Position numbers and translations under genes: made by a program. A DNA stretch of 64,000 bases. Origin: an archaeon. GTDB taxonomy: Archaea > Thermoproteota > Nitrososphaeria > Nitrososphaerales > Nitrosopumilaceae. The notes under the pieces were generated by a model, which did not search any database, was not told where the DNA came from, and saw only the letters and a list, made by a program, of their open reading frames with translations. Of the stretch, positions 1-64,000 are shown piece by piece. The DNA lies in assembly GCA_024276695.1 (NCBI GenBank), contig JAJRWR010000014.1, positions 62,001 to 126,000 on the forward strand, written 5' to 3'. How positions within the stretch are numbered: the first letter of the stretch is position 1; each line of letters opens with the position of its first letter.

Positions 1-1176
1 ATTCCAAACGATCCTATCTTTGTGTTAACCTTCCCTCAAAAAGGAATGCTAAAATCAGAGCATTATAAAAAAATGGAAACTGCGCTAAAAAATAATTTAG
101 ATAAAAAAGAAATTACCAAAATTGCAAACGAAATTCGTTTACAATTAAATCCACACCCTGCAGGTCAAATAGAACTAAATGTACCAACATTGAAAGATGG
201 TACCAAATTATATGGAATGCAGCACAAATACAAAGAAACATGTCTCTTTTTCCCTAGTCAAAGTCAAACATGTCATGCATATTGTAGTTTTTGTTTTAGA
301 TGGCCACAATTTGTTGGTATGGATGAAATGAAATTTGCAATGCAAGAAGGTGAACAACTTGTTCAATATGTCAAAGAACATACAGAAATCAGCGATGTAC
401 TTTTCACAGGCGGTGATCCAATGATTATGAAAGCAAAAATTTTCTCAAAATACGTTGATGCTCTAATTGATGCAAAATTATCTAATCTTAAAACAATTAG
501 GATTGGAACAAAGGCTCTAGCATACTGGCCTTACAAATTTTTAACAGATTCTGATTCTCAAGAAATGTTAGATGTTTTTAAAAAAATTACTGATAATGGA
601 TTACATTTGGCATTTATGGCTCACTTTAATCATTTGAATGAATTATCAACAGGTGCAGTAAAAAATGCAATTAAAGAAGTAAGAAAAACAGATGCACAAA
701 TTAGAACTCAATCTCCTTTATTGGCACATATCAATGATGATGCAGAAATGTGGGCAAAAATGTGGACTAAACAAGTTCAGCTTGGATGTGTTCCATACTA
801 CATGTTTGTAGTAAGAGATACAGGTGCACAACATCATTTTGGAGTTTCACTAGTCAAGGCATACGAAATTTTCAGAAAAGCATACTCTTCAGTTAGTGGA
901 TTAGCAAGAACGGTTCGTGGACCCAGCATGTCTGCAACTCCTGGAAAAGTGCATGTAATTGGAACCGCAAATCTAAATGATCAAAAGGTTATTGTTTTGA
1001 GATTTTTACAGGGTAGAAATCCTGATTGGGTACAGGTACCATTCTTTGCAAAATATGATGAAAATGCAATTTGGTTAGATGATCTAAAACCTGCATTCAC
1101 TGATAAATTCTTCTTTGATGAAGAAATGAAAAATTTCAAAGCAACAAATCCAATTGAAGATTACCCTGAATCTTAG
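1..1176 (+). CDS. KamA-family radical SAM aminomutase-like protein (5' end outside window)
   Basis: The reading frame is open from the first base, so the gene starts upstream and the GTG at base 22 is probably internal (the frame before it reads IPNDPIF, as in KamA N-termini). The radical SAM cluster motif CxxxCxxC is seen as CHAYCSFC, followed by FTGGDP, the typical SAM-binding GGDP motif. Length and motifs fit the lysine 2,3-aminomutase/KamA family, whose members use [4Fe-4S], SAM and PLP to move amino groups or act as EF-P modifiers. The substrate cannot be told from sequence; beta-lysine osmolyte synthesis is one possibility known in archaea. It lies 75 bp before the glutamine synthetase remnant, same strand. 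Family confident, substrate unknown. Confidence 0.8.
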   Translation: MPNDPIFVLTFPQKGMLKSEHYKKMETALKNNLDKKEITKIANEIRLQLNPHPAGQIELNVPTLKDGTKLYGMQHKYKETCLFFPSQSQTCHAYCSFCFRWPQFVGMDEMKFAMQEGEQLVQYVKEHTEISDVLFTGGDPMIMKAKIFSKYVDALIDAKLSNLKTIRIGTKALAYWPYKFLTDSDSQEMLDVFKKITDNGLHLAFMAHFNHLNELSTGAVKNAIKEVRKTDAQIRTQSPLLAHINDDAEMWAKMWTKQVQLGCVPYYMFVVRDTGAQHHFGVSLVKAYEIFRKAYSSVSGLARTVRGPSMSATPGKVHVIGTANLNDQKVIVLRFLQGRNPDWVQVPFFAKYDENAIWLDDLKPAFTDKFFFDEEMKNFKATNPIEDYPES

Positions 1177-1250
1177 AATTAACCTGACAAACTTGCCAAT
1201 TCAAACTTACAAGACCACATTAGTAAAATAATTTACAAAAAATATCAAAA

Positions 1251-2515
1251 TTGAATATAGATCAAGTATTACAAACTATTAAAGACGAAAACATTTCCTT
1301 CATTGATTTTTGGTTTGTAGACATTTTTGGTGAATTACATAATGTGGGAATGCCAAGTTATGCAATTGATAAAAATAGTTTTGTAAATGGTCTTGAAAAA
1401 TTAGATGCAAGTTCAATAGTTGGATTCAAATCTGTAAATAATTCTGATATGATTTTAATGCCAGATCCAAATTCATTCAAAATTCTTCCTAATGATTATG
1501 ATCCAGGAAATAGAAAAAATGCAAGAATATTTTGTGATCTATATGATGGTAGTGCAAACAAAGCAGCACGTTATAATCGAGATTCTAGAGGAATAGCACA
1601 TAAGGCATCAGAGAAACTAAAAGAATTTGGATTAACTCATACCAATTGGGGCCCAGAAATAGAATTTTTTGTATTTGATTCTATCAATGTTTATCCATCT
1701 CCATATGCTGCAACACATTCTGGAGGTGGTTCTGGATATTCTATAGAATCTAAAGAATCACCATGGCTAAAGGAAATGTAAGCACTGCAATTGATCTCAA
1801 AGAAGGATATTATCCATCACAACCTAAAGATACGCTTGATGGATTTAGAAAGGATGTTTGTGATGATTTGTATAATTATTTTGGAATAAAAATTGAAGCT
1901 GAACATCATGAGGTTGCAACTTCAGGTCAATGTGAAATCAATTTAGTCTATGATGAAATGATTGCAATGGCTGATAATGTTATTGCAGTTAAAAATTTAG
2001 TAAAAGTTAAAGCTAAAAGAAAAAATAAAGTTGCAACTTTTATGCCAAAACCAATTTTTGGTGATAATGCATCAGCCATGCATACACATCAGAGCTTATG
2101 GAATGAAAATAGCAATGTAATGTATGATAAGAATGATCCAATGTATAATCGAAATCAAGAAAAAAGCAAGAGAATTGAATATCGTGTTCCAGATCCTACT
2201 GCGAATATCTATCTTTTAGAAGCTGCATTACTACTTGCAGGGTTAGATGGAATTAAAAACAAAATTGATCCTGGTGATCCTGTTGAAGAAAACGTATACA
2301 AACTTTCTCAAGAAAAGAAACGAGAATATAACATTGGATCTTTACCAGTGTCATTAAAAGACGCACTAGATTCTTTGTCTAGTGATTCAAATTTCTTAGA
2401 AGAAATTTTTACAAAAGATTTTCTTGAAACATATTCCGAATTAAAATACAAAGAATATACCGCATTTGCACAAACTCCTACAGCTTGGGAAGTTTCGATG
2501 TATGCTGATGCATAA
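1251..2515 (+). pseudogene. glnA: Glutamine synthetase (type I) pseudogene: frameshift plus internal deletion
   Basis: Two overlapping ORFs together spell a type I glutamine synthetase. The first (TTG start, 1251-1781) carries the N-terminal beta-grasp part and GPEIEFFVFD; the second (from about 1763) carries EAEHHEVATSGQCEIN, MHTHQSLW and IEYRVPDPTANIYL. The frame changes at SPW|AKGN, best explained by one G lost from TGGGCT near 1764. In addition, after DPMY the protein jumps straight to NRNQEKSKRIEYR. The roughly 70 residues that normally lie there, including the NPTTNSY and NRSA active-site segments, are absent. An enzyme needs these, so even a corrected frame would not give an active synthetase. 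Another glnA must exist elsewhere in the genome. Family certain; pseudogene status strongly supported by the deletion. Confidence 0.88.
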
Positions 2516-2586
2516 CTGGTACAAATATCAATTATTTTAATGAAAATTAATAGAACACTTTTAAAATTAGATTTAATTTTTTCAGT

Positions 2587-3243
2587 ATGAAATTAAAATT
2601 ATTCATGTTATCTTTGTTAATCATTTCTGGGTTAGATGGAATTGCTTATGGACATACTATAGATTCCGTTGGGGAATATAGAGTGGAAATTGGATGGATG
2701 AATGAACCTATTGTTTCGGGAGAAACAAATGCAATTGAATTCTATGTTAGTCCATTAATCCCATGCCCAGATATTTCTGAGGTAATAAAATGTGCAGAAT
2801 CTCAAGAATTTCAAAATGGAATCACAGGTTTGAAAAATACTGTTAAAATGAAATTAATTTACAAAGATGAAAACATTACACTTCCTTTATCACCAGATCA
2901 TGATATTCCAGGAAAATATTATGCATTTATCAATCCAACTGTTTCTGGATTTTATCAAGCAAACATTTTAGGAACAATCATTGATACTCCAATTAGTTTA
3001 TCAATGCATCCACCAAAAGTTGCTGAACGATCTTACATTGAATTTCCTGAACCATCTGATATTACAGTCACACAAATGATTGATGGACATACTGCATTGA
3101 TTGAAGATGTTAGCGATTTGAAAGAATCAGTAAATCATCTGGAAAAAATACAATCAAACAATCTAGGATATACGGGAATTGGTGTGGGTATTATTGGAAT
3201 AACTATTGCAATAATTGCACTTGTAAAATCAAAGAAAAACTAA
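2587..3243 (+). CDS. Secreted, C-terminally membrane-anchored beta-rich protein
   Basis: A hydrophobic N-terminal stretch (residues 3-20, LKLFMLSLLIISG...) ending near AYG looks like a signal peptide. The exported part begins HTIDSVGEYRVEIGW and reads as beta strands, with the phrase NEPIVSGETNAIEF seen in archaeal surface proteins that accompany metal or copper handling. Two cysteines (CPDISEVIKC) could form a disulfide. A short predicted helical linker (about 170-190) leads to one transmembrane helix near 195-212 and a KSKKN tail inside. It should sit on the outer face of the cell membrane. The exact role is not recognised. The stop overlaps the stop of the convergent APC permease by 4 bp. 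Confidence 0.6.
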   Translation: MKLKLFMLSLLIISGLDGIAYGHTIDSVGEYRVEIGWMNEPIVSGETNAIEFYVSPLIPCPDISEVIKCAESQEFQNGITGLKNTVKMKLIYKDENITLPLSPDHDIPGKYYAFINPTVSGFYQANILGTIIDTPISLSMHPPKVAERSYIEFPEPSDITVTQMIDGHTALIEDVSDLKESVNHLEKIQSNNLGYTGIGVGIIGITIAIIALVKSKKN

Positions 3244-4535
3244 CTAGATTTAGATATTTGATTATTATTTTTAAAAACAATATAAAAAATTCCACCAATT
3301 CCTACAATTGCAATTCCTATAAGCATAACTTCAATTTCAAACTGTAATGCCATGTATACTGTTGTTGCAAACCCAAATAATGGCAAAATAGGAAACTTTC
3401 CTATATTAATTGGGACTTTAAATGGTCTTTCTAACTCGGATTCAGTATAACGTAAAACAATGACGGCCAGGTTAATTACTGCAAATGTGATGACTACAGC
3501 AAAAACAGTAATATTTGCAACAACTACAATATCCCCTACAAAAGCAAATCCTACAGATGTCACCAAAATCCCTATCACTGCAATCCATGGAGTTTTTGTT
3601 TTAGGATGAATCCTTCCCAAAAACTGTGGTAATGCATTACTTTTTGCCATTCCATACAAAATTCTTGCACCAGCAACTAGTGTTATTAGGACTGTACTGG
3701 CAGTAGCAAAAAGTGCAATTAATGATAATGTGATGCTTCCATTAATGCCTAAGATACTATGAGCCACATCCGCAAGGGGAGCAGATGAAACAGCTAATTC
3801 TTCCCAATTTAAGATTCGTATAACTGATAATGAAACTAGAATATAGATTATTCCTGTGATTATTACTGATAAAATGATAGCTCTAGGAATTGTTTTTTGA
3901 GGTTTTCTTACTTCTTCTGCAACATTTGCCATATCTTCAAATCCAATAAAAGCAAAGAAAATTAGAACAAATGCAAGAATTATCCCTGTCATTCCATTTG
4001 GTGCTTCAAAATAATCCATAGATTCAATTGGTTCAGTTATAAATCCCAAAAATATTATGAATATTAATCCACTTGCAGTAATTAATGCAAATATGGTATT
4101 GGCCCATGTAGATTCTTTGATCCCGATAAAATTTACTATTGATAGAATTCCAATTAGAAAAATTGCACCAATTGTAATTGGTATCTCTATAAACTGAGTA
4201 AGATATCCGCCAAATCCTAAAGAAACGGTTGCAGCAACAATGATTGATGTAATTGTAGTTAACCATCCAATTATGAATGCAAAGAAATCATTTTTGAAAG
4301 CATTTTTTACAAATGTATATTCTGCAGCTGCTTTTGGAAATAAAGCTGATAGCTCAGCATAGCTTAATCCAGCAAATATTGCAACAATTGAGCCTAACAA
4401 AAAAGAAATCCACATTGAATTTCCTGCAAACCCTGCTGCTTCCCCAATTAAAACATAAATTCCTGCACCCAAAATCAAACCTACTCCATACATAGTAAGA
4501 TGAAAAAGTCCCATGTGACGTTTTAATTCAGACAT
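3240..4535 (-). CDS. APC-superfamily amino acid permease
   Basis: This 431-residue, almost wholly hydrophobic protein begins MSELKRHMGLFHLTMYGVGLILGAGIYVLIG, the first helix pair of APC transporters with the GxGIY substrate-carboxylate-binding motif (here GAGIY). About 12 transmembrane helices can be counted. FIGFEDMANVAEEVRKPQKTIPRAI is the conserved loop after helix 6. It probably imports an amino acid or amine by cation symport, but the substrate cannot be read from sequence. It follows the VIT-type transporter gene by 12 bp on the same strand, so the two are probably cotranscribed, although no functional link is obvious. Confidence 0.85.
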   Translation of the reverse strand: MSELKRHMGLFHLTMYGVGLILGAGIYVLIGEAAGFAGNSMWISFLLGSIVAIFAGLSYAELSALFPKAAAEYTFVKNAFKNDFFAFIIGWLTTITSIIVAATVSLGFGGYLTQFIEIPITIGAIFLIGILSIVNFIGIKESTWANTIFALITASGLIFIIFLGFITEPIESMDYFEAPNGMTGIILAFVLIFFAFIGFEDMANVAEEVRKPQKTIPRAIILSVIITGIIYILVSLSVIRILNWEELAVSSAPLADVAHSILGINGSITLSLIALFATASTVLITLVAGARILYGMAKSNALPQFLGRIHPKTKTPWIAVIGILVTSVGFAFVGDIVVVANITVFAVVITFAVINLAVIVLRYTESELERPFKVPINIGKFPILPLFGFATTVYMALQFEIEVMLIGIAIVGIGGIFYIVFKNNNQISKSS

Positions 4536-4547
4536 TTTCTACTAATC

Positions 4548-5231
4548 CTAAAAAATTAAAAGATTTAATCCATATCCAACAAAGTATGCAACAACTGCAG
4601 CAATTCCACCAATGATCAATGTATTAACTCCTGAACGCATCATTGATTTTTTCACAATCTTTCCTTTTATCAATCCAACAAGGAAAAATGCTGCACATAC
4701 AGATACAATAGAATACATGAAAGCTTCAGAATTCAATTCAATTCCTATTATCATAAAAATCATAAATGGAATCAATGGAATTAGTCCTACAAGATTAAAA
4801 CCAACAAATGTACTTACAGAACTATCTAAAGGATTTTTTTCATCCTCGATTAATCCTAATTCTTCTTTCATCATCGTATCTATCCAAACTTTTCTTTTTG
4901 ATGTGATTATCCGTACGACATCTTCTAATAATTCATCTTTGAATCCTTTTTCTCTGTAAATGTCTCTGATTTCGTCCCTTTCTTGTTCTTCTAAATTATC
5001 GATTTCCCATTCTTCTTCTTTTCTTTTCATTTTCACAAACTCATTTTTGGCTTTTGATGCTTGAAAATTTGCTGCAGCCATAGAAAATCCATCTGCAAAC
5101 AAATTCGCAAACCCCAAAATCAAGATTATTCCAACAGGTAATGATGCACCCATAATCCCTGCAACAATAGCAAAAGTTGTAACTGCACCATCTATAGAAC
5201 CATAAATAAAATCATCAAAATACCATTTCAT
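4548..5231 (-). CDS. VIT1/CCC1-family iron/manganese transporter
   Basis: The 227-residue protein begins with FDDFIYGSIDGAVTTFAIVAG, the signature first helix of the vacuolar iron transporter family, followed by FANLFADGFSMAAANF, the second conserved helix with its metal-path residues. A charged cytosolic domain (about 60-125, rich in E, K and R) sits between helices 2 and 3 as in plant and yeast VIT proteins, where it binds and delivers Fe2+ or Mn2+. Three further helices follow, five in total. In a single-membrane cell it would export Fe or Mn. It is the first gene of a probable pair with the APC permease. Confidence 0.85.
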   Translation of the reverse strand: MKWYFDDFIYGSIDGAVTTFAIVAGIMGASLPVGIILILGFANLFADGFSMAAANFQASKAKNEFVKMKRKEEEWEIDNLEEQERDEIRDIYREKGFKDELLEDVVRIITSKRKVWIDTMMKEELGLIEDEKNPLDSSVSTFVGFNLVGLIPLIPFMIFMIIGIELNSEAFMYSIVSVCAAFFLVGLIKGKIVKKSMMRSGVNTLIIGGIAAVVAYFVGYGLNLLIF

Positions 5232-5277
5232 AATTATATTTTTTTCTATTCATTGTTTTAATGTATTTTTAAAATTA

Positions 5278-6105
5278 TCATTTTACAATTGCTTTTGTAA
5301 TGTCTGTTTTACTAATTATTCCAGCAATTGATTCATTTTCATCTAATACTACCAAACCACTGACATTATTTTCTAAAATTAGTTTACATGCATCTGATAA
5401 ACTTTGATTAAATTTGATAGTGATTAATCCTTTAGTCATAACTTCTCTGGCTAGTGAAATGTCTCCAAATCCTTCTTTTGAAAGAAATCCCTTCCTAATT
5501 TGATCTGAAATTCCATACCCAAAATTTTCTTCTTCACTTCCAAGCTCATTTGCAATTCTGAATAAATCTCTAAATGATATTATTCCAACTGGTTCTTCGT
5601 TTTGATTTTTTACAATTAATCTTGAAATTTTCTTTTCTAGCATCTTTCGTACAACCTTGTATAATGGTGCAGCAGTATGAGTAAATTCATACTCATGAGT
5701 CATAAAATCTACAACTTTCTTTTCATCAATGATATTTTCAGCATAGTAACTTACAAGATCACTTTTTGTAAAAATTGTTTTCACTTCTTCTTTTTCACCA
5801 ACAGCTAATGAACTAATATTTTTCTCAATCATCATTTTTGCTGAGTTTTCAGGAGTAATTTCTTGATTTACAAATTCAATTGGTTTCATTATTTTTGTAA
5901 TAGGAATTTCATCTAGTCCTTGTCTTGTAGTTTCTGAAAATAAAAATAATCCAATATCTTTTTCAGTGATTATTCCAACATGTTTTCCATTATCTACAAC
6001 AACTAATCTACTAATTTTTGTGTCTAATAGCATTCTAATCGCATCAGAAATTGTTGAATTTTTAATAATAGAAATTGGCTTTTTTGAAATATTAATAATT
6101 GACAA
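5278..6105 (-). CDS. Protein made of four CBS domains
   Basis: Four CBS repeats follow each other with no catalytic domain; their signatures are GIITEKDIGLF, TIFTKSDLVSY, GIISFRDLFRI and GIISKTDITKA. Stand-alone CBS proteins usually sense adenine nucleotides or SAM and regulate a partner; the partner here is unknown. The TTG start at 6103-6105 lies 27 bp after a TATA-like TTTTTATAGA on the minus strand, which fits a leaderless transcript. No membrane segment is visible. It is divergent from the universal stress protein gene, with about 120 bp between the starts, and the two could respond to the same energy signals. Confidence 0.85.
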   Translation of the reverse strand: MSIINISKKPISIIKNSTISDAIRMLLDTKISRLVVVDNGKHVGIITEKDIGLFLFSETTRQGLDEIPITKIMKPIEFVNQEITPENSAKMMIEKNISSLAVGEKEEVKTIFTKSDLVSYYAENIIDEKKVVDFMTHEYEFTHTAAPLYKVVRKMLEKKISRLIVKNQNEEPVGIISFRDLFRIANELGSEEENFGYGISDQIRKGFLSKEGFGDISLAREVMTKGLITIKFNQSLSDACKLILENNVSGLVVLDENESIAGIISKTDITKAIVK

Positions 6106-6228
6106 TTCTTGATTTAATTAATTTTTTCTATAAAAATAGAAGAGATAATTTTCAATTTTGATTACAATTAGATTTTCAACTTTGGAAATTGATGGTCTTT
6201 TTATATTAGAATAATTATGAATTGGTAC

Positions 6229-6651
6229 ATGGCTAAGTTCAACAAAATTCTTGTTCCACTTGACGGTTCTGCAAATGCTACTCGTGGTTTAGATAGAGCA
6301 ATTGAAATCGCAAAAGGCAGCGGTGCTGAAATCACTGGATTTTATGTATTTCATTTGCCAGTAGCAGCAGGAATCAAATACACAGCAAAAATGAAAGAAG
6401 AAGCACAAAGAAAAGCTGTCAAAGCTATTGGTCCAGCAATGAATAAAACTCAAAAAGCTGGTGCTACTTTCAAATACAAAACTGGTGGAGGAAACACTGG
6501 TTCTGAAATTGTCAAATTTGCTAAGAATGGAAAATTTGACATGATCGTCATTGGTGCAAGAGGATTAGGTAGTGCAAAAGAAGCATTTCTTGGAAGCACA
6601 TCCAATTATGTAATGCACAAAACAAATATCCCAGTATTAGTAGTCAAATAG
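6229..6651 (+). CDS. Universal stress protein (UspA family)
   Basis: The sequence has the UspA nucleotide-binding fold: KILVPLDGSANATRGLDRA at the N-terminus and, near the end, the ATP-binding signature GARGLGSAKEAFLGSTSNYV (G-2x-G-9x-G-S/T). It is 140 residues long, typical for a single-domain Usp. The ORF track starts at an ATG 12 bp earlier; I prefer the ATG at 6229 because MAKFNKILVPLDG is the family's N-terminus and it lies 26 bp after the centre of a TATA box (TTTTTATATT), as expected for a leaderless message. It likely binds ATP and acts in stress response; the target is unknown. Confidence 0.9.
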   Translation: MAKFNKILVPLDGSANATRGLDRAIEIAKGSGAEITGFYVFHLPVAAGIKYTAKMKEEAQRKAVKAIGPAMNKTQKAGATFKYKTGGGNTGSEIVKFAKNGKFDMIVIGARGLGSAKEAFLGSTSNYVMHKTNIPVLVVK

Positions 6652-6749
6652 TTCAATCTTAACTTTTCACAACTTTTCCATATCCTTGATATTCTATGTG
6701 TAATAACCTACAAGTATAGGAATTTGAAAAAATAACTTTGGTGTAGATC

Positions 6750-7901
6750 ATGGTAAAAAGTAATTATGATATTTTAGGAATTATCGAGGGTTCAACAGAG
6801 AAAGAAATTCGTGATGCTTTTAGACGATTAGCTCTTCAATTTCACTCAGATCGTGGAGGTGAAAATGAACAATTTATAAAAATTAAACAAGCATATGATG
6901 ATCTAAAAATTGGTAAAAAATATCCGGAAACAGATTATGAAAAATTAAAAAATTCAAAAGTATATTCGAGTGAGTCTGAAGCTGATGTACGAAGAAAAAA
7001 TCAGATTTTAGGTCAAGAATTATTCAAAGAAATGAAAACTGCCGAAGAATGGGCTTCTGCTTTGAATGATTCAAATACAACTGCATCTAGATTGTTTGGA
7101 TCAAAAACTCTTGGAGAAATTGAATTAGAACGAAAGGCCACTGGTGCATTGTCAATCAAAGGAAATTTTATGGCAGGAAATTTTTCTTATGATGGACCAA
7201 TAATTATGCAAGGAAGTATTACTAGTCCATCATGGACACAAGAATATCAGACAAATATCCATCTAACTAATGGAGATTTTAAATTTATTAATCCATTAGA
7301 AAATAAATACAAAATTGATAATGGTGCAAAAATTGTTGTTGATAATGGAAATGTAGTTATTGGAAATGTTTATGGCAGAAAATTTCGAGTTGAAGATCCT
7401 GTACGTGTGGGTGTTTTCCAAATTCAAGAACATAGAACTCATATTTCAGCTCCAAATGGAAAAATTATTGCAGAAAATCTTACCAACACTGTATTAGTTG
7501 AAGCAGATTCTGTAATTGTTTTGAATGTTGAAGATGATGTAATAATATCTGCAAGAGAAATTTTATTTTATGGAGGAAAATTAACTTATGATTCTGAAAT
7601 TAAACTAAAAGAAGGTGGAACAATACGATTTTTTGAAAATTTTTCTATTCAGGGTTTGAGTGGTGATGCAATAATCAAACTTGAAAATGGTAAAAAAATC
7701 AGATTATTTGATCTTAAAACTAAAAAAATCAAAGATTTAGCTGATGAATTTGTACCTAACAAAGAAAATTACAATAAGGATGCTACACTGGTTGGACATG
7801 GATTTACTATAACATATGCAATGTTGGATAATCTTTCATTGAAACCAGCCAAAAAACAAAAACAGAGTTGGGCATCAAAATTTGGATTTTCTAAAAAATA
7901 A
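6750..7901 (+). CDS. J-domain protein with a long beta-rich C-terminal region
   Basis: Residues 1-65 form a J-domain (NYDILGIIEGSTEKEIRDAF...ALQFHSDRGGENEQFIKIKQAYDDLK), but the invariant HPD loop, needed to stimulate DnaK ATPase, reads HSD. Residues from about 120 to 350 show repeated short beta strands with alternating Gly, Asn and Ile (for example IVVDNGNVVIGNVYGRKF), suggesting a beta-helix or stacked-sheet scaffold somewhat like bactofilins. It ends with a basic tail. It is not a canonical DnaJ: the G/F region and zinc fingers are absent. Function unknown; a co-chaperone-like scaffold is possible. It may be a single-gene unit. Confidence 0.6.
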   Translation: MVKSNYDILGIIEGSTEKEIRDAFRRLALQFHSDRGGENEQFIKIKQAYDDLKIGKKYPETDYEKLKNSKVYSSESEADVRRKNQILGQELFKEMKTAEEWASALNDSNTTASRLFGSKTLGEIELERKATGALSIKGNFMAGNFSYDGPIIMQGSITSPSWTQEYQTNIHLTNGDFKFINPLENKYKIDNGAKIVVDNGNVVIGNVYGRKFRVEDPVRVGVFQIQEHRTHISAPNGKIIAENLTNTVLVEADSVIVLNVEDDVIISAREILFYGGKLTYDSEIKLKEGGTIRFFENFSIQGLSGDAIIKLENGKKIRLFDLKTKKIKDLADEFVPNKENYNKDATLVGHGFTITYAMLDNLSLKPAKKQKQSWASKFGFSKK

Positions 7902-7925
7902 TTAGGTTCAAAAATCAATTTTACT

Positions 7926-7956
7926 CATGATAATGACCATTTGTGATAAATATACC
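7926..7956 (+). promoter_or_regulatory. Promoter of the PII-like gene with an ATGATAAT...CATTTGT element
   Basis: An AAATATACC TATA-like box is centred near 7952, 24 bp before the GTG start at 7976. Directly upstream lies ATGATAATGACCATTTGTG, which shares the words ATGATAAT and CATTTGT with the palindrome between glnB and amt. The shared wording at another PII-type promoter suggests a common regulator, but the sites differ by a 3-bp insertion and the region is AT-rich. Confidence 0.4.
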
Positions 7957-7975
7957 TCCTTTTTGAAAATTATTT

Positions 7976-8557
7976 GTGAAAAAGATAGAGGCTATAATTA
8001 AGAGAAAAAACTTTCCCACTCTTAAAACTCATTTGAATGTTGTAGGGACATATATTATTGATAAACGAAATTTAGATGATAGTAATATTTACGATGAATC
8101 ACAAGGTTCTCGTGCTGGTTCTACTGGATTAAAGTCAGTACCACTTGCAAAAATCGAAATGGTAGTTTCAGATAAAGATGCAAGAAAAGTGGTGGAAATG
8201 ATTTCAAAAAATTCTGGTTTATTAACAGCTCATGGTGGTAAAATCTTTGTTTCTGAAATGGAAGAAGTTGTAGATATGGATACACTTGATGGACAACAAG
8301 ATCTTGAAATATCTTTAGATAAAAAACCAGAATTAAAACCATTACCAAAGCGCAGTAGATTTATTCCGTTACAAAAATTTACTTTACATAAACTACAAGA
8401 AACATATGAAGAAAACAAAGAAACTCTTCGAAATGATTATCGGATAAAATCTTTTAGTGATTTTGTAAATTACTGTATTATGAAATCACTTCCAACTTTA
8501 GAAAAACAATTAAAGAATCCTACAATTGTTTACGAAAATAATTTTAGTGATTTTTAA
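7976..8557 (+). CDS. PII-like signalling protein with C-terminal extension
   Basis: The first ~105 residues follow the GlnB fold: KKIEAIIKRKNFPTLKTHL (first strand and helix), a loop region rich in Gly and Ser (GSRAGSTGLKS) where the T-loop would be, then AKIEMVVSDKDARKVVEMI and GGKIFVSEMEEVVDM, matching the PII beta-alpha-beta repeat and its GKIFV motif. The usual C-terminal RTGE-type ATP motif is missing. An extra 75 residues, predicted helical, follow (LQKFTLHKLQETYEEN...). It is therefore a divergent PII relative. It lies in the same neighbourhood as glnB and amt. Start GTG chosen from TATA spacing. What it binds is unknown; nucleotide sensing is inferred. Confidence 0.65.
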   Translation: MKKIEAIIKRKNFPTLKTHLNVVGTYIIDKRNLDDSNIYDESQGSRAGSTGLKSVPLAKIEMVVSDKDARKVVEMISKNSGLLTAHGGKIFVSEMEEVVDMDTLDGQQDLEISLDKKPELKPLPKRSRFIPLQKFTLHKLQETYEENKETLRNDYRIKSFSDFVNYCIMKSLPTLEKQLKNPTIVYENNFSDF

Positions 8558-8646
8558 TAGTAGCCATTAAACAAAGCTAATCCTACTAATGTCATGCCTA
8601 CTGCTGCAAATATTAATTTTACAATAAAAATTTTAGATATTTTCAT
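8554..8646 (-). CDS. 30-aa single-helix membrane protein
   Basis: This small ORF, absent from the ORF track, encodes MKISKIFIVKLIFAAVGM... with one continuous hydrophobic helix (residues 6-26) and a short NGYY end. Its ATG overlaps the TGA of the upstream small ORF in the sequence ATGA, a classic sign of translational coupling, and its stop overlaps the stop of the convergent PII-like gene by about 3 bp. It would be the third cistron of the glnB unit. It may be an accessory peptide of a membrane complex. No family is recognised. Confidence 0.5.
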   Translation of the reverse strand: MKISKIFIVKLIFAAVGMTLVGLALFNGYY

Positions 8647-8771
8647 ATAGCTAAACCGACAATTAATGGCACAACTATAACTCCAACTATTACAGCTACT
8701 TTGAGATAATCTTTACCGTGAAGTGGTTGCATTTTTTCCCTATGAAATAATTTATTTTTACGTAATTTCAT
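8643..8771 (-). CDS. 29-42-aa single-helix membrane protein downstream of glnB
   Basis: The frame opens with ATG at 8769-8771, 8 bp after the glnB stop, giving 42 residues; an in-frame ATG at 8730-8732 would give 29 (MQPLHGKDYLKVAVIVGVIV...). The C-terminal half is one hydrophobic helix (VAVIVGVIVVPLIVGLAI). The longer form adds a basic stretch (KLRKNKLFHREK) that would stay in the cytosol. Tight spacing to glnB and the ATGA overlap with the next small ORF make a three-gene unit likely. No family is recognised; a regulatory or structural partner of a transporter is one possibility. Confidence 0.5.
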   Translation of the reverse strand: MKLRKNKLFHREKMQPLHGKDYLKVAVIVGVIVVPLIVGLAI

Positions 8772-8779
8772 GATTTTTC

Positions 8780-9109
8780 TTAGATCGTACTTTCCCCTTC
8801 GTTACCCGTACCAATATCTATTGCACGTAAAATTTGTGAAACAAAAATTTTACCAACTCTGCCATTTTCTTTGATAATTCCTATGATTTCATCTTCTTTT
8901 GTATCTGCAACTATAACCTCTAAATGATATTTATCGTTAAATTGTGGCACAAAAATCTCACTTCCTTTTGATGCGTGAATTTCAGGACCTGGTCTCTTTC
9001 CTCTTCCCCTAACTTTAGAAACTGTAAGGCCTCCTATGCCTATTTTTTTTAATCCTTCACTGATTGCCATGACATCATTTTCACCAAGGATTACTTCTAT
9101 TTTGAGCAT
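8780..9109 (-). CDS. glnB: Nitrogen regulatory protein PII
   Basis: The 109-residue length and order of motifs fit GlnB/GlnK: MLKIEVILGENDVMAISEGL, a T-loop region (RGKRPGPEIHASKGSEIFVPQ), LEVIVADTKEDEIIGII, the B-loop GRVGKIFV and the C-loop-like GTGNEGESTI. The T-loop tyrosine that bacteria uridylylate (normally in GAEY) is Ile here (GSEI), so that modification cannot occur; control must be by ATP/ADP/2-oxoglutarate binding or another route. It is divergent from the ammonium transporter gene, the classical partner that GlnK plugs. The minus-strand TATA AAATTATATTTG lies about 31 bp before the ATG. Confidence 0.92.
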   Translation of the reverse strand: MLKIEVILGENDVMAISEGLKKIGIGGLTVSKVRGRGKRPGPEIHASKGSEIFVPQFNDKYHLEVIVADTKEDEIIGIIKENGRVGKIFVSQILRAIDIGTGNEGESTI

Positions 9110-9160
9110 TTGATTCTTATAATTTCAATTACACAAATATAATTTCTGATTTTGATAACT

Positions 9161-9175
9161 AAATGATAATCATTT
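9161..9175. promoter_or_regulatory. 15-bp palindromic operator between glnB and amt
   Basis: AAATGATAATCATTT is a perfect inverted repeat (7-bp arms around one A). It lies about 21 bp upstream of the glnB TATA box and about 25 bp upstream of the probable amt TATA box (GTTATTAATT, 27 bp before the amt ATG), so one dimeric regulator bound here could control both genes. The placement is more convincing than the sequence, which is AT-rich. Confidence 0.5.
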
Positions 9176-9226
9176 GTATATCGAATTTAGACATTGTTAT
9201 TAATTCTAAACTAGTCATTTTTTTCA

Positions 9227-10555
9227 ATGGTACTTGATTCTGGAGATACAGCATGGATGCTTGTAGCTGGAAGTCTTGTATTGCTTATGATTCCTGCGTT
9301 AGGTCTTTTTGAATCTGGACTATTAAGAAAAAAGAACGCAGCTTCAATCTTCATGCAGATCTTCTTTGGATTGGCAATGTTGAGTGTAATGTGGTTTATT
9401 TTTGGATTTAGTTTATCTTTTGGTGAGTCTACTATGGGATTAGTTGGAAATATGGACTGGGTGTTCCTTAAAGGAATTCCATCTGATGCTCCATTAGAAC
9501 AATATGCACCAACAATTCCTGGTATGTTATTTGTAAAATTTCAATTAATGTTTGCAGCAATTACTCCATTATTACTTACCGGAACAATTGCTGAAAGAAT
9601 GAAGTTTAGTTCCTTTGTCATATTCATTGCTGCATGGTCAATGCTAATTTACTATCCTCTAGTTCACTGGGTTTGGGGTGGAGGTTGGTTAGCACAACTT
9701 GGTGTTGTTGACTTTGCGGGTGGCATTGTAATTCATACTAGTGTCGGAATGGCAGCATTAGCTGCCGCACTGGTACTTGGTAAAAGAAGAAACTATGGTC
9801 CTGCCATAATGATTCCTCATAGTATTCCGCTAGCTGTACTTGGTTCTTCCTTGTTGTGGCTTGGTTGGTTTGGATTTAATGCCGGTAGCGCACTTTCTGC
9901 CTCTGGTGGGGTTGCAGGAAATACTGTAATTGTAACCCACATGGCATCATCAATTTCTGCTTTAATTTGGGCTGGTCTTTCATGGATAAGAACCGGGAAA
10001 CCATCAGTTGTAGCAACAATTAATGGTGCAATTGCAGGTCTTGCTGGAATTACTCCAGCATCAGGATTTGTTAGTGTTGAACATGCTTTTGTAATTGGTA
10101 TAGCAATAGGTGTAATCTCATATTCTGGTGTTGTACTATTCAAAGAGAAACTAAAGATTGATGATGCACTTGATGTAAGCTCTGTTCACGGAGTTGCAGG
10201 AATTGTTGGTGCACTTGCAATTGGTATCTTTGCAAGTACTGCAATTAATCCTGGTGGTGTTGATGGATTACTATTTGGAAATCCTGATCAATTATGGATT
10301 CAAGCTATAGGTGTAGGTGTTGCAGGTGCAATGGGCTTTGGTGGAACTTGGATAATTTTACAAATAATCAAACATCTAATTGGAATTAGAGTTTCTCCAG
10401 AAGTAGAAGATATTGGTTTAGATATCAGTGAACATGCAGAATCTGCATATTCTGATGAAGAAGAATTCATGTTAGATATGGATGATTATACGGAAGAATT
10501 ACAAGAAAAGGATGAAATACTTTTCAAAAAGAAATCAACTAGTGATAAAAAATGA
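9227..10555 (+). CDS. amt: Ammonium transporter Amt
   Basis: The 442-residue protein has the 11-helix Amt/MEP/Rh architecture, starting with an external N-terminus and DTAWMLVAGSLVLLMIPALG. The twin pore histidines are visible in GGIVIHTSVGMAALAAAL and in SSVHGVAGIVGALAIG, and WFGFNAGSALSA is the conserved fifth-helix region. It carries ammonium into the cell, the energy substrate as well as nitrogen source of this organism group. The C-terminal tail is long and acidic (DEEEFMLDMDDYTEEL) and could be a docking site for a PII protein. The stop overlaps the start of the next gene in ATGA. The start gives a probable leaderless mRNA. Confidence 0.96.
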   Translation: MVLDSGDTAWMLVAGSLVLLMIPALGLFESGLLRKKNAASIFMQIFFGLAMLSVMWFIFGFSLSFGESTMGLVGNMDWVFLKGIPSDAPLEQYAPTIPGMLFVKFQLMFAAITPLLLTGTIAERMKFSSFVIFIAAWSMLIYYPLVHWVWGGGWLAQLGVVDFAGGIVIHTSVGMAALAAALVLGKRRNYGPAIMIPHSIPLAVLGSSLLWLGWFGFNAGSALSASGGVAGNTVIVTHMASSISALIWAGLSWIRTGKPSVVATINGAIAGLAGITPASGFVSVEHAFVIGIAIGVISYSGVVLFKEKLKIDDALDVSSVHGVAGIVGALAIGIFASTAINPGGVDGLLFGNPDQLWIQAIGVGVAGAMGFGGTWIILQIIKHLIGIRVSPEVEDIGLDISEHAESAYSDEEEFMLDMDDYTEELQEKDEILFKKKSTSDKK

Positions 10556-10917
10556 TAGTCAACTATGATAAAATATCTAAACAAGTTGTTAATTTAGATC
10601 CCAAAATTAGATTTGCCGGTGTTGCAAATAGTAAAGGAGAGATGATTGCTGGTGGACAAAAAGAAAATGTTGAGAAAATCTTAGATGGTGAAAATGTTAA
10701 GATGTCAATTCACTATGCACTACAAAAAAGGGATCTGTATACAAATTTAGCATACAAAATTGGTTCAGAACTATCATCAATAACAGAATATGAAAAAGTT
10801 ACCATGATTAGTATTCCAATTAATTCTAACGAGTTGTTTATGGTAAGTACAGAACCAAGAGCAGATTATTTGAAAATTATTGATTTTATTCATTCAGCAC
10901 TTAACCCTCAAAACTAA
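10552..10917 (+). CDS. Small conserved protein coupled to amt
   Basis: The ATG overlaps the amt stop (ATGA), so it is almost certainly translated from the amt message. The 121-residue soluble protein reads FAGVANSKGEMIAGGQKENVEKIL...VTMISIPINSNELFMVSTEP, an alternation of strands and helices that resembles roadblock/profilin-like small sensory domains (start of strand with 'GVANSKGEMIAGG'). I recognise it only as a family common in thaumarchaea without assigned function. Its position between the transporter and a membrane cyclase suggests a role in ammonium-dependent signalling, which is inference. Confidence 0.65.
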   Translation: MIVNYDKISKQVVNLDPKIRFAGVANSKGEMIAGGQKENVEKILDGENVKMSIHYALQKRDLYTNLAYKIGSELSSITEYEKVTMISIPINSNELFMVSTEPRADYLKIIDFIHSALNPQN

Positions 10918-10980
10918 AATCATTACAGGCACAATATACTAAGAAGAGTTGATATTCAATAAAGAAAACATAGAGTAAAA

Positions 10981-12726
10981 ATGTCAATTTCATTCAATCT
11001 TGGTAAAAAACTCGTTTTACTTGTAATGCTTGTAACTATAACTGCATTAAGTATTACATCTTACATGAGTATTGATTATTCTTCTGAAACTCTGAAAGAA
11101 AGAGGAGGAGAACTGCTAGTTGGAGAATCTTCCATTAGGGGAGAATCTTTGATCTCAGTTTTTGAATCAAGAATTGAACAAAATAATATTCTTGCAAACG
11201 ATCCTATGATTCAATCATTAGTTTTAGAAATGAGCAAAATTCCGAATAACAAATTAAAAGAATCTCAAGAAAGCAACCGCAGAGATTTTTTAATTCAAGT
11301 TCAAGCATTTCAAAAATTAATTGGATTTTCAATAGGATTTGAAGATACAAAAATAATTGGGAACAATGGAAAAGTTTTCTTTTCTCTTAGTGGTAATGCA
11401 GATGAAAACTTTATTGAAAACGAATATTTTCAAAGAGGATTAAAAGAATCCTTTATTGAATTTGAATCAACAAAATCTAGTAAAAAATTAGTTGTTGTTT
11501 CTCCAATATTTGCAGATGATAGTAAAAAGGGAGATAAACCAATTGGAGTAATTATTTCAAAAATGAGAACTGCATCAATTGATAATATTATGCTTAATCG
11601 AAGTGGATTAGGTGAAACAGGAGAAGTTTACATTGTAAATGAAGATTTTTTGATGTTATCTGAATCTAGATTTTTTGAAGATGCAGTATTTCAACAACGG
11701 GTAGATACCATTGCTGTACAGAAATGTTTCAATGAAGAAAAAAACTATGCTGGATTTTATTCTGATTATAGAGAAATTCCGATATATGGATCGTCTTATT
11801 GTGCATCAGATTTTGGAATTGTGTTACTTGCAGAAATGGATGAAAAAGAACTTGTTGAACCAATAAAAATTTTACAAACAAGAATTTTACTAACAAGTTT
11901 ACTCATAACATTGCTAATGGGATTGGTTGCATACTTTGCTGCAGAATCATTATCACATCCATTAAAAGCACTTAAAAATGCCGCAAATAAAATTGCAAAT
12001 GGCAAATTTGATGTAAGAACAAACATTACAACAAGTGATGAAATTGGAGAATTATCTTATGCATTTGATTCAATGGCACAAAAACTTGAAGAATCATTAA
12101 TTGAAATTAAAGAGAAAGAAGAGGTTATCAAGCAACTTGAGGGTGGCATGCTACTAAAATTTTCTCAGCATGAACAAAATGATTGTGTAGGTGTCATTGA
12201 TATAACAGATTCTACTAGAATATCATCTAAATTATCAGATGATGATGTGAGTAAAATGTATGAAATCTTTCTAAATTTTATGGCTAAAATTATTCTTAAA
12301 CATAATGGAGAAGTTGTAAAGAATATTGGAGATGCTTTGATGTTTAGATTTGGAAATATTGATTCTAAAGATACTGTAGCAATGAAAAATGTTTTAGAAT
12401 GTTGTTTATCTATGATTGAATCTCATGATGAACTAAAAAAAGAACTTAATGCAGAAAATATAGACGCATTAGATTACAAAATTAGTGTAACATATGGTTC
12501 TGTAAAGGTAGCTGAAAGTACCACTTCCAAATTTTCAGATATTTTTGGACCTACAGTCAATCGATGTTTTAAAATTAATACATTTTGTCCAAAAAACAGC
12601 ATAGTAGTTGGCAGTAATATGTATGAAATTTTAAAGAACTATGACGAATACGAATTTTCTCAATTTTGTTCAATTGAAATGAAAGCAAAATATGATTATA
12701 GTATATTTGAAGTTAAAAGAAGATAA
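10981..12726 (+). CDS. Membrane sensor with HAMP and class III nucleotidyl cyclase domain
   Basis: Domains in order: TM helix (about 11-31), a large external sensory region (32-298, Cache-like with DPMIQSLV and GETGEVYIVNEDFLML), TM helix (about 301-323), HAMP (325-380, SHPLKALKNAANKIANGKF...DEIGELSYAFDSMA), a short coiled coil, and a cyclase domain (about 395-575). The cyclase keeps an Asp-rich first metal motif (VIDITDSTRIS) and VVKNIGDALMFRF, as in adenylate/guanylate cyclases. It probably makes cAMP or a similar product in response to an external ligand. It lies 63 bp after the amt-linked gene. Family sure; activity and ligand unknown. Confidence 0.8.
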   Translation: MSISFNLGKKLVLLVMLVTITALSITSYMSIDYSSETLKERGGELLVGESSIRGESLISVFESRIEQNNILANDPMIQSLVLEMSKIPNNKLKESQESNRRDFLIQVQAFQKLIGFSIGFEDTKIIGNNGKVFFSLSGNADENFIENEYFQRGLKESFIEFESTKSSKKLVVVSPIFADDSKKGDKPIGVIISKMRTASIDNIMLNRSGLGETGEVYIVNEDFLMLSESRFFEDAVFQQRVDTIAVQKCFNEEKNYAGFYSDYREIPIYGSSYCASDFGIVLLAEMDEKELVEPIKILQTRILLTSLLITLLMGLVAYFAAESLSHPLKALKNAANKIANGKFDVRTNITTSDEIGELSYAFDSMAQKLEESLIEIKEKEEVIKQLEGGMLLKFSQHEQNDCVGVIDITDSTRISSKLSDDDVSKMYEIFLNFMAKIILKHNGEVVKNIGDALMFRFGNIDSKDTVAMKNVLECCLSMIESHDELKKELNAENIDALDYKISVTYGSVKVAESTTSKFSDIFGPTVNRCFKINTFCPKNSIVVGSNMYEILKNYDEYEFSQFCSIEMKAKYDYSIFEVKRR

Positions 12727-12873
12727 TAATCCAAAGTATTTTTACAATTAAAAAATCCTAGAATTCATGCCTAAATTAGATTCTTTAAATTGATAATCAT
12801 TTGCAATGATGAAATATCTGATGTTATTAAAATTTAAAATAATAAAAAGAAATTAAAAATTGATTGAACTAAT
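12727..12873. other. Convergent intergenic region
   Basis: About 147 bp between the 3' ends of the cyclase and ferredoxin genes. It is AT-rich, with a TGATAATCA word at 12791-12799 similar to the amt operator but far from any start, and T-rich stretches that could end transcription from both sides. No gene is seen. Confidence 0.5.
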
Positions 12874-13173
12874 CTAATCGATTAATTCAGTCCAACCTTT
12901 GACGAAGACTGAGTTCTTGTAGAGTGGAACTGGTTGTCCAACAGTAAAGTCCATTGGTCGCATCCAAAAGATTGCTTTTGTTGGGCATACACCGATGCAT
13001 GCACCATCAGAAATACATCTTTCTGGGTAGAAGACAAATGCTTTACCTCTCTTCCAGCCTTCAACTGGTTTTACTCTAAGGACATCTGGTCCAAGTGTGG
13101 TACAGATTTCTACACATAGTGCGCATCCGATACACATTTGTTCGCTGATGTCTGGAATAATTCCTACTGGCAT
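12874..13173 (-). CDS. Ferredoxin with two Fe-S cluster sites, one Asp-substituted
   Basis: The 99-residue protein has a complete CxxCxxCxxxC site (CIGCALCVEIC, Cys14-24). The second site reads CISDGACIGVCP, where the second cysteine is replaced by Asp56 (CxxDxxCxxxCP). Asp at this place is known from Pyrococcus furiosus ferredoxin, where it ligates a labile fourth iron; a [3Fe-4S] cluster is the alternative. It is a soluble electron carrier, perhaps for 2-oxoacid oxidoreductases. The C-terminal tail FVKGWTELID is longer than in minimal ferredoxins. TATA-like AATTATATTAA lies about 30 bp before the ATG, with a pair of operator-like repeats further upstream. Confidence 0.9.
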   Translation of the reverse strand: MPVGIIPDISEQMCIGCALCVEICTTLGPDVLRVKPVEGWKRGKAFVFYPERCISDGACIGVCPTKAIFWMRPMDFTVGQPVPLYKNSVFVKGWTELID

Positions 13174-13226
13174 AACAAAATCAATTCCTGATTTGGTATT
13201 AATATAATTTACCTAAAATTATGATG

Positions 13227-13260
13227 TTATAACGGCGTTTGATAATTTATAACGGCGTTT
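13227..13260. promoter_or_regulatory. Tandem AACGGCGTT operators upstream of ferredoxin
   Basis: TTATAACGGCGTTT occurs twice (13227-13240 and 13247-13260), start to start exactly 20 bp apart, about two DNA turns. Each core AACGGCGTT is itself an inverted repeat around one base. The GC-rich core stands out in this AT-rich background. Both lie just upstream of the ferredoxin TATA box (about 13197-13207, minus strand), where an archaeal activator or repressor would bind. Confidence 0.6.
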
Positions 13261-13284
13261 CAAAATTGATCGCTCAGAAGAAAA

Positions 13285-13908
13285 TCAAACATTTTCTTGT
13301 TTTACAATGAATTTTCTTGAATTAGTATCTGCTTTTTCTAAAATAACAATAACTAAATCATTTAGATTTTTTTTAAGAAAATAGACTCCAGTCTTCTCTG
13401 ATTTGATGATGTGTTTTCCTCCTGGGGATAGTATCCATTCATCATTATCTTTTTTTCGTGCCATACCAGTTACTATCACAGATGATTTAGTTTGATTTCC
13501 AATAGATGAAAGTAGCATTATACAAGAATTAATGAATCTAGCAGACTCTAAATCACCAAACAAATTGTAAACTCCATTAAACGAATCAATAATCACTAAA
13601 AATCTCTCTTTTGATATATTAGAAATAATTTTTAATAATTTTTCTTTCCAATCTATTTTATTTGGACAAAAAATTATTACATTTTCCTTTTTTTTAATCA
13701 TTCCAGATTGTACATATCCTGTATAAAGTAAATCCATATCTACAATAATTATTGGATCCATTGTAGAGTTGATCAATCTATTAAGAAATTCTATTTTATG
13801 GAAAGGTTTTGAACATAATATGATGTTGGGATTTTTTTGTTCAAATTCAATTTGAATTTTTGTTAAATCATCATCTATAGATAACTTAGGATTTTTATCC
13901 AACACCAT
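13285..13908 (-). CDS. RecA/KaiC-like protein without a Walker A motif
   Basis: The 207-residue sequence follows a RecA-fold pattern: a strand and loop where Walker A should be (NIILCSKPFHKIEFLNRLI), a strand ending in VDMD, a Walker B-like strand FLVIIDSFNGVYN, and SSVIVTGMARKKDNDEWILSPGGKHII, which resembles the L2 region of RadA/KaiC proteins. The GxxxxGKT loop is absent, so ATP binding is doubtful. It may be a RadA paralogue-type partner or an inactive relative. Its ATG lies 23 bp from the start of the divergent aminotransferase gene, so their control regions overlap. Fold assignment is inferred from motif order. Confidence 0.5.
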   Translation of the reverse strand: MVLDKNPKLSIDDDLTKIQIEFEQKNPNIILCSKPFHKIEFLNRLINSTMDPIIIVDMDLLYTGYVQSGMIKKKENVIIFCPNKIDWKEKLLKIISNISKERFLVIIDSFNGVYNLFGDLESARFINSCIMLLSSIGNQTKSSVIVTGMARKKDNDEWILSPGGKHIIKSEKTGVYFLKKNLNDLVIVILEKADTNSRKFIVKQENV

Positions 13909-13931
13909 TCTAGGATTTCACAGATATAATA

Positions 13932-15083
13932 ATGAATTTAGCATCAAAAGATATTTCAAATGATTTCCCAACCTCTGATAAGATCTATCTAAACAATGCA
14001 TCTGTATCCCTTATGCCTACTCAAAGTATTGAGGCTATGAAAGAATTCCTTGTTACATACAACTCTATTGGTCCAGACTCAAAAGATTCTGAATCTTTTG
14101 TAACTGAGAAACTTCGAAATATAAGAAAAACTATTGCAAAAATTATTACTTGTCAACCTGATGAAATAATTCTTACTCAAAGCACAACTGATGGAATTAA
14201 TTTTGTATCAAATGGATTATCTTTTGAAAATGACTCCAACATAATAATTCGGGGAATGGCACATGAACATCATTCCAACTTTTATCCTTGGATAAAACTA
14301 AACGAAAAAATTTCAATAAAAAATCTACCAATTGATAGTAATGGTTTTTTCAAGTTAGATGATTTAGAATCATCTGTTAATAATAATACAAAATTAGTTG
14401 CTCTAAGTCATGCTCTGTATAACACTGGATCAATATTGCCCGTAGAAGAAATAGGAGAAATTCTTCACAACAAAGTTCCGTTTTTTATTGACGGTGCACA
14501 AAGTATAGGATGTATTGGGGATATTGATGTCTCAAAGATTCAATGTGATTTTATGTCTTTTAATGGATCTAAATGGCTTTGCGGTCCTATGGGTACAGGA
14601 TTATTTTATTGTAATAGAAAGTCTAGTGAATTATTAGAACCAAATACAATTGGAGGTGAATCTGCAATTATTTATGATGATTCAAAACTAGCATACAAAG
14701 AATTACCAGATAAATTTCAAACTGGTTTTAGAAATTATGTGGGAATTGTTGGATTAGAATCTTCTGCAAACTATTTACTAGATTTTGGCATGAATAACAT
14801 TCATGAAAAAAATCAACATCTATCAAATTTTTTAAGAGAAGAATTGTCAAAAATTCCAAATATCATTTTATATGGTCCAGAAGATCAAAATGACAGAACA
14901 AGTATTGTTTCATTTAATATCAAGGGATTTAATTCACAAGAAATTGTAGATAAACTTGAAAAACAACATATTGTTTTAGCTGTTAGAGAAATTATGGAAA
15001 ATAAAATAGTACGAGCATCTCCTCATTTTTTTAATACCGAATCCCAAATTCTTCAAGTAATTGATGCAATAAAGAAACTATAG
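13932..15083 (+). CDS. Class V aminotransferase / cysteine desulfurase-like protein
   Basis: The 383-residue PLP enzyme has YLNNASVSLMPTQSIEAM at the N-terminus, the PLP-binding ILTQSTTDGINFV and HEHHSNFYPW, the PLP-binding Asp in FFIDGAQSIGCI, and the Schiff-base lysine in SFNGSKWLCGPMGTG. These match the cysteine desulfurase/isopenicillin-epimerase-like (SufS/CsdA) group. A reactive cysteine near the C-terminus, needed by sulfur-mobilising members, is not evident, so the substrate is open. It ends 6 bp inside the convergent Lrp-type gene. Confidence 0.8.
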   Translation: MNLASKDISNDFPTSDKIYLNNASVSLMPTQSIEAMKEFLVTYNSIGPDSKDSESFVTEKLRNIRKTIAKIITCQPDEIILTQSTTDGINFVSNGLSFENDSNIIIRGMAHEHHSNFYPWIKLNEKISIKNLPIDSNGFFKLDDLESSVNNNTKLVALSHALYNTGSILPVEEIGEILHNKVPFFIDGAQSIGCIGDIDVSKIQCDFMSFNGSKWLCGPMGTGLFYCNRKSSELLEPNTIGGESAIIYDDSKLAYKELPDKFQTGFRNYVGIVGLESSANYLLDFGMNNIHEKNQHLSNFLREELSKIPNIILYGPEDQNDRTSIVSFNIKGFNSQEIVDKLEKQHIVLAVREIMENKIVRASPHFFNTESQILQVIDAIKKL

Positions 15084-15350
15084 ATTCTCTTGTTCTTCAA
15101 TCACCATCATAGTCAATGTTGATTGAACTTTGCTAATTTTTCTAATTTTATTGGTGATAATTGCACGTAGTTTTTCAGCATCATCCGAGGATAATTTCAA
15201 GACTATATCATATACTCCATAAACACCCTGAACTTCAAACTTGATTTTTTCTTCAACAAGAATCTGCTTTACTTCATTAATTATTGATTCATCAGTTCCT
15301 AAATCCGAATTCAATAGAACATACGCTGTAGGCACAAGGGAGTTTTTCAT
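15078..15350 (-). CDS. Stand-alone Lrp/AsnC ligand-binding (RAM) domain protein
   Basis: The 90 residues match the C-terminal effector domain of Lrp/AsnC regulators: PTAYVLLNSDLGTDESIINEV, VQGVYGVYDIVLKLSSDDAEKL, ISKVQSTLTMMVIEE. There is no DNA-binding helix-turn-helix. Such stand-alone RAM domains form dimers or octamers, bind amino acids and are thought to modulate full-length regulators. No partner is nearby. The C-terminus overlaps the convergent aminotransferase gene by 6 bp. Confidence 0.85.
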   Translation of the reverse strand: MKNSLVPTAYVLLNSDLGTDESIINEVKQILVEEKIKFEVQGVYGVYDIVLKLSSDDAEKLRAIITNKIRKISKVQSTLTMMVIEEQENL

Positions 15351-15396
15351 GAGACCGTATTTAACCTTTCATTGTTCAAAAACTGATTAATCACCA

Positions 15397-16052
15397 ATGT
15401 ATTCTGATGATGTGAAATCAATAGATTTGTCACTTACCATATCTGAATCTATTCCAACCTTTCCTGGATCTCCAAAACCACAATTCATTGCTTGGTCCAA
15501 TATCAAAGATGATGGGTATAATCTTGAACTTTTATTCCTAAGTTCACATACAGGAACGCATCTTGATGCACCATATCATTTTGCCAAAAATGGTCTAAAA
15601 ATAAATCAAATTCCACTAGATAGATTAATTGGAAAAGCTATTCTGATAAAACTTAAAAAACTAGGAATTCCACTATTACAAAGTCAGATATTACATTATT
15701 TGAAAAAAAGAATGGAAAAATCTCAAATCATTCATCAATCTTTTTCTACACTGAATGGCAAAAAAATCTAAAAAATGATAATTATTTTACTGAAAATCCT
15801 GGATTAGATGCATCTTCAACAAAATATCTTATATCAAAAAAAATCAATTTAGTTGGTATTGACTCTCCAAGTATAGATGTTGGAAAAGATGAATCATTTA
15901 GAGTTCATCATATTTTATCAAAAAATAATATTTTGATTGTAGAAAATTTGACAAATATGAACAAAATTCAATCTAAAGAATTCCATTTTACAATTCTTCC
16001 ATTAAAGCTAAAAGATGCTACAGGCTCACCTGTTCGTGCAGTGGCATCATAA
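15397..16052 (+). pseudogene. Cyclase-family (kynurenine formamidase-like) gene with a frameshift
   Basis: The first 80 codons carry IDLSLTISESIPTFPGSP and the metal-binding motif HTGTHLDAPYHF (HxGTHxDxPxH) of the cyclase/formamidase family. After LIKLKK the frame should change: the -1 frame continues with ITLFEKKNGKIS, FFYTEWQKN, VGIDSPSIDVGKDESF and HHILSKNNILIVENLTN, all typical of the C-terminal half, ending at TAA 16050-16052. One A missing from the A-run at 15655-15660 explains it. So the gene is either newly inactivated or this is a sequencing error. The intact family hydrolyses amide or cyclic substrates with Zn or Mn. Confidence 0.8.
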
Positions 16053-16107
16053 TTTACTCACATTAGATTTCGTAATACTAAAAATATAGAATGATTCTAA
16101 ATCTAAC

Positions 16108-16602
16108 ATGAGTAAGCCTGGAAATATTTGGAGAAAAGTTCATGGAAAAATCACGAAAAAACCAACCAACTTTTCATGGATAATTGAAGAAAAATTGGCA
16201 GGTTCAGGTATTCCAACAAGCTCTGATGAATTTGATTGGCTTCTAAATCAAGGAGTAAAATCAATTGTAACAATGACTGAGAATGCATTGCCAGATGATT
16301 GGGTGCAAAATATTGGTTATCTACATGTACCAACTCCTGATTTAACAGCTCCCGATATGGATAGAATAGATTCAGCAGTAGATTTCATTCATGAACAAAT
16401 TAACAATGATCAAGCAGTGATGGTTCACTGTGCAGCTGGAATGGGTAGAGCTGGAACAATATTGGCATGCTATTTTGTCAAGTACAGAAAATTTTCTGCG
16501 GATAATGCAATTAAAAAAATTCGAAATGAAAGACCTGGATCAATTCAATCCGAAATACAAGAATTAGCTATTGGATTTTATGAAAAACATGTAAGAAATT
16601 AG
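16108..16602 (+). CDS. Dual-specificity / tyrosine phosphatase-like protein
   Basis: The 164-residue protein contains the cysteine phosphatase signature HCxxGxxR as MVHCAAGMGRAGTILACYF, with the general-acid region upstream (LHVPTPDLTAPDMDRIDSA). KIRNERPGSIQSEIQELAI at the end is a feature of the cyclin-dependent-kinase-inhibitor-3/atypical DSP group found in archaea. It should be a soluble phosphatase acting on phosphoproteins or other phosphate esters. The downstream small gene on the opposite strand ends 2 bp after its stop. Confidence 0.88.
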   Translation: MSKPGNIWRKVHGKITKKPTNFSWIIEEKLAGSGIPTSSDEFDWLLNQGVKSIVTMTENALPDDWVQNIGYLHVPTPDLTAPDMDRIDSAVDFIHEQINNDQAVMVHCAAGMGRAGTILACYFVKYRKFSADNAIKKIRNERPGSIQSEIQELAIGFYEKHVRN

Positions 16603-16603
16603 T

Positions 16604-16750
16604 TTAAACAAATTCTGAAACTAATTTTCCATCTACAACTTTAATTTTTAATGTTTTATTTTCTTGAAAAATTAAAGTTAATCCACCGTCTGAATCAGGA
16701 TCTTCTACTTTAACAAGTTCTAGCATTTTAAGTGCATCAAATTTTCCCAT
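16604..16750 (-). CDS. 48-aa beta-strand protein, tandem copy 2
   Basis: This ORF is below the track's cut-off. It encodes MGKFDALKMLELVKVEDPDS... and is clearly related to the next gene upstream: both have M-G/A-K-F/Y-D start, an E-V/L-x-EDPD-type turn, a GLTLIF/GITFIL strand and IKxVDGK near the end. The start is 9 bp after the upstream gene's stop, with GGTGAT as a possible ribosome site. The pair forms a small operon of paralogues. Predicted as a compact beta sheet; function unknown. Confidence 0.6.
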   Translation of the reverse strand: MGKFDALKMLELVKVEDPDSDGGLTLIFQENKTLKIKVVDGKLVSEFV

Positions 16751-16759
16751 TTACATCAC

Positions 16760-16912
16760 CTATTCTGGAATTGATACAGTCTCAATTTTACCATCAACTG
16801 CTTTTATGAACAGAAACCTGTTGTCTTTTAAGATAAAGGTAATTCCATTTTCTTTATCAGGTTCTTCAACTTCGAGTATTGGTTGTCCTAACAGACCATC
16901 ATATTTTGCCAT
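16760..16912 (-). CDS. 50-aa beta-strand protein, tandem copy 1
   Basis: The ORF track starts this frame at 17026, but the ATG at 16910-16912 (MAKYDGLLGQPILEVEEPDK) is preferred. It aligns with the start of its downstream paralogue and lies 28 bp after a TATA box (GGATATAAGG) that overlaps the end of the neighbouring gene. The protein is 50 residues with strands GITFILKDNRFLFIKAVDGK. No family is recognised. Confidence 0.6.
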   Translation of the reverse strand: MAKYDGLLGQPILEVEEPDKENGITFILKDNRFLFIKAVDGKIETVSIPE

Positions 16913-16943
16913 TAGTATATCCACAAAAAAGTTCCTTATATCC

Positions 16944-17480
16944 CTAATTGATTGTAATTTCAATTTCACTAGAACTATTTTTGATATTTCCAGTCTCTGT
17001 AAAATCATGTTTTTGCCATGATGCAAAAGCTTCAGCTCCGATCTTATGTTTACCTGGTCCTAAATCTGATGCTTTGAATACAAATTTTTCATTAAAATCA
17101 AATAATTCTTGTCTTACTTCCTCTTCTGAATGTCTAATAAATGGCTCAAAATTTTTGGCTACTTGCACCCAAATTCGTCTATCTTTCATTGGATTGACTA
17201 ATTTTGGATTTCTTGTCCAAAATATTGATGCTTTTTTGTACGTATCAATAGTTCTACCTAACTCCTTCTTCCTGAATCCACCAGATGTCAATTTTATACC
17301 ATATTTCAATTTGAATGAAACATCATTGTTGTTGTATGCTTTTGTCCAATTAGCCTCATTGAATGCTTCTCTAAGGTTCCCCTCAACTGAAAATTTAACA
17401 TTTATCTCAATATTCTCATTAGACGAGTACTTATCCTTGGATTTTACTAATTCAATAACTGAAATCTTGCTTTCTCCCAT
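16944..17480 (-). CDS. Conserved-looking hypothetical protein (beta-rich)
   Basis: The 178-residue soluble protein starts MGESKISVIELVKSKDKYSSNENIEINVKF and ends EIEITIN. The pattern of a polar strand with 'SNENIEINVKF' at the start and 'GPGKHKIGAEAFASW' near the end is typical of an immunoglobulin-like sandwich, with a basic middle part (TYKKASIFWTRNP). No signal peptide or membrane segment is seen. The antisense ORF 16948-17535 also exists, but it has signal-poor composition and would run into the rpoL start, so this strand is chosen. Function not recognised. Divergent from rpoL. Confidence 0.5.
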   Translation of the reverse strand: MGESKISVIELVKSKDKYSSNENIEINVKFSVEGNLREAFNEANWTKAYNNNDVSFKLKYGIKLTSGGFRKKELGRTIDTYKKASIFWTRNPKLVNPMKDRRIWVQVAKNFEPFIRHSEEEVRQELFDFNEKFVFKASDLGPGKHKIGAEAFASWQKHDFTETGNIKNSSSEIEITIN

Positions 17481-17531
17481 TACTACCGCTCATAATGATT
17501 TATATCCGCAATATGTGCTTTTTCTGAATAC

Positions 17532-17810
17532 ATGAACGCACAAGTGATCAGTTCTGAGCCTAAAGAAATCAGCCTTTCAATCACTGAAACTGATATTGGA
17601 ATTTTGTACATAATTCAACATGAACTGCTAAAAGCATCAAATATTGATTTTGCAGGTGTTATAGTAAAACATCCTCTTACTAACGAATGTTGGATGAGAA
17701 TTAATTCTAGTTCAAAACCACTCGGTGAAATCAAAAAAGCAACAGATTCCGCAATCAAAATGGCTGAAGAATTCAAACAACTATTCAATTCTAAAATCAA
17801 GGTAAATTAA
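17532..17810 (+). CDS. rpoL: DNA-directed RNA polymerase subunit L (Rpo11)
   Basis: The 92-residue protein has the Rpb11/RpoL motif set: SLSITETDIGILYIIQHELLK (helix contacting Rpo3) and VIVKHPLTNECWMRI with the conserved KHPL, followed by a C-terminal helix. It pairs with Rpo3 in the polymerase assembly platform. The neighbours are the polymerase cleavage factor TFS (1 bp gap) and then PCNA, forming an information-processing cluster. Confidence 0.93.
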   Translation: MNAQVISSEPKEISLSITETDIGILYIIQHELLKASNIDFAGVIVKHPLTNECWMRINSSSKPLGEIKKATDSAIKMAEEFKQLFNSKIKVN

Positions 17811-17811
17811 A

Positions 17812-18129
17812 TTGAAATTTTGCCCCAAATGTGAGGTCAAATTAAAAAATAGCGATTCAGGCCTTCAATGTTCTAAATGTGGTTACACTGAAGGAGGAGA
17901 AGCTACATCAACAAAAAAAATTCCTACTGAGGAAGAACCAGATTTTTCACTTCTTGCTTTTGAAGGAGATGAAGGAGAAGAATCTAATCCAACAGTAAAA
18001 ATTGACTGTGAAAAATGTGGACATGATGAAGCAGTTGGTTGGATGTTCCAAACTAGAAGTGCTGATGAACCTACAACTAGATTTTATAGATGCCAAAAAT
18101 GCAAATACACCTGGCGTGATTACACATAA
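17812..18129 (+). CDS. tfs: Transcription factor S (transcript cleavage factor)
   Basis: Two zinc ribbons are visible: an N-terminal one (CPKCEVKL...CSKCGYTEG) as in RPB9/TFS, and a C-terminal TFIIS-type ribbon (CEKCGHDEA...CQKCKYTWRDY). The acidic pair that enters the polymerase active site in TFIIS appears as RSADEPTTRFYRC. TFS stimulates RNA cleavage by stalled polymerase. It starts with TTG one base after the rpoL stop, so it is translated from the same message. Confidence 0.93.
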   Translation: MKFCPKCEVKLKNSDSGLQCSKCGYTEGGEATSTKKIPTEEEPDFSLLAFEGDEGEESNPTVKIDCEKCGHDEAVGWMFQTRSADEPTTRFYRCQKCKYTWRDYT

Positions 18130-18163
18130 CGTTTAACTTGTACTTAAAGAGAAGAAAATTGAT

Positions 18164-18910
18164 TTGACTTTTGGAGCAAAAACAAATGGATCAGATGATC
18201 TAAAGGCTATCATTTCTGCAATATCTACACTTGTTGAAGAAGCAACTTTTGTTGCAACAGCAGAAGGAATAACTTTCAGAGGAATGGATCCATCACATGT
18301 TGCTCTAATTGATATTTCTTGGCCAAATTCTGCATTTGAAAAATATGAATGTGATAGTGATATTAAATTTGGAGTAAGGATTGATGAATTTTCAAAACTT
18401 ATCAAAAGAGCTGATAAAAAAGATAGTATAGAGATTAGTATCTCCGAACAAAACATGTTACTTGTAACAGTTGGAAAAAATAAAAAATACAAAATGCGTT
18501 TAATTGAAAGTTCTGCAACTGATACTCCATTACCAAAAATTCCATATGACTCAAAAATTGTTTTAACATCTTCAAAATTTGATAAAATACTAGGTGATGT
18601 ACAAGTAGTATCTGATTATCTTACAATACAAACATCTGATTCAAAAGGAGACTTTTCAGGAAAAGGCGATTCAGGCGAAGTTGTAATTGATTTAGATAAA
18701 GACGATAAAGAGATTGAAGAAATTTCTTCAAAAGAAGACAGTGTTGGTACTTACAGCCTTGAATATCTAAATCCGGTAGTAAAAGCCGTGGGTTCCAATG
18801 CAGGCTTAATTACATGTGAATTTTCGAGCGCAAAACCTCTTCGAATTGAATTCAAAGTTGCAAATATTGGTCGAATCCACTTTTACTTGGCTCCACGTGT
18901 GGAAAGTTAA
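18164..18910 (+). CDS. pcn: DNA polymerase sliding clamp (PCNA)
   Basis: The 248-residue length and motifs are those of archaeal PCNA: LKAIISAISTLVEEATFVATAEGITFRGMDPSHVALIDI at the N-terminal domain, an interdomain region, and the C-terminal LEYLNPVVKAV...FSSAKPLRIEFKVANIGRIHFYLAPR. An acidic insertion (DLDKDDKEIEEISSKEDS) is seen between the domains. The trimer tethers polymerases, ligase and FEN1 to DNA. Start TTG; upstream genes are rpoL and tfs. Confidence 0.96.
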   Translation: MTFGAKTNGSDDLKAIISAISTLVEEATFVATAEGITFRGMDPSHVALIDISWPNSAFEKYECDSDIKFGVRIDEFSKLIKRADKKDSIEISISEQNMLLVTVGKNKKYKMRLIESSATDTPLPKIPYDSKIVLTSSKFDKILGDVQVVSDYLTIQTSDSKGDFSGKGDSGEVVIDLDKDDKEIEEISSKEDSVGTYSLEYLNPVVKAVGSNAGLITCEFSSAKPLRIEFKVANIGRIHFYLAPRVES

Positions 18911-18945
18911 AGCATTTAAAGATTAACTAGTTCAGGTATTTTAAA

Positions 18946-20349
18946 TTGAGACTCGTAATAAAATATGGTGGAACATCAATATCTACTGCAAAAGACATTC
19001 AAGCGGTAGCTAAACATCTTAATCAATTATCAAAGAAAAATCAAATTGTTGTTATATGTTCTGCAACTAGTGGAACCACTGATGATCTAATAAAAATTTC
19101 TGAATCAATAAAAAAAGAAAATAAATCAAAAGCAGAACAACTTGCATCAAAAATTACCAATAGGCATAAACAATTGGCTAAACAAACAATCAAAAAATCT
19201 GATATAAGAAAAAAATTACTAGCAAAATATGATGAAGATTTTGATGAACTTGTTGCACTAATTGATGGAATGGTATTGTTAGGTGAAGTTACACCAAGAA
19301 CAATGGATTATCTGTTTTCATTTGGAGAACGATTATCAATAAAATTAGTTTCATCAGCAATCAATGATTCTAGGATAAAATCAGTTCCTCTTACTGGTAA
19401 GGAAGTAGGAATTGTCACTGATTCTAATTTTGGTGAATCAAAACCACTCATAGATACAACTAAGTTAAGAGTATCAAAAACTATAGATGCTTTATTTTCA
19501 AAGAAAACGATCCCGGTTGTAGGAGGATTTGTTGGTGCTGATCAACATGGACATGTAACTACTTTTGGTAGGGGTGGATCTGATTATTCTGCAACAATTG
19601 TAGGTTCTTGCATTAAAGCCGATGAGATTTGGTTGATGAGCGATGTAGATGGACTAATGACTGCTGATCCAAAGATTGTAAAAAATGCAAAATTACTCAA
19701 AGAGGTATCTTACATAGAAGCAATTGAAATGGCCCTATTTGGTGCAAAGCAAATACATCCACGAACATTTGAACCTCTAATAACGAAGAAAATTCCAATG
19801 AAAATTAGAAATTCTTTCAATACTAAAAACGAGGGAACTCTAGTTTCTGCATCAACTTCCTATGCTGTAAAAAATACTGTAAAGTGTGTAAGTAACGTCA
19901 GAAATAATGGATTAATTGATGTTCAAGGAGGTAGTATGGTTGGAACTCCAGGTACTGCAGCAAAAATATTTGCAACATTAGCAAAAGCTGGAATCAATGT
20001 AATGATGATATCTCAGAATCCTTCTGAATCAAGCATAACAATTGTAGTAAAGAATGCTGATCTTGATAAAGCTGTTAGTGCATTGGAATTGGAACTATTG
20101 GGTAAAATAATCAAAAAATTAGAAGTGACTACAAACGTTGCCATCATTGCATTAATTGGTTCAGGAATGAGAGGAACAATTGGAGTTGCCTCAAAAGTTT
20201 TCGGAGCAATTGAGAAAAATAAAGTAAATGTATCAATGATTACACAAGGCTCATCCGAACTTAATCTTGCATTTGTTGTAAAAAATTCTGATACTGATGC
20301 AGCTATTCGCGCTTTACATAATGAATTTGCACTAGATGAAATCAATTAA
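18946..20349 (+). CDS. lysC: Aspartate kinase
   Basis: The 467-residue enzyme starts MRLVIKYGGTSISTAKDI with the KYGGTS nucleotide-binding motif. FGRGGSDYSATIVGS and VDGLMTADP are the kinase signatures, and two ACT domains follow (GLIDVQGGSMVGTPG... and IALIGSGMRGTIGVASKVF...), which bind lysine or threonine for feedback control. It makes aspartyl phosphate for threonine, methionine and lysine. The start is TTG. Its last 14 bp overlap the next gene. Confidence 0.95.
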   Translation: MRLVIKYGGTSISTAKDIQAVAKHLNQLSKKNQIVVICSATSGTTDDLIKISESIKKENKSKAEQLASKITNRHKQLAKQTIKKSDIRKKLLAKYDEDFDELVALIDGMVLLGEVTPRTMDYLFSFGERLSIKLVSSAINDSRIKSVPLTGKEVGIVTDSNFGESKPLIDTTKLRVSKTIDALFSKKTIPVVGGFVGADQHGHVTTFGRGGSDYSATIVGSCIKADEIWLMSDVDGLMTADPKIVKNAKLLKEVSYIEAIEMALFGAKQIHPRTFEPLITKKIPMKIRNSFNTKNEGTLVSASTSYAVKNTVKCVSNVRNNGLIDVQGGSMVGTPGTAAKIFATLAKAGINVMMISQNPSESSITIVVKNADLDKAVSALELELLGKIIKKLEVTTNVAIIALIGSGMRGTIGVASKVFGAIEKNKVNVSMITQGSSELNLAFVVKNSDTDAAIRALHNEFALDEIN

Positions 20350-21850
20350 GACAAATCATTTAAGGGAATGTTCTCAAGATAATTTATTGAAAAAACTTCC
20401 AGCTTTACTATTAATTGGAATTTTTGCAGTTGGTATAATTTTTGTATCTTCAACATCTAATCAATTTGTTGATGCAGGTTCTAGAAAAAAAATTCACTTT
20501 ACTCAAACTATAACATCTTCTCAAGATCCAGGTCAAGGGCATGAAAATCATCAACTGGCGCTTATTCTATCTCCAAATGAAGGAACAATTTATGATGGTT
20601 CAATGACATTTACCTCTAGCGAGCCTGTACAGATTGTGGTTTTACATGAAATTAATTTACAAGAATCAAAAGGTCAGCCTACATGGACTGTAGATGGAAA
20701 AACGATTTACGGTTTATCTTTAATTGATTTAAAAAAAAATTCAGATTCATTTGAGTTTACTGGGGCTGCTCTTGCTTTGCATTCTTCTAATTCAAAAGAA
20801 TTCACTACAACTGTAAGTGTTGATGGATGGATTAGAGGACAACCAACTGAAGTAATTATGCAAAAAATAGAATTACAAAAAGAAGAACCGTCTCAATTAC
20901 TTTCAAGAACAAATGTTCCAGCTACAATTCCAATGCACAAGGGAATCTATGAAGGAAACCAAGTTCTTTATATTATAACTGATGGCAGTGATGAAGATTA
21001 TGCAAAAATAATTACAGAAAAACAAGAATGGAATGTAGAACTTGCTTCCGTACTTGCTGATGTTCCAGAAAAGACCCTTCAAAAATTATTTATTTTTAAA
21101 AATGGAGTAAAAGGTGATGGAATTTTTGGTTTTCAAAATGAAGTATTCTCTAATACCCCATCACAAGAATCAGAATATAGTGCTTTGAGTTCTATCATTG
21201 AAGTTACTTGGAAAATAGGTCAAAAAGAAATTGAATTTGATTCTGCAGCAGATGTAATTGCAGCTGAAGAAGGTGGACGAATTGAATTTAATGAAACAGG
21301 AATTGTTCTAAATACACCTCAAATTATTTGGCCTGATGGGCAAATGACAGTTCGTTCAGATAAAGAAATTACAGATGAAATGTCATACAGTGGTGGTCAA
21401 ATAACTGAAATCAATGAAGAAGAAATGACTGTAACATTTGTGGCTCATAGAGGTTGGGGTCCAGATGGAAGAACAATTTACTATATTGTAACTGATGCTA
21501 CACCATCAGGACCTGCTGAAGCAATGGGCGTTGTCTCATCTCCAAGTTCTGCAAACCTGATAGCTCATTCAGGAGCAGTTGATCTTTTCCAATTCAAAAA
21601 TGGAATCATTGGTTCTGGCCCATTGGGATTCCAAGCAGGAATTGCTGGAGCCTCTCTTGATGACATAAACTATAGTCCAATGTGGAGAATTTATCTTGTC
21701 GAGTGGAATGAAGCAAAATCTGCAAAAATTCTAGAAACAAAGTCAGATATCGATTCATTTCGTATAGATGATTTGCTATCAGTAAGTATTGCACGACCAA
21801 CTAACAGTGATCATATAGTTAATTGCCCATTCATTGATCCATTCCAATAG
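20336..21850 (+). CDS. Secreted protein with a duplicated ~90-residue domain
   Basis: A hydrophobic N-terminal segment (about 19-42) after a basic KTNHLRECSQDNLLKK stretch acts as signal or anchor. The mature part carries two related segments: YIITDGSDEDYAKIITE...KLFIFKNGVKGDGIFGFQNE (about 206-270) and YYIVTDATPSGPAEAMG...LFQFKNGIIGSGPLGFQAG (about 378-440). The second copy has the same FKNGxxGxGxxGFQ core, so this is an internal duplication. The first ~180 residues form another beta domain. It is probably a cell-surface protein; no enzymatic motif is visible. It overlaps lysC by 14 bp. Confidence 0.6.
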   Translation: MKSIKTNHLRECSQDNLLKKLPALLLIGIFAVGIIFVSSTSNQFVDAGSRKKIHFTQTITSSQDPGQGHENHQLALILSPNEGTIYDGSMTFTSSEPVQIVVLHEINLQESKGQPTWTVDGKTIYGLSLIDLKKNSDSFEFTGAALALHSSNSKEFTTTVSVDGWIRGQPTEVIMQKIELQKEEPSQLLSRTNVPATIPMHKGIYEGNQVLYIITDGSDEDYAKIITEKQEWNVELASVLADVPEKTLQKLFIFKNGVKGDGIFGFQNEVFSNTPSQESEYSALSSIIEVTWKIGQKEIEFDSAADVIAAEEGGRIEFNETGIVLNTPQIIWPDGQMTVRSDKEITDEMSYSGGQITEINEEEMTVTFVAHRGWGPDGRTIYYIVTDATPSGPAEAMGVVSSPSSANLIAHSGAVDLFQFKNGIIGSGPLGFQAGIAGASLDDINYSPMWRIYLVEWNEAKSAKILETKSDIDSFRIDDLLSVSIARPTNSDHIVNCPFIDPFQ

Positions 21851-21897
21851 AACATCACTAAACGGATAAATTACTTGACAAAAAATTTCTTTTAAAA

Positions 21898-22692
21898 TTG
21901 ATTGGTAAACTCTACATTGTTGGTGTTGGACCTGGACACCATGATCATATGACATTTCGAGCAAAAGAAGTGATCGGCGAAAGTGACACAATCGTAGGAT
22001 ATGAAACTTATGTAAATTTAGTTCAAGATCTAATTGAAGGAAAAACTGTTCATCGTTATGCTATGACACAAGAAGTTGAAAGAGCTCATCAATGTATTGA
22101 TCTTGCTAAATCTGGAAAAATAGTTTCACTTGTTTCAAGCGGAGATCCTGGAATTTATGGAATGGCTGGATTAATCTATGAAACACTTGCTGAATCTGGT
22201 TGGAGTCCCAAAGATGATCTACCAGTTGAAATCATTCCAGGAGTATCTGCATTAAATTCTTGTGCATCAATTATTGGTTCTCCTTTAATGACTGATTTTG
22301 CAGTTGTTAGTATGAGTGATTTGTTAGTTCCGTGGGAAATAATCTCAAAAAGAGTTGAGGCAGCTGCACAAGGTGATTTTGTAATTGTAATTTATAACCC
22401 TGCAAGTAAGAAAAGAATTCATCAATTACAAGATACAAGAAAAGTTCTTCTAAAATATAGAAAACCTACTACACCAGTTGCAATAATTAAAGGTGCATTT
22501 AGAGAATCCGAAACAATTGTAATGACTGATTTAGAGAATTTACCAAATCATTCAGATCAATTAGGCATGATTAGTACTGTGATTATTGGAAATTCATCAA
22601 CATATACTTACAAAGATTTGATGATCAACCCAAGAGGTTACAAATCAAAATATAATTTAGAAGAGCAAACCAATCCAAATCTTGAGATCTAA
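21898..22692 (+). CDS. cobJ: Precorrin-3B / cobalt-factor III C17-methyltransferase
   Basis: The 264-residue protein starts MIGKLYIVGVGPGHHDHMTF, the SAM-binding GxGPG motif of tetrapyrrole methyltransferases, followed by SSGDPGIYGMAG and IPGVSALNSCASIIGSPLMTDFAVVSMSDLL, diagnostic of CobJ/CbiH. It contracts the corrin ring while methylating C17, part of B12 synthesis, which marine ammonia-oxidising archaea are known to do. TTG start; it ends 4 bp inside the convergent tyrS. Confidence 0.93.
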   Translation: MIGKLYIVGVGPGHHDHMTFRAKEVIGESDTIVGYETYVNLVQDLIEGKTVHRYAMTQEVERAHQCIDLAKSGKIVSLVSSGDPGIYGMAGLIYETLAESGWSPKDDLPVEIIPGVSALNSCASIIGSPLMTDFAVVSMSDLLVPWEIISKRVEAAAQGDFVIVIYNPASKKRIHQLQDTRKVLLKYRKPTTPVAIIKGAFRESETIVMTDLENLPNHSDQLGMISTVIIGNSSTYTYKDLMINPRGYKSKYNLEEQTNPNLEI

Positions 22693-23735
22693 AAGCTTTT
22701 TTTAATTGCTTCACTCAATTCTTCGTTTAGGTTTAATTTTTCTCTGATTGGAGAAATCACTTTAACTAAATAATTCCCAACAGTTTGTTTCAAATCCCCC
22801 GGATGTAATTTTTTTTCTGCAAAATCTTTTTCTAGTTGGTTATAATCAGTATATGACACATTACCACCAAATTTTTCAGGTCTTTCTGCTTTTATTTCGT
22901 TAAATTCATGAAAGATTACTGTTTTAGAAATTTCCAATAATGGATTATTTTCTATATTTGCTTCTTCACACCAAGCTTTGTTTATTTTCTTCCTTATTTC
23001 ATCATCAGTATTATGAATAAAAATACCTGAATTTGGATCTGATTTACTCATTTTTCCTAATATTTTACTATCACTTGAATCTACAGGCTTTGAGAGTCTC
23101 GGTAATAACTTATGATGAACAGCAACCGGAACCTTCCACTTCATTTTTGGAAAAATCTCTCTTACCAACATGTGAATTTTCCTTTGATCCATTCCAGCAT
23201 GTGTAATATCTACATCTAAAGAATGAATATCAACTGCTTGCATTGCTGGATAAAGTAACTTGGCAACATCAATTTTTTTATCATCTTCTGATCTTCCCAT
23301 TATTGTTAAAGTTCTCATTGTTCTAGCAATCGACATATGTTTTGTGAATCTAACAAGTTCAGACCAATATTCTGTTTTTTCTTCATATAATTTTGAACCT
23401 AAGATAATTTCAGCTTCAGGACAAACTAATTTGAAAGCATCTTGATAATATTTTGAAACTTTTGCAATTGTTTCCCAATCTCCACCTAATTTGTCATTAA
23501 TCAGAGTATGCCAATCAGCAAGAAAAATTTTACAATTTATTCCAGCTTTTATAAAATCATTAATTTTGAAACCTGTGCTAATTAAACTACCAAGATGTAA
23601 AAAACCCGAAATTTCTAAACCAATGTAGTGATTTGGAGATGAATTTGTTTTGAATAATTCAATTAATTCTTCTTTTGTTATAATTTCTTCTGTTGGTGGT
23701 CTTTGAATCAAATCTACTTTTTCTGTAATATCCAA
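22689..23735 (-). CDS. tyrS: Tyrosyl-tRNA synthetase (archaeal type)
   Basis: The 348-residue class Ic synthetase has its HIGH motif as SGFLHLGSL and KMSKS as LGKMSKSDPNSGIF. GMDQRKIHMLVREIFP is the tyrosine-recognition and ATP-site region shared by archaeal TyrRS. It lacks the C-terminal S4-like extension of bacterial enzymes. It charges tRNA-Tyr. TrpRS was considered but is longer and lacks this GMDQRKIHML form. Confidence 0.92.
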   Translation of the reverse strand: MDITEKVDLIQRPPTEEIITKEELIELFKTNSSPNHYIGLEISGFLHLGSLISTGFKINDFIKAGINCKIFLADWHTLINDKLGGDWETIAKVSKYYQDAFKLVCPEAEIILGSKLYEEKTEYWSELVRFTKHMSIARTMRTLTIMGRSEDDKKIDVAKLLYPAMQAVDIHSLDVDITHAGMDQRKIHMLVREIFPKMKWKVPVAVHHKLLPRLSKPVDSSDSKILGKMSKSDPNSGIFIHNTDDEIRKKINKAWCEEANIENNPLLEISKTVIFHEFNEIKAERPEKFGGNVSYTDYNQLEKDFAEKKLHPGDLKQTVGNYLVKVISPIREKLNLNEELSEAIKKSF

Positions 23736-23828
23736 ATCAAAACAACTTTTGAGAATAAACGTATAAAGTTATTCAAAAATTTAATTTGATCTTGGAAGCT
23801 TTGAATAGAGGATATTTCTATAATATCC

Positions 23829-24038
23829 ATGACTCTTGAAGAAGGATTGGAATTGATTGAAAATTACAAAAAAGATCTTGAAAAATTTCTAGAAACATTA
23901 CCTGAACAATCAGTTCAATTAGGCTCAGAAATGATCCAAACTTTGTCACTGAATTCAAAAAATGAGATTAAAAATTTAGAAGCAATTGAAAAAGCTTTGA
24001 AACGACAACCAAAATATGAATCTGGATTATCTGAATAA
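23829..24038 (+). CDS. Small helical protein (coiled-coil-like)
   Basis: The 69 residues are almost all helix formers: LELIENYKKDLEKFLETLPEQ and KNEIKNLEAIEKALKRQ. It probably forms a two-helix hairpin. No family is recognised. A TATA-like ATATTTCTATAATATCC precedes the ATG closely. It is convergent with the zinc-finger gene 3 bp later. Confidence 0.45.
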   Translation: MTLEEGLELIENYKKDLEKFLETLPEQSVQLGSEMIQTLSLNSKNEIKNLEAIEKALKRQPKYESGLSE

Positions 24039-24041
24039 TTT

Positions 24042-24230
24042 CTATTTACAATTCTTTTTGTGTTTTCTCAAATCTTCTGAATAATCAAATTCAGTTCCAC
24101 AAGCTCTGCATTTTTCCTTTTTTTTGTTATGAGCCTTTTCTTGATGTTTCTTTAATCTATCAGAATCCGGAAGTACTGTTCCACATTTTTTACATTTTAA
24201 TTCATTTTTATTAGAACCAAATAATCTCAT
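24042..24230 (-). CDS. Small protein with two C2H2-type zinc fingers
   Basis: Two fingers are visible: CKKCGTVLPDSDRLKKHQEKAH (C-x2-C-x12-H-x4-H) and CRACGTEFDYSEDLRKHKKNC (C-x2-C-x12-H-x4-C). The ORF track begins 48 bp earlier; I prefer the ATG at 24228-24230 (MRLFGSNKNELK), which leaves no unrelated hydrophobic head. Such small archaeal fingers may bind DNA, RNA or protein. Role unknown. Confidence 0.65.
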   Translation of the reverse strand: MRLFGSNKNELKCKKCGTVLPDSDRLKKHQEKAHNKKKEKCRACGTEFDYSEDLRKHKKNCK

Positions 24231-24297
24231 AATGAAAGAATTCAAACATACTAGAAATAGTTTTTTTGTAAAATTCATCTAAAAATATACAACTAAT

Positions 24298-24885
24298 TCA
24301 AATTTCTGATTCATCTAGGCTTTTTCTAGGTTTTATGCTCAGATAAAATGCGTGAGTACTAATGATGAATGATGTGAGAAATATTTTGGTTGCAAAAACT
24401 AAATTCCATGGTCTTTCGGGATCTGGATATGCAACTGATAATTTATCTATATCTGGAACAACCCCATCAATAATACCTGCAGTTATTTGTGCATTTAACA
24501 CTGTAAAATTGTATAATACTTCATAGAGAGATATTATTGAAAATCCTAATAACATTAATTGTAGTAATGCCATTTTTGTTCCAACAATTTTATCTCCTGC
24601 AGTTCTTCTCCATCCAATTCTTGTAACACAATACCATCCAATTATCGTAGAGAAAAATATCCAAGTTGTTACTCTTGCAAAATTTTCAAATGGAATAGTT
24701 GTATTATGAATTGCTTCTCCCATAACATAAGTTCCATTTTCAATCCATTCTATCATAGTAACATATACTCCAAAAATAAGTGACGATATCATTATGAATC
24801 CACAAATATAGAAAATATACAGATAAACTTTGTAACCTGAATCTGATTTCTCAAGATGACGTGGTTTCATAATGCCGTTAGCCAA
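24298..24885 (-). CDS. Four-helix membrane protein of unknown function
   Basis: Four hydrophobic helices are seen (about 21-45, 68-88, 104-126 and 165-184), with a short positively charged N-terminal tail (MKPRHLEKSDSGYK) and a basic/acidic C-terminal tail inside the cell. The external loops contain DGVVPDIDKLSVAYPDPERPW. No heme or metal ligands stand out. It looks like a lineage-restricted integral membrane protein. The start could be either the first ATG or MKPRH five codons later. Confidence 0.55.
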   Translation of the reverse strand: MANGIMKPRHLEKSDSGYKVYLYIFYICGFIMISSLIFGVYVTMIEWIENGTYVMGEAIHNTTIPFENFARVTTWIFFSTIIGWYCVTRIGWRRTAGDKIVGTKMALLQLMLLGFSIISLYEVLYNFTVLNAQITAGIIDGVVPDIDKLSVAYPDPERPWNLVFATKIFLTSFIISTHAFYLSIKPRKSLDESEI

Positions 24886-24952
24886 ATTTTGAAATATAAA
24901 AATTCATGTTTCATTCTTGAGATTTATAGACTAGTTATAAGCAGGAATAATA

Positions 24953-26035
24953 TTGAAAATTCCAATTAACATTCCCATTGTAGGTAAAGAGGAGATCATC
25001 GCAGTCACATCTATTATTAAAAATGGTGCTTTAACCTCAGCTGCAAACCAAGGAGGAAAACATGTCCAAAATTTTGAAAAATCTGTAACATCTTTTGTAA
25101 AATCCAAATATGCTATCGCAGTCAATTCTGGTACTGCTGCCTTACAGGCTGCACTTTATGCATTGGATATAAAAAATGGAGATGAAGTTCTGGTTCCTTC
25201 CTTTACGTTTGTAGCAACTGCAAATGCTATAGTTTCTATTGGAGCAAAACCTGTTTTTGTTGATATTTTGAAAGAAAATTACACCATGGATACAGATGAT
25301 CTAGAAAAAAAGATTACAAAAAAAACCCGTGCTATTATTCCAGTTCATCTTTACGGAAATATGGCTAATGTAGATAGACTAGCTGAAATTTCTAAAAAAT
25401 ATAATATTCCCATAATTGAAGATTCTGCTCAATCTTTAGGAAGTAAGTATAAAGGAAAACATTCTGGTACTTTTTTTGAAATGGGATGCTATAGTATGTA
25501 TCCTGCAAAGGTGATGACTGCGGGTGAAGGTGGTTTTATTGTAACTAGCAATAAAAAACTCAGAGACAAATTATTGATGATTAGAAATCATGGAATGGTT
25601 CATGGATATGATACTAAGGTGTTTGGATTAAATTTACGATTACCAGAAATTAGTGCTGCAATTGCAACAGTACAAATGAAAAAACTTTCAAACTTTTTAA
25701 AAATTAGAAAACAAAATGCTGAATTATTATCAACATTACTATCTAATCTTAAAGTTACACTTCCTCATCAAAGAAAAAATGAAAATGTAAACTGGTATCT
25801 ATACACTATTGCAATTGAAAAACGTGATAAGCTTTTGAAAAAATTAAATGAAAAAGGAATAGGTGCTGCATCTTACTATCCTACACCAATTCACAAAACA
25901 CCATTTTACAAACTAAATACAAAACTTCCAGTTACTGAATGGGCTTCTTTACATGTTCTTTCGTTACCAATTCATCCAAAAGTAACTCAAAAAAATATTG
26001 AATTTATTGCAAAAACTATTCGTGATATACTATGA
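24953..26035 (+). CDS. DegT/DnrJ/EryC1-family sugar aminotransferase
   Basis: The 360-residue PLP enzyme starts IPINIPIVGKEEIIAVTSII and has AVNSGTAALQAALYAL (PLP-phosphate loop), VPSFTFVATANAI, EDSAQSLGSKYKGKHSGTF, the catalytic lysine region SMYPAKVMTAGEGGFIV and NLRLPEISAAIATVQ. These define nucleotide-sugar aminotransferases for surface polysaccharides or glycans. TTG start, with a TATA-like TTTATAGA 27 bp upstream. Its stop overlaps the next gene's ATG (ATGA), so the MtrA-like protein is made from the same mRNA. Confidence 0.9.
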   Translation: MKIPINIPIVGKEEIIAVTSIIKNGALTSAANQGGKHVQNFEKSVTSFVKSKYAIAVNSGTAALQAALYALDIKNGDEVLVPSFTFVATANAIVSIGAKPVFVDILKENYTMDTDDLEKKITKKTRAIIPVHLYGNMANVDRLAEISKKYNIPIIEDSAQSLGSKYKGKHSGTFFEMGCYSMYPAKVMTAGEGGFIVTSNKKLRDKLLMIRNHGMVHGYDTKVFGLNLRLPEISAAIATVQMKKLSNFLKIRKQNAELLSTLLSNLKVTLPHQRKNENVNWYLYTIAIEKRDKLLKKLNEKGIGAASYYPTPIHKTPFYKLNTKLPVTEWASLHVLSLPIHPKVTQKNIEFIAKTIRDIL

Positions 26036-26535
26036 ATGCTATAAGTGAAGCAATTGGAGAACTTTGCAAGGTAATCTTACCAATTAATGAGGAATACTAT
26101 CTTGGAAATCCAAATTCCTCAATAGCGGTTTGTACACTTTCAAGCATGAATTTACTCAAAAACTTTGCAAATTCCGAAATCTTAAACAAAATATCCATTG
26201 TAGGACGACTACTTTCTGAAAATAAAGGAATTGATTCTATAATCAAATATGTCAACAAGAATCCTCAAGTCAGAACCATTGTTGTTTGTGGAAAAGAGGT
26301 TTGGGGACATAAATCCGGTCATTCATTATTTGAATTACACAAAAATGGAATTGATCAAAATAGTAGGATAATTAATTCTACTAGTCCAGATCCTCATCTT
26401 ACAGTATCAGAATTGGAAATAAAGCATTTTCAACATAAGATAAATCTTGTAAACTTGATCAATGAAACTAAATTTGAATTAATTTTGGAACAATCTAATT
26501 TTTTTAGTATCCATTTCGCTGTCTTTCACGATTGA
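26032..26535 (+). CDS. MtrA-like protein (methyltransferase subunit A homologue, soluble)
   Basis: The 167 residues follow the cobamide-binding domain of tetrahydromethanopterin S-methyltransferase subunit A: DEYYLGNP-like start (NEEYYLGNPNSSIAVCTL), GRLLSENKGIDSIIKYVNKNPQVRTIVVCGKEVWGHKSG and LHKNGID with the following RIINSTS. MtrA's C-terminal membrane helix is absent, so this form is soluble. The lineage lacks methanogenesis; a role with a corrinoid or H4MPT-type C1 carrier is possible. Coupled to the DegT gene by ATGA. The last 32 bp overlap the convergent dUTPase-like gene. Confidence 0.75.
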   Translation: MNAISEAIGELCKVILPINEEYYLGNPNSSIAVCTLSSMNLLKNFANSEILNKISIVGRLLSENKGIDSIIKYVNKNPQVRTIVVCGKEVWGHKSGHSLFELHKNGIDQNSRIINSTSPDPHLTVSELEIKHFQHKINLVNLINETKFELILEQSNFFSIHFAVFHD

Positions 26536-26896
26536 TTTTATTTTTCTTTTTGTATTCCTCTAAAATATCATCAGGAGTTAATTTCAACTCTAGTGATGCT
26601 TGCACAACAAAATGCCAAATATCGATTAATTCTTCTCTTGCTTCAGCTTCGTTAAATTCAATTGGAGTTTTCCACCACTTCCAGTTTGTTGTACGTTGTA
26701 ATTCTACTGCCTCATGCATAATAGCTGTACACAAAGCAGAAACTCTTCCTTCAGAATCTTTTGGATATCTATCCAATTTCATCATTTCAGAAAGACCTTT
26801 CTGGAGTTTGAATATTGTTTCTAATCGATCTTTTTCAGATATTTCTTGTGACAATAATAAATTAATTTGAGAATAATTGAACTTAAGTCTTTTCAA
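26504..26896 (-). CDS. Dimeric dUTPase-like all-alpha NTP pyrophosphatase
   Basis: The 130 residues are all helical and carry the ExxE...ExxD metal motif of the dUTPase/MazG superfamily: HEAVELQ and, after WKWWKTP, REELIDIWHFVVQASLEL. The WKWWK feature is common in dimeric dUTPases of archaea and phages. The enzyme would hydrolyse dUTP or related nucleotides to the monophosphate. It is translationally coupled to the PfkB-type gene upstream (ATGA overlap). Confidence 0.75.
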   Translation of the reverse strand: MKRLKFNYSQINLLLSQEISEKDRLETIFKLQKGLSEMMKLDRYPKDSEGRVSALCTAIMHEAVELQRTTNWKWWKTPIEFNEAEAREELIDIWHFVVQASLELKLTPDDILEEYKKKNKINRERQRNGY

Positions 26897-27786
26897 AAAC
26901 GAATCATTTTTTCATATGTCTTGACACGTTTTGCAATGTCACCATTTTTTATTTTTAATAATCCATCTAATCCATATTTTTCAACAGCAAATGATCCTAA
27001 AACATTTCCATAAACTACAGCTTTTTTAATATCTGATATTTTAGTAGATTTTTTATTTGCAAGATAACCAATCATTGCACCTGCAAAAGAATCCCCTGCT
27101 CCAGTTGGATCTACAACATCTTCTAATGAGAATCCAGCAGTTGGAAAAATTACATCATCATAAAACATCAAAGAACCATGCTCTCCTTTCTTAATTATGA
27201 CATATTTTGCACCCCAATTCATCATTTTCTTTGCACATTTTATCAAATTGAATTCTTTTGTTAACAGTTTAGCTTCTTCATCATTGATTACAACTGCATC
27301 TACAGTTTTGATCATTTTAATTACTGCTTCACGTTTAGTAGATATCCAAAAGTCTATGGTATCACACATTGAAAATTTAATCTTATCAAATTCTTTGATT
27401 AAAGAAGTATTTTGTTCTGGATCATTATTTGCAAGATATACGAACTGAGATTTTTTATAAGCTTCCGGAACAGTAGCTTTAAAATCTCCAAGAACATTTA
27501 ATTCAGTTTTTAATGTTGATCTAGTACTTAATGTGTCATCATATTTTCCATCGTAACGAAATGTTTTACCTTTCTTAATAGTTAATCCTTGTAAATCAAG
27601 ATATTTTGATAAAATTTTATGATGTGGTTTAGGAAAATCTTTTCCAACTACAGCAATTAATCCAGTATCTACAAAATTACTAGCAGAAATAGCTGCAAAT
27701 GTAGCAGCTCCTCCTAAAACATTCCTTAATGTTTTTTTTGGAGTTCTAATAGTATCTAATGCTGTAGATCCGAATACAGTAAGCAT
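26893..27786 (-). CDS. PfkB-family carbohydrate/nucleoside kinase
   Basis: The 297-residue protein carries GGAATFAAISASNFVDTGLIAVVG near the N-terminus and the C-terminal signature VVDPTGAGDSFAGAMIGYLA, where the Asp is the catalytic base. It is a ribokinase-like sugar or nucleoside kinase. The phosphoryl acceptor is unknown, though the family includes archaeal nucleoside kinases, which would fit the coupled dUTPase-like gene. This fit is an inference. Confidence 0.85.
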   Translation of the reverse strand: MLTVFGSTALDTIRTPKKTLRNVLGGAATFAAISASNFVDTGLIAVVGKDFPKPHHKILSKYLDLQGLTIKKGKTFRYDGKYDDTLSTRSTLKTELNVLGDFKATVPEAYKKSQFVYLANNDPEQNTSLIKEFDKIKFSMCDTIDFWISTKREAVIKMIKTVDAVVINDEEAKLLTKEFNLIKCAKKMMNWGAKYVIIKKGEHGSLMFYDDVIFPTAGFSLEDVVDPTGAGDSFAGAMIGYLANKKSTKISDIKKAVVYGNVLGSFAVEKYGLDGLLKIKNGDIAKRVKTYEKMIRF

Positions 27787-27797
27787 TTGTTGAGAAA

Positions 27798-28250
27798 TTA
27801 ATTTTGATGTATAAATTCTCTTGCCTGTTCTTCTGTAGGATAGTATACAAATGGAACATCAAGTGATGTAATTATCATATCATATTTTGTTACACCTGAA
27901 ATCCTTACTGAATCTGATTCATCATTTGAATTTGCATCTGTATGAAATGTACCTTTAACATAACTACTCTCTAATGGTTGTAAAGTAAATGATTCTAAAT
28001 CACCTTTTCCAATAATTTTATCATTAGAAATTATAAAGAATTCTGTTTCACCTGCTGTTAATATTAACAATGAAGGATTATCAAATTGTAATTCTACATT
28101 ATAGTTTGAGCCTTTTTCATTTTCATTTACTAATTCGCTCTGATTAATGCTTACTCCAATTTGTGAGGCAGATGCATATTGTGAATACCCAAAAATACTC
28201 ATGCCTAGAACAAACAGAACTACTATACCTGCTTTTTTAGATAAATTCAT
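27798..28250 (-). CDS. Secreted LEA14-like beta-sandwich protein
   Basis: A signal peptide is clear (KKAGIVVLFVLGMSIFGYSQYASA). The rest reads as alternating strands: VELQFDNPSLLILTAGETEFFIISNDKIIGKGDLESF, the pattern of water-stress/LEA type 2 domains, where 'NPS' sits at a turn. It is 150 residues and ends in a short helix. It resembles the protein at 38489-39007 in layout. It probably sits outside the membrane. Function unknown. Confidence 0.55.
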   Translation of the reverse strand: MNLSKKAGIVVLFVLGMSIFGYSQYASASQIGVSINQSELVNENEKGSNYNVELQFDNPSLLILTAGETEFFIISNDKIIGKGDLESFTLQPLESSYVKGTFHTDANSNDESDSVRISGVTKYDMIITSLDVPFVYYPTEEQAREFIHQN

Positions 28251-28332
28251 GACTAGTTTTTACAAATTTGCATTTTAATCAAAAAGGAAAAAAATCCCCA
28301 TTAATTGTGTAAAAGTTTTGATCTAATCTTAA

Positions 28333-28346
28333 AGCTCCTTAGAGCT
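28333..28346. promoter_or_regulatory. AGCTC-N4-GAGCT inverted repeat
   Basis: A perfect 5-bp inverted repeat with a 4-bp spacer lies 36 bp upstream of the TTG start at 28382 and just before its AT-rich promoter region. It could be an operator; the short arms make chance occurrence possible. Confidence 0.25.
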
Positions 28347-28381
28347 AACAGAATAAATCAAAATTATATGATTATTTAGCA

Positions 28382-28867
28382 TTGGCTAGAATTAAACTCA
28401 AAATAGGCGAAAACGAAATTGAAGTTGACTCTAGAGATTTCTATGTTGATAACACTACATTAGGTGAAATTATAGATGATTTGTCAAATCATTTACCTGA
28501 AAATCAAGCAAAAATTGTCTATGAGACTGAATCTATTCAAAAACCAACTCAAATTGAACAACCAACCACATTTGGATTGAAATATCTAGATGATGCTGAA
28601 GCATACGAACCAGAATTTAATGAACCAAAGTACATTACACCTCATGAAATTAAATCAAAATTAAGAATTTTAGGAACAAGTAGATTCTTTGATTCACCAA
28701 GAACCGTTACTGAAACCGTTCAACAACTTAGAGAATATGGTTGGGCTGCTAGTCCATTAGATGTATCAAAAACCTTGGCAAAAATGGCATCAAACAAAGA
28801 AATTATGAAAAACTCCGAAGAGAATAGAACGCACTATTTTGTTCAAGAACAGTTAGTTGCTAACTAG
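28382..28867 (+). CDS. Conserved hypothetical protein with a C-terminal helical (winged-helix-like) part
   Basis: The 161 residues begin with a strand-rich segment (RIKLKIGENEIEVDSRDFYVDNTTLGEIIDDL) and, after a Pro-rich linker, end with FDSPRTVTETVQQLREYGWAASPLDVSKTLAKMASNKEIMKN, resembling a winged helix that could contact DNA or protein. The family seems lineage-specific. TTG start. Its 3' end overlaps the small zinc-ribbon gene on the other strand by 8 bp. Confidence 0.55.
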   Translation: MARIKLKIGENEIEVDSRDFYVDNTTLGEIIDDLSNHLPENQAKIVYETESIQKPTQIEQPTTFGLKYLDDAEAYEPEFNEPKYITPHEIKSKLRILGTSRFFDSPRTVTETVQQLREYGWAASPLDVSKTLAKMASNKEIMKNSEENRTHYFVQEQLVAN

Positions 28868-29051
28868 AAATATAATCACATTTTTTACAATCAGAAAAAA
28901 TTTCTCCATCTAAATGATCAAAATGAGTTTTGCATTGATTACATGTATGATGCATGTCAAAATATCCATCTTTTTCAATTTCTCCAATTTTATTTGATTC
29001 TAGATCTGTGCTTTTACACTCTATACAATGACAACCACATTCAATTTTCAT
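28860..29051 (-). CDS. Cys-rich zinc-ribbon-like small protein
   Basis: The 63 residues contain nine cysteines and several histidines: CGCHCIECKSTDLESNKIG, then CNQCKTHFDHLDG and CKKCDYISS. The arrangement (CxxC ... CxxC ... CxxC) suggests one or two zinc sites. A promoter shared with the divergent 51-aa gene is likely, as only 48 bp separate the starts. Function unknown. Confidence 0.55.
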   Translation of the reverse strand: MKIECGCHCIECKSTDLESNKIGEIEKDGYFDMHHTCNQCKTHFDHLDGEIFSDCKKCDYISS

Positions 29052-29099
29052 AACTATTCTCCGATAATGTATGTATAGTTGAATTGACTATACAAATCA

Positions 29100-29255
29100 T
29101 TGGGAAAGAAAAGAGAAATACCAATAGAAATTGATGATCATTTCAAACTTTTTGGAAAGGAACCATGGGAAGTAGACTATGGTGAAAAATGTGCAGTTTG
29201 TAATGTTAGAATTGATGAATATGGATTTTGTTCTTGCGGATCTAGCGGAGATTAA
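29100..29255 (+). CDS. 51-aa protein with a Cys4 motif
   Basis: This ORF is not in the track. It encodes MGKKREIPIEIDDHFKLFG..., a charged protein ending CAVCNVRIDEYGFCSCGS, a C-x2-C-x9-C-x1-C zinc site. The TTG start lies 26 bp after the centre of a TATA-like ATGTATAG, consistent with a leaderless mRNA. Its last 14 bp overlap the convergent gene at 29242. The reading is supported by the promoter position and by the cysteine pattern, not by family recognition. Confidence 0.5.
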   Translation: MGKKREIPIEIDDHFKLFGKEPWEVDYGEKCAVCNVRIDEYGFCSCGSSGD

Positions 29256-30138
29256 ATTTTCTTATTAATGGAACCATCATAATTATCAAAAATCCAATTG
29301 CCAAGGGTGCAATAATTGGAAATTCAGGTATAACAGTAGTACCTATTATTGAAATTTCTCCAGCAGTATCTGGTTTTATGTTAATCCAAACATGAGTTCC
29401 ATTATTGATGTATTCATGAAAGTTAGCTTTTTCATCATTCAAAAATACTATATATGGTCCCCACAATAATTCCAAAGGTATTATTGTAGTAACAAATTGA
29501 TTATCATCATTTACTTTGAAATTGATTTCCTTAGAAGGTTGTCTAAAATCAAAATTCTCTATTTCTGCAAATGTTGCAATCTCAACTGCAAATTCTTGAT
29601 CTCCCCAATTTACATATTCAACATTTTTTGGTGTATCAATTGAATACTCCAAAATCATTTGACAACCATGACAAGCAAATCCTTTTTTGTCATCCAAGTA
29701 TACTGGTCTTTCATTAACAAAAATCAAATCAACTTTTTCAGGAATGATAAAAGTTGTTGTTTCAAGATATCTAAAACTCCATGTCCATACGTTATCTATC
29801 TTCACAAGTACATTTTCAAGATCATACTCCACAACTAATTCCTCATTAGATGGCTGAAGTAATACAACAGTGTCACCTGCAATCATTGAAAATAGCTCTT
29901 CTTCTCCTTGCTCATTAATTACTGAAATATTTGAAACAGTTCCATAAATTAACTCAAGATCTACTGGTAAATTTGATGAACGTACCACATGTTTGATATG
30001 AACCTCTCCATCTGGATTAATCATCACTTCAACTGATTTTTGTATAGCTTTTTCACCTATTGAAACTTGAGCGTCAGCTAGTGGAACTAGAGATATTATA
30101 ATTAAAATTCCTAAAAGACCAAAAATCTTTGTATTCAT
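29242..30138 (-). CDS. Secreted protein with PEF-type C-terminal anchor
   Basis: A signal peptide (KIFGLLGILIIISLVPLADAQ) is followed by a long beta-rich extracytoplasmic region (about 24-265), with a possible disulfide in FACHGCQMILEY. The C-terminus VIPEFPIIAPLAIGFLIIMMVPLIRKFN matches the PEF motif, hydrophobic stretch and basic tail that archaeosortase-type systems process in this lineage. It should be anchored at the outer surface. Two genes downstream on the same strand, and only 1 bp from the cyclophilin gene upstream, suggest one transcript. Function unknown. Confidence 0.6.
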   Translation of the reverse strand: MNTKIFGLLGILIIISLVPLADAQVSIGEKAIQKSVEVMINPDGEVHIKHVVRSSNLPVDLELIYGTVSNISVINEQGEEELFSMIAGDTVVLLQPSNEELVVEYDLENVLVKIDNVWTWSFRYLETTTFIIPEKVDLIFVNERPVYLDDKKGFACHGCQMILEYSIDTPKNVEYVNWGDQEFAVEIATFAEIENFDFRQPSKEINFKVNDDNQFVTTIIPLELLWGPYIVFLNDEKANFHEYINNGTHVWINIKPDTAGEISIIGTTVIPEFPIIAPLAIGFLIIMMVPLIRKFNLR

Positions 30139-30615
30139 CTATTTCACAGTAACATTAACCATTTGTGTTTTCTCTAATGGGCAATCATTACCATCTTTAT
30201 CAAGATTAACGATTTTATCTACAATATCCATTCCTTCTATAACTTCACCAAATACGGTATACTGTCTATCTAAAAATGCACTATCTGAAGTAACAATGAA
30301 AAATTGTGAACCTGCACTATCTGGATCTTGTGATCTAGCCATAGAAACTATGCCTCGTAAATGAGATCTTGAACTAAATTCAGCCTTGATATTATACCCT
30401 GGTCCTCCCATTCCCCATGAACCTTTGTTGTCTGTTTTTGTATTAGGATCTCCACCTTGAATCATAAATCCTGGAATGACTCTGTGGAAAAGGGTTCCGT
30501 CATAAAATCCATCTTTAGATAATTTTTCAAAATTTCTTACAGTTTCAGGAGCCAATTCAGGTAGAAGTTTAAATGAAATGTTTCCTAAATTAGTTTCAAT
30601 ATGCACTGTAGCCAT
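30139..30615 (-). CDS. Cyclophilin-type peptidyl-prolyl cis-trans isomerase
   Basis: The 158 residues are a minimal cyclophilin: LFHRVIPGFMIQGGDP (catalytic Arg and the FHRV motif), SMARSQDPDSAGSQFFIVT, and TVFGEVIEGMDIVDKI. The start MATVHIETNLG lacks a signal peptide, so it acts in the cytosol as a proline isomerase and folding helper. The secreted-protein gene follows it by 1 bp. Confidence 0.95.
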   Translation of the reverse strand: MATVHIETNLGNISFKLLPELAPETVRNFEKLSKDGFYDGTLFHRVIPGFMIQGGDPNTKTDNKGSWGMGGPGYNIKAEFSSRSHLRGIVSMARSQDPDSAGSQFFIVTSDSAFLDRQYTVFGEVIEGMDIVDKIVNLDKDGNDCPLEKTQMVNVTVK

Positions 30616-30848
30616 TAGATTGAATCTACAAATACATCTTAATAGTCTTTTGCGAAAATGCCTTTAGAAATTTTCACAATCTTGAAAAATCCATAACGAT
30701 TAGTACGTTTTTCGTTAGAAAATTTATTGTTGTAGATTTTAGAAATTTTTAGTTAATAATTATATGAAAAATATGAATTAATAATATATGACAATTTTGA
30801 AATTTAAAAGTTATAGTCTTATATAGAACAAATAAAATTTACAATTCG
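30616..30848. other. Divergent intergenic region with promoters
   Basis: The region separates the cyclophilin and the HTH gene. CTTATATAG (30819-30826) is 26 bp before the TTG at 30849. The rest is AT-rich; no small ORF or RNA gene was recognised. Confidence 0.5.
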
Positions 30849-31079
30849 TTGAATCGTACAAACCAAAGCACGATAATTAAAGAAGCAATTAATTCTTATC
30901 TTGACAAAGGGGTAACCGACAAGCAGGATATCTACACCAAAGTAGTTGATGAACTTGGAGTTCCAAGACCAACTGTAAGAAGAGTTGCAAGAGATCTAAG
31001 AACTGAACTATTGCAAAAAATTCAAATCTTACAATCAGATATGCCAAAAGCAACTATTACACCTGAAGAAGACGAATAA
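30849..31079 (+). CDS. Small helix-turn-helix protein
   Basis: The 76-residue protein has a helix-turn-helix-like core: DKQDIYTKVVDELGVPRPTVRRVARDLRTELLQKI, where VPRPTVRRVARDL would be the recognition helix. It ends with an acidic tail (TPEEDE). The TTG start is 26 bp after the centre of TATA (CTTATATAG), a leaderless arrangement. Small single-HTH proteins of this kind are common in thaumarchaea. Target unknown. Confidence 0.65.
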   Translation: MNRTNQSTIIKEAINSYLDKGVTDKQDIYTKVVDELGVPRPTVRRVARDLRTELLQKIQILQSDMPKATITPEEDE

Positions 31080-31161
31080 ATTCGGCTCTTTTTTCTTTTT
31101 AATTATATTATTTTGTGATTTTTAGCATTACTGTTATAAATAATGAAATTTTCAAATAATT

Positions 31162-31626
31162 ATGGGATATGTTGGTAATCATTTAGCCACATTAGTAACT
31201 GGAGTTTTTGCAGCAATATTGACTGGACTTTGGCCTTATTTTACTGACTTTGCACCAATACTACATATCGTCTTCATTATCGCAGTACCAGTTACATGGT
31301 TCTTAACTTTCACATGTTGGATATCACAAAAGAGTACAGATTACATGCATCATCACGTTATACACACTGAAAAAAAAAGCTTGAGTAATACACATACTAT
31401 TCAAACTACAACAACTTCACAAGTTAGTCTTTCAGAAATTAAACAAATTCAATATGAATTATCACTTGAACTAAACAATGTAAAAGAAACTGTTAAACTC
31501 AAAGATAGTGAAATTGAAAGATTAAATCAAGAAATCTCTAATCTTGAAACTCTTGTACAAATAGAATCTCTAAAAACCGAACTAGCTAATCTCAAAATGC
31601 TAGCTTCTGGAAAAAAAACCAAATAA
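31162..31626 (+). CDS. Membrane protein with C-terminal coiled coil
   Basis: Two hydrophobic helices at the N-terminus (LATLVTGVFAAILTGLWPYF and PILHIVFIIAVPVTWFLTF) precede a His-rich segment (YMHHHVIHT) and a long coiled coil (about 92-145: LSEIKQIQYELSLELNNVKETVKLKDSEIERLN...). The coiled coil would lie in the cytosol. No enzyme motif is present. Role unknown; scaffold or sensor is possible. Confidence 0.6.
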   Translation: MGYVGNHLATLVTGVFAAILTGLWPYFTDFAPILHIVFIIAVPVTWFLTFTCWISQKSTDYMHHHVIHTEKKSLSNTHTIQTTTTSQVSLSEIKQIQYELSLELNNVKETVKLKDSEIERLNQEISNLETLVQIESLKTELANLKMLASGKKTK

Positions 31627-31632
31627 TTAGTT

Positions 31633-31746
31633 TTAATCTTTACAATGACAACAAACTTCTTCATGATTATCTTTACAACCAGTACAACTAATTGCTCCAC
31701 CAAAATGACATTTACATGAACATAATTCAGTTGAATTTTTTTTCAC
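31633..31746 (-). CDS. 37-aa cysteine-rich protein
   Basis: This small ORF (not in the track) encodes MKKNSTELCSCKCHFGG... with eight cysteines in 29 residues: CSCKC, CTGC and CCHC. Such spacing can bind one or two zinc ions or fold with disulfides. The GTG start has an in-frame TTG two codons upstream as alternative. It ends 6 bp after the convergent membrane-coil gene. A metal-binding micro-protein is the likely nature. Confidence 0.45.
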   Translation of the reverse strand: MKKNSTELCSCKCHFGGAISCTGCKDNHEEVCCHCKD

Positions 31747-32176
31747 ATTCAATAATATTACTATTCAATGTTAGTATTTGACTTTTACACTTTGTATATT
31801 AATGGATTAAAAGAAATTTTTAATTCAAAATTAGAGTTTGATGCTTAAAATGATATTTTTAATATTATATGGAAAATAATTTAGTTTAAGAATTTTTAAT
31901 ATCAATTTCTTTATAGAATCAATTAATTTACAAAATAAAATAATTTAAATGAATGAATCTATTAGAATTAAAAATCAATCACACAAAGCATTCATGAAAA
32001 TACAATGAACTCTAATGGAAATTTATTAAAGAAAATAATGCAAAATTATACTTCTACTATATCGTAATAATCTGAATTTTTTACAATGATTTTTAGAATG
32101 ATCAATTTAATCAATGTCAAATTTAGCCTCAATTTGATGATAATTATCCTGTAAAAATACCCAGTTAATTTTTAGA
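31747..32176. other. 430-bp AT-rich region without recognised genes
   Basis: This is the longest gene-free stretch. I find no coding frame of convincing composition, no tRNA-like arms and no clear repeat. AT-rich runs such as TTTTTAATATTATATGGAAAATAATTTAG could hold promoters of the Cys-rich gene. A small non-coding RNA cannot be excluded. Confidence 0.4.
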
Positions 32177-32719
32177 TTAATCTTGATGCAATTTAGAAGC
32201 AATCTCTAAAGTTTCATCTACCATTTCTTTTAATCTGTTTTGTACATCTTCATCTGTAATGGAATTTTCAGATATAGATTCGGTAGTAAGAAATACGGCT
32301 TTTGGATTTGTTATTACTCTAAAATATGATAACAATTGTGTGATTAATGTCTGGACATTGACAAAACCAATATTTCCAGCAGCCAAAATTGTAATTCCAG
32401 CAACCTTTCCTGGAGTTTTTTTGTAATCTATATATTCAAACAGATTTTTTAATGCTGAACTAAAAAATGAATTATAAATTGGTGATCCAATTAACCATAC
32501 ATCCGCATCCATAATATCACTTGCAGCCATTTCTGTTGTTTCATTGTATTCTATGTTTGGTCCTCTATAGTATTCTATTTGACCTTCAGAAAGATTGATT
32601 AATTTTGTATCTTGGTTTTTTGATTTAGTATATTCAAAAACATATTTCATTATCACTTGTGTATTTGCATTTTTTCTTGGACTTCCAGAAATGACAACAA
32701 TTTTCATATCTTCAGCCAT
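32177..32719 (-). CDS. NADPH-dependent FMN reductase / flavodoxin-like protein
   Basis: The 180-residue protein begins with KIVVISGSPRKNANTQVIMKYV, the FMN-phosphate-binding loop of the NADPH-FMN reductase family (SGSPRxxSNT-like), and has DVWLIGSPIYNSFFSSALKNLFEYID, the second flavin motif. It is likely a dimeric flavoprotein that reduces quinones, flavins or chelated iron. The start is either ATG at 32719 or MKIVV four codons later. It lies just outside the left end of the integrated element. Confidence 0.88.
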   Translation of the reverse strand: MAEDMKIVVISGSPRKNANTQVIMKYVFEYTKSKNQDTKLINLSEGQIEYYRGPNIEYNETTEMAASDIMDADVWLIGSPIYNSFFSSALKNLFEYIDYKKTPGKVAGITILAAGNIGFVNVQTLITQLLSYFRVITNPKAVFLTTESISENSITDEDVQNRLKEMVDETLEIASKLHQD

Positions 32720-32757
32720 TTGTATTGGTATTTAAATTTCTAAGAATTTTGAAAATT

Positions 32758-32772
32758 AAACGGGCTTGGAGG
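32758..32772 (-). repeat. Left attachment repeat (attL)
   Basis: AAACGGGCTTGGAGG, identical to the 3' end of the tRNA-Arg gene on the minus strand plus three flanking bases. It is not followed by a complete tRNA, so it is the displaced end left by integration. Confidence 0.65.
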
Positions 32773-32979
32773 TTCTCGTTTACTCCAGCATTCGAAACCA
32801 CTGTTTTTGTTGATTTTTTCAAGGCTTCAAACGTACTACGCTATCATATTTTATAATGTTTTACTTGTTCTCACATTTGCCGCATACCTTTGTGCATATC
32901 TGCGTTGATCGTAGATCCAAAGATCACTCATTCTTGAAAACTAGATCTTCTTTATCTATTACAATAATAACTAAGAATT

Positions 32980-33594
32980 ATGAAAACATCACAACCTGCT
33001 GAGGATTTTAAAAAAATCATCATAGACAGCTTGGCTTTCAATATTTTTCATAATGAAAATGCCTTTAGAGAAGAAACTGATGGAAAACATATTTCTATTA
33101 ATTTATTTGAATCTCCTTTGCATCTGAGAGAAATTACTTTACGATTACTCAGAACCTACATAAATCATGCAAATACAAAAAGCATCATAGGATTTACAGA
33201 AAATGATCAATCTTTAGTTACTTTTGCTACTCAGGTGTGCTATATTGAAAATATTCCATTTTACAATTATGATCTAGAAAATGATGAAGGTGCATTTAGT
33301 CAGTTCATCAGACCTGAAATTGTTCCATGTTCTCTAATAATTCCTTACTCTGTCAACGAAAATCATGTCTTAGAGGTAGTTGAGCTGTTCTCTCAACAAA
33401 AAGTTCCAATTTCTCAGGTAATCTCGATGGTTGATGAGAATCTATCAAAAACTGTCTTTTCTAACAAAGGCTTTGATTTTGTATCAATTTGTGATTGGAT
33501 TTCATTAAAAAATCGAATTAGAGAATTCAAAAGCATTACTGGAGAAAAAATGAATGAGTTATTCGCAAATTTCATTCCAAACAAAAATCTGTAA
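32980..33594 (+). CDS. Degenerate phosphoribosyltransferase-like protein beside pyrE
   Basis: The 204-residue soluble protein has the order of a type I PRTase: a hood-like start, SIIGFTENDQSLVTFATQVC (position of the PPi loop and first helix), FYNYDLENDEGAF (flexible loop region) and SLIIPYSVNENHVLEVVELFSQQ in the place where active enzymes show the PRPP motif VVVDDVITSG. The acidic pair and Gly-rich loop are lost, so it is probably inactive. VSMVDENLSK-like text (ISMVDENLSKTVF) follows as in OPRTase C-termini. It may assist the active PyrE made by the next gene. Assignment rests on pattern similarity and is tentative. Confidence 0.4.
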   Translation: MKTSQPAEDFKKIIIDSLAFNIFHNENAFREETDGKHISINLFESPLHLREITLRLLRTYINHANTKSIIGFTENDQSLVTFATQVCYIENIPFYNYDLENDEGAFSQFIRPEIVPCSLIIPYSVNENHVLEVVELFSQQKVPISQVISMVDENLSKTVFSNKGFDFVSICDWISLKNRIREFKSITGEKMNELFANFIPNKNL

Positions 33595-33765
33595 AGATTT
33601 GGATTGTTCTCAGTCAAATCCTCGCAACTTTTACCACTTAACCTGAATAATGTTTCTAAATTTAATGAAAATGAGTTCAGTTTTGCATCAAAATCACAAT
33701 TTTTTCTGTATGTCAGAAATTATAATTAGCTACAGTTTATTATCAGGATCGAGATCATTGAAACT

Positions 33766-34377
33766 ATGATGGCATTGTCGCCTGAATTTGAGTTGAATAC
33801 AGCTAGGTTAGAAGAACTAATTGTAGAAACTAAAGCATTTCAGTATTCTCCAGACAAACCATTTCAATTGGCCTCTGGAAGAATAAGTCCATATTATTTT
33901 GATCTAAAAAAACTCAACGGACATCCTGAGGGCCTGAACACTGTTGCAAAAATATTCTATCATATCATTAAAGGAATGAAGAATGTTACATCAGTTGGCG
34001 GTCTAGAGTCTGGTTCTATTTCTATTGCTTCTGCTATTTCTCAGTTAAGCTTTTTAGAACATCAAAAAGATTCAACAAATCCTCTGATAAATTCATTTTA
34101 CGTAAGAAAAAAGACCAAAGAATACGGATCTGGAAAACAGATTGAAGGAATCATAAAATCTCCTGTTGTAGTAGTAGATGATGTAATCACTAGTGGGGAT
34201 TCTGCAATTAAAGCAGTAAATGTACTCAAAGATGAAAATTATGAATGCAACTGTTTGATCTCTGTTATCTTCCGTGGAACTTTAGAAAATAAAGAAAAGA
34301 TCGAAAAAATAAGCAAATTCGAATATCTTTTCACTGAAACAGAACTTGTTGAGAAATTTACCAAAGATAAGGCGTAA
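33766..34377 (+). CDS. pyrE: Orotate phosphoribosyltransferase
   Basis: The 203 residues carry the OPRTase signatures: LASGRISPYYFDLKKLNGHPEG, SFYVRKKTKEYGSGKQIEG (the lysine-rich flexible loop that closes on substrate) and the PRPP-binding motif VVVVDDVITSGDSAIKAV. It converts orotate and PRPP to OMP in pyrimidine synthesis. The sequence is complete with no lesion. It lies inside the repeat-bounded region with an integrase, unusual for a core gene; either the element carries it as cargo or the chromosomal copy was captured. The ATG could be 33766 or the next at 33769. Confidence 0.9.
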   Translation: MMALSPEFELNTARLEELIVETKAFQYSPDKPFQLASGRISPYYFDLKKLNGHPEGLNTVAKIFYHIIKGMKNVTSVGGLESGSISIASAISQLSFLEHQKDSTNPLINSFYVRKKTKEYGSGKQIEGIIKSPVVVVDDVITSGDSAIKAVNVLKDENYECNCLISVIFRGTLENKEKIEKISKFEYLFTETELVEKFTKDKA

Positions 34378-34484
34378 TAAAGCCGATCGTATATAGATCA
34401 ATAATTTAAAATAAAATATGATTAACTAATTTCGAATTATTCTAAAAAAGAAAAATGGTTAGAGTATAATCACGTGAAAATATC

Positions 34485-34742
34485 ATGAAAGAAGCATCTA
34501 AAGATATCAAAAAAGCTATATTGAAAAAATAGACAAAGTAATCGATAACAAAACTCAAAATTCTGTATCTTCAGAAATACAAGCCAAAATAAGTATGGAT
34601 TTGATTTCTACCGATTCAACAAATGATGAATCATGTTGTAGACACGATCAATGAACAAGTATGTAACGATTTTAAGAAACTACAAAATGAAAAAACAAAA
34701 AAAGGAAGTAGAGAAAATGCTGATGATTTGAAAATGATGTAA
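34485..34742 (+). pseudogene. Decayed small gene with at least two frameshifts
   Basis: The stretch starts MKEASKDIKKAI, then continues in another frame as EKIDKVIDNKTQNSVSSEIQ and in a third as MNHVVDTINEQVCNDFKKLQ, ending at TAA 34740-34742. Reading straight through the shifts gives about 80 residues of helical protein. The first shift is best explained by a missing T in ATATTTGAA. The combined sequence resembles no family I know. It is short and charged, as in small mobile-element proteins. Confidence 0.5.
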
Positions 34743-34955
34743 CTATATAATAATTAAAAATTGTCTTTGGAGTACAAGATTATCTATATTCTATGAATGA
34801 TTGAAATTTCTTAAGACAAATTATTTACTAACTTGTTAGATATGGAATGAGCTGATTAGGCACCAAAATAATTATTGGAACAGAGAACTCAACTGCATTT
34901 GTTGAAAAATAAATAACCCTAATTGACCAGTGTATTTTTTACCATTTTGTAATTT
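34743..34955. other. Short decayed coding remnants
   Basis: The region holds an open fragment (34835-34912) reading GTKIIIGTENSTAFVEK after an in-frame TGA. It looks like the tail of a protein but has no start. Nothing else is recognised here. Confidence 0.3.
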
Positions 34956-35236
34956 ATGAGCATGATGGTAACAAAAAAGGCAATCTATCTGGTAGATTTA
35001 CTATTGCAAGGAGACATCAAGCTAAGAGATGAATGTTTGATCCTTCAAAGATGTGGAATTCTTAACATGATCAATTTCAGTCTTATTCAAACATATGCAG
35101 GACTTTTAGAACAAAACATTCTGATCCTAAAAGCTCTAAAAAAAGAACTGGTTGGGAAATGCAAACATCCCAAAAGAATGATGGACAGAATTGCTAAAGG
35201 ACAGGGTATTGCATGAATTGTAATCTAGATCTTTAA
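34956..35236 (+). pseudogene. Small Cys-containing gene with a frameshift near the end
   Basis: The open frame (MVTKKAIYLVD...LKKELVGKCKHPKRMMDRIAKGQ) ends with GIA stop, but the -1 frame from 35207 continues YCMNCNLDL and stops at 35234-35236. CKHPKxxxDR...YCMNCNL is a common end in small thaumarchaeal proteins, probably a zinc site (C-HP-C-x2-C). One base missing in the GGG run at 35204-35206 explains this. So the intact gene would encode about 92 residues. Function unknown. Confidence 0.6.
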
Positions 35237-35285
35237 TTCATGTTGAAATAAACTTAATTGTTCATATTAGAATAAAAAACTCATT

Positions 35286-35533
35286 ATGGTGAAAAAGAAA
35301 TCTCCTCACATTTTACAAAAAGTACAGAAGAGAAAACAAGGAGAAAAACCCCAAGAGTTACTAGTGTGGTATTATCCATTAAAGGGAATATCAAATATGA
35401 TCCAAAATATAAAATGGTTTTTGTGTCTAGTGTCAAAAACATTAACAATCTTCTTGAAAATCGAGAAGATATAATATCTGAAAAAGAAGTAAAAAAAATT
35501 ATTAAAAAATTTAAAGACCTTGTAACGAAATAA
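35286..35533 (+). pseudogene. Small gene frameshifted right after its start codon
   Basis: The ORF track shows a frame-0 ORF of 62 aa from the ATG at 35286. The overlapping frame gives far more protein-like text: GEKEISSHFTKSTEEKTRRK, then KYDPKYKMVFVSSVKNINN and EVKKIIKKFKDLVTK, ending at TAA 35531-35533. ATGGGTGAAAAA with one G lost (now ATGGTG) links ATG to this frame, giving about 83 residues. A TATA-like CATATTAG precedes by about 25 bp. No family is recognised. Confidence 0.5.
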
Positions 35534-35597
35534 TATGATAAATTGGCTAGAATGTTTTCAAGGTAAATGAAAATATATTTGAAAGAATTTTAGAAAA

Positions 35598-35786
35598 TTA
35601 AAGAGTCAATTTTTTCTGTAAAGATTTCGTGGTACTATAGGAATGTTCTAGATAATGAATTATCTCTGAGATATCCTCATCTTTGATGCTCATTCTTCTC
35701 TCTGTACCTCGAGGGAAAAACCAGCCTGCAACTTTTCGAGTTTTATCATTATCCTTGAATGTTTTAGGATTGATTCTAAATATCAC
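35598..35786 (-). CDS. Possible short protein of the integrated element (truncated)
   Basis: The minus-strand frame from GTG 35784-35786 reads VIFRINPKTFKDNDKTRKVAGW followed by FFPRGTERRMSIKDEDISEI, which has a plausible composition with a C-terminal helix. The longer ORF in the track (to 35891) adds a stretch that is antisense to the next gene and looks unrelated. It may be a real small protein or a remnant. Low certainty. Confidence 0.3.
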   Translation of the reverse strand: MIFRINPKTFKDNDKTRKVAGWFFPRGTERRMSIKDEDISEIIHYLEHSYSTTKSLQKKLTL

Positions 35787-35796
35787 ATTTGATGTA

Positions 35797-36039
35797 GTGT
35801 GGACTCCCAATTCCCATTCAAAGATTGAGGGAAAAGTTGAGGGAAACACCATCACGATATATTCACCAGACATCAACGATGCAATAAGCACATTGCAGCA
35901 CGAGTTTGTTGATTATGTGGTTAGCCAGACAATAAAACCCTACATCAAGCTGGTCAATTCGCTGATGTCTGTCATAACAAAACAAGCATACACAACAAAA
36001 GAAAGATCTGTAGAAGCACTGTTGAAACTAGCTAATTGA
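35797..36039 (+). CDS. Short protein with a zincin-like HEF motif (mobile-element type)
   Basis: From the GTG at 35797 the frame reads VWTPNSHSKIEGKVEGNTITIYSP and then TLQHEFVDYVVSQTIKPYIKLVN, resembling short proteins found on archaeal plasmids and integrated elements with a single His-Glu pair in a helix. The canonical HExxH is not complete, so protease activity is unlikely. The ORF track starts at 35683, but the first 38 residues are antisense to the neighbouring frame and look spurious. Possibly 5'-truncated. Confidence 0.45.
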   Translation: MWTPNSHSKIEGKVEGNTITIYSPDINDAISTLQHEFVDYVVSQTIKPYIKLVNSLMSVITKQAYTTKERSVEALLKLAN

Positions 36040-36051
36040 TCTGCAGACTAT

Positions 36052-37449
36052 TCATTTTTTTCTTCGCATAATTATACGGTTCTCTGCCAGTTCCTTTATT
36101 GGCTCCCAGCCCTGGCATATATGGTGTAACAGCTGCTCATCGTTTGTAATTATTTTTCCGTCGTATGAGTTATGATGTTGTACTTTGGATGCAGACATTA
36201 CCTTCATTATTTTCTCTCTTATTGCGTCTGTTTCGTGTTCCATGTCATAAGATATTTTTTTATCCGTATCAGTTGAATTGTTTATTTTTCTTTGTTTTTC
36301 TATTCTGATTTTGATTGGATCAATTCCGTAAAGCTTTGCCTGTTCACGCCACATATCAAGCAGCATCTCTTTTTTGTTTGGAGCAGAATTATTCTCATTA
36401 TTCATGGTGTACAGAAATTTCTGGCTGTTTGCATATGCTCTTCTCATATCTGAAATCATCTCATCAGTTAGTCTTCCCTTGTTTGTGGTGTATCTGGCCT
36501 CAATGTCTCCCTTGTGACCCATGAAGAACTGTCTGTATGCATGAGTCATCTTTCCGTTACTTTCTGCAAGTAATAATTGCGTGTCAAAATATGCCCGTAA
36601 AACATATGGCCTCACTTTGGTTATACTCCATATGGATTTTCTAATGTCTGATGTAATTCGCGGTGTCGTGATAAAGCTGGATTTGTTTTGAATCTTGCAT
36701 CTTCTTCTGGAGTGATATCCCTGCTCCAAAGATATTACAGGTGAATCAAGAGTTAGTTCTTCTCCAACTGCAATCCTTTTTCTCAAATAATCAAGAACAT
36801 ACTCGCATCCCTCAGATGGCAAGAAAGTAAAATATCTATTTTTTGTCTTGCTAAGTGTTGCTCTAACAACAACCATTGCAGGAACATGTGCAAAGCTAAC
36901 TGACTTGTTATCTGGTTGTATCACCAAGTCAGGTAGGTCCGCCAGCTTGAGACCGTCTGTCCCGTCATAATTCCCCATCACTTGCGGCCTGATACCTGAA
37001 AATGACATCAAACTGATACTAGTTCTAGTTCTGGGACTTGCAACATTTAGAATTGACTGCAGTTGTGTCTTTATCGGTACTTGTTCATCTTGTATGCTAA
37101 CTGGGATTCCCGCATTTGCAATCTTTATCTTTCTTTTTAGCTCAATGTAATTGAATATCAGCCATGACTTTATCGACTTTAGAATTCCATCTATGTAATT
37201 TGGCGCATAGTTTTGCGATTCCAACCAGGATACGTGATCAAGCAACATGTTCTCCATCTTTATGACATCTCTTTTTCCAATTTTTACAAGAGTGAATGGT
37301 GTGGTGTTTGTCCTGTAACAAAATAAATTCAACCTGCGTAATCTAATGTCTGCATTTAGCTTACTTCCTCTGCTTGTGTTATCATACCAACGTCTAACGT
37401 TTTCATCTTTTAGAAGATCCTTTGTTGCAGGTTTTTTCTTTTTAGACAT
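36052..37449 (-). CDS. Tyrosine recombinase (integrase) of the tRNA-Arg element
   Basis: The 465-residue protein has an N-terminal core-binding domain (LRRLNLFCYRTNTTPFTLVKIG...) and a catalytic domain with the conserved residues: box I Arg in SFSGIRPQVMG, Lys in RATLSKTKNRYFTF, the R/H-x-x-R region in RPYVLRAYFDTQLL, MGHKGDIEARYT with His/Lys and Tyr in ARYTTN. It would catalyse site-specific integration at the tRNA. A C-terminal extension of about 110 residues (after TMNNENNSAPNKKEMLLDMW) is present. Base composition looks less AT-rich than its neighbours, consistent with transfer. Read away from the tRNA. Confidence 0.9.
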   Translation of the reverse strand: MSKKKKPATKDLLKDENVRRWYDNTSRGSKLNADIRLRRLNLFCYRTNTTPFTLVKIGKRDVIKMENMLLDHVSWLESQNYAPNYIDGILKSIKSWLIFNYIELKRKIKIANAGIPVSIQDEQVPIKTQLQSILNVASPRTRTSISLMSFSGIRPQVMGNYDGTDGLKLADLPDLVIQPDNKSVSFAHVPAMVVVRATLSKTKNRYFTFLPSEGCEYVLDYLRKRIAVGEELTLDSPVISLEQGYHSRRRCKIQNKSSFITTPRITSDIRKSIWSITKVRPYVLRAYFDTQLLLAESNGKMTHAYRQFFMGHKGDIEARYTTNKGRLTDEMISDMRRAYANSQKFLYTMNNENNSAPNKKEMLLDMWREQAKLYGIDPIKIRIEKQRKINNSTDTDKKISYDMEHETDAIREKIMKVMSASKVQHHNSYDGKIITNDEQLLHHICQGWEPIKELAENRIIMRRKK

Positions 37450-37508
37450 TATTTTTCCTCACAATACAAGATTTCATTTGCATAAAAGCGGATCTCGAAT
37501 GTTGGAGC

Positions 37509-37523
37509 AAACGGGCTTGGAGG
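37509..37523 (-). repeat. Right attachment repeat (attR, in tRNA-Arg)
   Basis: AAACGGGCTTGGAGG, the second copy of the attL word. It covers the discriminator base, the 3' acceptor strand and part of the T-stem of tRNA-Arg(CCT). Confidence 0.65.
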
Positions 37524-37604
37524 GCTTCGATCCCTCGACCTGTAACTTAGGAGGCTACTGCGCTATCCATATTGCGCGTCAAATTGACTCTGCGCTACAA
37601 GCCC
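37512..37604 (-). tRNA. tRNA-Arg(CCT) with probable D-loop intron
   Basis: On the minus strand the gene reads from GGGCTTGTAGCGCAG to CTCCAAGCCCG. The acceptor stem pairs GGGCTTG with CAAGCCC, the T-arm is GAGGG-ATCGAAG-CCCTC, and the anticodon arm is GTAGC-CTCCTAA-GTTAC with anticodon CCT (Arg, codon AGG). The D region is too long: GCGCAG is followed by about 17 extra bases (AGTCAATTTGACGCGCA), including a hairpin GTCA-ATT-TGAC, before TATGGATAGCGC. Removal of about 16-18 nt gives a normal tRNA of about 75-77 nt. Non-canonical archaeal introns in the D-loop are known. The precise splice sites are uncertain. Confidence 0.88.
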
Positions 37605-37628
37605 AGCAAAAAAAACATTCTTAATTAT

Positions 37629-38339
37629 TTAAGCGTAATCAAGATTATCTTTAATCATGCTTTGAATTTTTTCCCAGTTTTTATTTTTTTTATCATTCCA
37701 TTTCTCAAAAAATACCACATCTTTTAATTCTAGTCTTGGTAACCAACCTTTAGTTTCAAGATCTGGTTTTTCTGCAAATTCATTAACATATCCTAGACAC
37801 AAATATGCTACAGGGATAACGTGTTCTGGTAAATCTAGAGTTTCTTTTAATATCTCATTTGATAAAATACTTACCCATCCAAGACCAATTCCTTCTGTTC
37901 TAGCTGATAACCATAAATTTTGAATTGCACAACATACGCTATAGAGGCCAGCTTCTGGAATACTTGATCTACCAATTACAAATGGTCCAAATTTTGTAGG
38001 ATCATACGTTACACAAAGATTTACTGGCGATTCCAAAATACCTTCTAATTTGAATGAAAGATATTTTGATTTATTTGGTTCTTCAACTAATTGTGATGAA
38101 CGATTCTTTTCTTCCTCAAACGATTTTTTTATTTTCTTTTTTGTATCAAGATCTTTTATCAAAATAAAATTCCATGGTTGAGAAAATCCAACTGATGGTG
38201 CATGATGTGCAGCATTAAGAATTTTTGATAAAATATCATCCTCTATTAGTTTTGAGGTAAAGTGAGATCTTACATCCCTTCTTGAGTAAATTGCCTTGTA
38301 GAAGCCTCTTTTTTCTTCATCAGTAAAATTTTCTGTCAT
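37629..38339 (-). CDS. bluB: BluB-like 5,6-dimethylbenzimidazole synthase (nitroreductase fold)
   Basis: The 236-residue flavoprotein has the BluB pattern: GFYKAIYSRRDVRSHF, HHAPSVGFSQPWNFILI (FMN contact and the conserved PSVGxSQPW), VCCAIQNLWLSARTEGIGLGWVSI and YLCLGYVNEFAEKPDLETKGW. BluB destroys FMN with oxygen to make DMB, the lower ligand of cobalamin. With CobJ, this indicates a true B12-producing organism. A general nitroreductase is less likely because of the full BluB signature. It starts 67 bp before tRNA-Val. Confidence 0.9.
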   Translation of the reverse strand: MTENFTDEEKRGFYKAIYSRRDVRSHFTSKLIEDDILSKILNAAHHAPSVGFSQPWNFILIKDLDTKKKIKKSFEEEKNRSSQLVEEPNKSKYLSFKLEGILESPVNLCVTYDPTKFGPFVIGRSSIPEAGLYSVCCAIQNLWLSARTEGIGLGWVSILSNEILKETLDLPEHVIPVAYLCLGYVNEFAEKPDLETKGWLPRLELKDVVFFEKWNDKKNKNWEKIQSMIKDNLDYA

Positions 38340-38406
38340 CTTTTTGTACTTCTTTCTTTCTTTTGTTAAACGTTAATAATGTCAATTATTTGATTTATTT
38401 TTCAAT

Positions 38407-38480
38407 GGGCCTGTAGTCTAGCTGGTTAGGATACCGCCTCGACATGGCGGTGATCATGAGTTCGAATCTCATTAGGCCCA
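38407..38480 (+). tRNA. tRNA-Val(GAC)
   Basis: GGGCCTG pairs with TAGGCCC in the acceptor (one G-T), the T-arm is ATGAG-TTCGAAT-CTCAT, and the anticodon stem CCGCC pairs with GGCGG around the loop TCGACAT. The anticodon is GAC (Val). Position 33 is C rather than the usual T, worth noting; the flanking bases leave no other register. 74 nt, discriminator A, no encoded CCA. A T-run (CTTTTTAATT) follows and may terminate transcription. Confidence 0.9.
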
Positions 38481-38488
38481 CTTTTTAA

Positions 38489-39007
38489 TTAATAACCTGT
38501 AGTGAAATATTTGTCAGTTTCACTCCATGAAGTTTGAGTAGTGAGCTTTCCTTCAACATAAAAACTAGCAATTTTTTCATTTATGGCATCTTCATAAAGT
38601 TCTGAATTTATTTCAGATTTACTTAGTACGAATATATTTTTCAAAGGAATTTCTGCTCCTGAAATAAACATGGCTCTTCCAGGCAGTGCAATATCTGCTG
38701 TAGAATATAATCCAGTTCCTAACAATTTACCATCTCCATACAATTGGTAATCAATAATTGAGACTGTTAACGTCTTATCACTTGGATTCTTTACTAGAAA
38801 TGTAACATCAAATTTTGCTTGATTGTCTACAGTGTTAATCTCTTTTAGTTTCACACTTGTTAATTCTATTTCAACTTGTTCAAGTTCTACATTATCTAGA
38901 CTAGCATAGAAAATAATTCCCCCCATCAATGCGAAAACTCCAACTATTGCTAGATAAACTGTCATCTTGCTCTGAAGTGCCATTTCATTGATTTCAGATT
39001 TGTACAA
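38489..39007 (-). CDS. Membrane-anchored LEA14-like protein
   Basis: An N-terminal helix (about 16-35, MTVYLAIVGVFALMGGIIFYAS) anchors a beta-rich domain: VELTSVKLKEINTVDNQAKFDVTFLVKNPSDKTLTVSIIDYQLYGDGKLLGTG, the NPS-containing water-stress/LEA2 sandwich. The N-terminus stays in the cytosol. The protein is likely an outer-surface stress or stability factor. It is similar in plan to 27798-28250. It starts 58 bp from the divergent CopD-like gene. Function unproven. Confidence 0.65.
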   Translation of the reverse strand: MYKSEINEMALQSKMTVYLAIVGVFALMGGIIFYASLDNVELEQVEIELTSVKLKEINTVDNQAKFDVTFLVKNPSDKTLTVSIIDYQLYGDGKLLGTGLYSTADIALPGRAMFISGAEIPLKNIFVLSKSEINSELYEDAINEKIASFYVEGKLTTQTSWSETDKYFTTGY

Positions 39008-39064
39008 CTAAAAAAGGTTGCCAAGATCCAAATACATAATATTTGATTCAAAATATTCTAAACT

Positions 39065-39562
39065 ATGGCTGTCATAGAACAAGCAATCATCACTTGGATT
39101 CATCTTGTCGCAGCTGCAATATGGGTAGGTGGATCCTTATTCATTGGAATTGTGTTTTCTCCACTTTTGAAAACAATGACAAATTCTGTTGAAGAAAGAA
39201 TGCAAATAATGATTCGTGTCGGAAGACGATTTAACAAAATTGCTGTTCCATCATTAATTATTCTCATGGTAACAGGATTGTATACTTCACATATTTTACT
39301 TAGTAAACCTGATCTTCTTGTCTCAACAAGCTATGGGACATTTTTAATTATCAAAATAATTCTTGTAATTGGATTAATTATTACATATGTAGTTCATGTT
39401 AGAGTAATTCGTAAAAATGTAGAAGAAAAAATAATGTCTAATCAAATGTCAGAGTCTGAAATTCAAAAATTAAGGAAAAAAATCATTATACTTGGAGAAA
39501 TTACAGTAGTTCTGTCTATAGCAATCCTATTTTTTGCGTCACTACTTGATGCTGGAGTTTGA
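39065..39562 (+). CDS. CopD-like four-helix membrane protein
   Basis: The 165 residues have four helices with the first reading ITWIHLVAAAIWVGGSLFIGIVFSP, the HLxxxxxWxGG signature of the copper-resistance CopD/YcnJ domain. RRFNKIAVPSLIILMVTGLY continues the pattern. The role would be copper passage or redox chemistry; histidine pairs typical of heme in this fold are not complete. Ammonia oxidation in this lineage depends on copper. The last 21 bp overlap the convergent rtcA. Confidence 0.75.
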   Translation: MAVIEQAIITWIHLVAAAIWVGGSLFIGIVFSPLLKTMTNSVEERMQIMIRVGRRFNKIAVPSLIILMVTGLYTSHILLSKPDLLVSTSYGTFLIIKIILVIGLIITYVVHVRVIRKNVEEKIMSNQMSESEIQKLRKKIIILGEITVVLSIAILFFASLLDAGV

Positions 39563-40564
39563 GATCCCCTCAATAATCACATCAAATCCATTTCTTGTTT
39601 TTCCAATTCCATACTTACAACCTGTAATTTTTGATGTAACAAACAAATTTGTCTCTAAATGTTTTGTAATTTTTTTAACCTGAAAAATTGTTTTTCCATT
39701 TCCTAAACTTGCAGGAACTACTAGCATATCTGCTAAATTATCATCGATAGAATAACTTTCAATAAATTCATCAATATCTAAATCAAATTCACATGTTTTA
39801 TTATTGTACAACGCATCAATTCCTATTATAGAACCATCATCAATACTGTAAATTAACAATGATGCACCTGAATCTAATGCTTCTTCTGATTTGATTTCAA
39901 CATCAACAATAAAATCTGCAGCAGTTAGTTTCTTCACAATTTCTTCAATTTTCTTCACAATTTCTTTATTTACCAATTTTGAAAATGAACAAATTAATTT
40001 TACATTATTTGTTTTTCTTTTTGAAAATGATATTGATTTTACGTTAGATGGATTAATTTGTAAATTAATTTCTCCATTACCTTTTGGATAATAACCACGT
40101 TTACATAAGCTAAATGAAAATTTTATACCAATTCTTGAATATGCTTCTCTTAGAACATATTGAACATAATCAATAGAAGGACTCCAAAGAACATCTGTAC
40201 CTCCTTTAATTTTTAAATGAAGTCTCTTTTGTGAAATAGCAACTACTGGAATTAACACTTGTAAAATTAATGAAATACTTCCTGCAGTCTTAACATCTTC
40301 TTCTAAATCTAAATTTTTAATGATGCCTGGAATAAATTTTAGTTCTGTAGATCCAATTTCTGCTCCAACAACTTTGGCATTTGCGATTTTTTTAAGAATG
40401 GTTATTGCTGTAAGATGTTGTGGTCTTAATCCAGAAATTTTTCTGTTTTTTCTAATATTTTCTAAATGAATTGGTTGTTTTGTAATACATGAAAGTGCAA
40501 TCGCTGAACGAATAATTTGTCCTCCTCCTTCTCCGTTAGCTCCATCAATTTTTAGAAAATTCAT
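39542..40564 (-). CDS. rtcA: RNA 3'-terminal phosphate cyclase
   Basis: The 340-residue protein starts with DGANGEGGGQIIRSAIALSCI and has PIHLENIRKNRKISGLRPQHLTAI and KGGTDVLWSPSIDYVQYVL, all RtcA signatures. The catalytic His that becomes adenylated is in KHLETNLFVTSKITG. It converts RNA 3'-phosphates to 2',3'-cyclic ends, in archaea probably in tRNA or repair pathways. The ends meet the CopD-like gene with a 21-bp overlap. Confidence 0.93.
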   Translation of the reverse strand: MNFLKIDGANGEGGGQIIRSAIALSCITKQPIHLENIRKNRKISGLRPQHLTAITILKKIANAKVVGAEIGSTELKFIPGIIKNLDLEEDVKTAGSISLILQVLIPVVAISQKRLHLKIKGGTDVLWSPSIDYVQYVLREAYSRIGIKFSFSLCKRGYYPKGNGEINLQINPSNVKSISFSKRKTNNVKLICSFSKLVNKEIVKKIEEIVKKLTAADFIVDVEIKSEEALDSGASLLIYSIDDGSIIGIDALYNNKTCEFDLDIDEFIESYSIDDNLADMLVVPASLGNGKTIFQVKKITKHLETNLFVTSKITGCKYGIGKTRNGFDVIIEGISNSSIK

Positions 40565-40625
40565 GTTTTTTTCTAATACCTGTTCTTTATGATAGTTTTT
40601 TAAAAAGAAATTTTCTATAGTTTGT

Positions 40626-41120
40626 ATGAATGGTTTACTGATAGGAAGATTCCAACCTTTCCACTTGGGTCATCTTGAAGCATTACAATTTGCACTATCA
40701 AAAGTTGATAAATTATGGATAGGTTTAGGCAGTTCTAATATGCCTGTAGAAAAAAATAATCCATTCACTGCAGAACAACGAAAAGAAATGATTCTATCTT
40801 CTATTGATGATTCGATGAAAGAGAGAATTTCAATTTACTTTATTCCTGATGTAGATAATCATATGAGATGGATTGAAAAAATAGATACCATTGTTCCAAA
40901 ATTTGATATAATTTTTTCAAATGATGACTTGACAAAACATCTATACTCAAAAAGAAATATTCAGGTTCTCTCTATTCCATTTCTGAATAGAGAATCATTA
41001 TCTGGAACCAATATTCGCGATCTGATTATTAACGATCAGAGATGGGAAGATTTTGTACCTAATGGCACTAGAAATTTTTTGAAAAATACTGGTGCTAAAG
41101 AACATTTGAAAAATCTCTAA
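40626..41120 (+). CDS. nadM: Nicotinamide-nucleotide adenylyltransferase (archaeal NadM)
   Basis: The 164 residues begin GLLIGRFQPFHLGHLEAL, the nucleotidyltransferase (T/H)xGH motif, and contain ESLSGTNIRDLI, the ISxTxxR-like motif that binds the triphosphate. Length and sequence match archaeal NadM, which makes NAD from NMN and ATP. Phosphopantetheine adenylyltransferase is ruled out by the GRFQPFHLGH form. Confidence 0.92.
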   Translation: MNGLLIGRFQPFHLGHLEALQFALSKVDKLWIGLGSSNMPVEKNNPFTAEQRKEMILSSIDDSMKERISIYFIPDVDNHMRWIEKIDTIVPKFDIIFSNDDLTKHLYSKRNIQVLSIPFLNRESLSGTNIRDLIINDQRWEDFVPNGTRNFLKNTGAKEHLKNL

Positions 41121-41159
41121 TTATAAATAAACCCCGAAATGTAAGCTGTTAGATAACAC

Positions 41160-42305
41160 ATGGAATATCTTTCAATGTTACCAGGTCCAACAAATGTACC
41201 TAATAGAGTAATGAGGGCAATGCTTGCACCTATTATCAATCACAGAAGTGATGATTTTGTAGAATTATACACTGATGTAGTTGCAAAAACTCAACAAGTA
41301 TTTGAAACACAAAACGATATTGTAGCATTATCTGCATCAGGAACTGGTGCAGTTGAAGCAGGAGTTGTAAATTTAGTTAAAAAAGATGATAAAGTTATCA
41401 TTCCTGTAAATGGAGAATTTAGTAGACGATTATCAGAATTAATTGAAGGTCAAGGAGGCAATGTTGTAAAACTTCAAACTCCACCAGGAGAAAATGCAAC
41501 TTTTGATCAAATTAAAGAAGCATTTGATAACAATAAAGACGTTAAAGCATTCTATGTTGTTCATAATGAAACTTCTACAGGAACAATGGTGAACTATCTT
41601 GATAAAATATCTGACTTAACATCTAGAAATGATGCATTTTATGTAGTAGATTCAGTTTCATTACTTGGCGGTGCTCCACTTCCAGTTGATAAATGGAATA
41701 TTGATGTATGTATGACTGGTGCACAAAAAGCAATTGCTGCACCTCCAGGAATTTCACCAATATCTGTTAGTGCTAAAGCCAAAAAATACATGATTGAAAA
41801 TCCACCATCTACAATGTATTTCAATTTAGCAAGATATTTCAAATTTTATGATGGAGAAAAACATACTCCTTTCACACCTGCACTTCCATTACTTTATGCA
41901 TATAGAGAAGCATTATCCATAATCTTAGAAGAAGGACTACAAAATGTCTTTAAACGCCATAAAGTTTGTTCAGATGCATTATACTCTGGATTAAGTGCGA
42001 TGGGTCTATCCCCATTTGCAAAAGAAGAAGATCGTTCAATCTCAATTATTGCATTAAATTATTTGAATGGACTTGAAGACAAAACTTTCAGAAGTACACT
42101 AGCTGATAAATTCAAAGTTTTAGTTGCTGGTGGCTTTGGTGATCTTAAAGGTAAAGTATTCAGAGTTGGATGCATGGGAGAAGTCAGTCCTTATCATGTT
42201 ATGAGAACAATCTCTGCAATTTCATCTACATTGGCAATGATGGGATATGATGTAGATGCTCAAGCAGGATTCAAAACTGCAGAAGAAAAACTAAAAGCTC
42301 TCTAA
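41160..42305 (+). CDS. Alanine-glyoxylate / serine-pyruvate type aminotransferase
   Basis: The 381-residue class V PLP enzyme begins LSMLPGPTNVPNRVMRAM, with HNETSTGTMVNYL and SVSLLGGAPLPVDKWNIDVCMTGAQKAIAAPPGISPISVS, the PLP-lysine in GAQKAIA. It is similar to archaeal serine-glyoxylate or alanine-glyoxylate transaminases that make or use glycine and serine. Substrate specificity cannot be told. The ATG follows a TATA-like TTATAAATAA. It is followed 41 bp later by the FKBP gene. Confidence 0.88.
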   Translation: MEYLSMLPGPTNVPNRVMRAMLAPIINHRSDDFVELYTDVVAKTQQVFETQNDIVALSASGTGAVEAGVVNLVKKDDKVIIPVNGEFSRRLSELIEGQGGNVVKLQTPPGENATFDQIKEAFDNNKDVKAFYVVHNETSTGTMVNYLDKISDLTSRNDAFYVVDSVSLLGGAPLPVDKWNIDVCMTGAQKAIAAPPGISPISVSAKAKKYMIENPPSTMYFNLARYFKFYDGEKHTPFTPALPLLYAYREALSIILEEGLQNVFKRHKVCSDALYSGLSAMGLSPFAKEEDRSISIIALNYLNGLEDKTFRSTLADKFKVLVAGGFGDLKGKVFRVGCMGEVSPYHVMRTISAISSTLAMMGYDVDAQAGFKTAEEKLKAL

Positions 42306-42346
42306 ACCCTGTTAACTTAATATAAGGAAATTCGAGACCGATCACA

Positions 42347-43093
42347 TTGACATTTGATAAAGGATCATTAATTCTAGTTGATTATACTGCAAGAGTAAAA
42401 GATACTGAAGAGATTTTTGATACAACTATTGAAGCAGATGCAAAAAAACATTCTATTCATGAACAAAATGTCAAGTATATGCCAAAACTAGTTTCTATTG
42501 GTGAAGTCTCTTATCCTGTTCTAAAAGGACTTGATGAAGCTCTTGCAAAAACAGCAGTTGGTGATAAACTCACAGTAGAAGTTACACCAGACAAAGGTTT
42601 TGGTGAAAGAGATTCTGGAAAGGTTAGAATGATTCCTATTAGAAAACTAGGTGAAGATGCAGAAAAAGTCACAGTAGGTGATACAATTGAAGTTGATAAT
42701 AAAAGAGGAATTATTCGTTATATCGGTTCTGGCAGAGTTCAAGTAGATTACAATCACAGATATGCAGGAAAAACAATTCTGTTTGATGTCAATGTCATTA
42801 AATCACTTGATTCTCCAAGTGACAAAGTAGGTGGAATTCTCAAAAATAGATTACCTGTTGAAGATTCAAAAATTGCATTTGATTTAAAGGATAAAGAAGT
42901 TAGCATTACAATTCCTGAAGAAATTTTACGTGCTGATGGATTACAAATCATGAAACACTTTATTCAACAAGATATTTTCAAATTTGTTCCAACTCTAGAA
43001 AAAGTAAGTTTTGTTGAAACACATATCAACAAACAAACTCAGGCCAAGAAACCTGAAACAAAAGAAAAAGCTCCTGAACAAAAAACTGCTTAA
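42347..43093 (+). CDS. FKBP-type peptidyl-prolyl isomerase (long archaeal form)
   Basis: The 248-residue protein starts GSLILVDYTARVKDTEEIFDTTIE, with a large insert in the flap (IF domain) and VLKGLDEALAKTAVGDKLTVEVTPDKGFG as in SlyD-type FKBPs. A second region (about 155-230) typical of the long archaeal form follows, then a basic-acidic tail. It acts as prolyl isomerase and chaperone. The TTG start is 26 bp after a TATA centre (CTTAATATAAGG), a clear leaderless promoter. Its stop overlaps the convergent egsA stop by 4 bp. Confidence 0.92.
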   Translation: MTFDKGSLILVDYTARVKDTEEIFDTTIEADAKKHSIHEQNVKYMPKLVSIGEVSYPVLKGLDEALAKTAVGDKLTVEVTPDKGFGERDSGKVRMIPIRKLGEDAEKVTVGDTIEVDNKRGIIRYIGSGRVQVDYNHRYAGKTILFDVNVIKSLDSPSDKVGGILKNRLPVEDSKIAFDLKDKEVSITIPEEILRADGLQIMKHFIQQDIFKFVPTLEKVSFVETHINKQTQAKKPETKEKAPEQKTA

Positions 43094-44154
43094 ATTACTT
43101 TAACACTTTTTGCAAGATTTAGTGCTCGTCTCTCAGTCATTTTAATTTCTTTTAGAATTGTATATCTTTCTGGTCTGAGATCTTGTGCAATCATTAGAGC
43201 TTTAATTATTACATCCGGTTTAAGACCAATTTGTTTTGCAGTAGTTGGTGCTCCTACATTTTTTAATGTCTTTACAATTTTTTTCCAATCTTGCCCTTGT
43301 AGTTTTGCTATCATTATAGAACCTATTCCACATTTTTCTCCATGGAGTCCAACTCCTGGAGATAATTTATCAAATGCATGTGAAACAAGATGTTCAGCAC
43401 CAGAACATGGCCTGCTGCTTCCAGCAATACATGATGCAACTCCAGCACTGATCAATCCTTCTACAATTACTCTGGCATCTAATCCCTCTTTTGCAAATTT
43501 AGAAGAATTCTCTATTACAATTTCTGCACTCATCAAGGCTAAATCAGCTGCATATCTTCCATAGTACTCTTTCTTCTTTTTGTGACCTAATTGCCAATCT
43601 TTCACTGCTGTAATATTGGCAATAAGATCTCCACAACCACTTGCTAACAACTTTGCTGGAGCTTTTTTAATGATGTCAATATCCACAAAAACTCCCATTG
43701 GAGCAGTTGCTACTATAGAATGTGGCTTATTACTTTTAACTGATACAAATGGACTAGCCATTCCATCATGAGATGCAGCTGTTGGTAAACTTACAAATGG
43801 TTTTTCCAAATTATATGAAATTAGTTTAGCTGTGTCTACAGAACGACCACCGCCAATACCTATGATCAAATCTGAATTGTCATTTTTAACGTCTTTTTGA
43901 ATTTTATTTAATGATTTTATTTGATTATCTATTGAAGTATGCCAAATAAATCGAATTTTTTTTAGTTTTAATGATTTTTCAATTTTTTTCTTTAAATTTT
44001 TTTGAACATTTATTCCAGCTATCAAGGATACTTTTTTTGGTTTATTTAATGAATTCAGAAATTTTCCAAAATCATTGATGTTCCTTTCTCCAATCTCAAT
44101 GAGCCTAGGTAACTCCATTGTGTGTGATTGCATGCGATCTTGATTTTTTATCAT
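43090..44154 (-). CDS. egsA: sn-glycerol-1-phosphate dehydrogenase
   Basis: The 354 residues show the iron/zinc alcohol dehydrogenase-like fold with SDLIIGIGGGRSVDTAKL, the GGG nucleotide-binding motif, TAASHDGMASPFVSV, and GAEHLVSHAFDKL and GLHGEKCGIGSIM with the zinc-binding histidines. It makes sn-glycerol-1-phosphate from DHAP, the stereochemical hallmark of archaeal lipids. Strong evidence that this is an archaeal chromosome. Confidence 0.94.
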   Translation of the reverse strand: MIKNQDRMQSHTMELPRLIEIGERNINDFGKFLNSLNKPKKVSLIAGINVQKNLKKKIEKSLKLKKIRFIWHTSIDNQIKSLNKIQKDVKNDNSDLIIGIGGGRSVDTAKLISYNLEKPFVSLPTAASHDGMASPFVSVKSNKPHSIVATAPMGVFVDIDIIKKAPAKLLASGCGDLIANITAVKDWQLGHKKKKEYYGRYAADLALMSAEIVIENSSKFAKEGLDARVIVEGLISAGVASCIAGSSRPCSGAEHLVSHAFDKLSPGVGLHGEKCGIGSIMIAKLQGQDWKKIVKTLKNVGAPTTAKQIGLKPDVIIKALMIAQDLRPERYTILKEIKMTERRALNLAKSVKVI

Positions 44155-44222
44155 TATTTATGATTTCAAGGGATCAAAAAGTTATTTAAAAGGGTGAGAT
44201 GCCACTTATTTTATAATCATAG

Positions 44223-44864
44223 GTGTATTTTTTGTCGAATAATGTTGAAGAAAAAATTTTACATGGGACTACCACTGTAGGTATCAAGGCTACAGATGGT
44301 ATCGTATTGTGTGCTGACATGAGAGCTAGTGCAGGCTACTTCATTGCAAATAACAATACTATGAAAATTCAACAAATTGATCAACATGCAGGACTTACCT
44401 TGGCAGGTGGTGTTGCAGATGCACAAAATATTGTAGATATTTTACGTTATCATTCTAATCTCCATAGAGTTGAAAAAGAGGGTGATATCTCAATTCATTC
44501 ACTTGCAAGACTTTGTTCTTTAATATTTCATCAAAATAGAGGATATCCATTCATGGCTGACATCTTACTTGGTGGATATGATGCAAATGGTCCTTCATTA
44601 TTTAATGTAGATATGTTTGGTTCAGTTGAAGAGAAATCATATGTTACAACTGGTAGCGGTTCTCCAGTAGCTTATGGTTTGCTTGAAGAAGAATATAGAG
44701 AAAACCTAACAGTTGAAGAAGCAAAACAAATAGCTCTACGAGCTGTTAAAGCCGCAATAGTTAGAAACATTGGTACGGGCGATGGAATTAACGTCGCAAT
44801 TATGGATAAGGACGGTTTCCGTCTATTAACCGATGAGCAAAAGAAAGCCGTCATCGAACTTTAG
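44223..44864 (+). CDS. psmB: Proteasome beta subunit
   Basis: The 213-residue precursor has a short propeptide ending in ILHG|TTTVGIKATDGIVLCAD, the catalytic N-terminal Thr. ADMRASAGYFIANNNTMKIQQI and GLTLAGGVADAQNIV are the family's Lys33 region and helix. It forms the catalytic rings of the 20S proteasome. GTG start. It overlaps the start of aCPSF1 by 32 bp, so both are cotranscribed. Confidence 0.95.
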   Translation: MYFLSNNVEEKILHGTTTVGIKATDGIVLCADMRASAGYFIANNNTMKIQQIDQHAGLTLAGGVADAQNIVDILRYHSNLHRVEKEGDISIHSLARLCSLIFHQNRGYPFMADILLGGYDANGPSLFNVDMFGSVEEKSYVTTGSGSPVAYGLLEEEYRENLTVEEAKQIALRAVKAAIVRNIGTGDGINVAIMDKDGFRLLTDEQKKAVIEL

Positions 44865-46812
44865 TGATTTAATGCAAAGAAAATATCAAGAAAAAGAATT
44901 ACCTCCTAGTAGCCAGAATATAATGGCCACCATACTGCAAAGTATACCTAAAGAGGCAAGTGTCACAAAAATAGAATATGAAGGACCAAGAATTGCACTT
45001 TACACAAATTCTCCTAGATATTTAATGGAAAACAATGATACAATTTCTAAACTTGTAAACATAATTAAAAAAAGAATTGTTATTAGAACTGATGAATCAA
45101 TTAGAAAACCTGAAGCTGAAGCTAGAAAAATTTTAGCAGACTGTGTTCCAAAAGAAGCAAATCTACAAGGAACTATTTTTGATACTACAACTGGCGAAGT
45201 ATCAGTTGAAGTAAAAAGACCGTGGTTGTTACAAAGAAATGCTAAAGAATTTAATCATGCTGAAGTTACTGAAAAGGTAGGTTGGAGATTACGTGTTAGA
45301 AAAGCCACTACCATTCCTTCACGTACGATTCAAACAATTAATGCAACACTAAAACAAGCCTCTACTGAAAGGAGTAAACAGCTTAAACAAGTAGGTGATG
45401 AAATTTTCAGACCTAGATTATCACAAAGAACTGAAGTGTCTCTTTACACACTTGGTGGATTCGGTCAAGTAGGACGATCCTCACTATTGCTATCAACTCC
45501 TGAAAGCAAGATCCTAATTGATTGTGGAATTAATCCTGGTGCACGCTCTCCTATGGATGCATTTCCAAGATTAGACTCTCTAAACATTACGTTAGATGAA
45601 CTTGATGCAATTGTTATTGGACATGCACATTTAGATCATACAGGATTTTTACCGACACTTTGTAAATATGGCTACAAGGGACCAATCTATTGTACTGAAC
45701 CAACATTACCAATGATGAATTTGATTCAATTAGATGCAATCAAAGTAGCTTCTGCTCAAGGTAGAACTCCAATTTATGCAGAACGCGATGTAAAACAGGT
45801 TATGCGACAAACAATTACTTTACCATATGGAACCGTAACTGATATTTCTCCTGACATTAAACTTGTACTTGCAAATGCAGGTCATATTTTAGGTTCTGCA
45901 TTATGCCACTTTCATATCGGAAATGGTGATCACAACTTTGTTTATTCAGGTGATATTAAATTTGGAAAAAGTATTTTGTTTGAAGCTGCTAGCTGGAATT
46001 TCCCAAGAGTAGAAACATTATTGATTGAAAGTACATATGGTCTTAAAACAGATATTCAACCAACAAGACAAGAAGTCGAATCTGCTTTCATCAATGCAGT
46101 AAACAATACTCTGGCAGATGGAGGTAAAGTTTTGATTCCAATACCCGCAGTTGGACGTGCGCAAGAAATTATGATGGTAATTGATCATTATATGAAATCG
46201 GGGGAAATGGTTGAGGCACCTGTGTTCACCGAAGGAATGATCTCAGAAGCCTCAGCAATACATGAATCCTACCCTGAATACCTTGCAAGAGAACTAAAAC
46301 AAAAGATTCTAGAAACTGACGATAATCCATTTGATTCTGAATACTTTACTAACATTGAACATGCTGATGCTAGAGAAGAACCAATGAGAGATAATTCTCC
46401 ATGTATAATCTTGGCAACATCTGGAATGCTAGAAGGTGGACCTGTTTTAGAATATTTCAAAAATATTGCGTCTGATAAAAAGAATAAAGTTCTGTTTGTT
46501 TCATATCAAGTAAATGGAACTTTGGGAAGAAGAGTTCTTGATGGTTCTAAACAAGCAACTATGTTAGGTAAAGAAGGTAAAGTTGAAGTTGTTTCAATTA
46601 ATTGTGGTGTTGAAAAGTTAGATGGTTTTAGTGGTCACAGTGATTATAATCAATTAATGTCATTTGTACAAAGACTAAGACCAAAACTTCGTCGTGTATT
46701 AGTTAATCACGGAGAACGTAGTAAATCCGAAAATCTTGCTATGAATATTAGACGAATGTATAAAGTGCCTGCACATTATCCACAAGTTCAAGAAGCAATT
46801 AAATTATTTTAG
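44833..46812 (+). CDS. aCPSF1: metallo-beta-lactamase / beta-CASP RNase
   Basis: The 659-residue protein has an N-terminal KH pair (about 1-150), a metallo-beta-lactamase domain with GHAHLDHTGFLPTL (HxHxDH) and HILGSALCHF, a beta-CASP part, and the C-terminal FSGHSDYNQLMSFVQRL with the HSD metal ligands. aCPSF1 cuts RNA 3' ends and drives archaeal transcription termination. The start overlaps the proteasome gene by 32 bp; a later start is possible but the KH region begins early. Confidence 0.95.
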   Translation: MSKRKPSSNFSDLMQRKYQEKELPPSSQNIMATILQSIPKEASVTKIEYEGPRIALYTNSPRYLMENNDTISKLVNIIKKRIVIRTDESIRKPEAEARKILADCVPKEANLQGTIFDTTTGEVSVEVKRPWLLQRNAKEFNHAEVTEKVGWRLRVRKATTIPSRTIQTINATLKQASTERSKQLKQVGDEIFRPRLSQRTEVSLYTLGGFGQVGRSSLLLSTPESKILIDCGINPGARSPMDAFPRLDSLNITLDELDAIVIGHAHLDHTGFLPTLCKYGYKGPIYCTEPTLPMMNLIQLDAIKVASAQGRTPIYAERDVKQVMRQTITLPYGTVTDISPDIKLVLANAGHILGSALCHFHIGNGDHNFVYSGDIKFGKSILFEAASWNFPRVETLLIESTYGLKTDIQPTRQEVESAFINAVNNTLADGGKVLIPIPAVGRAQEIMMVIDHYMKSGEMVEAPVFTEGMISEASAIHESYPEYLARELKQKILETDDNPFDSEYFTNIEHADAREEPMRDNSPCIILATSGMLEGGPVLEYFKNIASDKKNKVLFVSYQVNGTLGRRVLDGSKQATMLGKEGKVEVVSINCGVEKLDGFSGHSDYNQLMSFVQRLRPKLRRVLVNHGERSKSENLAMNIRRMYKVPAHYPQVQEAIKLF

Positions 46813-47082
46813 ATCATATTCTGGTTTCCAGATCTTTATACTAGATGGAGCAATTATGATTCTTTCCTCACCTAATCTTGCAATTTCAGCATCTTCTGTT
46901 TTTGCAATAGAATACAATTCTTCAACTACTTTACGAAGTTGTTCCACATCTTTTTGTGCTAATGGCGTAACTCTTAGAATCAAAATCATATTTTTTTTGA
47001 TGTCTTCTTTGATAGAATGAACATCACTGATATCTCTAATTGTTATTGCCTTTAGATATGTGGAATTTTCTTGTTTTTGCAT
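46804..47082 (-). CDS. sepF: Archaeal SepF-like cell-division protein
   Basis: The 92 residues match SepF: TYLKAITIRDISDVHSIKEDIKKNMILILRVTPL and AEIARLGEERIIIAPSSIKIW. SepF dimers tether FtsZ to the membrane; many archaea of this group rely on SepF or Cdv proteins in division. The N-terminal amphipathic membrane-targeting helix of bacterial SepF is shortened here. The gene ends 9 bp inside the convergent aCPSF1 gene. Confidence 0.82.
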   Translation of the reverse strand: MQKQENSTYLKAITIRDISDVHSIKEDIKKNMILILRVTPLAQKDVEQLRKVVEELYSIAKTEDAEIARLGEERIIIAPSSIKIWKPEYDLK

Positions 47083-47155
47083 CCTTGTTGAAAATGAGAA
47101 CTACTTATTCAAAAACTCTTCCTTAGTTTTAACTAATTTTTAAAAAATTTGACGC

Positions 47156-48169
47156 CTACATTCTAAATCTAAGATAAGATTGTTCTTCTGCACATTCAGA
47201 ACTAATTTCATCAGTTGAATCTCCATTTTTAACAGAAACAATACTATGTTCAGTTTTTGGTGCATCTGAATATCTTAAAGTTACAGCTGATGCAAATTCT
47301 ACATGTGACTCTGCATTCTTACCACGTAAGATTGAAACTGGTCCAACGTAATCTTTAGCCTCAAGTAAAATATCATCAGGCAATGCTAATGCTTTAATCA
47401 TTTCATTTTCATCTTTGTTTCTTCCAACAACAAATTTTGTTTCTTCATCTAATCTAAAGTGCCTTCCAATTTTTAACAAATCAATCTCATTAATTGTTGG
47501 AGTTTCTATATGATCGAACAAATCTTTAGCTTTAATTCCAAATTGTGGTTCAGTTAACAAACAACCACCACCTGCATTTGGTGGATTTTCAATTCCATAT
47601 TCTTTAGCCATTTGCATTTGAATTTTTCTTTGTCTTCCTCTAATCATTCCAAGATTTTCTCTTTTGATCAAACCATCTTTTTCGGCATCTGATGGTGGTA
47701 ATAATCCAGCAGATAATGGCCTAACAATTTTTCCTTTCAAATTAGCTTCATTTTCAATAATATGTAATGATGGTGCATGTTGACTCATTGGACGTTGACC
47801 CAATACTTCTCCTGAAATAATAAATTCTGCACCAATTTCTTCCATGTGTTTTTTTGCTGCATCAAACATCATTGTTCTACAATCAACACACGGATTAAAT
47901 CCAGCACCAATTCCATGCTTTGGATGTTTTAACATCTCAATATATTCATCACCAAGATAAACTGTTTTTAAATTCACATCAAGATCGTCTGCCCTCTCTC
48001 TAATTTCAAAACCACATCCTCTTCCACAATCAAAATCACAAAATGGAGTTTTAATTGCAACAGCTGACACATCAAAACCCTGTTCTTGCATCATTCTAAC
48101 TGCAAGCTGACTATCTAATCCACCAGATAGTAATGCGACTACTTTCTTCTTTTCCTTTTCTTCAGTCAT
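47156..48169 (-). CDS. PP-loop ATPase, tRNA thiolation (MnmA/ThiI-like)
   Basis: VVALLSGGLDSQLAVRMMQEQG is the SGGxDS pyrophosphatase loop of the tRNA 2-thiouridine/4-thiouridine synthetases. CDFDCGRGCGFEIR and PCVDCRTMMF carry the cysteines used for sulfur transfer or cluster binding; GGGCLLTEPQFGIKAKDL follows. A role in tRNA thiolation is likely. The ORF track starts 45 bp earlier; I chose ATG 48167-48169 because a TATA box (TTTGTATATGG) lies 25 bp upstream, so the message is leaderless. Confidence 0.82.
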   Translation of the reverse strand: MTEEKEKKKVVALLSGGLDSQLAVRMMQEQGFDVSAVAIKTPFCDFDCGRGCGFEIRERADDLDVNLKTVYLGDEYIEMLKHPKHGIGAGFNPCVDCRTMMFDAAKKHMEEIGAEFIISGEVLGQRPMSQHAPSLHIIENEANLKGKIVRPLSAGLLPPSDAEKDGLIKRENLGMIRGRQRKIQMQMAKEYGIENPPNAGGGCLLTEPQFGIKAKDLFDHIETPTINEIDLLKIGRHFRLDEETKFVVGRNKDENEMIKALALPDDILLEAKDYVGPVSILRGKNAESHVEFASAVTLRYSDAPKTEHSIVSVKNGDSTDEISSECAEEQSYLRFRM

Positions 48170-48234
48170 TGCGATCTGGCCCAATTTTCCATATACAAAC
48201 TTTACATCATACATAAATTGAGAATTAGAGATAT

Positions 48235-49305
48235 ATGAGTATGAAGCAACGCAGAAGGAATCTTTTGAAATATGCCCAACAGATTGATTGTAATGCTTTG
48301 GTTACATTTGAGCCTGAAAATTTGTTTTACATGACTGGATTTTGGGGTGAGGCAATTGGATTACTTGAAAAAAATGGAAAAACCACAATTATTGCACCTG
48401 AACTTGAAGTTGGTAGAGCAAAAGAAGAATCTATTGATTGTGATGTAATTACTGCAGAACGAGGAAAAGGTCTGATTACCTCCGTTATTAAAAAAATCAA
48501 GAAAAGTCGAGTATGTACTGATTGTCAGAATTATTCAGTAATGATGTCTTTGAAAAAATCAATCCCAAAAATAAAATCATCAACTGAGCCATTTTACAAT
48601 GCTCGTATAATCAAAGATGAAAAAGAAATACAAATTCTCAAAAAAGCCTCAAAAATTATCGATGAAATGTTCCAAATCTGCTCAAAAAAGATGAAAGTAG
48701 GTCAAAAAGAATCAGAATTACAAACAATTCTCATGACATACGCAATGGAACAAGAAATGTTTGATACAGGGTACAAATCTACACTTAACCCATTAATTAT
48801 TGCAGGAGGCCCAAATGGTGCTCTTCCACATGCACAGGTTACGAATAGAAAATTCAAAAAAGGTGATCTTGTGGTAACCGATCTTACATTAAGATACAAA
48901 GGATATGTTTCTGATGCAACAAGAACATTCGCATTAGGAAAAATTTCATTACAATCTAATGAAGTTTATGAAATTGTTAAAGAATCCCAAAAACTTGGTT
49001 TAAAATCTGTGAAACCAAATGTAGATTGTAAAGACGTAGATACTGCATGCAGAAAATACATTGAAGAAAACAATTATGGTAAATACTTTATTCATTCAAC
49101 AGGTCATGGAATTGGATTAGAAATACATGAATTACCAACAATATCTTACAGAAATAATACAAAATTAAAAGAAAATATGGCAATTACTGTAGAACCAGGA
49201 ATCTATATTGAAAATAAATTTGGAATTCGAATTGAGGATTCATTGATTGTAAAAGAACAACCAATTATAATGCACAAATTTACTAAAGATTTGGTTACAA
49301 TTTGA
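48235..49305 (+). CDS. M24-family Xaa-Pro aminopeptidase
   Basis: The 356-residue enzyme has the creatinase-type N-terminal domain and the catalytic pita-bread fold with metal ligands: VVTDLTLRYKGYVSDATRTFAL (Asp, Asp), HSTGHGIGLEIHELP (His) and ITVEPGIYIENKFGIRIEDSL (Glu, Glu). It cleaves the N-terminal residue before proline in peptides. Cytosolic. The start is one of two adjacent ATGs (MSMKQR or MKQR). The stop lies 2 bp from the convergent next gene. Confidence 0.92.
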   Translation: MSMKQRRRNLLKYAQQIDCNALVTFEPENLFYMTGFWGEAIGLLEKNGKTTIIAPELEVGRAKEESIDCDVITAERGKGLITSVIKKIKKSRVCTDCQNYSVMMSLKKSIPKIKSSTEPFYNARIIKDEKEIQILKKASKIIDEMFQICSKKMKVGQKESELQTILMTYAMEQEMFDTGYKSTLNPLIIAGGPNGALPHAQVTNRKFKKGDLVVTDLTLRYKGYVSDATRTFALGKISLQSNEVYEIVKESQKLGLKSVKPNVDCKDVDTACRKYIEENNYGKYFIHSTGHGIGLEIHELPTISYRNNTKLKENMAITVEPGIYIENKFGIRIEDSLIVKEQPIIMHKFTKDLVTI

Positions 49306-49307
49306 GC

Positions 49308-49793
49308 CTAATCGTAATAATCAACTAAATCAATAATGTATTTTGCTTCTGAATTATTTGATACGATTTCTTTGGAGATTACATTCACCTTCCAATCATA
49401 ATTCATTTCTCCTTTGTATGATTTAAAATTAAAAATCACTTCATATTCTTCAGAATTTATATTTGTTACAATTAGATCTACTGTAGTTTTTTTATGATCA
49501 AAAATTTTCTCATCAGGATATTCTTCATCTATTTTATTTTCTAATGCCTCTAAAACAGTTAGTCCATCATTATTTGGTCCATCATATTCCATCAAAATAT
49601 CTACAGCTTGTTGATTTTCAGTTGAAAGTTCTGGCAAACTTTTTTCTAAAGTTCCTTTTGTCATTTCTGGAATTACAAAGACCACTAACATTGCAATCAA
49701 AGCAAGGTAAATTGGAGCTCTCTTTCTAAGAAATGACTTGAAATCATTCTTTTTTGGTCTATCCTCTTCTTTCTTTTCCTTATCTTTGGTCAT
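49308..49793 (-). CDS. Single-pass membrane protein of unknown function
   Basis: A strongly charged cytosolic head (TKDKEKKEEDRPKKNDFKSFLRKR) precedes one transmembrane helix (YLALIAMLVVFVIPEM, about 32-47). The outer part (48-161) is acidic, with a short helix and strands (NNDGLTVLEALENKID, VDLIVTNINSEEYEVIF). No family is recognised. Same strand and 12 bp after the methyltransferase gene. Confidence 0.5.
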   Translation of the reverse strand: MTKDKEKKEEDRPKKNDFKSFLRKRAPIYLALIAMLVVFVIPEMTKGTLEKSLPELSTENQQAVDILMEYDGPNNDGLTVLEALENKIDEEYPDEKIFDHKKTTVDLIVTNINSEEYEVIFNFKSYKGEMNYDWKVNVISKEIVSNNSEAKYIIDLVDYYD

Positions 49794-49805
49794 TTCTCTT
49801 AATTT

Positions 49806-50642
49806 TTAGTATTTTGCAGTTAAAATTAAAACTTCCCAAGGAAATTGTATTATTCCACTTCTTTTTGTGTGTGGTTTTGTATTTTCTCTAATCATTTCTT
49901 TGAGTTCATTTATTTGTGATTTTTCAAGTGAGTTTAATTTTTCTTTAATTGGTTTTGCAACATATTTGAGATAATTTTTCCAATAATCATCAAAGCTACC
50001 TGGACTATACTTGAAAGTATAATCTTTAACTGTGATATTTGAAAATCCTACCTTTTTTATCTCATCTCTAAATGATTTTTTTGTACCATATCTATCCAAG
50101 TCTGGAGTTCCTGGAGGAATATACTCTGGAATAAAATGAGTTACAGCATCTAAAATATTTCCAAAATACGGTACTCTGTCTTTATGACCATGTACAGACA
50201 CACCTAATTTGCCTGATTTTTTGAGACTTTTTCTCATATTTTTTAAAGCCTTTGAGGCATTTGGAAAAAAAAATAATGCATATTGACATGTAATGATGTC
50301 AAACTTTTCTTTAAATGATAAATTCTCAGCATCAGCATTTACAAAAAGTAGATTAGATGTTTTGTTATTCCATTTCTTTGCAATTTTTATTGCAGTAAGA
50401 GAAATGTCTACACCAATTACATATCCTGTTTTACCGATTTTTTGTGTCAATTTTTTGGTGATAATCCCTGTTCCACATGCAACATCAAGTATTTTGTTTC
50501 CTTTTCTGATATCTACTAAATCTACTAATTTTTTTGTACTTGCAAACGGTCCTTTATATTCAGATGCCCATCTTTTATGATATCTTGGTGCAACTTCATT
50601 CCAAATTACCATGTTTCGTTTTTTATATTCAGATTGTTTCAA
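49806..50642 (-). CDS. Class I SAM-dependent methyltransferase
   Basis: The 278-residue protein has KILDVACGTGIITKKLTQKI (motif I), GVDISLTAIKIAKKW and NADAENLSFKEKFDIITCQYALFFFPN, close to UbiE/MenG methyltransferases. The C-terminal part (about 150-278) is longer than usual. Quinone or other lipid methylation is plausible, but the substrate is unknown. Confidence 0.82.
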   Translation of the reverse strand: MKQSEYKKRNMVIWNEVAPRYHKRWASEYKGPFASTKKLVDLVDIRKGNKILDVACGTGIITKKLTQKIGKTGYVIGVDISLTAIKIAKKWNNKTSNLLFVNADAENLSFKEKFDIITCQYALFFFPNASKALKNMRKSLKKSGKLGVSVHGHKDRVPYFGNILDAVTHFIPEYIPPGTPDLDRYGTKKSFRDEIKKVGFSNITVKDYTFKYSPGSFDDYWKNYLKYVAKPIKEKLNSLEKSQINELKEMIRENTKPHTKRSGIIQFPWEVLILTAKY

Positions 50643-50738
50643 TCTTCTTTAAAATCTCATAAATCTGATTTTAATGTTCTTTCTGTCTTATGATAATTTC
50701 TTTATACTGTGAGATTGATTTTTTGATATCAGAATTTT

Positions 50739-51998
50739 TCATTTTAATGTCTTTTCAATTTCTTTTCTGATAAATTTTACAATTTTTTCTTTTTTCTTCC
50801 AGCCAGATGTAGTTATTTTTTTACTATCTACAAAAAATACTTGGTTATAATCTGTATTTTTTTGATATTTTTTACCTATGTCATTTACGATAATGATATC
50901 TGCACTAGAATCTTTCATCTTTTTTTGAGCAGATTTGATTAATGCATTTTTTGATAGATTGGTTTCTGCCTTGAATCCAATTAGAAGTGTATCTTTTTGT
51001 AATTTTTTTACCTGATCAATGATTTTTGGCGCCTTTTTGAGCCTAATTACAAGTGATTTTTTGTCACTCTTTATCTTGGATTTTGATGTATTTTGTGGTG
51101 TATAATCTGAAGCTGCTGCAGCCATAATTACGATATCATATTTTTTCTTTAATTCTTTTTTTATTTTATTAAACATCTCTTTGTTTGTTGTAACATTGAT
51201 TATTTTGGCACCAATTGGTGGATCTTCATTTGCAGGACCATATACTAGAGTTACTTTAGCTCCTGCAGAAATTAATTCTGATGCTAAAAGAGATCCTGTT
51301 TTTCCAGAACTTAAATTTGTTATTATTCTAACAGGATCAATATATTCTATTGTAGGTCCTGCAGTCATTAACACTTTTTTATTTTTTAATACAGAGGAAA
51401 AACCAAATTTCTTTAATATGTTTTCCAAAACATCTTCTGGTTCTGGAGATTTTGCTTTACCTTCAATCATTTTAGGAGAAAGAAATTCAATTTTATTTTT
51501 TAAAAATTTGATATTCTTTTTAACGGCTGAATTCTCATACATTGATGCATGCATAGCAAGACACATCAAAATAGGAATTTTTGAACCAAATCCTACTGTA
51601 AGTATTGTTGATATAGGTGTATCATCAATTCCATTGGCTAATTTTCCTAATGTATTTGCAGTTGCAGGATATACTATTAACAAATCTGATTGATTATAAT
51701 CTGCTAATCTGATATGTTCTAATTCAGCAGTAAGTTTTGTTATTACTTCATTACCTGTAGCCCATTTGAAATATTCAGGCTGAATTAACTTTGTTACTGC
51801 ATTGCTTGTAACACATTTTACATCTGCGCCATGTCTCATTAGTAATCTTGCAAGTTCAATTGCTTTGTATGCTGCAACACTTCCTGCTACACAAAGTACA
51901 ATCTTTTTTCCAGATAATTCCATTCCATATGAACTAACTATATCCAAAGATGGATGATCTTTTCTCTTTATTTTCTTTTTAACTGTCAATTTGTTCAC
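50739..51998 (-). CDS. coaBC: CoaBC: phosphopantothenoylcysteine synthetase/decarboxylase
   Basis: The 419-residue bifunctional enzyme starts with KDHPSLDIVSSYGMELSGKKIVLCVAGSVAAYKAIELARLL (flavoprotein domain CoaC) and has AGPTIEYIDPVRIITNLSSGKTGSLLA (CoaB domain). CoaB joins phosphopantothenate to cysteine and CoaC decarboxylates it to 4'-phosphopantetheine. Archaeal proteins often keep the N-terminal HPS leader seen here. The start overlaps the end of panB by 20 bp. Last gene of the CoA operon. Confidence 0.92.
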   Translation of the reverse strand: MNKLTVKKKIKRKDHPSLDIVSSYGMELSGKKIVLCVAGSVAAYKAIELARLLMRHGADVKCVTSNAVTKLIQPEYFKWATGNEVITKLTAELEHIRLADYNQSDLLIVYPATANTLGKLANGIDDTPISTILTVGFGSKIPILMCLAMHASMYENSAVKKNIKFLKNKIEFLSPKMIEGKAKSPEPEDVLENILKKFGFSSVLKNKKVLMTAGPTIEYIDPVRIITNLSSGKTGSLLASELISAGAKVTLVYGPANEDPPIGAKIINVTTNKEMFNKIKKELKKKYDIVIMAAAASDYTPQNTSKSKIKSDKKSLVIRLKKAPKIIDQVKKLQKDTLLIGFKAETNLSKNALIKSAQKKMKDSSADIIIVNDIGKKYQKNTDYNQVFFVDSKKITTSGWKKKEKIVKFIRKEIEKTLK

Positions 51999-52818
51999 GT
52001 AATTTCTTTAATTCTTCTTCATTCATAGAAAATGAGTTCTCTTTAGTAGGAAATTCACCCGATTCTACATCTTTTTTGTAATTCTGAAGTGATTTTACAA
52101 TATCTTCTGATAAATTCATGTATCTTTTAGCAAATTTTGGTTTGATTTTATCATACATTCCCAACAAATCTTGAACAACCAGTACCTGTCCATCACAATT
52201 TATTCCTGAACCGATTCCAATTACAGGAATACTAATTGTTTCAGAAATTATTTGAGCAACTTCATGACTTACCATTTCTAAAACTATACTGAAAACTCCG
52301 ATATCTTCAAGTTCTTTTGCATCTTCAATTAACTTCATTGCAGCATCTTTGGTTTTGCCTTGAACTTTGTATCCTTCTGAAAGCATTGTAGTTTGAGGTT
52401 GTAATCCAATATGGCCCATTACAGGAATTCCAACATCAACTATTGCACTAATTGTTTCAGCCATAATTGAACCACCTTCAAGTTTAACTGCATCTGCTCC
52501 AGCTTTGATTAATCTACCTGAATTGTTAATGGCATCCTCAATACTTGCTTGGTATGACATGAAAGGTAAATCTGATATCAATAAGGAATCTTTTCTTGCC
52601 CTACTGACCGCTTCAGTAAACATACACATTTGATCCATAGTTACAGGAATTGTGTTTTCATATCCAAGCATTACCATTCCTGCACTATCTCCAACTAACA
52701 AGACATCAATTCCTACTTTATCACACAATGAAGCTAAAGTGTAATCATAACTTGTAATTACAGAAATTTTCTTCTTCTCTTTTTTCATCTGAATGATATC
52801 TTGAACAGTCTTATGCAA
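51979..52818 (-). CDS. panB: 3-methyl-2-oxobutanoate hydroxymethyltransferase
   Basis: The 279-residue TIM-barrel enzyme has KKISVITSYDYTLASLCDKVGID, VGDSAGMVMLGYENTIPVTM and GLQPQTTMLSEGYKVQGK, conserved PanB motifs. It uses methylene-tetrahydrofolate or a folate analogue to make ketopantoate for CoA. It overlaps its upstream neighbour by 8 bp, and coaBC overlaps its end, so the operon is tightly coupled. Confidence 0.93.
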   Translation of the reverse strand: MHKTVQDIIQMKKEKKKISVITSYDYTLASLCDKVGIDVLLVGDSAGMVMLGYENTIPVTMDQMCMFTEAVSRARKDSLLISDLPFMSYQASIEDAINNSGRLIKAGADAVKLEGGSIMAETISAIVDVGIPVMGHIGLQPQTTMLSEGYKVQGKTKDAAMKLIEDAKELEDIGVFSIVLEMVSHEVAQIISETISIPVIGIGSGINCDGQVLVVQDLLGMYDKIKPKFAKRYMNLSEDIVKSLQNYKKDVESGEFPTKENSFSMNEEELKKLREQIDS

Positions 52819-53584
52819 TTTTGGCTCTCCTTGTCAAATTATTTTTTATTTGAATGACATTATCTCGAAGATTTTTTTTGTTATCAAAATCACTGATAAT
52901 TTTTTGAAGATTTTTTTGATTCTTTTTTGATAATTTTTTTGATTCTGTAATTAACAAATCAATTGCTCGTGTAACGTTATCTACAATTGTAATATTTGCA
53001 GTCTGTGAAGTTCTCGAAAGAGGATTTAGATCAAATGTAATGACAGTCTTTCCTGCTTTTCTAAGTGCCATAGTCCTATCTCCATCTTCTAATGGTACTA
53101 GTACTACATCAGATACAAAAATTCCATCCTTGTCTACAATTCTTCTTGCTGAATCAATTCCTGAAAGTTTCTTAGATGAAGTGATTTTAGAACCTAAAAT
53201 TTCATTTGCACCATTTTTTTTGAGAGTTTTGATTATTGCATGTTTTCTTTTTTCATTTGTATAGAATAGATTCACTTCTAATTTTGCTTTAATCTGCTTA
53301 GATAGTCTTACAATTTGTTTTGGACACAATGCTGCAATATTACCATTAACAGAGATTACAGGCATTTCTGCTACAAGTAATTGTGCTGCTGCAGCCCTTA
53401 TGGCCTGTGTTGCAGCCTTGTTTGTCTTTTCTCCTAGAAGATAATCAAAAGCCTCTCCTCTACCTTGAGCTAAAAGACCTTCTTTTGCAACTAATCCATT
53501 ATCAAATCCATCAACAAGTTTTTCACGAATTAATAATGATTTAGCTCGTGGATGAGATTTAGGAATTAACGGCATAATTTTCAA
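52811..53584 (-). CDS. 4-phosphopantoate-beta-alanine ligase (archaeal phosphopantothenate synthetase)
   Basis: The 257 residues follow the archaeal COG1701 family: PKSHPRAKSLLIREKLVDGF, GLLAQGRGEAFDYLLGE, AAAQLLVAEMPVISVNGNIAAL, and LVPLEDGDRTMALRKAGKTVITFDLNPLSRT. It joins phosphopantoate to beta-alanine, the archaeal alternative to bacterial PanC. It lies between pantoate kinase and panB. Confidence 0.92.
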   Translation of the reverse strand: MKIMPLIPKSHPRAKSLLIREKLVDGFDNGLVAKEGLLAQGRGEAFDYLLGEKTNKAATQAIRAAAAQLLVAEMPVISVNGNIAALCPKQIVRLSKQIKAKLEVNLFYTNEKRKHAIIKTLKKNGANEILGSKITSSKKLSGIDSARRIVDKDGIFVSDVVLVPLEDGDRTMALRKAGKTVITFDLNPLSRTSQTANITIVDNVTRAIDLLITESKKLSKKNQKNLQKIISDFDNKKNLRDNVIQIKNNLTRRAKIA

Positions 53585-54496
53585 TTAATTATCTAGAATT
53601 CTTGCTCCATTGTTATCTAATTCTGATTTAATAATAATTCCATCAGGATATTTCTGTAAAATCTTTAAAACTTTGACTTCTTCTTTTTGTGGAATCATTG
53701 AAAAAATTGTTTCACCAAAAAGCGCAATTCCACATTTGATATTATTTTCAAACAACTCATCAACTAGTTTCTGCATTTTTGGAGTCATAACATCGACATA
53801 TTTTGCAAATTCTAATGACATATCTTGAAAATGTTCATAATTTTTTGATTTTAACAATTTGTTTACCATTTTTCCACCAAGTCCATTAATTTGAGACAAA
53901 CGCTCTTTGATGAATTTATTTGTAGATATTGGAGAGAAACAAATCATAATGATAGAAATTTTTTCTGTATTAATTTTTTCAACCTGACCTATTCCTGGTG
54001 CACCTGGTTTAACACGAATTTCAAATCCTCCATGATATGATGCTAAAACATCTCCTAATCCAGTTTTACAATTTATTTCTGCATTATGTGCAATTTTTCC
54101 AATCATTGTTTTTTTCAATTTTGTATTAAGAGCTTGATCTAATGCAAATGATAATGATAATGCAACTGCACTACTGGAACCTAAACCATATCCGACTGGA
54201 ATTGATATGTTATGCTTGATATCAAAAAACTTTGTTGAAAATTCCCCCAATTTCAGAAATTCATTTAATACATATTCTGAAATATCTATTCTATCTGATT
54301 GATATCCTCGTGTTGTAATTTTAAAATTTGATTCTTGATTTTCTCTTGTCTGAATTTTTACTGTAGTTGTAACTCCTTGCTTAATTGAGAAACCTGCTCC
54401 CATTGAACCCAAATTTTCTAAATTATTGAGATTGTCTTCTAAATGTGCCTTGAAAAAACCTGTAATGTGTGCAGGACAAAATGCTGTTACCTCCAT
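53585..54496 (-). CDS. Pantoate kinase (GHMP superfamily)
   Basis: The 303-residue GHMP kinase starts with VTAFCPAHITGFFKAHL and has PVGYGLGSSSAVALSLSFALDQAL, the GHMP ATP-binding loop, and GLGDVLASYHGGFEIRVKPGAPGIG. In archaea pantoate kinase phosphorylates pantoate before the ligase acts. First gene of the four-gene unit pantoate kinase-ligase-panB-coaBC on the minus strand, with 0-bp spacing to the next. Confidence 0.92.
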   Translation of the reverse strand: MEVTAFCPAHITGFFKAHLEDNLNNLENLGSMGAGFSIKQGVTTTVKIQTRENQESNFKITTRGYQSDRIDISEYVLNEFLKLGEFSTKFFDIKHNISIPVGYGLGSSSAVALSLSFALDQALNTKLKKTMIGKIAHNAEINCKTGLGDVLASYHGGFEIRVKPGAPGIGQVEKINTEKISIIMICFSPISTNKFIKERLSQINGLGGKMVNKLLKSKNYEHFQDMSLEFAKYVDVMTPKMQKLVDELFENNIKCGIALFGETIFSMIPQKEEVKVLKILQKYPDGIIIKSELDNNGARILDN

Positions 54497-54561
54497 TGAT
54501 CTGAGTTTAAATTTTACACAAAATATAAGAATATGGCTTAAATTAATTAAATTAGTATAAA

Positions 54562-55542
54562 TTGACTAAATTTGTTCGACGCCTGCAAAGAATTGGAAGT
54601 AGCATACTAGTATCGTTGCCAAAAGAATGGATTGATGCAAATAATTTGGATAAAAGTAGCCAAGTAGAAATTGAAACAGGTCAAGATAGTATTTCAATAT
54701 CTGCAAATAAAGAAACACGACCAACAAAAGAACTTGTAATTTCTTATCCGTTACCTAAAGAAGAAAATATTGTAGCAAACATTACAGGATCTTATCTTTT
54801 AGGATTTGATGTCATAGAAATTAATTCAAAATCAACAATTCCTGGTAGAGACAGAGAAGAGATTCGTAATTCAATGAGACGATTAGTTGGCATGGAAATA
54901 ATTGAAGAAGATGCATCTCATATCAATATGCAATTTCTTTTGGATGCAACAACTCTTAACCCTGCAAAAATTCTCAAACGAATGAGTTCTATTTCACTTG
55001 GAATGTATGATGATGTATTAAATGGATTAATTTCAGATGACAAATCTAATTTACAAACATTATCAAATCGTGATGTTGAAGTTAATAGACAGTATTTTTT
55101 ACTTGTTCGTTTAATTCGAAGTACACTAGTTGATAGGAGATTAGCTAATGCATTTAATTTAGAAAATATTGATGTACTTGATTATAGAGTTGCCGCAAAT
55201 GTTCTTGAAAATGCAGGTGATTCTATTGTTGAACTATCAAGTTTTATTTTTAATTTTTATTTATCAAAAGAATATGCAAAGAAAATCTATGATGTAGTAA
55301 GGGATTTCAATAAAGTTGCTGAAAAATCTATTGATGCATTTACAAAGCCTGATAGACTTTTAGCAATCGAAGCCATATCTATGCATAAACAATATGAAAA
55401 AAAACTTGGTTTATTAAAAACTTCACTAGGAAGTAAAAAACAAATTCCATTAGATTTTCTCGATTTGATATATATGTTTGAAAGAATTACACGATCTTGG
55501 GCTGATGTTGCAGATCTTGTACAACCTATCTATAATGAATAA
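54562..55542 (+). CDS. AbrB-type/PhoU-domain phosphate regulator
   Basis: The N-terminal part (1-45, KFVRRLQRIGSSILVSLPKEWIDANNLD) is a SpoVT/AbrB-like DNA-binding fold, followed by two PhoU-like helical bundles (about 85-320; for example AANVLENAGDSIVELSSFIF). In archaea such proteins accompany phosphate uptake and regulate it. TTG start. Divergent from the CoA operon. Confidence 0.8.
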   Translation: MTKFVRRLQRIGSSILVSLPKEWIDANNLDKSSQVEIETGQDSISISANKETRPTKELVISYPLPKEENIVANITGSYLLGFDVIEINSKSTIPGRDREEIRNSMRRLVGMEIIEEDASHINMQFLLDATTLNPAKILKRMSSISLGMYDDVLNGLISDDKSNLQTLSNRDVEVNRQYFLLVRLIRSTLVDRRLANAFNLENIDVLDYRVAANVLENAGDSIVELSSFIFNFYLSKEYAKKIYDVVRDFNKVAEKSIDAFTKPDRLLAIEAISMHKQYEKKLGLLKTSLGSKKQIPLDFLDLIYMFERITRSWADVADLVQPIYNE

Positions 55543-56058
55543 TTAGTATAATTTTTTCTTTGAAGCATATGTCAAAATTGCGCATATTGTTTTTGAATCC
55601 TGAATTTCACCTGTCTTAATCATTGATAGAACCTTTTTGAAATCCATTTTCACTACGGATAATATTTCATCTTCATCAAGTTTCAAATCAGATATTTTCT
55701 TTAATCCTGAGGCTAAAAAGCAGTGAATTATCTCTGCATTATACCCAATTGATGGATAATATGTAATGAGAGGCGTCATTTTCTTTGCTATATAGCCTGT
55801 TTCTTCTTCTAGTTCTCTAAATGCACATTTTGTTGGCTCTTCTTTTTTTTCTAATGTTCCAGCTGGAATCTCTAAAACATAACCATGTGGAAATCTATGT
55901 TGTTTAACTAAGATTATTTTTTTCTCTTCATCAAAAGCAAGTATTGCTGCCGCACCTCTATGTTTGATATATTCCCGTTTGACTTTTCTACCTTCTATTT
56001 TTCCATTAAAAACACTGAGACCTAAAATTTTCCCTTCATAGATCTTTGTTTCTTTCAT
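55543..56058 (-). CDS. Nudix hydrolase (ADP-ribose pyrophosphatase-like)
   Basis: The 171-residue protein has [31 protein letters not shown], a complete Nudix box (GX5EX7REXXEEXGX), and [22 protein letters not shown] before it, typical of ADP-ribose pyrophosphatases. It would hydrolyse ADP-ribose or other sugar nucleotides. Cytosolic. Confidence 0.9.
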
Positions 56059-56083
56059 ATGGTGTAGTGAAAATTATTCTTAT

Positions 56084-56986
56084 TTAATTTGTCTGATACG
56101 TTAAATGTAATTTAGATGATTTTTTAAAATCACTAATAGCTTTTTCAATCCATTTTATATAAAATGAAATCTTTTTTGGAATGAATAAATCAACTGATTT
56201 CACATTTTTAATATTTCTAACTTTTTGTGTCAATTCATCCATTTTGTAAATATTATCACTGTACATAAATAGAACAATTTGATTTTTTGCTATAAAGGGA
56301 ATTTGTAAATATGATTCAGAAAATGATTCATTCAAATTTTCCAAAGTTTCTTTGAGATTTCCTTCTATCCAAGTTAGTATGGCATAAGGAATAAAATTTT
56401 CAATTTTTGTAGGATCGTAAACTAATGTAAACTGAATTCCATCATTTTCATGTAATTTTTCAATACATCTTGTTATTGTTTTCGTTGACATTCCTATATT
56501 CTTTGAAATTTTCTCAATTTTTTCTCTGGGATCTTTAATCAATTTTTCTAGAATTTCTAAATCTGTTTTTGTAAGATTTGAATTAAATCCTGGGTTCTCT
56601 GCTTCAAAAATTGATAAAACTCTAACATCTTTCATCAATTTCTTTGCAAGTTCAATTTTTTGTTCCATATTCTCTTTTACAGAAATTCCACAAACTGTTA
56701 TTCCTCCAACACATGGGACTACAAAATATGGTTCACCTACAAGACTTGTTTGCTCTAAAATTTCTTCAATATTTTCACCTGATACAACAATGTACAAAAT
56801 ACCATGACCCAAAACAGGAGGTTCAACTTTAATGAAGAATTCTTTGATAATCTTTTTTGCTTGCATTTTTAGTATTCTAGCTCTGACTGCACCACCAGAC
56901 ATTCCTAATTTTATGCCTATTTGTCTGTCAGATTCTCTACAATTATTTAGTAATCTGTTAAGAATCTTCATATCTAAATTATCCAT
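56084..56986 (-). CDS. Double-HTH Lrp/AsnC-family transcription regulator
   Basis: The 300-residue protein has two helix-turn-helix units, each in Lrp style: LDMKILNRLLNNCRESDRQIGIKLGMSGGAVRARILKM (1-45) and LEILEKLIKDPREKIEKISKNIGMSTKTITRCIEKL (about 150-190), each followed by a sensor part. A possible RBS (GGTGA) precedes the ATG. Divergent from the ABC permease operon, with shared operators in between; it could be its regulator. Confidence 0.82.
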   Translation of the reverse strand: MDNLDMKILNRLLNNCRESDRQIGIKLGMSGGAVRARILKMQAKKIIKEFFIKVEPPVLGHGILYIVVSGENIEEILEQTSLVGEPYFVVPCVGGITVCGISVKENMEQKIELAKKLMKDVRVLSIFEAENPGFNSNLTKTDLEILEKLIKDPREKIEKISKNIGMSTKTITRCIEKLHENDGIQFTLVYDPTKIENFIPYAILTWIEGNLKETLENLNESFSESYLQIPFIAKNQIVLFMYSDNIYKMDELTQKVRNIKNVKSVDLFIPKKISFYIKWIEKAISDFKKSSKLHLTYQTN

Positions 56987-57042
56987 TTCATCACCTATTT
57001 TGACTCCTTAAAGTATAGAAATAACTAATACATTATAAAATT

Positions 57043-57087
57043 GTCTATATTATTAATATTATACATAATAGACATTATATATTAGAC
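57043..57087. promoter_or_regulatory. GTCTAT/ATAGAC half-sites flanking the ABC promoter
   Basis: GTCTAT at 57043-57048, ATAGAC at 57068-57073 and TTAGAC at 57082-57087. The first two form an inverted repeat. The TATA box (ATTATATATT, centre about 57079, 24 bp from the GTG) sits between the last two AGAC copies, so a bound protein would block it. The Lrp-type gene next door is the natural candidate regulator. Confidence 0.5.
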
Positions 57088-57102
57088 TATTTTACTTCTT
57101 TC

Positions 57103-58290
57103 GTGGATTATCGATTAAAGTTAGCAAAACGAATGCTATTCAACAAAAAAGGAAGTTTGATTGGTGCAGTTTTAGCTGTAACCATTGGAATTTTAGTAAT
57201 TCACGTGAATTTTGTCATTTTTCAAGGATTGTTTGATGCTATAGTTAGAGATATCAGTGATTATAGAAATGGTGATATTCTTGTAACTGATGAATCTGAT
57301 TTTATCGATAAATCTGATTTATCACTTGTAAATTGGTTTGAAAGAATTTCATATGTTGAAGCAGCGACACCGCGGCTTTCATCGACTGCAGAAATGAATA
57401 TGACAAAAAGTGGAACACGAATTGAAGAAACTAGAGTCCCCATAGTTGGCATTGATCCATTTCGTGATATTAGAGCATCAACTGTCCATGAAACTGTTTT
57501 AGAAGGAAGTTATGTTTTCTCAAGAAATTCCATTGTATTAGGATCTAATGTAGCAAAAGATCTTGGAGGAGCTGAAGTAGGTGATAGTGTTAAAGTTCTT
57601 GTAGTTGATAGATGGGGTCAAGATCAAATTAGGAGATTTACTGTATCTGGTATTGCAAATTCACCTGGTGGTCAAGGTTTTGATTATACTGCAGTTGTTC
57701 ATATTGATACTTTACGTGATATGATGAATAGACCTGGAGAAACTGGATCAATTATGGTAAAACTAAATGATCCTTCTAAAGCATTTGAGGTCAAAGAATT
57801 CTTTTTACGTTCATTTCCTAATGATGATTTTCTTGCAGAAACTATAGAGGAATCAGCTGAACAACAACTTGCTGGTTTTAGATCTGGAATTGCAATGATT
57901 AACATGATAGGTTATTTTGGAATGATGTCCTCAGCATTTGCTATTGTTACAATTCAGATGATGTTAGTTAATGGAAAAACTAAGGAAATCGGAGTTATGA
58001 GAGCAATCGGAGCTAAAAGAAAAGATATTTTGATAATTTTTATTTTTCAAGGAATGATAATAGGTGCAATTGGAGCAGGAGTAGGCACTGCTACAGGATT
58101 AGGCTATACATTTTATGCAAAGGAAACAAAAATGTCATTTAACAACAGTCTTCCCCTTGAAGTTACATACAACTGGGAAAAGGTAATACAAACTGCTTTG
58201 ACTTCATTTATCTTGGCAATAATTGCATCTCTATATCCCTCGTATAGAGCAACAAAGTTGTTACCCGTGGAGGCGATGAGAACTGTCTAA
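57103..58290 (+). CDS. ABC exporter permease (MacB/FtsX type)
   Basis: The 395 residues begin with a TM helix (about 17-38, LIGAVLAVTIGILVIHVNFVIFQG), an external MacB_PCD domain (40-260), and end with three TM helices (about 270-385) and GVMRAIGAKRKDILIIFIFQGMIIGAIGAGVG, the FtsX signature with the coupling loop. It needs the ATPase encoded by the next gene. The GTG start is about 24 bp after TATA; leaderless. The substrate (lipid, lipoprotein or peptide) is unknown. Confidence 0.88.
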   Translation: MDYRLKLAKRMLFNKKGSLIGAVLAVTIGILVIHVNFVIFQGLFDAIVRDISDYRNGDILVTDESDFIDKSDLSLVNWFERISYVEAATPRLSSTAEMNMTKSGTRIEETRVPIVGIDPFRDIRASTVHETVLEGSYVFSRNSIVLGSNVAKDLGGAEVGDSVKVLVVDRWGQDQIRRFTVSGIANSPGGQGFDYTAVVHIDTLRDMMNRPGETGSIMVKLNDPSKAFEVKEFFLRSFPNDDFLAETIEESAEQQLAGFRSGIAMINMIGYFGMMSSAFAIVTIQMMLVNGKTKEIGVMRAIGAKRKDILIIFIFQGMIIGAIGAGVGTATGLGYTFYAKETKMSFNNSLPLEVTYNWEKVIQTALTSFILAIIASLYPSYRATKLLPVEAMRTV

Positions 58291-58987
58291 TGTACTTGAA
58301 ATAAATAATCTTAGTAAAATTTATGGAGAAGCAGATAATCGAGTAAAAGCTCTTGATGATGTATCATTTTCAATTAAACAAGGAGAAATTGTATTAATCG
58401 TTGGAAGTTCTGGTTCTGGTAAATCTACATTACTAAATATGATTGGATTATTAGATCGTCCAACTATTGGAAAAATTTTCATTGATGGAATAAATACTAC
58501 TACACTTAATGATGACAAAATCTCATCATTTAGAAATAACAAATTAGGATTCATTTTTCAATTTTCTAATTTACTTACTGATCTTTCAGTTTTAGAAAAT
58601 GTATTATTACCATCACAAATCGCTGGTAATAGTAATGCTACAAAGAAAGATGCCATGGATTTACTTAAAGCAGTTGGGTTAGAAGATCAAATACATAAAC
58701 GTGCAAATAAAATATCTGGTGGACAAGCTCAAAGAGTTGCTATTGCAAGAGGATTAATCAACAAACCTTCAATTGTATTAGCAGATGAACCTACTGGTAA
58801 TCTTGATTCGATAACATCCGAAACGATAGTTCAACTAATGAAATCTATGGCAAAAAAACTAAATCAAACATTCATTATCGTTACACACGACAGAGAACAT
58901 TTTGGTGATGTTGATAGAGTGATTACAATAAAAGATGGTAAAGCCTTTGAAGATAAACAACCATCAACAATGGAGGTCACAGTATAA
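58283..58987 (+). CDS. ABC transporter ATPase (LolD/MacB type), probable CTG start
   Basis: Walker A GSSGSGKST, Q-loop FIFQFSNLLTDLSVLENVLLP, signature KISGGQAQRVAIARGL, Walker B PSIVLADEPTGNLDS and H-loop VTHDREH are all present. The ORF track begins at an internal ATG after Walker A, which cannot be right. The open frame reaches back to 58280 with no ATG, GTG or TTG, and CTG at 58283 gives MSNVLEINNLSKIYGEADN, the correct N-terminus for the family. This CTG overlaps the permease stop by 8 bp. A mutated or non-standard start codon is indicated. Its product energises the permease. Confidence 0.85.
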   Translation: MSNVLEINNLSKIYGEADNRVKALDDVSFSIKQGEIVLIVGSSGSGKSTLLNMIGLLDRPTIGKIFIDGINTTTLNDDKISSFRNNKLGFIFQFSNLLTDLSVLENVLLPSQIAGNSNATKKDAMDLLKAVGLEDQIHKRANKISGGQAQRVAIARGLINKPSIVLADEPTGNLDSITSETIVQLMKSMAKKLNQTFIIVTHDREHFGDVDRVITIKDGKAFEDKQPSTMEVTV

Positions 58988-60290
58988 TGAATTCTAAAAT
59001 TATTTTATTATTATTTACAATTGGACTTGTACCAATAATCTTTGACAATTCTTATGCACAAATCACTTCTGGAGGGTTTGGTCAATCTCCTTTTGAAAGA
59101 GATTTTGGAGATGTCAAGTTTTTGGATGCATACTTTGGCACAATCAATGAAAAAATTGAAGTTGAAGCAGGAGATGGAAATGTTCCATTCACTGTAGTAT
59201 TGGCAAATGTTGGAACTCAGGACATTACAGGAATTAGAGGCCAATTATCTTTACCATTAGGTTTTTCAGCATCTGATGGTCCAGGCTCAATTATTCATGC
59301 TGATAGTGATTCAAATTCATTGGCTGGGGAGCATTTCTATCTTACATTTTTTGTAAATATTGATAAAAATATACAAATTCAACAATATCCAGGAACTGTA
59401 AAAGTAGATTATTCTAGATTAAGAGAATCTGGAGTTCGAACAGCATTTGCTGATTTGATTTTAAGGTAACTGGAGACAGTGTGATTAATGTAAGAGCTAT
59501 GGAACCATTTCTCACATCTTTGAAATCAAATGATGTAGTAATTGAAATTGCCAATGATGGCACTGCACCAATTTCTGGCGTAGATATTGTTGCAATAAAT
59601 ACATCTACAGAACTAGCATCAACCTCATCATCAACTACTAATATTGAAAATGTTGTAATTTTAGAATCAAGTTGGGATGTTGGAAATATTAATGCAAAGT
59701 CAGCAAAATATCTTACTGCAACTGTATATGTTCCTGAATCACTAAAAGATGACACATTAAGAATTCCATTATCTATTTCATATTATAATGCACATGGAGA
59801 TTTTTCCACAATTTCAAAAATAGTTGATTTTTATATTAAGGGGTTAATTGATTTAACAATTTTTAATATCAAAGTTATAGAATTATCAGATAAACAAATG
59901 GTAATTGGAGAAATAATTAATGAAGGAAATGAAGATGGATTATTTGGCTTTGTATCCATTGAATCAAAAGGAGATTCTAACATCAAATCAAACACTCAAT
60001 TTATTGATGAAATTGAGATAGATGCACCTGTCCCATTTAATATTCCAATTGAATTTGAAGGTGAACCAAGATATGGTGAACATGACATTACAATTACTGT
60101 AAGATACAAGGACAGTACTAGAGATGAGATATTTCTGATTCAGGATCAAACAATCACTATTCATGAACCATCAAATGGTGATAATAATACAACTGATCCT
60201 ACAATGATAATAATCCTTGTTATCTTTATAGCAGGAGTTATATTTTACATAATTCGTAGGCATAAAAAAGCTACAGTTGAAATCAATTAA
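58987..60290 (+). pseudogene. Secreted CARDB/NEW3-like protein of the ABC operon, split by one frameshift
   Basis: The first part (58987-59469) has a signal peptide (MNSKIILLLFTIGLVPIIFDNSYA) and the NEW3/CARDB-type strand VPFTVVLANVGTQDITGI. At 59466 the frame changes: with one more G (AGGGTAACT) it would read LRVTGDSVINVRAMEPFLTSL and continue through a second and third beta domain to a C-terminal TM helix (IIILVIFIAGVIFYII) and RRHKK tail. The two ORFs together make one 434-residue surface protein, likely partner of the exporter. One G lost from GGG explains the split; either a true lesion or a sequencing error. ATPase stop and this ATG overlap. Confidence 0.75.
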
Positions 60291-60334
60291 CGATATAATT
60301 TTAAATCTAAAATAGAGAAATAAAGATAATTAAA

Positions 60335-60667
60335 TTGAGATCAACTATAATCATTCTCATTGCAATTTTATCTATAGGTAGTATGGTAATCTCTTTAGGT
60401 TTTCTAACATCTCAAGAATACATTGATGTTCCTGAAATTTCTAATCAATATGAAAAGTTAGAGAAATACAAGAATGAATTGGAAAAAATTAATCAACTTA
60501 ATCAGCAGGTACTAGAAGATCTAGAGAATCAAATTAAAAATTCTGATGACTTTCATCTCGATCAAATTAATGAAGAGATCGAAGTAATAAAACAAGTAAT
60601 TGAAGAAAATAAAGCGGAATTGGAACAAGTAATAACAAAATTGTCCCAAATGGAATCTGAACCATAG
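60335..60667 (+). CDS. Short membrane-anchored coiled-coil protein
   Basis: One N-terminal TM helix (about 4-24, IIILIAILSIGSMVISLGF) is followed by a long coiled coil (about 40-105) rich in E, K, N and Q heptads. TTG start with an AT-rich promoter. It lies just after the ABC operon on the same strand and might be a scaffold for it. Function unknown. Confidence 0.55.
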   Translation: MRSTIIILIAILSIGSMVISLGFLTSQEYIDVPEISNQYEKLEKYKNELEKINQLNQQVLEDLENQIKNSDDFHLDQINEEIEVIKQVIEENKAELEQVITKLSQMESEP

Positions 60668-60739
60668 TACAATCCTGATTTCCATTTTTGGGAAATTTAC
60701 ATCATAATTATATCGTATCTTAAGGAAATAGTATTCGGT

Positions 60740-60808
60740 ATGGCAAAGGGTATTTTTCTATTTCTAGCTGGTAGTATTGTAGGATTTATCACAACACCAT
60801 TACTGTAA
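60740..60808 (+). CDS. 22-aa hydrophobic micropeptide
   Basis: ATG at 60740 opens a 23-codon frame, MAKGIFLFLAGSIVGFITT... followed by PLL and stop. It has one hydrophobic helix and is preceded by a TATA-like AATTATATCG about 29 bp upstream, as for leaderless genes here. This is the only support; it may be a small membrane peptide or noise. Confidence 0.35.
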   Translation: MAKGIFLFLAGSIVGFITTPLL

Positions 60809-60860
60809 GTATCTCAGATATTTTCCTAAATTCATATAGTTACCAACATTGTTATGTTTA

Positions 60861-61043
60861 TTGGAAATACATCAAAAATTAACAATTGTTGGAGTAGTTT
60901 TGTTAGTTGTTACTTTTTTGATTAATTACTATCATCAAGAAAATCATCCGGGTATCGGATTTAACTATGCATATGTCACCGGAGTTGGAATGTTAATTGC
61001 ATTTTCAATTAGTTTTGTAATATTTACGAAAAATCAACTATGA
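60861..61043 (+). CDS. Small two-helix membrane protein
   Basis: The ORF track starts at 60849, but TTG at 60861 (MEIHQKLTIVGVVLLVVTFL) is preferred, being 25 bp after a TATA-like CATATAG. The 60-residue protein has two TM helices (about 6-24 and 38-56) with GIGFNYAYVTGVGMLIAF between. No family is recognised. Confidence 0.5.
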   Translation: MEIHQKLTIVGVVLLVVTFLINYYHQENHPGIGFNYAYVTGVGMLIAFSISFVIFTKNQL

Positions 61044-61226
61044 TCATCTCTAATTTACAAACAATAAACAGTATAATATGTTTTGAAACATTATATTTCT
61101 ATTTGAATTAAGATTGTATTATTCCAATAAAAGTGACAAGCAGAAATTATCAGTGAGATCTAAATACTATTTTACAAAATATTAGTCTAGTCGTCACCAA
61201 AATATGATTTGTTTTTGGTCTTACTG

Positions 61227-61246
61227 CTTACGTTATAGACCGTAAG
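61227..61246. promoter_or_regulatory. CTTACG-N8-CGTAAG operator upstream of the ABC1 operon
   Basis: A perfect 6-bp inverted repeat with a GTTATAGAC-like core lies right before the TATA box (AGATTATAAG, centre near 61250, 26 bp from the ATG at 61276). Its position at the BRE fits a repressor or activator site. Confidence 0.45.
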
Positions 61247-61275
61247 ATTATAAGCAATTACTTGATCTTGCGATT

Positions 61276-61659
61276 ATGCCTAAGGATGAGATTGAAATCC
61301 CAAAGGAATTACGTGAATTCATGTTAGAAAAAGCTGAAGAAACATTCCTTGGACAAAAAAATGGAGCAGATAAACAATTTCGTTATGGTAACTTGCACAT
61401 TAGAGAATACAATGATAAATTCTTAATTCATAATGACAAAATTGATCCTAGAAAAGATCCTATTGGACATTTAGTTTATGATGCGCCTGAAGTTTTGATT
61501 GGTTTGGCATGTGCAATTTTTGGAGGTTCACAAATTGCAAAAAAAGCAATGAATAAAGATTCAAAAAAACTAGCTGTAACTTCTGGTTTATTTTCATCAA
61601 TAATTTTCGGATATATGGGATATTTGGTTACTAAGAAAATCAAAAATTATTTGGAATAA
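61276..61659 (+). CDS. Membrane-tail protein upstream of ABC1 kinase
   Basis: The 127-residue protein has a soluble N-terminal half (DEIEIPKELREFMLEKAEETFLG...YNDKFLIHNDKIDPRKDP) and two short C-terminal hydrophobic helices (APEVLIGLACAIFGGSQIAKKAM and VTSGLFSSIIFGYMGYLV). The gene is followed 5 bp later by the ABC1 gene, so the product is probably a partner of that membrane-bound kinase-like protein. Family not recognised. Confidence 0.55.
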   Translation: MPKDEIEIPKELREFMLEKAEETFLGQKNGADKQFRYGNLHIREYNDKFLIHNDKIDPRKDPIGHLVYDAPEVLIGLACAIFGGSQIAKKAMNKDSKKLAVTSGLFSSIIFGYMGYLVTKKIKNYLE

Positions 61660-61664
61660 ATACT

Positions 61665-63209
61665 ATGTCAACTGTTAGAACAATCCAAGTACTTGTTAAA
61701 CTTTTTCCATCTATTCTTGCATTACGTAAAGACAGAAAAAAATGGATTAATCAAGAAAAAAATCAAATTGATTCTGAACAATTTAGAAAAAATGCACGTA
61801 AGGTACTTGATACATTCATTTCATTAGGACCTGTTTACATAAAATTAGGACAATGGCTTTCTTCAAGAGCAGATATTTTACCTCAACCCTATTTGGAAGA
61901 ACTTTCAAAACTTCAAGATAGTGTACCTTCTGCACCTTTTGATCAAGTAAAACCAATAATTGAAAAAGAACTTGGTCCAATTGATGAAAAATTCGATGAG
62001 ATTGATCCTAATTCTATTTCGGGTGCTTCATTAGGTCAAGTTTATCGTGGAACTATTTCAGGTCAACAAATAGTTGTTAAAGTAAAAAGACCAGGAATTG
62101 AAAAAGTTGTAGCAGAAGATCTCAAAGTTTTAAAAAAAGTTCTTCCCTTAGCATTAAGATTTGTTGATCCTAATTTACGCTATTCAGCAAAAGCAATGCT
62201 TTCCCAATTCATTGAAACAATCCATGAAGAAATGGATTATACGAATGAATTACACAATCTCAAAACAATTAAAAATGATATGGCAAATTCAACCAATGTT
62301 ATAGTACCATCTGTTTATGATGATTTATCTTCAAAAAATGTACTAACGATGGAATATTTGCCCGGAATTAAGGTGACAAATGTACAAGCGCTTGATGAGA
62401 AAGGTATTGATAGAGAACAACTAGTCATTGATGTCCATAAGGTTTTTTTTACAATGCTACTCAAGAATTCTATTTTCCATGCAGATCCTCATCCCGGCAA
62501 CATTTCAGTCACTGATGATGGGGAACTCATTTTGTATGATTATGGAATGGTGGGACGAATAAACAATGAAACCAGATTTAAGCTAATTCGACTTTATCTT
62601 GCACTAGTTGAGAGAAATCCTCCAAGGGTAGTTAATGCAATGAATGAACTTTCAATGCTGACACCTGGTTACAACAGAGAAGTCATTGAAAAAGGAATTG
62701 AACTCTCAATACGGGCAATGCATGGAAACAAACCTGATGAAATGGAAGTTCAAAGTTTGATGGAACTTGCAAACCAAACAATGAGTAAATTTCCATTCGT
62801 ATTGCCAAAAAATTTGGCATTGTATATGAGAATGGCATCAATTATTGAAGGAATTTACAAAACACATAATGTTGATTTTAAATTCGTTAAAGTTTTAAAA
62901 AATATTTTACAAGAAGAAAATCTTATTTCACAAGCATATGTACAAGAATTAAAGATTTCATTTGAAAATTTCACAAAATCAGTTGATTCTGCAATTCGTT
63001 TAGGACCTGAGATGAAAAAACTGATGGATGAAGCTCAAATTTTTATGAAAAAACGAAAACCAATGGCTTTACTAAGTGGAAGTATATTTGCATCTGCAAT
63101 TTTTATTGGCTCTGTATTTTTATATCAATCAAATGAATCACTCGGATTTATTGGGATGACTAGCTCTGGTTTGATAATGGCAGCTTCTGGATTTTTTAGA
63201 AAATATTAG
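61665..63209 (+). CDS. ABC1/UbiB-family kinase-like protein
   Basis: The 514 residues have the ABC1 motifs: GPVYIKLGQWLSSRADILPQP (KxGQ), SGASLGQVYRGTISGQQIVVKVKRPG (alanine-rich loop replacing the P-loop, with the ATP-site lysine), HADPHPGNISVTDDGELILYDYGMVG (catalytic HxDxHPGN and DFG-like DYG). A C-terminal membrane segment (about 470-510) anchors it. ABC1 proteins support quinone or isoprenoid lipid metabolism; the exact role is not known. Coupled to the gene before it. Confidence 0.92.
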   Translation: MSTVRTIQVLVKLFPSILALRKDRKKWINQEKNQIDSEQFRKNARKVLDTFISLGPVYIKLGQWLSSRADILPQPYLEELSKLQDSVPSAPFDQVKPIIEKELGPIDEKFDEIDPNSISGASLGQVYRGTISGQQIVVKVKRPGIEKVVAEDLKVLKKVLPLALRFVDPNLRYSAKAMLSQFIETIHEEMDYTNELHNLKTIKNDMANSTNVIVPSVYDDLSSKNVLTMEYLPGIKVTNVQALDEKGIDREQLVIDVHKVFFTMLLKNSIFHADPHPGNISVTDDGELILYDYGMVGRINNETRFKLIRLYLALVERNPPRVVNAMNELSMLTPGYNREVIEKGIELSIRAMHGNKPDEMEVQSLMELANQTMSKFPFVLPKNLALYMRMASIIEGIYKTHNVDFKFVKVLKNILQEENLISQAYVQELKISFENFTKSVDSAIRLGPEMKKLMDEAQIFMKKRKPMALLSGSIFASAIFIGSVFLYQSNESLGFIGMTSSGLIMAASGFFRKY

Positions 63210-63210
63210 A

Positions 63211-63591
63211 TTATTCTATAGAGATATCTTTTCCTTTTTTTGTTACAGAAATGATTAATGTTAGAATACCATTTTCATATTTTGCAGATTCGATTTTTTC
63301 TTCCCCTTGTTTAATTTCAATTGGAAGTCTAATTTTTTTATCAATTACATCTGGTCTTTGATTTAAAATTAAAGACTCTGATTCTTTTTCATCAAGAATT
63401 TTTTTGGCATTGATAGAAAGAATATCTCCACACAAAGATAATTCAATATCTTTCTTTGTGAATCCAGGAATATCAATTATAATTTTTAGGTTATCATCAT
63501 TGAGATACATGTCAATTGGTGGTAAAACAAATTCATAAAATTCTCTTGATTTGTTTCCAATCTCTTTGATTACTTCTTTTACAAGTCCCAT
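63211..63591 (-). CDS. Hsp20-family small heat-shock protein
   Basis: The 126 residues have an alpha-crystallin domain: LPPIDMYLNDDNLKIIIDIPGFTKKDIELSLCGDILSINA and IKLPIEI-like (KIRLPIEIKQ), ending YENGILTLIISVTKKG, which matches the conserved A/E-x-x-x-N-G-x-L motif. It binds unfolded proteins as oligomers. Its stop is 1 bp from the convergent ABC1 gene. Confidence 0.92.
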   Translation of the reverse strand: MGLVKEVIKEIGNKSREFYEFVLPPIDMYLNDDNLKIIIDIPGFTKKDIELSLCGDILSINAKKILDEKESESLILNQRPDVIDKKIRLPIEIKQGEEKIESAKYENGILTLIISVTKKGKDISIE

Positions 63592-63668
63592 TTTGTGTTA
63601 CATGCTCAATTTTTGGATATAAATCTTGATAGATTTTTAATCAATTAATTTCTCTGTTTTGATAACTT

Positions 63669-64000
63669 ATGATTATTGTAATTGAAGGAGGAGATCAAGC
63701 AGGAAAATTAACACAATCAACTTTATTGGAAAAAGCCCTGAAAAAACAAAAGATCAAAACTAAACTATTTCATTTTCCAGACTATAATACTCCCATAGGT
63801 AAAGAAATTAGAAAATATTTAGATGGAAAACGAAAATTTACTCCTCAAGTTATTCATTGTCTTTTAGCAGCAAATCGATGGGAAAAACTTGATGAAATCT
63901 TAGGATCTGAGGAAAAAAATTCTGTTTTAATTATGAATAGATACTATCATTCTAACTTGGTTTATGGATTGGCAAATGGTTTAAAGCAAAAATGGCTTGA
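63669..64000 (+). CDS. tmk: Thymidylate kinase (3' end outside window)
   Basis: The gene starts MIIVIEGGDQAGKLTQSTLLEKAL and runs off the window after 110 codons. IEGGDQAGK is the dTMP-kinase P-loop (usually GxDGxGKST/TQ), and FHFPDYNTPIGKEIRKYLDG and HCLLAANRWEK match the family (FPDYxTPIG and the LxAANRxE region). One residue is unusual: Leu instead of Ser or Thr after the P-loop lysine (GKLTQ). It would make dTDP. Partial in this window. Confidence 0.9.
   Translation, partial: MIIVIEGGDQAGKLTQSTLLEKALKKQKIKTKLFHFPDYNTPIGKEIRKYLDGKRKFTPQVIHCLLAANRWEKLDEILGSEEKNSVLIMNRYYHSNLVYGLANGLKQKWL

Follow-up and report, generated by a model that had tools for sequence, protein, structure and literature searches.

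Does the membrane cyclase gene that closely follows an ammonium transporter gene in an ammonia-oxidizing archaeon (AOA) belong to the transporter unit, or did an independent gene come to lie there? In AOA, ammonia is the source of both energy and nitrogen, and a preliminary description of this DNA had proposed an ammonium-sensing neighbourhood acting as one unit. In the present study, we examined the locus in a window of 64,000 nucleotides (the whole stretch of DNA analyzed) and compared it with related loci. The source genome is 1.56 Mb in size and 99% complete; its closest named match is Nitrosopumilus sp. PfA, so that the genus is probably Nitrosopumilus. We found that a module containing glnK and amt was inserted beside the cyclase gene within the genus, and that the cyclase gene was inverted together with its own upstream element. 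The reading that we prefer, an independent cyclase beside an ammonium-uptake control module that was inserted within the genus, with the cyclase inverted afterwards, has in our estimate a probability of about 0.66.

Gene layout and the spacer upstream of the cyclase

All seven genes of the preliminary description were recovered at their positions by open reading frames and Pfam or TIGR matches. The features are as follows.

7976..8557, + strand: PII-family protein with a C-terminal, predicted alpha-helical domain (PII fusion, 'PII2'), 193 aa; GTG start; Pfam P-II, 2e-10; C-terminal part without family assignment
8554..8646, - strand: m30, single-pass membrane micro-protein of 30 aa; one hydrophobic segment; 37 orthologues
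8643..8771, - strand: m42, single-pass membrane micro-protein of 42 aa; one hydrophobic segment; 35 orthologues
8780..9109, - strand: GlnK-type PII protein, 109 aa; Pfam P-II, 1.9e-15
9164..9172, no strand: palindromic operator-like site TGATAATCA, within the glnK-amt divergent promoter
9227..10555, + strand: ammonium transporter Amt; TIGR00836, 1e-126
10552..10917, + strand: DUF6659 protein, 121 aa; Pfam PF20364 (DUF6659), 3e-8; start overlaps the amt stop
10918..10980, + strand: DUF6659-cyclase spacer, 63 bp; filled for the most part by the conserved upstream element of the cyclase
10981..12726, + strand: membrane protein of the dCache-HAMP-class III adenylate-cyclase type, 581 aa; dCache_1, HAMP, and Guanylate_cyc (5e-14)
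12791..12799, no strand: second exact TGATAATCA, from a motif scan of the window

The m42 and m30 genes overlap by ATGA, as do the amt and DUF6659 genes. The divergent promoter is common to glnK and amt only. The PII-fusion gene is preceded by an upstream region of its own and is convergent with the unit of glnK and the micro-ORFs, the 3' ends overlapping by 4 nt. Thus, the gene set described around one divergent promoter is correct, but the promoter is not shared beyond glnK and amt; likewise, the protein named 'GlnB' belongs to the PII family and is of the GlnK type.

The distance of 63 bp from the amt unit to the cyclase gene, which suggested an amt-DUF6659-cyclase operon, was measured as such. 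However, an element of about 60 bp, consisting of TTGATATTC, a TATAAA-like stretch, and AACATAGAATAAAAATG and ending in the cyclase start codon, takes up most of this spacer in the window. Almost every member of the genus compared has the element ahead of its cyclase gene, in any gene orientation and with or without amt nearby, and it was inverted with the gene. As the element tracks the cyclase regardless of orientation or amt, the cyclase probably brings its own promoter, as far as sequence can indicate; read-through from amt is possible but would be unneeded. A scan for bacterial-type promoters and terminators gave nothing above shuffled sequences.

Conservation and genomic position of the module

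The synteny comparison drew on about 170 related genomes; each protein was used as a query against 121 family genomes and afterwards against 60 genomes of the genus, and about 100 loci were compared. Most genomes that encode the PII fusion, GlnK, and Amt keep them together. Within the genus, the block PII fusion-m30-m42-glnK-amt-DUF6659 occupies one of two alternative sites. At site 1 (12 genomes among the loci compared), it lies between the HTH gene and the CaCA antiporter gene in the order purM-PAC2-HTH, module, CaCA-pmbA; at site 2 (17 genomes, including that of the window), it lies between dnaJ and the cyclase gene. In sister genera, the module is found at other places. The PII fusion, the two micro-proteins, GlnK, Amt, and the DUF6659 protein therefore constitute a mobile yet coherent module.

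The usual neighbourhood of the cyclase gene in the synteny comparison consists of dnaJ, cupredoxin, and ferredoxin genes. Where the module sits at site 1, dnaJ and the cyclase gene adjoin directly (loci L103-L108 and L249-L259); because of this direct adjacency in genomes without the module there, we conclude that the module was inserted between the two genes. On a six-gene tree, the inserted state is found in one large clade and in a separate group (G159/G155). At the insertion site, 11 genomes have the cyclase gene convergent with amt-DUF6659, the cyclase being truncated in one of them, and six genomes, including that of the window, have the codirectional order; in a further 14 genomes both are present but unlinked. 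The preliminary description had made the membership of the cyclase in the amt unit depend on a conserved gene order in relatives; with these counts, the codirectional order amt-DUF6659-cyclase is not a conserved one, and that membership is not supported.

Five of the codirectional genomes have the same breakpoint region, and thus a single inversion of the cyclase likely produced this order, as judged from the sequences, despite the scatter of these genomes on the six-gene tree. An invertible switch through inverted repeats flanking the cyclase was also considered and rejected, as the repeats are weak and chance-like. The adjacency of module and cyclase arose more than once: in the main clade, in the G159/G155 group, and in G133, with the order amt-cyclase-PII3-DUF6659 (PII3 is described below). 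This recurrence exceeds what would be expected under indifferent placement, and therefore some functional link between the module and the cyclase is possible.

Components of the module and the palindrome

A second Amt, 46% identical to the Amt of the locus, is encoded elsewhere in the same genome. Low-affinity Amt1 is absent from deep-sea AOA lineages, and the PII sets of AOA differ by order (PMC7490402). The Amt of the locus is likely of this low-affinity Amt1 type, because it is absent from the lineages reported to lack a low-affinity Amt (PMC7490402). By synteny, the PII gene beside amt is kept across relatives as in a GlnK-Amt pair. The best solved relative of this GlnK is E. coli GlnK, including an entry of the AmtB complex. 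In the structure-relative alignment, the T-loop is of normal length, with a Lys aligned with the Amt-plugging Arg47 of GlnK. The canonical ATP/2-oxoglutarate site was not found in the alignment: K-R-P stands for R-Q-K (Gln39 is lost), the B-loop (TGxxGDGKIF) is shortened, and D and G replace Arg101 and Arg103. Since these changes concern the equivalents of Gln39, Arg101, and Arg103 as well as the B-loop, the control of Amt by ATP and 2-oxoglutarate may differ.

The micro-proteins m42 (35 orthologues, pN/pS 0.40) and m30 (37 orthologues, pN/pS 0.41) are constant in length and gene order and are real genes under purifying selection, as read from sequence comparison. In genus g19, m42 and m30 are separated by an additional ORF of about 90 aa. 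No published report of these micro-proteins was found in a literature search.

The model of the DUF6659 protein (AF2 pLDDT 71.5, pTM 0.69, from a shallow two-sequence input) gave Foldseek PDB top matches that are nearly all Roadblock, MglB, LAMTOR, or Ego proteins, with a TM of about 0.5 and a best E of 1.3e-3 for this shallow model. The protein thus probably has a Roadblock/LC7-like fold, although no significant sequence-level homology to solved structures or to other Pfam families was found. The genome itself contains 14 matches to this protein. No small-GTPase partner, as is usual for Roadblock proteins, was identified here, no literature naming DUF6659 was found, and no viral copies of DUF6659 or of the PII fusion were found.

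Orthologues of the PII fusion occur in 54 of the 121 family genomes and also, adjoining Amt, in 'Archaeon HR04'. Among solved relatives, its N-terminal domain is closest to archaeal GlnK. The C-terminal domain is predicted to be alpha-helical and gave zero Pfam matches above the cut-off; its invariant residues are R126, R128, L132, Q133, K134, S159, F160, D162, V164, N165, and C167. The sequence pattern of this C-terminus led us to consider a ribbon-helix-helix-like DNA-binding role, for which no tool gave support. In SbtB, the C-terminal redox loop has the motif CGPxGC; this loop is absent from the 193-aa PII fusion and its orthologues.

Of the 53 intergenic regions between glnK and amt, 46 contain the exact palindrome TGATWATCA, against a null mean of 0.7. 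Its distances are fixed, as a rule some 55 bp to glnK and 61-63 bp to amt, and some species have tandem copies at 11-bp spacing. Allowing one mismatch extends the enrichment to the regions upstream of the PII fusion, PII3, cupredoxin, and cyclase genes, and usp upstream regions show a mild excess as well; no such enrichment was found upstream of dnaJ, ferredoxin, DUF6659, or the genes of the other module site. In all these counts, orthologous loci are not independent, and the cupredoxin/cyclase and cupredoxin/PII3 regions are often one region. TGATWATCA is thus a conserved putative operator of glnK-amt, to which a regulator would bind. The exact copies in the window start at 9164 and 12791, and the latter is probably a remnant of a cupredoxin-cyclase divergent regulatory region, left after inversion of the cyclase and loss of the cupredoxin gene.

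The cyclase, PII proteins, and known systems

In all 87 AOA homologues of the cyclase, the metal-binding Asp residues (D407 and D451) and the adenine-specifying K447 and D520 are invariant; the transition-state Asn527 is kept in 86 of the 87, and the position of the transition-state Arg is occupied by Lys (K531) in every one. By these residues, the protein is probably an enzyme of the adenylate type whose transition-state residue is unusual. PF00027, the cNMP-binding (CRP-type) domain, was not found in the source genome, and a control search was positive in 11 of 14 genomes; therefore, the genome has no classical cAMP receptor.

PII3 is a PII protein of 108 aa encoded tail-to-tail with the cyclase in the sister genera g4, g14, g18, and g22. 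Among its close copies (at least 67% identity), 24 of 25 are found no more than about 70 bp from the 3' end of the cyclase gene, as are two copies of 53-56% identity. The window's genus lacks PII3 at the cyclase site; among its members, G133 keeps it in the order given above, and in G136 and G167 it stands beside DUF6659, glnK-amt being lost. In G116, another cyclase is tail-to-tail with a PII fusion. No published report of an AOA PII-cyclase pair was found in the literature search.

The relay of the preliminary description would carry the ammonium state from Amt via the coupled small protein to the cyclase, with the divergent PII-like protein as receiver of the cyclic nucleotide. It could draw on the codirectional, closely spaced genes of the window and of five further genomes. 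It could also draw on the intact metal and adenine-specifying residues, which give no indication of the catalytically dead cyclase that had been named as its refutation, with Lys for Arg leaving activity predicted only. However, the order is not conserved, the spacer is largely the cyclase's own element, and the cyclase is retained without Amt1 in G134, G136, G154, and G167. The receiver had been proposed by analogy with SbtB, and the PII fusion, with its GlnK-like N-terminus and no CGPxGC loop, is not SbtB-like. We regard this relay as very improbable; what stands of the proposed unit is a GlnK-Amt control unit with additional conserved parts, and the inclusion of the cyclase among them is not supported. 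A stricter form of our preferred reading, overlapping with it, regards the dnaJ-cyclase site as nothing more than a landing place that tolerates insertion, with a cyclase unrelated to nitrogen. The two orientations, the many unlinked genomes, and independent losses agree with this, but the recurrent association with PII genes and the common palindrome do not, and we consider it possible but doubtful.

The link between PII proteins and the cyclase is not supported as an amt relay but partly reappears in another form, as the tail-to-tail PII3-cyclase pair of the sister genera with its common palindrome, which is better supported than an amt-cyclase operon. PII and cyclase may be a true signalling pair in AOA, PII3 regulating the cyclase or reading its cAMP; with PII3 mostly lost in the window's genus, its place beside the cyclase would have gone to the amt/GlnK module, which brings PII proteins of its own, and the pathway would have stayed under the same operator. 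The positions of PII3 (including those in G133, G136, and G167), the pair in G116, the missing cAMP receptor, and the palindrome upstream of PII3, cupredoxin, and cyclase genes are consistent with this. So is the co-occurrence of cyclase and Amt1 in the 39 genomes of the genus that are at least 90% complete (20 with full-length cyclase and Amt1, 4 with cyclase only, 3 with Amt only, and 12 with neither; Fisher p=1.5e-4), although phylogeny and genome streamlining are confounders here. On the other side, the sister genera that have the pair also keep the broader gene order surrounding the cyclase, so that the pairing may be inherited synteny; convergent genes are not co-transcribed; and the operator copies at cyclase and PII3 genes are mostly the weaker one-mismatch form, some cyclase matches being promoter-proximal TGATATTCA. 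We consider this pairing unlikely as the explanation of the locus. A wider proposal, that PII proteins link the nitrogen status of AOA to cAMP, is speculative and slightly less likely; the cyclase and PII/Amt genes would form one TGATWATCA regulon and be repeatedly brought together, PII proteins would replace the missing CRP-type receptor, and the micro-membrane and Roadblock-like proteins would tune Amt.

In the preferred reading of an independent cyclase beside an inserted module, GlnK would plug Amt when ammonium is plentiful. The micro-proteins m42 and m30, made from the glnK transcript, and the Roadblock-like protein, translationally coupled to amt, would be membrane accessory factors, and the PII fusion would use its C-terminal domain to relay the nitrogen signal to some other target. 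The palindromic operator TGATWATCA would govern the divergent transcription of glnK and amt through a bound regulator. The module was inserted within the genus beside an independently promoted, presumably active dCache-HAMP adenylate-type cyclase, and the later inversion of the cyclase in the window's lineage gave it the semblance of the last gene in an amt operon. The locus also shows that a recent rearrangement can by chance produce the look of a neat 'operon'. The module offers concrete, testable parts for the control of ammonia uptake in AOA without GlnD: two micro-proteins so small that they are easily overlooked, a conserved operator, a PII fusion, and a Roadblock-like partner whose translation accompanies that of Amt.

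Several known systems resemble these parts. The cyclase shares the two metal Asp residues, the adenine-specifying Lys and Asp, and the Asn with class III adenylate cyclases (2w01, 1wc0, and 3r5g) but has Lys for the transition-state Arg. The PII fusion shares the PII superfamily with SbtB (PMC10117731) and differs from it in its long helical C-terminal domain, the lack of CGPxGC, and closest solved relatives that are GlnK proteins. The likeness of the amt-coupled DUF6659 protein to Roadblock/LC7 proteins (MglB, Asgard Roadblock, and LAMTOR/Ego3) lies in the predicted fold, with no sequence-level match. Archaeal GlnK-Amt pairing is established (PMC3831643, PMC3198391), and as in the GlnK-AmtB systems of E. 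coli, Archaeoglobus, and Haloferax, a PII gene with a comparable T-loop is paired with amt here (PMC3831643, PMC3198391). In contrast to those systems, the genes are divergent rather than a glnK-amt operon, the micro-proteins, the Roadblock-like protein, and the PII fusion are additional, and GlnK has a shortened B-loop without the Gln39, Arg101, and Arg103 equivalents. In Methanosarcina mazei, the soluble 61-aa protein sP36 mediates the GlnK1-AmtB1 interaction, in archaea without GlnD (PMC10714827). Likened by description only, sP36 has no transmembrane helix whereas m42 and m30 each have one hydrophobic segment; as a small protein at a GlnK-Amt pair, it provides a precedent for the control of Amt by small proteins.

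Cupredoxin gene and operator repeats

The plastocyanin-like cupredoxin gene, which is placed between the cyclase and ferredoxin genes in most relatives, is missing from the window (12727-12873), and a palindrome that is probably left over from its regulatory region is still present at 12791. At locus L243, the interval between glnK and amt (6068-6186) contains TGATAATCAtt in 11 tandem 11-bp copies.

Additional, shortened, and interrupted genes

Genus g19 and its relatives have, between the micro-protein genes m42 and m30, a conserved reading frame (MSLLLITKRGT...) of about 90-114 aa. Near the amt module, we also found another DUF6659 gene, fused to a long histone-H1-like tail (HC2-like in Pfam) rich in lysine, proline, and alanine.

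Additional genes by locus
L082, L083, L088, L093: ORF of about 90-114 aa, m42-m30 interval
L077:11258-12157: DUF6659 with histone-H1-like tail
L075:4589-5161: the same
L078:4134-4709: the same
L080:18353-18970: the same

Cyclase copies reduced to approximately the catalytic domain or devoid of the Cache sensor occur in L244:8255-8902 (genome G161), L139, L140, and L141. The PII-fusion reading frame of Nitrosopumilus sp. PfA (L149:9989-10580) is broken near residue 26, possibly by a sequencing error or a frameshift.

Other PII-cyclase arrangements

In L230 (G133), a second cyclase-PII3 pair is inserted between amt and the DUF6659 gene; L231 (G136) and L232 (G167), from two other species, are probably what a deletion left behind. 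A single cluster in Nitrosopumilales AM_0615 (L150:5050-10691; G116), comprising the PII fusion, a 209-aa cyclase, a dCache-HAMP-PAS histidine kinase, glnK, and amt, is a separate and independent kind of PII-cyclase arrangement.
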